DNA from: a virus
Virus record (IMG/VR): IMGVR_UViG_3300042691_050911
Location: 1-22,842 of that record
Reading direction: 5' to 3' (one strand)
Length of the DNA stretch: 22,842 bases
Part shown: piece after piece, positions 1 through 22,842 of the stretch
How the letters are laid out: every line of letters starts with the position of its first letter
How positions within the stretch are numbered: position 1 is the stretch's first letter
Program-made: the position numbers and the translations under genes
Notes under the pieces: model-generated
The model's input: only the letters and a program-made list of their open reading frames with translations
The model's database searches: none
Told to the model about the DNA's origin: nothing

Positions 1-1824
1 CGTGTTTTCGAAACCAATTACAGCCGCTCTCAAACCACCTGTGATTTTCAAATTAGCGTTGTACTGATATTCATCCTGAACATAAAGGTCAAGACGAGAT
101 GTTTTCAAAACTTGCATTGGTTCGATTCCACCAGGTAATGCTGAATAACGAAATTGGAATCTTGCAGGAGCAAGAGTTGAAGGTCTTCCACCGTTAGCTA
201 ATGATTGATTAGCTGCTGTGTAAAAATCTGCAAGTGAATTGAAGATGTATACACCGTTTGATGCGGGGAAGAACAAATTGTTAGAACGATATTTTTCAAA
301 GTTCACACCAGCAACCACAGTATGCTTGTCCATGAATTTGGTCAAATTGTTTGTGATGTGGAATGTGTTGTAATCCAATTTGTTACCAGGAGTGAATGGG
401 TCAAAACCTACAGAAGTGTAAGTTGCGGTACCATTCATGATATCAATAGTTGGAAACATCTGTGAAAGATATCCTCTATTTTCAATCTGCTTGTCATAAC
501 CAACAATCAAGTTGTTGTGTAAGGTATTGGAGAACTTACTGTTTAGTTCCAATACTGATGAACGTGTATTATCTTGAATGATGTATCCACTGTTCTTGAA
601 ACTCATAGCATTGAACTGAGTAGTTCTGTTTCCTGCACCTGCAGATTGAGAGTTTGAAATGTTAATCTCAGCTTCAGAATTGTGCCAAACATAACGAGCA
701 GTTAATTTGTGTTTGTCGTTAATGTTCCAGTCCATTCTTACCAAGAATTTTTCAGAAGTGTTAGAGTTGTTGTACCCTTCCCAAGGACCCGTCTCATAAT
801 TGAAGTTTGTTCTCATAAAATCGGAAAGAGTTTTCATATCCGAATATAAAACTCTTGAGATTTGAGAACCAGCTAATGGAGAACCCTGTGAAATCCAAGT
901 TGTTCCAGGTTCGGTTTTTGTAAGTGTTTCAAAGTTACCAAAAATGAATAATTTGTTTTTGATAATAGGAGCACCTAATCTGAAACCTCTTGTTGTTTCT
1001 TCGAATTTCGAAGCAGTTACAGTTGTTCCTTTAGCGTTGTTACCAACATAACGTTGGTTGTCTCTGTTAAACTGATAGTAAGAACCCTCTACTTTGTTGG
1101 AACCACTTCTAGTAACAGCGTTGATTCCAGCACCAACGAAACCACTCTGACGGATGTCAAATGGAGCTACGTTGATTTGTAGTTGGTCAATCGCATCCAA
1201 AGAGATTGCGGTTGAGCCAGTTCTACCACCAGCCTGAGCTGAAGAACCAAGACCGAAACCATTGTTGAACTGAGAACCGTCAATAGTGAAGTTGTTCAGC
1301 CTGCTATCAGCAGCTCCGAATGAACGACCGTCACCCATTGGGTTGTACTTTGTGATTCCGTCGATTGTTCTTGCACCAGTAATGGGAACAGAAGTGAGCT
1401 CTCTTCTACCAAATTGCTGAGACGCACCAGTTCTACCACTACTGAAGATGTTGTTTTTGTTAGAACTTACAACAACTTCTGAAAGTGTTTTAACTTCATC
1501 AATCAACACAATTTCCAAGGTAGTTGCAATACCTAAATTTGTATTGATGTCAGAAAGTTCCTTCATTTTGTAACCCACATTAGAAACGTGAATAACATAA
1601 GGACCACCAGGACGTACAGCAGGAATGGTAAAGGTACCAACTTTGTTTGTGATAGCACGATATTCAGAACCCGTAGGTTGGTGAACAGCATGTACCGACG
1701 CTCCCGCTAAAGCATCTCCTTTTTCATTTTTCACTACACCAGACAGGGCGGATGTTGTAATTTGCCCGAAAGATGCGAGAGTCACGAACAAGGATAAAAG
1801 TGACATCATGATTGCTTTTTTCAT
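1..1824 (-). CDS. Oar-like TonB-dependent outer-membrane receptor, 3' end outside window
   Basis: I translated 608 codons on the minus strand; the frame is open to the window edge, so the C-terminal part of the barrel is missing. The start MKKAIMMSLLSLFVTLASFG is a typical signal peptide, with likely cleavage before QITTSALSG. Residues about 23-105 form a carboxypeptidase-regulatory-like (CarboxypepD_reg) beta-sandwich (SGVVKNEKGDALAGASV). A plug domain follows (RELTSVPITGARTIDG, then NNFTIDGSQFNNGFGLG, AINAVTRSGSNK-type segment GINAVTRSGSNKVEGSYYQF), then barrel strands rich in aromatic and Asn residues. This is the Oar/SusC-neighbour class of Bacteroidota receptors, which import or bind ligands at the outer membrane using TonB energy. 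Hand-counted lines give about 42-45% G+C against 25-30% in sampled phage genes, and it uses AAC, GGT and TCT codons heavily. It could be host-derived cargo or an unusually highly expressed phage gene. Family call is confident; its role on a phage is not known. Confidence 0.93.
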   Translation of the reverse strand, partial: MKKAIMMSLLSLFVTLASFGQITTSALSGVVKNEKGDALAGASVHAVHQPTGSEYRAITNKVGTFTIPAVRPGGPYVIHVSNVGYKMKELSDINTNLGIATTLEIVLIDEVKTLSEVVVSSNKNNIFSSGRTGASQQFGRRELTSVPITGARTIDGITKYNPMGDGRSFGAADSRLNNFTIDGSQFNNGFGLGSSAQAGGRTGSTAISLDAIDQLQINVAPFDIRQSGFVGAGINAVTRSGSNKVEGSYYQFNRDNQRYVGNNAKGTTVTASKFEETTRGFRLGAPIIKNKLFIFGNFETLTKTEPGTTWISQGSPLAGSQISRVLYSDMKTLSDFMRTNFNYETGPWEGYNNSNTSEKFLVRMDWNINDKHKLTARYVWHNSEAEINISNSQSAGAGNRTTQFNAMSFKNSGYIIQDNTRSSVLELNSKFSNTLHNNLIVGYDKQIENRGYLSQMFPTIDIMNGTATYTSVGFDPFTPGNKLDYNTFHITNNLTKFMDKHTVVAGVNFEKYRSNNLFFPASNGVYIFNSLADFYTAANQSLANGGRPSTLAPARFQFRYSALPGGIEPMQVLKTSRLDLYVQDEYQYNANLKITGGLRAAVIGFENT

Positions 1825-1844
1825 GTTTGTTTTGTTTATTGGTT

Positions 1845-1852
1845 TATAAATA
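1845..1852 (-). promoter_or_regulatory. TATTTATA motif upstream of the TonB receptor
   Basis: The minus strand reads TATTTATA 20 nt before the receptor ATG at 1824. The same octamer, or its TATTTATT variant, precedes many other genes in this window, so the receptor seems to be wired into the phage's own regulation. Confidence 0.5.
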
Positions 1853-1881
1853 AAAAATCCCGAGGACTTGCGTCAACGGGA
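1852..1881 (-). terminator. Intrinsic terminator after the YkgJ-like gene
   Basis: On the minus strand TCCCG pairs with CGGGA, with an inner GAC-GCAA-GTC hairpin closed by a GCAA tetraloop, followed by a run of T. It sits between the YkgJ-like gene and the receptor start, where it would separate the two transcripts. Confidence 0.6.
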
Positions 1882-2005
1882 CTTGTATATTTGCGAATTT
1901 ATAGTTCGTCAGGTCATAGTAAAAATTTGTCATAAAAAAAACTCTCCTACAATTCATAAGTATACCCGAAACAGCGTGAGTAAACTTAATAATATCAAGA
2001 AATCT

Positions 2006-2401
2006 TTAAAAAGTCAATTTAGTTTGGTCTCTGAGAAAATCACACTCGTACATCTCGCAAACTTCAGGTCTAATATCATATATTGAACAGGACCTGATAA
2101 AATTATTGTAAAAAATACATGATTTATTTGGCGAATCAAAGTTAATACGAAGACAAGGGTAACTGTTGGGGTTCTGCCAAGTTGTTTTTTCAGGGAACAG
2201 ATTTTTTCCTTCTTCGTAGTCTATAAAAACTTCCGAGTATGTAATTTTTCTACCAAATTTGGATTCTAATCTTGATAAAAAATCTTCTGTATCCCTGTGC
2301 GGTCCTATTATATAGTCTCTATTTTCAATGGAGCAGCAACTACCGTGGTAGTTATCAACCCCCCAACACTTGTTACTACATATATTACAATTTGTACCCA
2401 T
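2006..2401 (-). CDS. YkgJ-like Cys-cluster (putative Fe/Zn-binding) protein
   Basis: 131 residues starting MGTNCNICSNKC. The Cys pattern is CxxCxxxC near the N-terminus, a CC pair at about residues 22-23, and a C-terminal block CSIYDIRPEVCEMYEC. This matches the CxxCxxCC (YkgJ, UPF0153) family, thought to bind a zinc or iron ion or an Fe-S cluster; biochemical roles are mostly unknown. The open frame extends 32 codons further upstream to 2497, but that part lies inside the tmRNA gene and reads through its T arm, so I chose the internal ATG at 2401. The gene begins 8 bp after the tmRNA 3' end on the same strand, so it may share the tmRNA promoter. A rho-independent terminator follows at 1852-1881. 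Confidence 0.75.
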   Translation of the reverse strand: MGTNCNICSNKCWGVDNYHGSCCSIENRDYIIGPHRDTEDFLSRLESKFGRKITYSEVFIDYEEGKNLFPEKTTWQNPNSYPCLRINFDSPNKSCIFYNNFIRSCSIYDIRPEVCEMYECDFLRDQTKLTF

Positions 2402-2409
2402 ATAAAATT

Positions 2410-2808
2410 TGGTGGAGAAGACGGGAGTCGAACCCGTGTCTTGTTCGCGATAACTATAAGTGACTACACGTTTATTCAATTGGTTCTCAATTGACAAATA
2501 GGTAGTTTATATCAGGAAAACTATCAAAACTGTTCCTAACCGGATTTTCATGAGCCGTCAGGTTTGCTCCAACACTCTGAGGTGGTGTTACACCGTAGGG
2601 ACTTCTGTTCCTAGGTTTTATGTCCGTCGACCCGAGTGTCATCACTTATATTAAGCAACAACAGGAGCTTCTTCAGCAATCAAGCCAAGAGAAGCCATTT
2701 TAGCAAAAGTATTGCCAGTTGTGTTTCAAATCAGTTTTTAAAGGAGTTAATTCAGCTCCTACGTGCCACCTATACCTATACACGCCAATCAATAGCCATT
2801 TCTTCCCC
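2410..2808 (-). ncRNA. ssrA: tmRNA (transfer-messenger RNA), phage-encoded, atypical tag
   Basis: The RNA rescues stalled ribosomes by acting first as tRNA-Ala and then as mRNA. The 5' end GGGGAAG pairs fully with CTTCTCC near the 3' end and contains a G3-U70 wobble, the identity signal for alanyl-tRNA synthetase. The T arm is ACGGG-TTCGACT-CCCGT, followed by discriminator A and an encoded CCA. Length is 399 nt, in the usual range. AGGAG/CTCCT upstream of the tag frame is consistent with pseudoknot PK1. The tag frame follows ACAACT, as in Bacteroides tmRNA, and starts with GGC. It encodes 21 residues, beginning GNTFAKM and ending EEAPVVA, then TAA (positions 2716 down to 2651). Host tags of this group are about 9 residues and end in ALAA. 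Typical D-arm detail is only loosely recognisable. Promoter lies at 2828-2858. Confidence 0.95.
2651..2716 (-). other. tmRNA tag-peptide reading frame (21 codons plus stop)
   Basis: The frame starts with GGC directly after ACAACT and ends with TAA. It encodes GNTFAKM, then ASLGLIA, then EEAPVVA. The reading frame is fixed by the stop; the resume codon is inferred from the match to the Bacteroides context CTGGC. The final residues are VVA where nearly all known tags have (A)LAA or a close relative. Confidence 0.8.
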
Positions 2809-2827
2809 ATATTTTCAAAGAACAGTA

Positions 2828-2858
2828 CAAATATAAGAATAAATATGATAACAACAAA
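2828..2858 (-). promoter_or_regulatory. Bacteroidota-type sigma promoter for tmRNA
   Basis: The minus strand has TTTG (2858-2855), a 19-nt spacer and TATATTTG (2835-2828), an exact fit to the Bacteroidota consensus TTTG-N19/20-TAnnTTTG. The mature tmRNA starts 19 nt further down, leaving a short leader for 5' processing. A TATTTATT copy (2845-2838) lies within the spacer, so two regulatory signals may overlap. Confidence 0.7.
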
Positions 2859-2862
2859 CTGG

Positions 2863-3627
2863 TTACCATTCATAGAGGTGATGATAATGAGATTTGAACA
2901 TTGGGAAAATGAAATCTTCCTTGCTCACCTCAACAACTCCGATACCAAGATAGGAACTATTCATATCTTCGTATTGGTCCACAAATTCATAGGTTTTTTT
3001 GTGTAATCTTTTGATTTCATTCCAAGCAAATCTTGCACCTTTTGTACCCTTATTAGCAATGTCGTGGAAAATAATAAATTTTGGTCCAAACATTAGCGCG
3101 GTATAGTAATCTCGTTTAATACATTGATAAGAATGACAAGCATCGATGAATATTAAATCGAATTTTTTGTATGGAGTTATGTAGTCCCCACCCTCGACTC
3201 TTTCGAAAAGGTAAGGACTTTGGGATTCTATTTGGTGATACCAAAATCTTATATCTCGGTATTTTGTTTGGTAAGTGTGAAGAATGTCGGAAGCAGGAAT
3301 AATATCAAGTGCGTGAGATTCAAGATAAGGTTGATATTTTAGTAGTAATTCATTCATGATTATGAAAGTTCCTCCATATCTTACTCCCATCTCAAAATAT
3401 GAGTCAATGTCTTTGTCTTTCAAGAAGGTTAATAATTTACTGAATTGGTTTGGATATTGCCAAAATTTGATTCCCCATCCAAAGTACGGTTCGAACCTTT
3501 TCGGTATTTCATTCAGATATTCGTCATTCATTCCGAAAGTCGGAAGTACCTCTTCAATTTCTTTTTGTGTTGCGGATTTGAAGTCAAAGTTTTTGACTGC
3601 TAAAATTGCTTCGTCTATAGATTTCAT
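2863..3627 (-). CDS. Class I SAM-dependent methyltransferase (Methyltransf_24-like)
   Basis: 254 residues. Motif I is FEMGVRYGGTF (about residues 78-88), a variant of the E/DxGxxxGxS S-adenosylmethionine loop. FDLIFIDACHSYQCIKRDY (156-174) matches the D-x-x-F-I-D-x-x-H-S-Y block of the Methyltransf_24/cephalosporin-hydroxylase-like family, and FIIFHDI (185-191) is the usual acidic strand that follows. The glycine spacing of motif I and the HSY block make the fold call fairly safe. The substrate cannot be told: relatives act on sugars, peptides or small molecules, often in surface-glycan clusters. It lies upstream of the tmRNA on the same strand, but the tmRNA has its own promoter. Start ATG at 3627 is the first in frame and follows an A/T-rich leader without a Shine-Dalgarno sequence. 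Confidence 0.8.
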   Translation of the reverse strand: MKSIDEAILAVKNFDFKSATQKEIEEVLPTFGMNDEYLNEIPKRFEPYFGWGIKFWQYPNQFSKLLTFLKDKDIDSYFEMGVRYGGTFIIMNELLLKYQPYLESHALDIIPASDILHTYQTKYRDIRFWYHQIESQSPYLFERVEGGDYITPYKKFDLIFIDACHSYQCIKRDYYTALMFGPKFIIFHDIANKGTKGARFAWNEIKRLHKKTYEFVDQYEDMNSSYLGIGVVEVSKEDFIFPMFKSHYHHLYEW

Positions 3628-3635
3628 TAAAAAAA

Positions 3636-3643
3636 TATAAATC
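3636..3643 (-). promoter_or_regulatory. GATTTATA, near match to the TATTTAT motif, before the methyltransferase
   Basis: The minus strand reads GATTTATA 8 nt before the methyltransferase ATG, one base off TATTTATA. The 36-bp gap also holds a perfect copy for the divergent + strand gene. Confidence 0.3.
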
Positions 3644-3651
3644 TAAAAGAG

Positions 3652-3659
3652 TATTTATC
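3652..3659 (+). promoter_or_regulatory. TATTTATC motif before the 351-residue gene
   Basis: TATTTATC ends only 4 nt before the ATG at 3664. If it acted as a -10 box the transcript would start inside the codon region, so the spacing is worth noting. Confidence 0.45.
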
Positions 3660-3663
3660 AATT

Positions 3664-4719
3664 ATGGCGGCAGGAGATTCTTTTTTGAATTTGATAAATT
3701 TCACCAAAGGTAAAGTCAGACCAAGTGAGCTGATTGATGCCGACCCGTTGATTACCGATGTAAAGGTCAATAAAGAAAATTTGGGTCAGAGTTTAGTTGA
3801 ATTATCCTACGTTAGTACTGGTGATTTTTTGAGGGGTTTCGGATTTTCAGATGATGACTCTTGGTTTTATGAAAGAGTTACAAATCCTCATTATGATTAT
3901 GATTTTTGGTCTTCGGATAGCATGGATGATGATTTTCGTCAGGGATATTCGATGAGTTTTTTTAATGATTCGAATAAAGAATTAATTACACAGATTTCTA
4001 ATTTAATATCAAAAAATGAAATAGATTTTGATGACAACGATTCTGTTGGAGAATTTTGGGATGTCTTAAGCGAATTATTTTCAAGAGATTATTCTCAAAT
4101 CATTTATGATTTATCTTGGGAAAGAAATAGAGGTATGACTGAATCGGCGAGAAACACAATCGAGAATGATTTGAAAGATTGGGCAAAAAATCATGACTTC
4201 AAATTGAATTCGAGTGAAAATGGTGTTTGGATAACAGCTGCTGATTTGATTTCCAACTTTATAAAGTATAATGTTCCTCATGAAAATATAAAAAAACTAA
4301 TAGAATTGATGACAGAACAAAATGACCACGTTTTTAATTGGTCTGAAGACATTTATGAATATGAAGATATAAATTATTTTGATGAAGAAAGTTTCAATAG
4401 AAGTGCGGAAAGAGAATTAGAAAATATTTTATCAAAAATTCAGGACACAAAAGAAAGTGAAGGGGTTAACATGAAAGAATTTTTAAATATGATTAGAAGA
4501 ATCCGTGAAAAATTTACGGTGAATACGATGTATAAATTACCCAAAAAAAATAATGTAGAATTTGCTGTGACGGGATTTGACATTAATACAGGTAAAATAA
4601 ATGTCAAAATTATCTTACATGGTCAGAGGGCCAATAAAGTTAAAGTGATATCACTATCGGAGGAAAACTTTTACAATTTATTATACCAACCGACACTATT
4701 TGATTTGGAAGATATGTAA
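3664..4719 (+). CDS. Uncharacterised acidic phage protein, 351 residues
   Basis: I do not recognise the family. The protein is rich in Asp, Glu, Phe and Tyr, with a cluster DDDSWFYERVTNPHYDYDFW at about residues 63-82 and a helical middle region. The C-terminal 90 residues look like a separate basic-to-mixed domain (MKEFLNMIRRIREKFTVN, then strands such as VEFAVTGFDI and INVKIILHG). The N-terminal 30 residues (FLNLINFTKGKVRP) could be a short targeting or interaction segment. There is no signal peptide, membrane segment or known catalytic motif. It is preceded by a TATTTATC motif and followed after 20 bp by the peptidase gene, whose own promoter-like sequence lies in its last codons. Early or middle phage expression is a guess. 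Confidence 0.8.
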   Translation: MAAGDSFLNLINFTKGKVRPSELIDADPLITDVKVNKENLGQSLVELSYVSTGDFLRGFGFSDDDSWFYERVTNPHYDYDFWSSDSMDDDFRQGYSMSFFNDSNKELITQISNLISKNEIDFDDNDSVGEFWDVLSELFSRDYSQIIYDLSWERNRGMTESARNTIENDLKDWAKNHDFKLNSSENGVWITAADLISNFIKYNVPHENIKKLIELMTEQNDHVFNWSEDIYEYEDINYFDEESFNRSAERELENILSKIQDTKESEGVNMKEFLNMIRRIREKFTVNTMYKLPKKNNVEFAVTGFDINTGKINVKIILHGQRANKVKVISLSEENFYNLLYQPTLFDLEDM

Positions 4720-4735
4720 GAAACACTTACATTTG
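4704..4735 (+). promoter_or_regulatory. Bacteroidota-type promoter candidate before the peptidase
   Basis: TTTG (4704-4707), a 20-nt spacer and TACATTTG (4728-4735) fit TTTG-N19/20-TAnnTTTG. The box ends 4 nt before the ATG at 4740, so transcription would begin at or next to the start codon, giving a nearly leaderless mRNA. Confidence 0.5.
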
Positions 4736-4739
4736 CAGG

Positions 4740-5576
4740 ATGAATCAAAACATAGAGTTTCTCAAAGAAGTGCTAAGCATTCCAACCAAAACTTACAATG
4801 AAGAATTGATGATTGAGTTTTTGGTTGAATGGCTTGAAAAAAAAGGTATTGAATATCATCTGGATGATATGGGAAATGTCTACGCAACAAAGAAAAGTGG
4901 AGAGGTTCCTGCTGATTTTTATTACCCTTGTGTCTTATCTCACACAGACACCGTTCACTCGATTAATGAAATCATCGTTAGAGAAGAACAAAAACCAAAT
5001 GCTCAAGGTTTTCGTAAATTAGCCCTTAAAGGGTATACAACCTCTGGTAAACCAACAGGTATTGGAGGAGACGATAAATGCGGTGTGTTTGCATGTCTTA
5101 CACTTTTAGACGAATTACCATTTCTTAAGGCCGCTTTTTTTGTTTCCGAAGAAACAGGTTGTCACGGTTCTCGTAATGCCGACCCCAAATTTTTTTCTAA
5201 CGTAGGATATGCAATTCAGTTTGATGCTCCCGAAAATTGGATGATTACTGAAAAATGTTTTGGTCAAATTCTTTTCGATAGAGATACTGAATTTTTCGAA
5301 AAGTGTGATAAAGTCCTAACCGAAGGTATGGTTAAAGAAGACATGGAATACATGGTTCACCCATACACTGATGTTTATGCTTTGAGAAGTAAATTTGATT
5401 TTTCTTGTATTAATTTTTCAATTGGATACTACGATTATCATACTGCAAATGAATATGTAGTTGTTGAAGATGTTTTCAAAGGAATTGAACACGGTAGGAA
5501 AATGATTTCTGAACTAGGATATAAGTTATATTACAAGAAATCTAATGAATATAGGTGGCAATACGAGAGTTTCTAA
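4740..5576 (+). CDS. Compact M20/M42-like zinc metallopeptidase
   Basis: 278 residues with all ligands expected for a two-zinc peptidase of clan MH: His68 and Asp70 in SHTDTVHS, Asp111/Asp112 in GIGGDDKCG, Glu137-Glu138 in SEETG (general base plus ligand), Asp162 in QFDAPE and His234 in YYDYHTANE. Relatives such as PepT cleave N-terminal residues from short peptides. PepT-type enzymes have about 400 residues because a dimerisation or lid domain is inserted before the last His; here only about 70 residues separate Asp162 and His234, so that domain is missing or greatly reduced. The protein has no signal peptide and should act in the cytoplasm. Its gene overlaps the stop codon of the convergent zinc-ribbon gene. 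Peptide recycling during infection is an inference; amidohydrolase or deacetylase activity is possible. Confidence 0.85.
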   Translation: MNQNIEFLKEVLSIPTKTYNEELMIEFLVEWLEKKGIEYHLDDMGNVYATKKSGEVPADFYYPCVLSHTDTVHSINEIIVREEQKPNAQGFRKLALKGYTTSGKPTGIGGDDKCGVFACLTLLDELPFLKAAFFVSEETGCHGSRNADPKFFSNVGYAIQFDAPENWMITEKCFGQILFDRDTEFFEKCDKVLTEGMVKEDMEYMVHPYTDVYALRSKFDFSCINFSIGYYDYHTANEYVVVEDVFKGIEHGRKMISELGYKLYYKKSNEYRWQYESF

Positions 5577-5725
5577 TTTTTCTTTTCATTATCGTGACCA
5601 CATTTGTGACATATATATTTGTCTTTTCCACCTTCATCTAATTTCCAAGTCCAACCGCATTTGTCACAAATTACTTCAGTTTTTGTGACAGCTTCTCTTA
5701 TTATCTTCCTTATCAATTCTCTCAT
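5573..5725 (-). CDS. Small zinc-ribbon protein, 50 residues
   Basis: A short minus-strand gene encodes MRELIRKIIREAVTKTE followed by two CxxC knuckles, VICDKCGWTWKL and YICHKCGHDN, spaced by 19 residues between the pairs. This is a classic rubredoxin-like zinc ribbon with a short basic helix in front. Such proteins often bind nucleic acid or act as small protein-protein adaptors, but nothing in the sequence says which. Its stop codon (5573-5575) overlaps the stop of the convergent peptidase gene by 3 bases. It lies downstream of clpC on the same strand, on the far side of a hairpin terminator, so it may depend on read-through or on its own unseen promoter. The paired CxxC motifs make a chance frame unlikely. 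Confidence 0.8.
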   Translation of the reverse strand: MRELIRKIIREAVTKTEVICDKCGWTWKLDEGGKDKYICHKCGHDNEKKN

Positions 5726-5740
5726 ATTACTAAATATAAA

Positions 5741-5764
5741 AAAAAGGGACTAGCGTCCCTTTTT
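5741..5764 (-). terminator. Terminator after clpC, containing its stop codon
   Basis: GGGAC (5746-5750) pairs with GTCCC (5755-5759) around a TAGC loop, with A and T runs on both sides. On the minus strand the hairpin is followed by TTTTTTTTATA. The clpC stop codon (5752-5750) is partly in the loop. It could also work on the + strand, where the T run is shorter. Confidence 0.8.
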
Positions 5765-7765
5765 CTGTATTTTGATTTCTTCTTTATCAACTTTGATGTG
5801 GTACTTTTTATTTTCCAAAATTTTACCAGTCAAAACTTCCTCGGAAAGAAGGTCTTCAACTTTGTCTTGGATTGCTCTTTTGAGAGGTCTTGCACCATAG
5901 AGGTCATCAAATCCAATTTTAGCTAAATGTTCTACTAAAGTTTCATCATAAGAAATAAGATAATTTTGTTCCTCAAGTCTTGTAACTAATTTTTTGAGTT
6001 CAATATCTGTGATTCTTTTGATGTCCTCTTGAGACAAAGAATTGAAAACTACTGTGTCATCAATTCGGTTAATGAATTCAGGAGAGAAAAAGTTTTTCAT
6101 CTCTTTCATTAACATCTGTTTTTTTGCTTCCTCGTTTGAATATGAATTTGAACTAAATCCAATTCCTGTTCCGAAATCTTGTAGTTTTTTAACACCCAAA
6201 TTAGAAGTAAGAATAATCAAAGTATTTTTGAAATTGATTTTTCTACCTAAACTGTCGGTAACGTGTCCGTCATCTAAAATCTGAAGAAGAACCGTGAATA
6301 CATCTTTGTGTGCCTTTTCTACCTCGTCGAACAAAATCACTGAATAAGGTTTGTTTTTAACTTTTTCTGTGAGTTGTCCACCTTCATCATAACCAACGTA
6401 ACCTGGAGGTGCACCTACTAATTTGGAAACGGTATGTTTTTCCTGATATTCACTCATATCAACTCTAATCAAAGAGTCTTCAGTACCAAACATTTCTTTC
6501 GCTAATTGTTTAGCCAAGTGAGTTTTACCAACCCCTGTGGAACCTAAAAACACAAATGAACCAATAGGACGATTGGGGTCTTTGATACCGAGTCTGTTAC
6601 GTTTGATTGATTTTACAATTTTTTTAACAGCCTCATCTTGACCAATTACTTTATCCATAAGAATCTTATCAAGATTCAATAGAGCTTTAGTATCGTCAAC
6701 ACTCATTTTGGTTACAGGGATTTTTGTCATATTGGAAACAACATCATACACATCGTTCAAGACAATTTGTTGTTTGTCTTTCTCTAATTGCTCTTCAAAT
6801 TTTCTTTTCTCCGCATCAAGTTTGTCGATTAACTTTTTCTCGGTGTCACGAAGTTGAGCTGCTTTCTCGTAGTTCTGTTTTTTTACAACATCCATTTTTG
6901 CATTTCGAATTTCTGCTGCTTTTTTCTTGAGTTCTTCGATTACTTCAGGTACTTTGAGTTCTGTTTGCATTCTTGCACCTACCTCATCCAATATGTCGAA
7001 TGCTTTATCAGGAAATTCTCTGTCTGTTATATAACGGTCTGCAAGTTTTACACAAGTTTCAATAACTTCATCGGAGTAATAAACTTTATGAAAAGATTCA
7101 TATTTGTCACGGACATTTTTCAAAATCTGAATTGTCTCGGCAACCGTGGACGGTTCCACCATAACTTTTTGAAATCTACGTTCCAAAGCTCCATCTTTTT
7201 CTATGTTTTTACGAAACTCATCTAAAGTTGTTGCACCGATACATTGAAGTTCGCCACGAGAAAGAGCGGGTTTAAAAATATTGGAACCATCCATAGAACC
7301 AGCTGAGTTACCTGAACCAACCAAAGTATGAATTTCGTCGATGAAAACGATAATGTTCGGGTTTGCTTGAAGCTCTTCGATGATAACTTTCATTCTTTCT
7401 TCGAATTGCCCTCTGTACTTTGTACCAGCAACAACCGATGTCAAATCGAGATTAACGATTCTTTTATCGACAAGATTACGAGGACAATCTCCATTTACAA
7501 TCTTAATTGCAAGTCCCTCAACGATTGCGGTTTTACCACAACCAGGTTCACCAATAATGATTGGATTATTTTTCTTTCTACGAGATAGGATTTGAGCGAT
7601 TCTCAAAATTTCACGGTCCCTTCCAATAACGGGGTCAAGTTTACCTTGTTCTGCTAACTTATTCAAATCTCTACTGAAGTTATCCAGAACGGGAGTAGTT
7701 GTATCAGAATTTTGTTTCTGTTTCTTACTCATTGTCTTGTCATCATCGTCTAATAAATCATTCAT
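5750..7765 (-). CDS. clpC: ClpC-type AAA+ unfoldase lacking the N-domain
   Basis: 671 residues with two AAA+ modules. D1: Walker A GEPGCGKT (72-79), Walker B IIVFIDE (138-144), arginine finger in ALERRF. Middle domain about 270-345 with a UVR-like YEKAAQLRD, which is the ClpC rather than ClpB type. D2: Walker A GSTGVGKT (408-415), Walker B SVILFDE (475-481), pore loop GYVGYDEGG (455-463) and an IGF tripeptide at about 535-537 in the position of the ClpP-docking loop, followed by [10 protein letters not shown]. Cellular ClpC is about 810-850 residues because a double-repeat Clp_N domain comes first; here D1 begins after only about 25 residues with an acidic stretch (LLDDDDK). It should unfold proteins and may feed them to host ClpP. 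It is divergent from hsp20. Family certain; ClpP docking inferred. Confidence 0.96.
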
Positions 7766-7780
7766 AGTTTTTAATTTTTA

Positions 7781-7812
7781 CAAATGTGAATCAAAAATTG
7801 GACACTACCAAA
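7781..7812 (-). promoter_or_regulatory. Candidate promoter for clpC
   Basis: The minus strand reads TTTG (7812-7809), a 20-nt spacer and CACATTTG (7788-7781), one mismatch from the Bacteroidota TAnnTTTG box. The ATG lies 15 nt further on. The TTTG element falls between the arms of a GACACT/AGTGTC inverted repeat, which would suit a repressor site. Confidence 0.4.
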
Positions 7813-7921
7813 ATTTTTGACAAAGTGTCATAACTTTTTTTTATTTATGTAATTTTGTCAGTGATACAAAAAAAGAACTTACTTTTTGTCATCGATTTGA
7901 GAGAAGGCACGTAAGTTGACA
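7799..7921. promoter_or_regulatory. Phased TGTCA/TGACA boxes between clpC and hsp20
   Basis: TTGACA (7817-7822), GTGTCA (7825-7830), TTGTCA (7855-7860), TTGTCA (7886-7891) and TTGACA (7916-7921) occur in this 199-bp divergent region. The last four start 30, 31 and 30 bp apart, about three helical turns. GACACT (7801-7806) and AGTGTC (7824-7829) form an inverted repeat. This looks like a set of operator half-sites for a shared chaperone regulator. It is not a CIRCE element. Confidence 0.4.
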
Positions 7922-7929
7922 ACAACAAT

Positions 7930-7937
7930 TATAAATA
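7930..7937 (+). promoter_or_regulatory. TATAAATA box before hsp20
   Basis: TATAAATA lies 27 nt before the hsp20 ATG. It matches the T4 late-promoter box in sense orientation and is the reverse complement of the motif seen before most other genes here. Confidence 0.3.
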
Positions 7938-7964
7938 ATAAATTTTTAAATAAAAACTAAAACC

Positions 7965-8363
7965 ATGATTTATTTGAACAACGACTTCAATGAAATGTTT
8001 GACAAAATTTTTGGACAAACACAAACATCTCCCCATTGGAAAACTACATTAGTAACCAAATCAGAAGACTCTGAAAGTTATGAAATAAACCACACGAATG
8101 ACGGAGCTTATCTATTTTTTGAAGCACCAGGTTTCAACAAATCGAATCTCAAAGTCGAAATGGAAAACGGGGTTCTTTATATTAACGGTAAGAGAACTTT
8201 TAAGTTAAATGGAGAAGAAAAAGTAAGAACAATAAAAAAAGAATTTAGAGTTGGAGATGATTACAACGCTTCATCGATTGAAGCAACTATAGAAGATGGT
8301 TTACTTACGGTATTCGTACCTAATTACAAGAAACAAGAAAAGAAAAGAATCAGTCTCCTCTAA
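7965..8363 (+). CDS. Small heat-shock protein (Hsp20/alpha-crystallin)
   Basis: 132 residues. An alpha-crystallin domain spans about residues 36-125: AYLFFEAPGFNKSNLKVEM, NGVLYINGKR, the conserved EDGLLTVFVPNYKK block (A-x-x-x-n-G-v-L class), and a C-terminal RISLL, which resembles the I-x-I/V motif used for oligomer contacts. The N-terminal arm (DFNEMFDKIFGQ) is short. Hsp20 proteins hold unfolding clients without ATP. Small Hsp genes are known in T4-like phages, notably cyanophages, where a role in head assembly or stress protection is suspected. The gene is divergent from clpC across a region with repeated TGTCA boxes and is closed by a strong terminator. Its leader AAAACTAAAA is also found before two structural genes. 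Confidence 0.95.
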   Translation: MIYLNNDFNEMFDKIFGQTQTSPHWKTTLVTKSEDSESYEINHTNDGAYLFFEAPGFNKSNLKVEMENGVLYINGKRTFKLNGEEKVRTIKKEFRVGDDYNASSIEATIEDGLLTVFVPNYKKQEKKRISLL

Positions 8364-8376
8364 ATAGACATCCGTT

Positions 8377-8405
8377 AATCCCTCACTCTTTGGTGGGGGA
8401 TTTTT
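8377..8405 (+). terminator. Strong intrinsic terminator after hsp20
   Basis: A 10-bp stem (8377-8386 with 8393-8402, one G-T pair) encloses a 6-nt loop and is followed by TTTTT overlapping its 3' arm. The stop codon of the convergent dioxygenase gene lies within the stem. Confidence 0.85.
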
Positions 8406-8925
8406 CTTTCCAATCCACTATCATATGTATTCTGTCAATATCTCCGTTATTCTCAACCCAATGAATGTATTCATCGTTAGCGATTTCCCAAATTTCTCCT
8501 ACTTTTAAATTTTTACTTTCTTTATTTATGTAGAAATAACAATCATCATTTGTTTGTATCGGAATGTGTAATCTTCTAAATAACTTGGCAAATTTGAACG
8601 TGTCAATATGTTTTGCAATTTTTTTCTTTGATGGTAAATTTACCATTATACAAGATTGAATATCACCCTCACCCAAAAGTTCCGAAATTTGTGTGGTCAA
8701 GTTTTTTATGGGTTTTTCAAAATGTTCAAAGTTTTCTGTCAATTTGATTTCATCGATTGAAAATTTCTCATCAAAAATAACTGGTATAGTTTTAGTTTCT
8801 TGGAAACAGGCAAATTTTTCTTGTCTGAAAGTATATCCATCCCAACTCAAACCGCTTGAGTTTAAACATTCAAAAAACTCTGTCGTATTTAACTTACCAA
8901 TAAATTTAAAAGGGGGTCTAATCAT
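8383..8925 (-). CDS. Aspartyl/asparaginyl beta-hydroxylase-like Fe(II)/2-oxoglutarate dioxygenase
   Basis: 180 residues. The C-terminal half has the family's order of motifs: His106-x-Asp108 (KHIDTF) as metal ligands, RRLHIPIQT (117-125) as the R-x-H-x-P block, GEIWEI (143-148), and His155...Arg165 in HWVENNGDIDRIHMIVDW as the distal metal ligand and 2-oxoglutarate anchor. AspH-like enzymes hydroxylate Asp or Asn side chains of proteins, and free-living relatives act on small substrates or lipids. The N-terminal 90 residues have no motif I can name. Gene length is close to that of minimal bacterial AspH-like proteins. It is convergent with hsp20, sharing terminator sequence, and divergent from the KTSC gene over 42 bp. 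The substrate is unknown; a virion protein or a ribosomal protein would be reasonable guesses only. Confidence 0.8.
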   Translation of the reverse strand: MIRPPFKFIGKLNTTEFFECLNSSGLSWDGYTFRQEKFACFQETKTIPVIFDEKFSIDEIKLTENFEHFEKPIKNLTTQISELLGEGDIQSCIMVNLPSKKKIAKHIDTFKFAKLFRRLHIPIQTNDDCYFYINKESKNLKVGEIWEIANDEYIHWVENNGDIDRIHMIVDWKEKSPTKE

Positions 8926-8931
8926 ATAATA

Positions 8932-8939
8932 TATTTATA
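8932..8939 (+). promoter_or_regulatory. TATTTATA motif before the KTSC gene
   Basis: A perfect TATTTATA lies 28 nt before the ATG at 8968, in the divergent gap shared with the dioxygenase gene, whose strand reads TATAAATA here. Confidence 0.5.
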
Positions 8940-8967
8940 TTCATCAACTTTAATTTATAAATTAACC

Positions 8968-9210
8968 ATGGCAATAACTAAAGAAATTATCGATGGTACA
9001 AAAATTACCAATGAGATAAAATCATCGAATCTCAAAAAAACTGTGTACGACACCGAGTCAAAGAAACTTTTAGTTGAATTCAATAATAATACAAAGTACG
9101 AATACGAAGATGTCCCACACCAAATCTATACAAGGTTTAGGTTATCAGAATCACAAGGAAAATATTTTATTGCAGAAATTTCAAAAAAATACAAATACAA
9201 AAAAGTATAG
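8968..9210 (+). CDS. KTSC-domain protein, 80 residues
   Basis: The sequence from about residue 18 to the end follows the KTSC domain pattern: SSNLKKTVYD, then KKLLVEFNNNTKYEYEDVP, then a helix and SQGKYFIAEISKKYKYKK. These small domains are named after an example next to lysyl-tRNA synthetases and are common as stand-alone genes in phages and bacteria. Their molecular role is unproven; nucleic-acid or ribosome-related binding has been suggested from context. It is preceded by a perfect TATTTATA motif and followed by the nucleotidyltransferase after 21 bp that contain another copy. The ATG is preceded by an A/T-rich leader and no Shine-Dalgarno sequence. Confidence 0.8.
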   Translation: MAITKEIIDGTKITNEIKSSNLKKTVYDTESKKLLVEFNNNTKYEYEDVPHQIYTRFRLSESQGKYFIAEISKKYKYKKV

Positions 9211-9219
9211 TTCCCTGAC

Positions 9220-9227
9220 TATTTATT
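9220..9227 (+). promoter_or_regulatory. TATTTATT motif before the nucleotidyltransferase
   Basis: TATTTATT ends 4 nt before the ATG at 9232. A nearer ATG at 9228 is followed by a stop after two codons. As at 3652, the gap is too short for an ordinary -10 box with a leader. Confidence 0.45.
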
Positions 9228-9231
9228 ATGG

Positions 9232-9963
9232 ATGAATAATTTTCAGAAGATAATTAATAGTTTTTCTCTACAAGACACTTTAAATCCAAAAGTTTGGAAA
9301 AATCCAAGTAATCCTCAAGAGTCCAAAATGGTTCCGAAGGTACGAGTTGCTTTGGAAAAGATTGCAGAAAAATTTATCGATTACTTGGGCGATGACGTTT
9401 TCGTAGAAGACGTTGTACTCATGGGTTCGTTAGCAAATTATAATTGGTCCGAGTATTCAGATTTTGATTTACACATTATGATTGATTTCCAACAGTACGA
9501 AAAAGATGCGGAACTGTTCAAAGAACTTTTTGATTTGAAGAAAAAGGATTTCAATTCGAAACATGACATAAAAATTTTTGGTTACGATGTAGAATTATAT
9601 GCCCAAGGTTCTGATGAACCAAATGCAAGTACTGCAGTATATTCAATAATGAACGATGAATGGTTAAAAGTACCGAAAAAAGAAGATTTGAAAATTGATT
9701 TGGACTATCTGAAAACCAAAATTGAGTGTTGGACTCAAAAGATAGATGATGCTATAGAGGACAAAGACTTGAAAAAATTGAATCAACTAAAAGAAAAAAT
9801 AAAAAATTATAGAAAATCGGGTTTGGAGAAAGAAGGAGAATTTTCTTACGAAAATTTAGTTTTCAAATTTCTCAGAAGGTCGGGACACATAGAAAAATTA
9901 TTTGACACGATAAATAACGTTGAAGATAAGGAATTGTCCGTTGAGAATAAATTGGAATCTTAA
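9232..9963 (+). CDS. Nucleotidyltransferase-fold protein
   Basis: 243 residues. The motif GSLANYNWSEYSDFDLHIMID (residues 65-85) is the G-S-x(9)-S-D-x-D signature of the polymerase beta superfamily, with Asp77 and Asp79 as metal ligands. A third acidic residue is likely in GYDVELY at about 117-122. The C-terminal 90 residues are helical and charged (DKDLKKLNQLKEKIKNYRK), as in enzymes that carry a substrate-binding helical domain. The family includes tRNA nucleotidyltransferases, antibiotic adenylyltransferases, MNT toxin-antitoxin partners and phage proteins of unknown target. No HEPN partner lies next to it, so a toxin-antitoxin reading has no support. The likely reaction is transfer of a nucleoside monophosphate to an unknown acceptor. 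Confidence 0.85.
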   Translation: MNNFQKIINSFSLQDTLNPKVWKNPSNPQESKMVPKVRVALEKIAEKFIDYLGDDVFVEDVVLMGSLANYNWSEYSDFDLHIMIDFQQYEKDAELFKELFDLKKKDFNSKHDIKIFGYDVELYAQGSDEPNASTAVYSIMNDEWLKVPKKEDLKIDLDYLKTKIECWTQKIDDAIEDKDLKKLNQLKEKIKNYRKSGLEKEGEFSYENLVFKFLRRSGHIEKLFDTINNVEDKELSVENKLES

Positions 9964-9982
9964 ATTATTCGTACCAATCGTA

Positions 9983-9990
9983 TATTTATA
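9983..9990 (+). promoter_or_regulatory. TATTTATA motif before the Thr/Pro repeat gene
   Basis: A perfect TATTTATA lies 13 nt before the ATG at 10004; the gap is almost pure A. Confidence 0.5.
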
Positions 9991-10003
9991 AAGAAAAAAA
10001 TAA

Positions 10004-10816
10004 ATGGCGTTTTCATATTATATTGCGAGTCCCTGTAGTGGAGGAAGTGACATTTTCATAAAATCAGAAGAATTCCTCATTTCTGGTAAAATTTACGAAC
10101 TTACAATCTCTTCAAGTGTCGCTTGTTGGACTGTAGTTTCTGGTCCCACAACTCCATTAGCTCAGACCGCAACTATATTTACAGGACCTTGGAACTCTTG
10201 TGTTGAATGTTTACAGGATATTACGCCCACTCCTACCGCTTCTATTACACCTACACCAACCCAAACCGCAACTCAAACTTCCACGCCTACAAATACACCT
10301 ACTCCAAGTATCACTGCAAGTAATACACCGACACCAAGTATCACTGCAACAAATACTGGTACTCCTACTCAAACACCAACAAATACAGGCACTCCTACTC
10401 AAACACCAACAAATACCCAAACTCAAACACCAACAAACACGGCAACACAAACTGGCACACCTACAAATACACCTACACAAACTGGTACCCCAACACCAAG
10501 CATTACAGCTAGTAACACACCAACACCAAGCATTACTGCGACAAATACAGGAACCCCAACTCAAACACCTTCGAACACACCAACTCAAACACCAACAATC
10601 ACACCAAGCCCAACACCTACACACACACCATGGCCTTTAACAGGATATAGTGTTGATAATCAATACGCATATACAAGTGAATGTTGTTATCCGCCAACAG
10701 GTGATACAACTTCCAACACCGCTTATCCACATCCTATTGATACTGACGCAGTAGGTGTTCCTTTCGTTCAGTTAAACGCAGTTAGAATAGGTGGATTTAA
10801 CGGATTAAATAATTAA
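10004..10816 (+). CDS. Thr/Pro-repeat protein, probable virion surface or fibre component
   Basis: 270 residues in three parts. Residues 1-72 form a compact domain with four Cys ([24 protein letters not shown]). Residues about 73-208 are almost only Thr, Pro, Gln, Asn, Ser and Ala, built from TPT, TQTP, TNT and TGTP units; a 27-residue block starting PTPSITASN occurs twice, 64 codons apart, with different synonymous codons. Residues 209-270 form a second non-repetitive domain with a Cys pair (SECCYPP). There is no signal peptide. The layout resembles a stiff or disordered linker between two small domains, as found in phage tail or head-decoration proteins. It has its own TATTTATA motif and starts the late gene run. 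Function is inferred from position and composition only. Confidence 0.8.
10229..10629 (+). repeat. Degenerate short-period repeat coding for Thr/Pro linker
   Basis: Units of ACACCAACA, CAAACACCAACAAATAC and similar fill this stretch. Two long blocks start at 10298 and 10490 (192 bp apart). The copies differ mostly at third codon positions, so the peptide is better conserved than the DNA. Confidence 0.8.
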
Positions 10817-10836
10817 AACTAAAAATTGAGTATAAA

Positions 10837-12123
10837 ATGGCAGATTTAAAACCAATTGGCAGTGAAAAACTTACAGGCCAAGATAAATTAAAAAGAATCA
10901 TGGAGATTGCTAGATACAAAGAAGCAAATCCATCAAATATCAACGAAACGTCAACTAAAGAATTTGGAATTACTTTAGCAGATGGTAATGACTATCAAAT
11001 CGTAAAAGAAAAACAAGGTTATATCATTAAAAAAGGAATTACTGAATCGATGGCTGACTATATTGAGCCGATGAAGAATAGAAAGTATTATTCTTCATAT
11101 TCTCAAGCTTTGAAGAGATTGAACCTTTTAACAAAGGAACTCAACAGGTTAAACGAGAACGAGGAGGAAATTTCTATGTTCGGAGAACAAAGGAAAGTGG
11201 TTTTGAAGACCCCTAAACCAATGGGAAATCCAGAAGGGGAGGCGGTTCCACCACCTCCACTAGCTGAACCACCTGCAGTTCCTGCTCCAGCGTTACCACC
11301 ATCACCTGATGCTTCTGCCGCACCAAGTGACTTACCGGTACCTGTTGAAGGTGGAGAAGATATGCCTCCAGCACCTGAAGGAGAAGAAATGCAAGCAGAT
11401 GTAGAATCTGAAGTTTCACCTGAAGGAGATGAGATGCAAGCAGACGTTGATGTGGAAACAGGTGATGAAAAAGTTACATTCAAAACAATTCAAAAACTTA
11501 CAGGAAAACTTACCCAAAAAATAAGAGTGTTAGATGGTGAAGAAGGGATGACATCTGAAAACATAAAATATGTTATCAATATGGTTTTATCTTCATTAGA
11601 TTTACAGAATTTAAGCGAGGAAGATAAAGAAGAAATTATTTCGAAGTTCGAAGAAAGTTCAGAAGATTTGGGCGCAGACGATATGGAAGGAACCGATTTA
11701 ACTGATGACAGTGAGGTTGAAGATATTCAAGCAAGTATGGACACTGAAGTTGAACAAGGAGGTGACATGCAAGCAGAACCTGAAATGAAAGAATACGGTC
11801 ACGGAGCAATTGTAGACAGTATTTTCAAAGAATCTAAAATTGATAAAGTTATTTCAAAATATTTCGAAGTAACAAAAAAGGAAATTTTAGAATCGAAGAA
11901 AAATAAAGTTGAAAGATTTAAAGTGAAAAGAGAAGAACTTAACAAGAGAATGGAACCTGTTAAGAAAATGTCTGAAACACGTGAACAACAATTAGCTTCT
12001 CAAAAATTTTTGGAGGAAAACATAAGTTCTTACTTGGTTGGGAAAACAAACAAGAAAAACTTGGTTTTTGAAAACATTAAAGGGGAACAAGTAAAAATTT
12101 CTCCTGAAGGATTATTGGTATGA
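10837..12123 (+). CDS. Uncharacterised late phage protein with Pro-rich and acidic linkers, 428 residues
   Basis: I do not recognise the family. Residues 1-118 look folded and basic (GQDKLKRIMEIARYKEANP; an ITLADGNDYQIVKEKQGYII strand pair). A Pro/Ala-rich linker follows (about 128-170), then an acidic segment with a repeated EG(E/D)EMQADV unit (about 182-207) and a third weaker copy, GGDMQAEPE. Residues 208-270 form a helical module (FKTIQKLTGKLTQKIRVLDG ... LSEEDKEEIISKFEES). The end is long, charged and probably coiled coil (about 335-405). The composition suggests an internal or scaffold-like head protein. It is translated together with the next gene: its stop TGA overlaps that gene's start in ATGA. 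The leader contains AAAACTAAAA and no Shine-Dalgarno site. Confidence 0.85.
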   Translation: MADLKPIGSEKLTGQDKLKRIMEIARYKEANPSNINETSTKEFGITLADGNDYQIVKEKQGYIIKKGITESMADYIEPMKNRKYYSSYSQALKRLNLLTKELNRLNENEEEISMFGEQRKVVLKTPKPMGNPEGEAVPPPPLAEPPAVPAPALPPSPDASAAPSDLPVPVEGGEDMPPAPEGEEMQADVESEVSPEGDEMQADVDVETGDEKVTFKTIQKLTGKLTQKIRVLDGEEGMTSENIKYVINMVLSSLDLQNLSEEDKEEIISKFEESSEDLGADDMEGTDLTDDSEVEDIQASMDTEVEQGGDMQAEPEMKEYGHGAIVDSIFKESKIDKVISKYFEVTKKEILESKKNKVERFKVKREELNKRMEPVKKMSETREQQLASQKFLEENISSYLVGKTNKKNLVFENIKGEQVKISPEGLLV

Positions 12124-12515
12124 GTTATTTGATATTCGTAAACGGACTCGGTCCCAACTATAAAGGGGACAACCTTTATGAATTCATTTTCTCGGATACC
12201 AAAGATGTTTGGGGAGATTCTTGGGAAAGTAAACCATCAAATGGATATCCCGCACCTCCCGAACTAAAATATATTAAAAGAGTAGGAGTTCTGAGAAATA
12301 CTGATGTAAAATTGGATTTGATTCAGAACTCCGATTTTTTTTGTATGATAGATGCCTTGGATGACGTGGTGGCTATGGCTTGGGAACCGGAAGAAGTACA
12401 AGGACAAAAAAGAATGGTTTTCCATTTTGGGGAAACCGAACAAGAAATAAAAGATAGGCTCTATGAAAGAGATTTTATCTTGGAATTTGAAAAGAAAGTA
12501 GTTTATGAAAATTAA
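12120..12515 (+). CDS. Uncharacterised phage protein, 131 residues
   Basis: The start ATG overlaps the stop of the gene before it (ATGA), and its own last codons overlap the start of the next gene by 11 bp, so translational coupling across three genes is likely. The sequence starts MSYLIFVNGLGPNYKGDNLYEFIFS and contains GDSWESKP, a central strand-rich part, and VVAMAWEPEEVQGQKRMVFHFGETEQEIKDRLYERDFIL near the end (shown here in two overlapping ideas: a strand pair and a closing helix). It is acidic, with no Cys cluster, signal or membrane segment. I do not know a family for it; position suggests a minor structural or assembly role. Confidence 0.8.
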   Translation: MSYLIFVNGLGPNYKGDNLYEFIFSDTKDVWGDSWESKPSNGYPAPPELKYIKRVGVLRNTDVKLDLIQNSDFFCMIDALDDVVAMAWEPEEVQGQKRMVFHFGETEQEIKDRLYERDFILEFEKKVVYEN

Positions 12516-13356
12516 CATCAAAGCTTTACAACTTATTGAGAAAGGGTTGTCTGCTAAAACAGTAAGTAAATTGAATGAATCTGAAATCAATGTCTTACAT
12601 AGTAAATTATTAATGTCCGAGGCTGTGAAAGAAATACCTGCCAAAAAAAGTTATTTGGTTGATAAAGGCGGTGGGGAACTACCACCAAACCCCAAAGGGT
12701 ATGAGGTAAATGTTAACACTGACGGTACAACTACTGTGACTGCAAAAGAATCTGAAGTCAAAGAAGAAGATAATGTTGACATGGAAAAAGACCCATTCGA
12801 ACTACAGTCAACTCAAGACAAAAGACAAGTAGGTCCGAGTGATTATGGTGATAATCCTCAAGTTGACAAAGAAGAGGATGCTGACGATGCTGATGGTATG
12901 GGTATTATGGAAATGAAAAAGAAAAAGGTCAATCCTTGGGCTATTTGCACTGCCCAACTTGGTAAAAAATTTAAAACAACAGAAAGACATCTTTGGAATA
13001 CAAAACAAAAAAACAAATATGAGAGATGTGTGAAGGATGTGAAACAGAGTTTGAAAGAAGGAAAAAATCCTGTATCTTTATTTTTGGAATCAAAAATTAT
13101 GAATATTGTGGAAAAGAATATCCCTGCAAGAATTACAAAAGGGGACTTGATGAAGTTTTTACAGGAAGACACTAAAACTGCTCCTGCAAAACCTAAAACA
13201 AAACCCAAAACTACACCTGACGAAAAACCTAAAACAAGACCTAAACATCCTGGAAAAAATCCGAATCCCGGTGAAAATCCTGCACCAAAAGCAGTTTCTC
13301 CTGAAAAGGCGAAAGATGAAGTTTTAGATTTGATAATGAAATTATTAGAAAATTAA
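12505..13356 (+). CDS. Uncharacterised late phage protein with NPWAICTA motif, 283 residues
   Basis: Residues 1-45 are helical and include SKLNESEINVLHSKLLMSE. A long acidic, disordered-looking part follows (about 75-133). The only compact block is about 139-180: NPWAICTAQLGKKF, then KYERCVKDVKQSLKEG. A Trp/Cys...KYERCV arrangement of this type recurs in small uncharacterised phage proteins, to my recollection, but has no assigned function. The C-terminus has a Lys/Pro-rich linker (KPKTKPKTTPDEKPKTRP at about 229-246) and a short final helix. The pattern of small motifs tied together by charged linkers fits a scaffold or internal head protein. It overlaps the previous gene by 11 bp and is followed after 2 bp by the next. 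Confidence 0.8.
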   Translation: MKINIKALQLIEKGLSAKTVSKLNESEINVLHSKLLMSEAVKEIPAKKSYLVDKGGGELPPNPKGYEVNVNTDGTTTVTAKESEVKEEDNVDMEKDPFELQSTQDKRQVGPSDYGDNPQVDKEEDADDADGMGIMEMKKKKVNPWAICTAQLGKKFKTTERHLWNTKQKNKYERCVKDVKQSLKEGKNPVSLFLESKIMNIVEKNIPARITKGDLMKFLQEDTKTAPAKPKTKPKTTPDEKPKTRPKHPGKNPNPGENPAPKAVSPEKAKDEVLDLIMKLLEN

Positions 13357-13358
13357 AA

Positions 13359-14660
13359 ATGGCTAAAATTACTAAAGAAGACGTAGACTACGGAGGAAGA
13401 CGAGAAAGAATGGACCCTAATCTTGAGAGAAGATTAAAGGACCCTGAAGGTTTGTACGCAAAAAATCCTGCAATGAGAAAAGGGGTTCAAGACGTTGAAA
13501 GATTAGTAGGCGCTCGTTTTGGTAAGGTTGCTGACAAACTCAAAGAAGTAACAGGAAATCAAAATATAAGTTCCAAACAAGTTCAAGGGATGATTTATCA
13601 AGAAATGATGCGTCGTCTCCCAAACATTATGAGGATTGAAAACAGACATCGTGATGAATTAGAACAGTTAGCGGTTGATGCTTCTTTGGAAGAATCACAA
13701 GTTCCCGAAGGTTGGTTCGAAATAGAGCCTTACTTGAATCGTGAACCAATTGATGTATCAAATTTTAGATATGAGCCTGAAGAAGATGAAGAGGAAGAGG
13801 AGGAAAAAGAAAAAAAACCTAAACCTCAAATTCCTTCTTTTGATGTAGAAGACTTAACAGATGAAGAAGAACTCGAATTAGAAAAACACAAGAGAAATAT
13901 TATCAATGCTATCATTCAGGGAGCAGCAAAAAAGGGACATTACATTTTCCAAAAACCTGAAGTAAAGGATAGACTTGATGCAATTGACCCAAGTTTATAC
14001 GGAGATTATTTGGGTATCATGGCAATCAATGATTTTCTTTATTTTACAATGGACCAAATGATTGAGATGATGAGTCAAACTGGTCAGGGTGTTGCAGGTA
14101 AAGTTGAATTAGAGGATACAGATGACGATAATGAAGACGAACAAGAAGGAGAAGAAAAACCTGATACAAAAATAAAAGCATACGGTGCAATTTTTCCAAT
14201 TTTGTGTCACGAAATCATTAAAGGTTTAGAAGAAGCTAAAGGTAGACACGGTTTACCAAAAGACCCAGAAATGAGACAGAAAGTTATGGGTCAAGTAGAC
14301 TTATTGTCCAATGAACCAATGCAATTAAGGATAGGTCCTGAAATTGTTGAAAAAATCAGATTTGCTTTACCTGATGCTATGTTTGATGATTCTAACAAAG
14401 GTTTAATAAACTGGTTCCATATTCTATTATACCAAATACCAGCTAAAGAATTTCTCGATATAATTGGAAACGCGATATCTGAAGATGCGTCCAAAGTCAA
14501 GAAAGCAACTTCAAGATTCGAAGAAATCATGAAAGAAGCCATCGAAATGAAACAGGAATTCGATGAATACAAAGAAGAAAAAGGTGATGATTCAAGTGAT
14601 GATGACGAAGACGACTTGGATGATTTTTTGGGTAGTTTAGGTATATCGAGACCTAAATAA
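13359..14660 (+). CDS. Uncharacterised late phage protein before the terminase, 433 residues
   Basis: No family is recognised. The N-terminal 120 residues are helical and basic (RRERMDPNLERRLKDPEG, MIYQEMMRRLPNIMRIENRH). An acidic linker (EPEEDEEEEEEKEKKPKP, about 139-156) leads to a helical domain at 165-240 (HKRNIINAIIQGAAKKGHYIF). A second acidic linker separates a third domain (about 275-400) with AYGAIFPILCHEIIKGLEEAKGRHG-like helices and NWFHILLYQIPAKEFLDIIG (split here as seen in the sequence). The end is again acidic (SSDDDEDDLDDFLGSLG). Its place directly before terL, 7 bp away, is where small terminase or head-completion genes sit in some T4-like phages, but the sequence does not resemble gp16. 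Confidence 0.8.
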   Translation: MAKITKEDVDYGGRRERMDPNLERRLKDPEGLYAKNPAMRKGVQDVERLVGARFGKVADKLKEVTGNQNISSKQVQGMIYQEMMRRLPNIMRIENRHRDELEQLAVDASLEESQVPEGWFEIEPYLNREPIDVSNFRYEPEEDEEEEEEKEKKPKPQIPSFDVEDLTDEEELELEKHKRNIINAIIQGAAKKGHYIFQKPEVKDRLDAIDPSLYGDYLGIMAINDFLYFTMDQMIEMMSQTGQGVAGKVELEDTDDDNEDEQEGEEKPDTKIKAYGAIFPILCHEIIKGLEEAKGRHGLPKDPEMRQKVMGQVDLLSNEPMQLRIGPEIVEKIRFALPDAMFDDSNKGLINWFHILLYQIPAKEFLDIIGNAISEDASKVKKATSRFEEIMKEAIEMKQEFDEYKEEKGDDSSDDDEDDLDDFLGSLGISRPK

Positions 14661-14667
14661 TTTACCT

Positions 14668-16422
14668 GTGACTAAAGAACAATTAATTATTGAGGTAACC
14701 AAATGTATGAGGAATACTCCTTATGCGTTGAGAACATATTTACAAACTTACGATAATACAGTTTCGAAATATGTTCCTTTGGATTTATTCCCTGACCAAG
14801 TAAGTTTGATTGAAGATTACGATTCATTCAATGAAAATATTGCCTTAAAATATAGACAGGCGGGTGTGTCCACAGTAACTGCTGCATGGGCTTCAAAAAA
14901 ATTAGTTTTTGCTAAAAAACAAAAACCCGAAAAAATCCTGATTATTGCTAACAAACTTGACACTTCTGTTGAGATGGCAAATAAAATCAGGAATTTTACT
15001 GAACAATGGCCTTCTTGGGTCGGTGTTGGTTTTTCTTCAGATAAAAATTCACAGCGACATTTTAAACTCACAAATGATTGTGAAGTAAAGGCGGTTGCGA
15101 CCTCAAAAGACGCACTACGTGGTTACACCCCTACAATACTGATATTTGATGAGGCAGCGTTCATTGAGGCTGACAATGACTTTTGGTCTGCGTGTATGGC
15201 CTCACTATCTACAGGAGGTAAAGTAATTGTTGTTTCCACACCTAATGGATACGACCCAATTTATTACGAAATCTACGACCAAGCATTAAGAAATATGAAT
15301 GAATTCAAAATTTCTGAAATGTATTGGTATCGTGACCCACGTTACACAAAAGACCTTTATATGGTCAAAACAAACGATTTAGTACACTTCTTATTGAATA
15401 GAGAAGATTATCCAAAAGATACAGTTGTAGACTTATCGGTAGAAAATCCATATGAAAGAGACCATTCAATTACCACAGAGTATATTTCAAAAGGTTACAA
15501 ACCATGTTCCTCTTGGTTTGAAGGAATGGTGAAAAAATTGAAATTTGACAGAAGAAAAGTTGCTCAAGAATTGGAGTGTAATTTCTTGGGTTCTGGAGAT
15601 AACGTGTTTGAATCTGAATTGATGCAGAACATATCTCACAATCAATTGAGAGACCCGTCGGCTAAACTTATGGGTGGAGCCTTATGGATTTTTAAAGAGC
15701 CTGAAAATAACCACAAATACGTTATGGGGGTGGATGTATCAAGAGGAGATTCAGAAGATTTTTCATGTATCCAAATTATTGATTTTGATGAACGTGAGCA
15801 AGTTTTGGAATATGTCGGAAAAGTTCCTCCAGATGTGATTGCTGAAATTGCTTTTAAATGGGGGTCAATGTACAATGCTTATTGTGTAATTGACATCACT
15901 GGTGGGATGGGAGTTTCAACTGCTCGAAAAATGCAAGAAATGAATTATCCGTCAGGACTGTATGTTGACAATATTGACCCTTCCAAGAAATGGAAATATG
16001 ACCCAAAATTAAATGAAAAAATACCAGGAATAAATTTTAACTCCAAGAGGGTACAAATAATTTCAGCCTTCGAAGAAGCGGTCAGACACAGTTTCAAAAT
16101 TTATTCGAATCGTCTTTACAATGAGATGAATACTTTCATTTATGTCAATGGTAGACCTGACCATCAGAAGGGTCATCATGATGATTGTATAATGGCTATG
16201 TCAATGGCAATATACGTAGCGGAAAAATCATTTCAATCTTTACAAAAAGTAGTTAATCACACCAAAGCAATGCTCAATTCTTGGGCTACGTTTACTTCAG
16301 AGAATAAAAATACGTCCCAGTTTTTTAACCCAATGGTACCACAATCAAACGGTTCTAATGGTCCTAATAGACAAGGTCCAACAAGGGATGATTATCAAAA
16401 ATATAAGTGGTTATTTAGTTGA
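14668..16422 (+). CDS. terL: Terminase large subunit (T4 gp17-like)
   Basis: 584 residues; the motor that cuts and pumps DNA into the prohead. ATPase domain: Walker A KYRQAGVST (61-69, with the Q-x-G-x-S/T form of terminases), Walker B ILIFDEAAF (157-165), coupling motif VSTPNG (189-194). Nuclease domain of RNase H fold: Asp356 in MGVDVSRGDSEDFS, Asp409 in CVIDITGG, and Asp505/Asp506 in GHHDDCIMAMS, giving the usual three acidic metal ligands. The C-terminal tail is rich in Asn, Ser and Pro. The chosen start is GTG at 14668, 7 bp after the upstream stop; the next in-frame ATG is 13 codons later at KCM. A hairpin-forming inverted repeat overlaps the stop codon. Confidence 0.96.
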   Translation: MTKEQLIIEVTKCMRNTPYALRTYLQTYDNTVSKYVPLDLFPDQVSLIEDYDSFNENIALKYRQAGVSTVTAAWASKKLVFAKKQKPEKILIIANKLDTSVEMANKIRNFTEQWPSWVGVGFSSDKNSQRHFKLTNDCEVKAVATSKDALRGYTPTILIFDEAAFIEADNDFWSACMASLSTGGKVIVVSTPNGYDPIYYEIYDQALRNMNEFKISEMYWYRDPRYTKDLYMVKTNDLVHFLLNREDYPKDTVVDLSVENPYERDHSITTEYISKGYKPCSSWFEGMVKKLKFDRRKVAQELECNFLGSGDNVFESELMQNISHNQLRDPSAKLMGGALWIFKEPENNHKYVMGVDVSRGDSEDFSCIQIIDFDEREQVLEYVGKVPPDVIAEIAFKWGSMYNAYCVIDITGGMGVSTARKMQEMNYPSGLYVDNIDPSKKWKYDPKLNEKIPGINFNSKRVQIISAFEEAVRHSFKIYSNRLYNEMNTFIYVNGRPDHQKGHHDDCIMAMSMAIYVAEKSFQSLQKVVNHTKAMLNSWATFTSENKNTSQFFNPMVPQSNGSNGPNRQGPTRDDYQKYKWLFS

Positions 16423-16441
16423 TAATAACTATTTATTATCA
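16420..16441 (+). repeat. Inverted repeat at the terL stop, containing a TATTTATT motif
   Basis: TGATAATA (16420-16427) and TATTATCA (16434-16441) are perfect complements around a 6-nt loop. The terL stop TGA is the first three bases and TATTTATT (16430-16437) spans the loop and right arm. No T run follows, so it is not a standard terminator. Confidence 0.55.
16430..16437 (+). promoter_or_regulatory. TATTTATT motif before the portal gene
   Basis: TATTTATT lies 28 nt before the portal ATG at 16466, inside the inverted repeat that overlaps the terL stop codon. Confidence 0.5.
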
Positions 16442-16465
16442 CAAGGTAAGAAGTAAAATTGAATA

Positions 16466-18325
16466 ATGGCTGAAAATAACTTAACGGTTTGGCAAAGGTT
16501 GTCCCAAACTTTTGGACCCAATTCATTATTAGGACAAGATGTTCCAACATTCAAATTCGATAAAAAAGAATTGTTGAGAACTAAAAGTAGGGACGAATAT
16601 GAGCGTGAAAAATTACAGGCTCAACAAACTTTCTATTTAACAAACCAATGGGCTAAAGTAGAAAATAATCTATACTCACAGGCCATCTATTACGAACCTT
16701 CGAGATTATCGTCACAATATGATTATGAATCGATGGAGTATACTCCTGAAATTTCCGCAGCTTTGGATATATACGCTGAAGAATCTACCACAACAAATGA
16801 AGATGGATTTATACTACAAATTTACTCGGAATCAAAAAGAATCAAAGCGGTTCTAGCGGACCTTTTTAACAATACTTTGGACATTAACACCAATTTACCT
16901 ATGTGGACAAGAAATACGTGTAAATTTGGTGATAATTTCGTTTATCTCAAACTTGACCCTGAAAAAGGGATTGTTGGATGTCAACAACTCCCAACAATTG
17001 AAATTGAAAGACACGAAGTTGGTGCTTCAAATAAAATTTTGGCACCTTCACAGGAAAAACCTGAAAAACCAAAAGCACTACAATTCACATGGAAAAACAA
17101 AAACATGGAGTTTCAGTCATGGGAAATTGCTCACTTTAGACTTTTGGGCGATGATAGGAAACTTCCTTATGGAACTTCAATGTTGGAAAAAGCTAGAAGA
17201 ATTTGGAAACAATTATTGTTGTCAGAAGACGCTATGTTGATATATAGAACATCAAGAGCACCTGAAAGAAGAATGTTCAAAGTGTTTGTTGGAAACATGA
17301 ATGATGATGATGTTGAAGCATATGTACAGAGAGTTGCCAATAAATTTAAAAGAGAACAAATTGTTGATAGTAGAACAGGTAACGTGGACATGAGATTTAA
17401 CCAAATGGCTGTTGACCAAGACTACTTCATACCTGTTCGTGACCCAGCAGCTCCTGACCCAATCACTACTTTACCAGGAGCAACAAACTTATCAGAGATA
17501 GCTGATATTGAGTACATACAAAAGAAATTATTAACCGCTCTTCGTGTACCCAAAGCGTTTTTGGGATTTGAAGAAGTTGTTGGTGATGGTAAAAATTTAT
17601 CATTACAAGATATAAGATTTGCTCGTACCATCAACAGAATTCAAAAAAGTATGTTGGCAGAACTTAATAAAATTGCCATTATACACTTATTCCTTTTAGG
17701 TTTTGAAGATGAATTGGGTAATTTCACTTTGGGACTCACAAACCCATCTACACAAGCTGACTTACTCAAAATCGACGTTTGGAAAGAAAAAATTTTATTA
17801 TACAAAGATTTAGTAGCTGACCCTGGTAATGGAATACAAGCCACATCATCCACTTGGGCGAAGAAACATATATTTGGATGGTCTGATGAAGAAATTAGAT
17901 TGGATTTACAACAACAAAGAATTGAAAGAGCTGTAGGTGAAGAACTTAAAGCAACTCCGACGGTTATTAGTAAAACGGGAGTATTTGATAATATCGACAA
18001 ACTTTATGGTAGTCAGACGGGAGGCACTGCTACAGCAACCACTGGTGAAGAACCATCACCAGACATGGGAGGAGCTCCAATTGGAGGGGAAGCCCCTCTA
18101 ACTCCACCGGCTGGAGGGCCTGAACTCGGAGGAGAGGAAACACCGCCACCACCTGAACCCGAACCAGCAGCAGGAGGAGTAGTAACTCCTGAATCTGTAA
18201 AAAAAGATATGAATATTCTTTTGGAGGGAAATTTTATTCGAGGTTCGGCAATTATAGATTTAGGCCAAGCACAAGATTCTTTGGGTAAAATTTCTGAAGA
18301 ATTAGATAAGTTACTAGATTCATAA
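16466..18325 (+). CDS. Portal protein (T4 gp20-like)
   Basis: 619 residues; the dodecameric ring at the head vertex through which DNA passes and on which the head assembles. Evidence: gene order (terminase, portal, protease, scaffold, capsid), size near T4 gp20 (about 520) plus a tail, and portal-like segments such as YTPEISAALDIYAEESTT (93-110), MWTRNTCKFGDNFVYLK, HFRLLGDDRKLPYGTSMLEKARR-type block (the PYGxSxLxxARxxW pattern), RAPERRMFKVFVGN and VPKAFLGFEEVVGDG. Extra compared with T4 is a Gly/Pro/Glu-rich linker at about 515-575 and a final helix of 40 residues ending LDKLLDS. The tail could contact the scaffold or the terminase. Start ATG is the first in frame and follows an A-rich leader. 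Confidence 0.93.
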   Translation: MAENNLTVWQRLSQTFGPNSLLGQDVPTFKFDKKELLRTKSRDEYEREKLQAQQTFYLTNQWAKVENNLYSQAIYYEPSRLSSQYDYESMEYTPEISAALDIYAEESTTTNEDGFILQIYSESKRIKAVLADLFNNTLDINTNLPMWTRNTCKFGDNFVYLKLDPEKGIVGCQQLPTIEIERHEVGASNKILAPSQEKPEKPKALQFTWKNKNMEFQSWEIAHFRLLGDDRKLPYGTSMLEKARRIWKQLLLSEDAMLIYRTSRAPERRMFKVFVGNMNDDDVEAYVQRVANKFKREQIVDSRTGNVDMRFNQMAVDQDYFIPVRDPAAPDPITTLPGATNLSEIADIEYIQKKLLTALRVPKAFLGFEEVVGDGKNLSLQDIRFARTINRIQKSMLAELNKIAIIHLFLLGFEDELGNFTLGLTNPSTQADLLKIDVWKEKILLYKDLVADPGNGIQATSSTWAKKHIFGWSDEEIRLDLQQQRIERAVGEELKATPTVISKTGVFDNIDKLYGSQTGGTATATTGEEPSPDMGGAPIGGEAPLTPPAGGPELGGEETPPPPEPEPAAGGVVTPESVKKDMNILLEGNFIRGSAIIDLGQAQDSLGKISEELDKLLDS

Positions 18326-18333
18326 TATTTATT
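18326..18333 (+). promoter_or_regulatory. TATTTATT motif before the 232-residue gene
   Basis: TATTTATT starts at the last base of the portal stop region and ends 15 nt before the ATG at 18349. Confidence 0.5.
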
Positions 18334-18348
18334 TGGAAAGCCCAAATA

Positions 18349-19047
18349 ATGACCTTCGGAAAAGTAAAAACACTTATTGAGAATAGGTTAATAGAATCCT
18401 ATCAGAACCAAGAAAATTTCAAGAAATTGTTACGTGAATTTAAACACAATGTTCTTGAAAATAAAAATTTATCAAAGATTTATTCTTTGTACGACCAATT
18501 GAGTACACCACAAGGTCTATCTGAATCTGATGCTAAAGAATTCATTAGTGAAGGAGTTTCTCTTATCCAAAATTTGTTATCGAAAATCAAAATGCCAATA
18601 ACTATCACAGAAGTAAAAGATAACTCTTACGAAGATATTGACACATTAGTTTACACAGCCAAGATTAGTTTGAAAGAAAGAGTTGAAGCAAAGAAAAATA
18701 TTGTGGCAATTCTCACATCTAACAAAACCTCGATGAAAGAATCAATCAATCTTCCTATAAAATCGATGGTTACAATTGCAAATCAGACACTGAACAATTT
18801 CCTTACTACAATGGATGAATCTTCTAGGAAAGAATTTATGAATCTCATTTCTGAGGATTCAAATACTTTGGAAACAAAGTATGAAAGTCTTAAAGAAAAA
18901 ACTATCTTGAAACTCAACTCAATTTTGGAAAATGAAGAAGAGTTCGAATTGAAAACAAAATTAGCTGAAACAATCGATAGAATTAAGAAAGAAAAATTTG
19001 ACCAAGTTAATTTCTTGAAATTAAAAAACTTGGAAGAATCAATTTGA
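18349..19047 (+). CDS. Uncharacterised helical phage protein, 232 residues
   Basis: The protein is nearly all predicted helix and strongly charged: MTFGKVKTLIENRLIESYQN, FKKLLREFKHNVLENKNLSKIY, then ESDAKEFISEGVSLIQNLLSKI, with a Thr/Ile-rich centre (PITITEVKDNSYEDID) and a coiled-coil end (KTKLAETIDRIKKEKFDQVN). It lies between portal and prohead protease, a place held by small core proteins (gp67/gp68) in T4, but it is larger and I see no sequence link to them. Its last 9 bases overlap the 3' end of the convergent bS21 gene, and its transcript would end at a hairpin inside that gene. A role in the prohead core is a guess from position and helical content. Confidence 0.8.
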   Translation: MTFGKVKTLIENRLIESYQNQENFKKLLREFKHNVLENKNLSKIYSLYDQLSTPQGLSESDAKEFISEGVSLIQNLLSKIKMPITITEVKDNSYEDIDTLVYTAKISLKERVEAKKNIVAILTSNKTSMKESINLPIKSMVTIANQTLNNFLTTMDESSRKEFMNLISEDSNTLETKYESLKEKTILKLNSILENEEEFELKTKLAETIDRIKKEKFDQVNFLKLKNLEESI

Positions 19048-19224
19048 TTTCTTTTTTTGTACGTAAATTGCCTTTAGAATCTGTGACCTTCTTTTCACAG
19101 ATTTTTTTTTGTACTCTTTCCTTTCAGTCAGAATTTGATTTTGTTTGGTTTTGATGACTTTCGATTTTAATTGTTTTAAAGCTTTTTCCAAGTTATCACC
19201 ACCTTTAATTTCAATAATTAACAT
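19039..19224 (-). CDS. rpsU: Ribosomal protein bS21 homologue
   Basis: 61 residues, start MLIIEIKGGDNLEKALKQLK, end KAIYVQKKKSN. It has the bS21 layout: an N-terminal strand (IIEIKGGDNLEKALKQ, matching the bacterial V-x-E-x-E-x-L-x-x-A-L-x-x-[FL]K pattern), a basic helix (LTERKEYKKK) and the signature SVKRRSQILKAIY (41-53). bS21 sits on the 30S platform near the 3' end of 16S rRNA. In Flavobacterium, bS21 is part of the pocket that hides the anti-Shine-Dalgarno sequence. Phage-borne bS21 genes are known from metagenomic phages. It is the only minus-strand gene in the late cluster and overlaps the convergent gene by 9 bp. No Shine-Dalgarno sequence precedes its ATG. Confidence 0.93.
   Translation of the reverse strand: MLIIEIKGGDNLEKALKQLKSKVIKTKQNQILTERKEYKKKSVKRRSQILKAIYVQKKKSN
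19078..19110 (+). terminator. Intrinsic terminator on + strand, inside the antisense bS21 gene
   Basis: AATCTGTGA (19078-19086) pairs with TCACAGATT (19095-19103) around an 8-nt loop, and TTTTTTT follows. It would end the portal-side transcript 31 bp after its last stop codon. On the other strand the same bases encode the conserved KKSVKRRSQI segment of bS21, where the A run comes before the hairpin and would not terminate. Confidence 0.75.
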
Positions 19225-19263
19225 ATACTACAAATATCTTGTTTTTTGTTAAATTTTTGACTT

Positions 19264-19282
19264 ATAGGTTTTATAGACCTAT
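19264..19282. repeat. Inverted repeat between bS21 and the 144-residue gene
   Basis: ATAGGT (19264-19269) and ACCTAT (19277-19282) are complementary with a 7-nt loop. On the minus strand it would lie in the bS21 leader about 40 nt before the ATG; on the + strand a short T run follows, so a weak terminator or an operator are both possible. Confidence 0.35.
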
Positions 19283-19317
19283 TTTTATCAAAATAAACTT
19301 CGATAATATGAAATTTA

Positions 19318-19752
19318 ATGAAGAAAGGAAAAAGTGTAAAGTTGAATCTATTCAATCCGATAAAGTCAATATATGGAACAGTTGATTCAAAAAACTTAAA
19401 ATCAGTATACATAAACATTCAATCATGGGTTACTCCAAAATTTGAATACGACAATTGGAACAGAGTTGTTTGTAATTTAAGCAGAGAAATAAAACATTCA
19501 GTTTATAATTCAATCTCACCTACAGTTTTCAAAGACAATAGTATTGTTGATTTGGATTTAAGGACAAGTGGCATATCTCACGGCAAGAAATCATTTTTTA
19601 ATCTTGAGGTAAACTTATTTGTAAACTGTGAAACAGACTTCAAGTCAATTGAGTTAAAAGATTCTGTAAAAACAATTGTTAAAACAATTTTCAAAGAAAA
19701 TATAATCAACAATCAATATTTTGTGTTTTCTACCTCCAAGAAAGAAAAGTAA
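19318..19752 (+). CDS. Uncharacterised phage protein, 144 residues
   Basis: I do not recognise it. It begins MKKGKSVKLNLFNPIKSIYG and reads as a mixed alpha/beta protein: strands SVYINIQSWV and SFFNLEVNLFVNC, a central NWNRVVCNLSREIKHSVYNS helix and a SIVDLDLRTSGISHGKKS loop, ending in a basic tail. An ATG at 19309 is out of frame with it. There is only a loose TATTTTTAT match upstream (about 19280) and no Shine-Dalgarno site. It is between bS21 and the prohead protease. The pattern of hydrophobic strands suggests a folded structural or assembly protein, with no further clue. Confidence 0.75.
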   Translation: MKKGKSVKLNLFNPIKSIYGTVDSKNLKSVYINIQSWVTPKFEYDNWNRVVCNLSREIKHSVYNSISPTVFKDNSIVDLDLRTSGISHGKKSFFNLEVNLFVNCETDFKSIELKDSVKTIVKTIFKENIINNQYFVFSTSKKEK

Positions 19753-19771
19753 ATAAACTTATATTTCTCAA

Positions 19772-19779
19772 TATTTATA
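19772..19779 (+). promoter_or_regulatory. TATTTATA motif before the prohead protease
   Basis: A perfect TATTTATA ends 12 nt before the ATG at 19792, followed by ACAAAAAG, which also follows the copy at 20793. Confidence 0.55.
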
Positions 19780-19791
19780 ACAAAAAGCCTA

Positions 19792-20508
19792 ATGAAACAA
19801 TTGAGAATATTAGAGGCAAACGAACTTGGACACGGTATATTAATTGAGATGGACGCTGGGTTTGTTTCACCTAAAGACAAACTTAACATCGAAATTTTAA
19901 GGGAATCACAAAACTTGGACTATCGTAATCCATTCGAATTTTATGCTGTTCTTCAGAAATATAATACACCAAATAGGAATGGAAGGTTTTATCCCGAAAC
20001 TATTCTAAAAAGAGAAGCCGATAAATACAAAACGGCAATTTCGAAAGGTCTTTCAACCTCTGAATTGAATCACCCAGAATCATCTTTAATTGATTTGGAT
20101 AGAGTTTCCCATCTTATAACTGATATATGGTGGGACAAAAATATTCTTATGGGTAAATTGAAACTATTAACAACTCCAGGTTTCCATGAAAGAGGGATTG
20201 TGTCATCAAAAGGAGACGTTGCCGCGAATCTCATGAGACAAGGAGTTACTCTTGGTATATCCTCAAGGGGTGTGGGTTCACTAAAAAAAGTAGGTGAAAG
20301 AAACGAAGTACAAGATGACTTCGAGTTAATTTGTTTTGATTTAGTGTCTTCACCTTCTACTCCTGGCGCATATCTTTTTTCAAACAAAGATGATAGAGAC
20401 AAATATGAAGAAAACTTGGAAGAGGAAAAATTAGAAAAAGTCAAAGAACAAGAAGTTGGAAAATCTATTGATTTAATGAAAAAATTAACTCATTATTTGA
20501 GTAAATAA
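19792..20508 (+). CDS. Prohead maturation protease (T4 gp21-like)
   Basis: 238 residues. Conserved blocks: NTPNRNGRFYPETIL (58-72), matching the N-x-N-G-R-x-Y-P start of phage prohead proteases; ELNHPES (91-97) with the likely catalytic His94; LGISSRGVGS (154-163) with the catalytic Ser at 157 or 158; and CFDLVSSPSTPGA (181-193), which holds a conserved Asp and substrate-site Pro. The enzyme is packed in the prohead core, removes the scaffold and trims the capsid protein before DNA packaging. A charged C-terminal tail (EENLEEEKLEKVKEQEVG) and final helix probably hold it in the core. It lies before the scaffold and capsid genes, as expected. Confidence 0.92.
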   Translation: MKQLRILEANELGHGILIEMDAGFVSPKDKLNIEILRESQNLDYRNPFEFYAVLQKYNTPNRNGRFYPETILKREADKYKTAISKGLSTSELNHPESSLIDLDRVSHLITDIWWDKNILMGKLKLLTTPGFHERGIVSSKGDVAANLMRQGVTLGISSRGVGSLKKVGERNEVQDDFELICFDLVSSPSTPGAYLFSNKDDRDKYEENLEEEKLEKVKEQEVGKSIDLMKKLTHYLSK

Positions 20509-20517
20509 TTTTAATTT

Positions 20518-20727
20518 ATGGATGAAAAATTTTTTGTCGCAAAAATTACCTATGACCTCCCCGATGAAAATTCAGGAAAAATAAAAAAAATCAGAGAGGA
20601 AAAATTAGTAAAAGGGTTTTCAGTGACGGATGTTGAAGCAAAAGTCACAAAAAGGTATGAAAGTTTTTCTCATGATTGGAGAATTACATCAGTATCCGAA
20701 AGTAAAATCGATGAAGTTATAAAATAA
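20518..20727 (+). CDS. DUF4494-like small protein, 69 residues
   Basis: Residues 5-65 follow a pattern I associate with DUF4494, found mainly in Bacteroidota: FFVAKITYDLPDENSGKIKK, then an R-E-E-K-L-V-K-G-F-S-V-T-D-V-E-A-K-V stretch (the 'YLVDA-SFTEAEA' block) and WRITSVSESKIDEV. Function of the family is unknown. Its gene starts 9 bp after the prohead protease and ends at a strong terminator, so both genes probably share a transcript. The match is from memory and rests on one block, so the family name is tentative while the gene itself is well supported. Confidence 0.7.
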   Translation: MDEKFFVAKITYDLPDENSGKIKKIREEKLVKGFSVTDVEAKVTKRYESFSHDWRITSVSESKIDEVIK

Positions 20728-20751
20728 GTGGTCTATGACCACTTTTTTTTT
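20726..20751 (+). terminator. Strong terminator after the protease transcript
   Basis: AAGTGGTC pairs with GACCACTT around a TAT loop, followed by a run of seven more T. It begins at the last stop codon and separates the protease pair from the next gene. Confidence 0.88.
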
Positions 20752-20792
20752 GTATCTAATATAGAATCGAAAGAGTTTTTATCTAAAGGAAA

Positions 20793-20800
20793 TATTTATT
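20793..20800 (+). promoter_or_regulatory. TATTTATT motif before the 110-residue gene
   Basis: TATTTATT ends 12 nt before the ATG at 20813, just after a terminator, exactly where a new promoter would be needed. It is followed by ACAAAAAG as at 19772. Confidence 0.6.
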
Positions 20801-20812
20801 ACAAAAAGTATA

Positions 20813-21145
20813 ATGTATTTTTATGTAACAAGTAAGGTGGGGCAAGATACTATTTCGAGATTAGTCAATGCCGCATCATGGTCTAACTGTCTTTCTTATT
20901 TGGAAGGTACAGGAGAAGACATCCAATCTATAGGGATAGTTTCCCCTAACGTAACAGTAGTTGTAAACAATCCGTCTTCAAATACCTGTTACAATATTAC
21001 CTTAAAAGACCAAACAACTGAAGCTAATTCTACCTTTATTTTGGTAGATAATTCTTACACATCGGTCCAAAATTGGATTTCCCAACAAACGAATAAATTC
21101 CCAACAATTTTGCAACAGCAGGAAAAAAGTTACGTAACAGTATAA
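20813..21145 (+). CDS. Uncharacterised small phage protein, 110 residues
   Basis: The N-terminal half is MYFYVTSKVGQDTISRLVNA, then WSNCLSYLEGTGEDIQSIGIV; the second half is strand-rich (VTVVVNN, CYNITLKDQ, STFILVDN) and ends in a helix, NWISQQTNKFPTILQQQ. Two Cys residues are present. There is no charge bias, signal or membrane segment. It is a single-gene unit between a terminator and the next TATTTATA motif, which suggests separate and perhaps strong late expression, as for a decoration protein. That role is inferred from context only. Confidence 0.75.
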   Translation: MYFYVTSKVGQDTISRLVNAASWSNCLSYLEGTGEDIQSIGIVSPNVTVVVNNPSSNTCYNITLKDQTTEANSTFILVDNSYTSVQNWISQQTNKFPTILQQQEKSYVTV

Positions 21146-21174
21146 TGATTACTAACTTTTTTTGTATTTGCCAC

Positions 21175-21182
21175 TATTTATA
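21175..21182 (+). promoter_or_regulatory. TATTTATA motif before the scaffold gene
   Basis: A perfect TATTTATA lies 24 nt before the ATG at 21207. No terminator separates the scaffold and capsid genes, so this copy could serve both. Confidence 0.55.
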
Positions 21183-21206
21183 AGTTAAAAATAATAATAT
21201 TTTCGT

Positions 21207-22790
21207 ATGCAAGAAAATAAATCATTAGTACAAGAGGCGCTCATTCAAATGAAACAAGTTGAAGAGGCTATCGCCGAAAATGCAAAAGGAATACTTGCTT
21301 CTACAATGAAGGAAGAAATCAACCAATTAGTAAAAGAATCTCTTTCCGAACAAGATGATGAGGATGAGGTTGAAGCAGATGTTGACATGGATATGGAAGA
21401 CGAAGAGTCTGACGACATGGAAACAGATAATGAAGATGAAATGGACATGGAATTAGATATGGACATGGACATGGATTCTGAAGAAAGTCCAATCGACTTG
21501 ACAGACGCATCTGACGAGGAAATCTTAAGAGTCTTCAAAGCTATGGGTGAAGATGACGGAATCATCGTAAAAAAAGATGGTGAAGACATTCATCTCAAAG
21601 ATAATGAAGCTGATACAGAGTATCTTGTAAAAATGGGTGAGTCAGTAGATGACCTAAATGAACAACAATCAAACATGGAAGAAATGTATCACAACATGGA
21701 AGAAGAAGCAAGCACTGAAGATGTGATTAATGCTATTTTCAGTAAAGATGGTGGCGACTTGGAAGAAATGAATTTCCAAAACGACTCACTTGAAGAAATG
21801 GACGGTCAAGACGGTGACCTCGAAGAAATGGTCTATGAAATCGAATTCGATGACTCTGACGATTTTGAAATGAAATCAGACGATGAAATGATGTCTATGA
21901 ATTCTGACGAAGAATCTGACACTGAAGAATTTGATATGGATATGGATTCTGAAGAGGAGTCTGATGAAGACTCTGAAGAGGAATTCGAATTCATGGAAGA
22001 ATCAGGTGATGATGATTTGATGAGCGAAGAATCAGATGACGACGATGACGATGACGACCAAGAATCAGGTTTGGACGAAGCTTACAACCACAAAAAGGCA
22101 AAAAAAGTAAGTGTTAAAGGTGAAAAGAAAGGACACGGTCCTAAATTTTCTTATGAAAAAACCAAAGGTGGATTCAATGAAAAAATGAAGGAAGGTCCTA
22201 AATCTGTAGGAACTGGAAACGCTAAAAAAGTAAAATTCGGTAAGGGTGAAAACGCTGAAGTTGGTAGCAATAAAATTGTAAAGAAGGCTGAGACAAAAGA
22301 AGCGGCAAGAACTTTAGGAAATGGAAAATATTTCAGAAAAGGAGGACTTGCAAAACCAAGAGCTCACTCAAAATTCAATATCAATATCAAAGAAACTTTA
22401 CAAGAAGAAGTTAGTTTATTGAGAGAAAAAAATGAAGAGTATAGAAAAGCATTGAACGTGTTCAGAGACAAATTGAATGAAGTAGCAATCTTCAATTCCA
22501 ATTTGGCTTACGCTACTAGACTTTTCACCGAACACTCAACAACTAAAAAAGAAAAAATAAACATTTTGAGAAGATTCGACTCTGTAGAAAGCTTGAAAGA
22601 ATCTAAAAATCTTTACAAGTCTATCAAAGAAGAACTTTCAAAAAGTGAAACAAAATCAATCAACGAAACTGTAGAAAATAAAATTAACAAACAAGTTTCT
22701 TCAGGTTCTGCGACAACATTAATCGAATCTAAAACATACGAAAATCCTCAATTCTTAAGAATGAGAGATTTAATGTCAAAGATTGGTTAA
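21207..22790 (+). CDS. Prohead core scaffold protein (gp22-like), charge-polarised
   Basis: 527 residues, well above T4 gp22 (about 270). Residues 1-48 are helical. Residues about 49-290 are extremely acidic, with Met-Asp runs (DMDMED, MDMDMD, DDDDDDDD), a small module at 95-143 (DLTDASDEEILRVF ... DTEYLVKMG) and three LEEM repeats spaced exactly 10 residues. Residues 294-390 are Lys/Gly-rich and strongly basic. Residues about 395-510 form a coiled coil (LREKNEEYRKALNVFRDKLNE, FNSNLAYATRLFTEHSTTKK), and the end is ENPQFLRMRDLMSKIG. Helical, charged scaffolds lie just before gp23 in T4-like phages and are degraded by the gp21 protease. The call depends on position and the C-terminal coiled coil, since such proteins diverge quickly. 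Confidence 0.82.
   Translation: MQENKSLVQEALIQMKQVEEAIAENAKGILASTMKEEINQLVKESLSEQDDEDEVEADVDMDMEDEESDDMETDNEDEMDMELDMDMDMDSEESPIDLTDASDEEILRVFKAMGEDDGIIVKKDGEDIHLKDNEADTEYLVKMGESVDDLNEQQSNMEEMYHNMEEEASTEDVINAIFSKDGGDLEEMNFQNDSLEEMDGQDGDLEEMVYEIEFDDSDDFEMKSDDEMMSMNSDEESDTEEFDMDMDSEEESDEDSEEEFEFMEESGDDDLMSEESDDDDDDDDQESGLDEAYNHKKAKKVSVKGEKKGHGPKFSYEKTKGGFNEKMKEGPKSVGTGNAKKVKFGKGENAEVGSNKIVKKAETKEAARTLGNGKYFRKGGLAKPRAHSKFNINIKETLQEEVSLLREKNEEYRKALNVFRDKLNEVAIFNSNLAYATRLFTEHSTTKKEKINILRRFDSVESLKESKNLYKSIKEELSKSETKSINETVENKINKQVSSGSATTLIESKTYENPQFLRMRDLMSKIG
21747..21836 (+). repeat. Three 30-bp imperfect tandem repeats in the scaffold gene
   Basis: Each unit encodes 10 residues with LEEM at the same place (residues 185-188, 195-198, 205-208). 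Codons for Leu and flanking residues vary (ttg, ctt, ctc), so the repeats are old or held by protein-level selection. Confidence 0.7.
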
Positions 22791-22804
22791 AAAATTAATA
22801 AACT

Positions 22805-22814
22805 AAAACTAAAA
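22805..22814 (+). promoter_or_regulatory. AAAACTAAAA leader element before the capsid start
   Basis: The same 10-mer lies just before hsp20 (7953-7962) and the 428-residue gene (10815-10824). In a host group without Shine-Dalgarno use, A-rich leaders help initiation, so this may be a translation enhancer. Confidence 0.35.
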
Positions 22815-22825
22815 TACTCAAAAAA

Positions 22826-22842
22826 ATGGGAGCATTATTAGA
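22826..22842 (+). CDS. Start of next gene, probably the major capsid protein (gp23-like), truncated
   Basis: Only MGALL is visible before the window ends. The ATG follows an A-rich leader, 35 bp after the scaffold stop. In T4-like phages gp23 follows the scaffold gene, so the identity is a guess from gene order, with no protein evidence. Confidence 0.5.

Follow-up and report, generated by a model that had tools for sequence, protein, structure and literature searches.

The window analysed here, a 22,842-base contig from an IMG/VR virus record, encodes a T4-type large terminase that marks it as phage (14668..16422, plus strand), a T4-type portal protein (16466..18325, plus strand; Pfam Portal_T4, 2e-74) and a prohead protease. 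A tmRNA (ssrA) gene of 399 nt with an encoded CCA end lies at 2410..2808 on the minus strand. It was found by ARAGORN and matched at full length by the Rfam model RF00023 with 75.5 bits (gathering score 47, E 5.8e-28). This match spans positions 1-374, with low posterior support in the middle of the alignment; pairing was analysed with a nested-structure tool, which models no pseudoknots such as PK1-PK4. The acceptor stem (GGGGAAG/CUUCUCC) is paired at 7/7 positions, G3-U70 included, and the TTCGA T-loop was found along with the CCA. Complete tmRNAs of related phages also pair at 7/7 positions (GGGCCCG/CGGGUCC in L126), and within the family 32 of the 45 predicted pairs, in acceptor stem, P2 and T arm, have changed in a compensatory way. 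The initial annotation had described an intact, apparently chargeable tmRNA carried by a phage. The ARAGORN and RF00023 hits, the acceptor stem and the CCA bear out the first part, and the T4-type terminase, the portal and the prohead protease on a virus contig bear out the second. Judged from its sequence, the gene almost certainly serves ribosome rescue, as the tmRNA of a T4-like phage that probably infects Bacteroidota. Elsewhere among the related loci, group I introns (RF00028; L145:12871-13087 and L159:15130-15346) interrupt the tmRNA at one and the same T-loop site (GGGTT^CGA), and these split genes were missed by ARAGORN.

The neighbourhood of the tmRNA includes a ClpC-like double-AAA+ ATPase of 671 amino acids without N-domain (5750..7765, minus strand; Pfam AAA, AAA_2, ClpB_D2-small), a small heat-shock protein of the Hsp20 type beside clpC (7965..8363, plus strand; Pfam PF00011) and a peptidase between clpC and the tmRNA (4740..5576, plus strand; PHROG 4191). 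The order Hsp20, ClpC, peptidase, tmRNA is the same in the related locus L349. The contig also carries an Asp/Asn beta-hydroxylase-like protein (8383-8925, minus strand; PF05118), a 270-residue protein with long Thr/Pro-rich TPTxT repeats and no Pfam match (10004-10816, plus strand) and, at the contig end, a fragment of a large phage-encoded protein (1-1824, minus strand), whose homologue at L349:8061-11336 matches outer-membrane beta-barrel and carboxypeptidase-regulatory domains. When 50,697 phage records were searched by blastn for isolate relatives, neither the window region nor the tmRNA of one relative gave a match, and the tmRNA of another relative matched over short 3'-end stretches only. 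Among the nearest portal relatives, no RF00023 match was present in Flavobacterium phage immuto or Rhodothermus phage RM378.

Upstream of the tmRNA, on the same strand, we found a Bacteroidota-type -7 box TATATTTG (TAnnTTTG; 2828..2835) and a -33 region GTTTGTTG (2852..2859). The TAnnTTTG motif precedes 51 of 62 distinct tmRNAs of the family, against 5.5 expected from shuffled sequences, and 48 of these 51 also carry a TTG 15-25 nt ahead of the -7 box, the distance of the -33 region. Between the promoter and the mature 5' end of the tmRNA stands a boxA-like leader GTTCTTTGAAAA (2812..2823, minus strand), seen in 52/62 relatives against a shuffled expectation of 1.0; its function is putative, assigned by resemblance. 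Similar boxA-like motifs precede some host ssrA genes too. A further element, about 78 nt long and hardly varying, has the core GGGUGGCUCCCUUAAUAGUUAAGGCUGACCUUAAGCAUC...UAUACAGGGGGCGAAAGUG and was noticed at L130:15470-15560 and also in L006, L046, L073, L078, L128, L138, L140, L146 and L355-L426. Of its 76 IMG/VR loci, 45 have it immediately ahead of a family tmRNA and several ahead of tRNA genes, often right behind a TAnnTTTG promoter. Its closing stem covaries by eye (AAAUCAC/GUGAUUU, AAAUAC/GUAUUU, AAACAC/GUGUUU) and the copy in L130 had no significant Rfam match; it is possibly an antitermination or processing element.

The tag reading frame encodes GNTFAKMASLGLIAEEAPVVA followed by a stop codon and occupies 2651..2716 on the minus strand (gene positions 93-158 in ARAGORN), with GGC as resume codon. 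The tag has 21 residues and ends in Pro-Val-Val-Ala. To place it among relatives, IMG/VR was scanned with a tmRNA 3'-end pattern and by a ClpC search, which yielded about 200 loci; these were aligned to the window tmRNA and the homologous frame was read, giving 75 loci and 58 distinct sequences. The frame and its stop codon are conserved throughout these 58 distinct relatives, and all tags have 21 or 22 residues except one truncated at a contig end. Their consensus is GN[TV][FL]xK[ML]xx[LIV]GLxxEExVVxA, with Gly11 and Leu12 invariant among the 21-residue tags. An A is present at position -4 from the resume codon in 61/61 full-length family genes, the same position as that of the critical A86 in E. 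coli. The invariant residues are written with varied codons (for Leu12 five kinds, comprising 27 TTA, 25 CTT and 5 others; for Gly11 three kinds), entropy is highest at third codon positions (1.28 vs 0.87 and 0.67 at the other two), and pN/pS has its lowest value, 0.63, in frame, compared with 0.80 and 1.05 when the frame is shifted, all of which indicates selection on the tag peptide. Used alone, ARAGORN set the resume codon wrongly for several relatives (AEEATVVA at 133), and these cases were corrected by the alignment. For the window tmRNA, Infernal with RF00023 aligned the resume codon where ARAGORN had put it, not elsewhere. Family alignment and codon-level conservation together rule out a wrong resume codon or a chance frame. 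The [LIV]GL of the tag also resembles the tripeptide with which Clp ATPases dock to ClpP, but this similarity is too short to count.

The phage host is probably a member of the Bacteroidota, as the initial annotation had assumed. The best 80 matches of the phage ClpC in genome assemblies belong to this group wherever the title names one, and this relationship, together with the Bacteroidota-type promoters, points to such a host. Across 30 Bacteroidota genomes the tmRNA tags have 9-11 residues (for example GENNYALAA, GETNYALAA and GEYNYAMAA), close ones being mostly GENNYALAA, and nearly all end in ALAA, AMAA or RLAA/NLAA; one of the host tmRNAs read (L321) had an apparently misplaced tag frame. 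The 21-residue phage tag is thus more than twice as long as host tags and has a non-ALAA end, as had been claimed, and a habit of VVA endings was not found among the host tmRNAs read. A search of 395 Bacteroidota genomes with the family-tag pattern, which recalls 27/61 of the phage family members, gave zero matches; this result and the host tags read rule out the host as the source of the long tag. In addition, that first reading had overlooked that the tag belongs to a conserved family, that some relatives encode SmpB and that Bacteroidota-type promoters lie upstream.

None of the 75 family loci has a tag ending in LAA or MAA, and ALAA is absent throughout; some tags end in VAA, which comes near to ordinary degrons and speaks against a re-specified tag, and the family keeps a small hydrophobic C-terminus, mostly Ala. 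For ClpXP of E. coli, no element matters more than the C-terminal Ala-Ala (PMC7652416); the window tag lacks this Ala-Ala (LAA type) of the ClpXP-type ssrA degron and has Val before the final Ala.

The best solved relative of the window ClpC-like protein is ClpC, and its motifs and length support its identification as a ClpC-like ATPase without N-domain. It contains two AAA+ modules with Walker and pore motifs and an IGF loop of the ClpP-docking [ILV]GF type. Among 77 phage sequences, the two pore loops are present in 77/77 and 76/77, and an IGF, VGF or LGF loop in 67, the remaining ten giving no IGF-type match. Pfam detected no Clp_N domain in the window protein, and in relatives the open frame extends upstream by at most 29 more residues; the median length is 671 residues for phage ClpC against 850 for bacterial ClpC. 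The phage proteins form a single clade apart from bacterial ClpC, amounting to one change on the tree.

At all 50 loci where both were seen, phage clpC and the tmRNA share a strand, and the tmRNA follows 2.0-5.7 kb downstream. At the 44 informative loci, which have at least 6.5 kb of downstream DNA, a tmRNA was found in every case, 35 by blastn and nine by Infernal with family tags. Phage ClpC is encoded on 19 of 23 long-tag contigs and on none of 19 contigs carrying a short-tag phage tmRNA, a difference whose Fisher probability of 2e-8 overstates independence, given that phage ClpC is one clade and the co-occurrence reflects shared descent. ClpC went undetected in four of the 23 long-tag contigs, one of them of 131 kb, and a more distant ClpC is present on two contigs with other long tags (those of L010 and L038).

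Of 24 records, 11 encode ClpP and 4 SmpB; among the ten records above 100 kb with phage ClpC, ClpP occurs in eight and SmpB in two. SmpB adjoins the tmRNA in three relatives (L202, L204 and L205), and in G001 some 20 kb separate the ClpP gene from the tmRNA, so that the two do not share an operon. The contigs are fragments, and the window itself, whose end is 2.4 kb beyond the tmRNA, contains neither SmpB nor ClpP. In alignment with solved ClpP, the phage ClpP matches across the Ser (GMAASMG) and His (MLHQ) motifs, and its active site is apparently intact.

Phage-borne tmRNAs are known already (PMC4131195), in Bacteroidota phages too, and tmRNA with SmpB has been described in huge phages (PMC7162821), as in some relatives here; the main text of that paper does not mention Clp, and we saw no description of this tag family. 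Known carriers include mycobacteriophages, Bacillus phage G, Streptomyces phages, crAss-like phages and Chryseobacterium phage MA9V-3. Streptomyces phage tags are of the ALAA type, unlike those of the present family, and the tags predicted for crAss-like phages and MA9V-3, with uncertain frames, have 13-17 residues and another sequence. With the Bacteroidota host tmRNA, whose tag is (A)GENNYALAA, the phage gene shares the RNA family, the Gly resume codon and the promoter type; it differs by a tag of 21-22 instead of 9-11 residues without NNY or ALAA, and the window tmRNA scores lower, at 75.5 bits, where most host genes reach about 120-170 bits. The phage ClpC has the two AAA+ modules, pore loops and ClpP-docking motif in common with the known ClpC/ClpP protease, and differs in its missing N-terminal adaptor domain and its own clade. 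Unrelated phage tmRNA families with tags of 24-31 residues, such as ADEEYRDLLAEAEQIFNNADAYVPEEALLAA and GKNTHIFNHYPMVEVSQNQYAIAA, were also encountered (L005, L065, L096 and L099; L012; L010 and L032; L058). In the open-licence literature on phage tmRNA and Clp, we found no description of a family of 21-22-residue tags tied to ClpC/ClpP.

The position of the tmRNA gene beside a virus-owned protein-unfolding machine suggests that the virus runs its own tag-and-destroy pathway in place of that of the host. We give a probability of roughly 0.58 to a phage-owned pathway of trans-translation and degradation, with a tag re-specified probably for the phage ClpC(P). According to this model, the tmRNA would be charged with alanine, would enter stalled ribosomes with SmpB, either that of the host or, in some relatives, the phage's own, and would append A-GNTFAKMASLGLIAEEAPVVA to the unfinished protein. 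This tag would be a re-specified degron, devoid of the host NNY...ALAA signature and meant for the N-domain-less phage ClpC, which would act with ClpP, phage-encoded as in many relatives and perhaps in the window phage, or with host ClpP. Rescue would be kept, and tagged proteins, presumably no longer recognised by ClpX, would leave the host ClpXP route for a protease under phage control. The proposed link to the protease is drawn from synteny and protein anatomy. The association of ClpC with the tmRNA at 44/44 loci and the presence of ClpP in most large relatives support indirectly the rerouting to another protease that the initial annotation had considered. In ClpA, loss of the N-domain leaves the handling of ssrA substrates through the pore intact, so direct reading of a C-terminal degron by the N-domain-less ClpC would be possible. 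The conserved inner part of the tag (Lys6, Met/Leu7 and Gly11-Leu12) hints at another contact in addition to that of the C-terminus. More tentatively, and with somewhat less than even odds, this clade of Bacteroidota phages may own a complete, self-contained pathway (tmRNA, SmpB in some, N-domain-less ClpC and ClpP) with a private two-part tag of 21-22 residues, read by phage ClpC and not by host ClpXP.

The phage tmRNA might instead simply boost rescue, with host ClpXP or further proteases of the host still receiving the tagged proteins, and with a tag that has drifted within their tolerance. The small hydrophobic, mostly Ala end of the tags would fit, as would the ordinary phage tmRNAs with host-like tags (for example GTTNYALAA and GENNYALAA) and the ALAA ends in Streptomyces phages. 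However, the peptide has not drifted: Gly11-Leu12 is invariant and the length stays at 21-22 residues across very divergent phages, in a family without any ALAA and with a fixed ClpC neighbourhood, which makes this explanation unlikely. It is less probable still that the tag stabilises or redirects proteins and is no degradation mark, for example as an anchor for ClpC acting as a disaggregase with Hsp20. The adjoining Hsp20 gene, the ability of ClpC to work as an unfoldase and a tag longer than a minimal degron speak for it, yet most phage ClpC keep the ClpP-docking motif and most large relatives encode a ClpP whose active site looks intact. Finally, integration at ssrA genes is known, and an ssrA copy in Maribacter phage Panino has been read as an integration relic (PMC11590407), but an attachment-site copy without phage function is very improbable here, disfavoured by a full-length gene with its own promoter beside T4-like structural genes, a non-host tag conserved over many lineages and no integrase recognised within the window.

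Tagging by ssrA and its protease are normally host housekeeping. If the phage-owned pathway is real, the combination of a tagger, a linked unfoldase and a conserved non-host tag would represent a virus rewiring protein quality control. Such a phage would illustrate the re-specification of a degron code, would supply Bacteroidota work with an orthogonal long degron, and would make directly testable the question of why phages keep tmRNAs.
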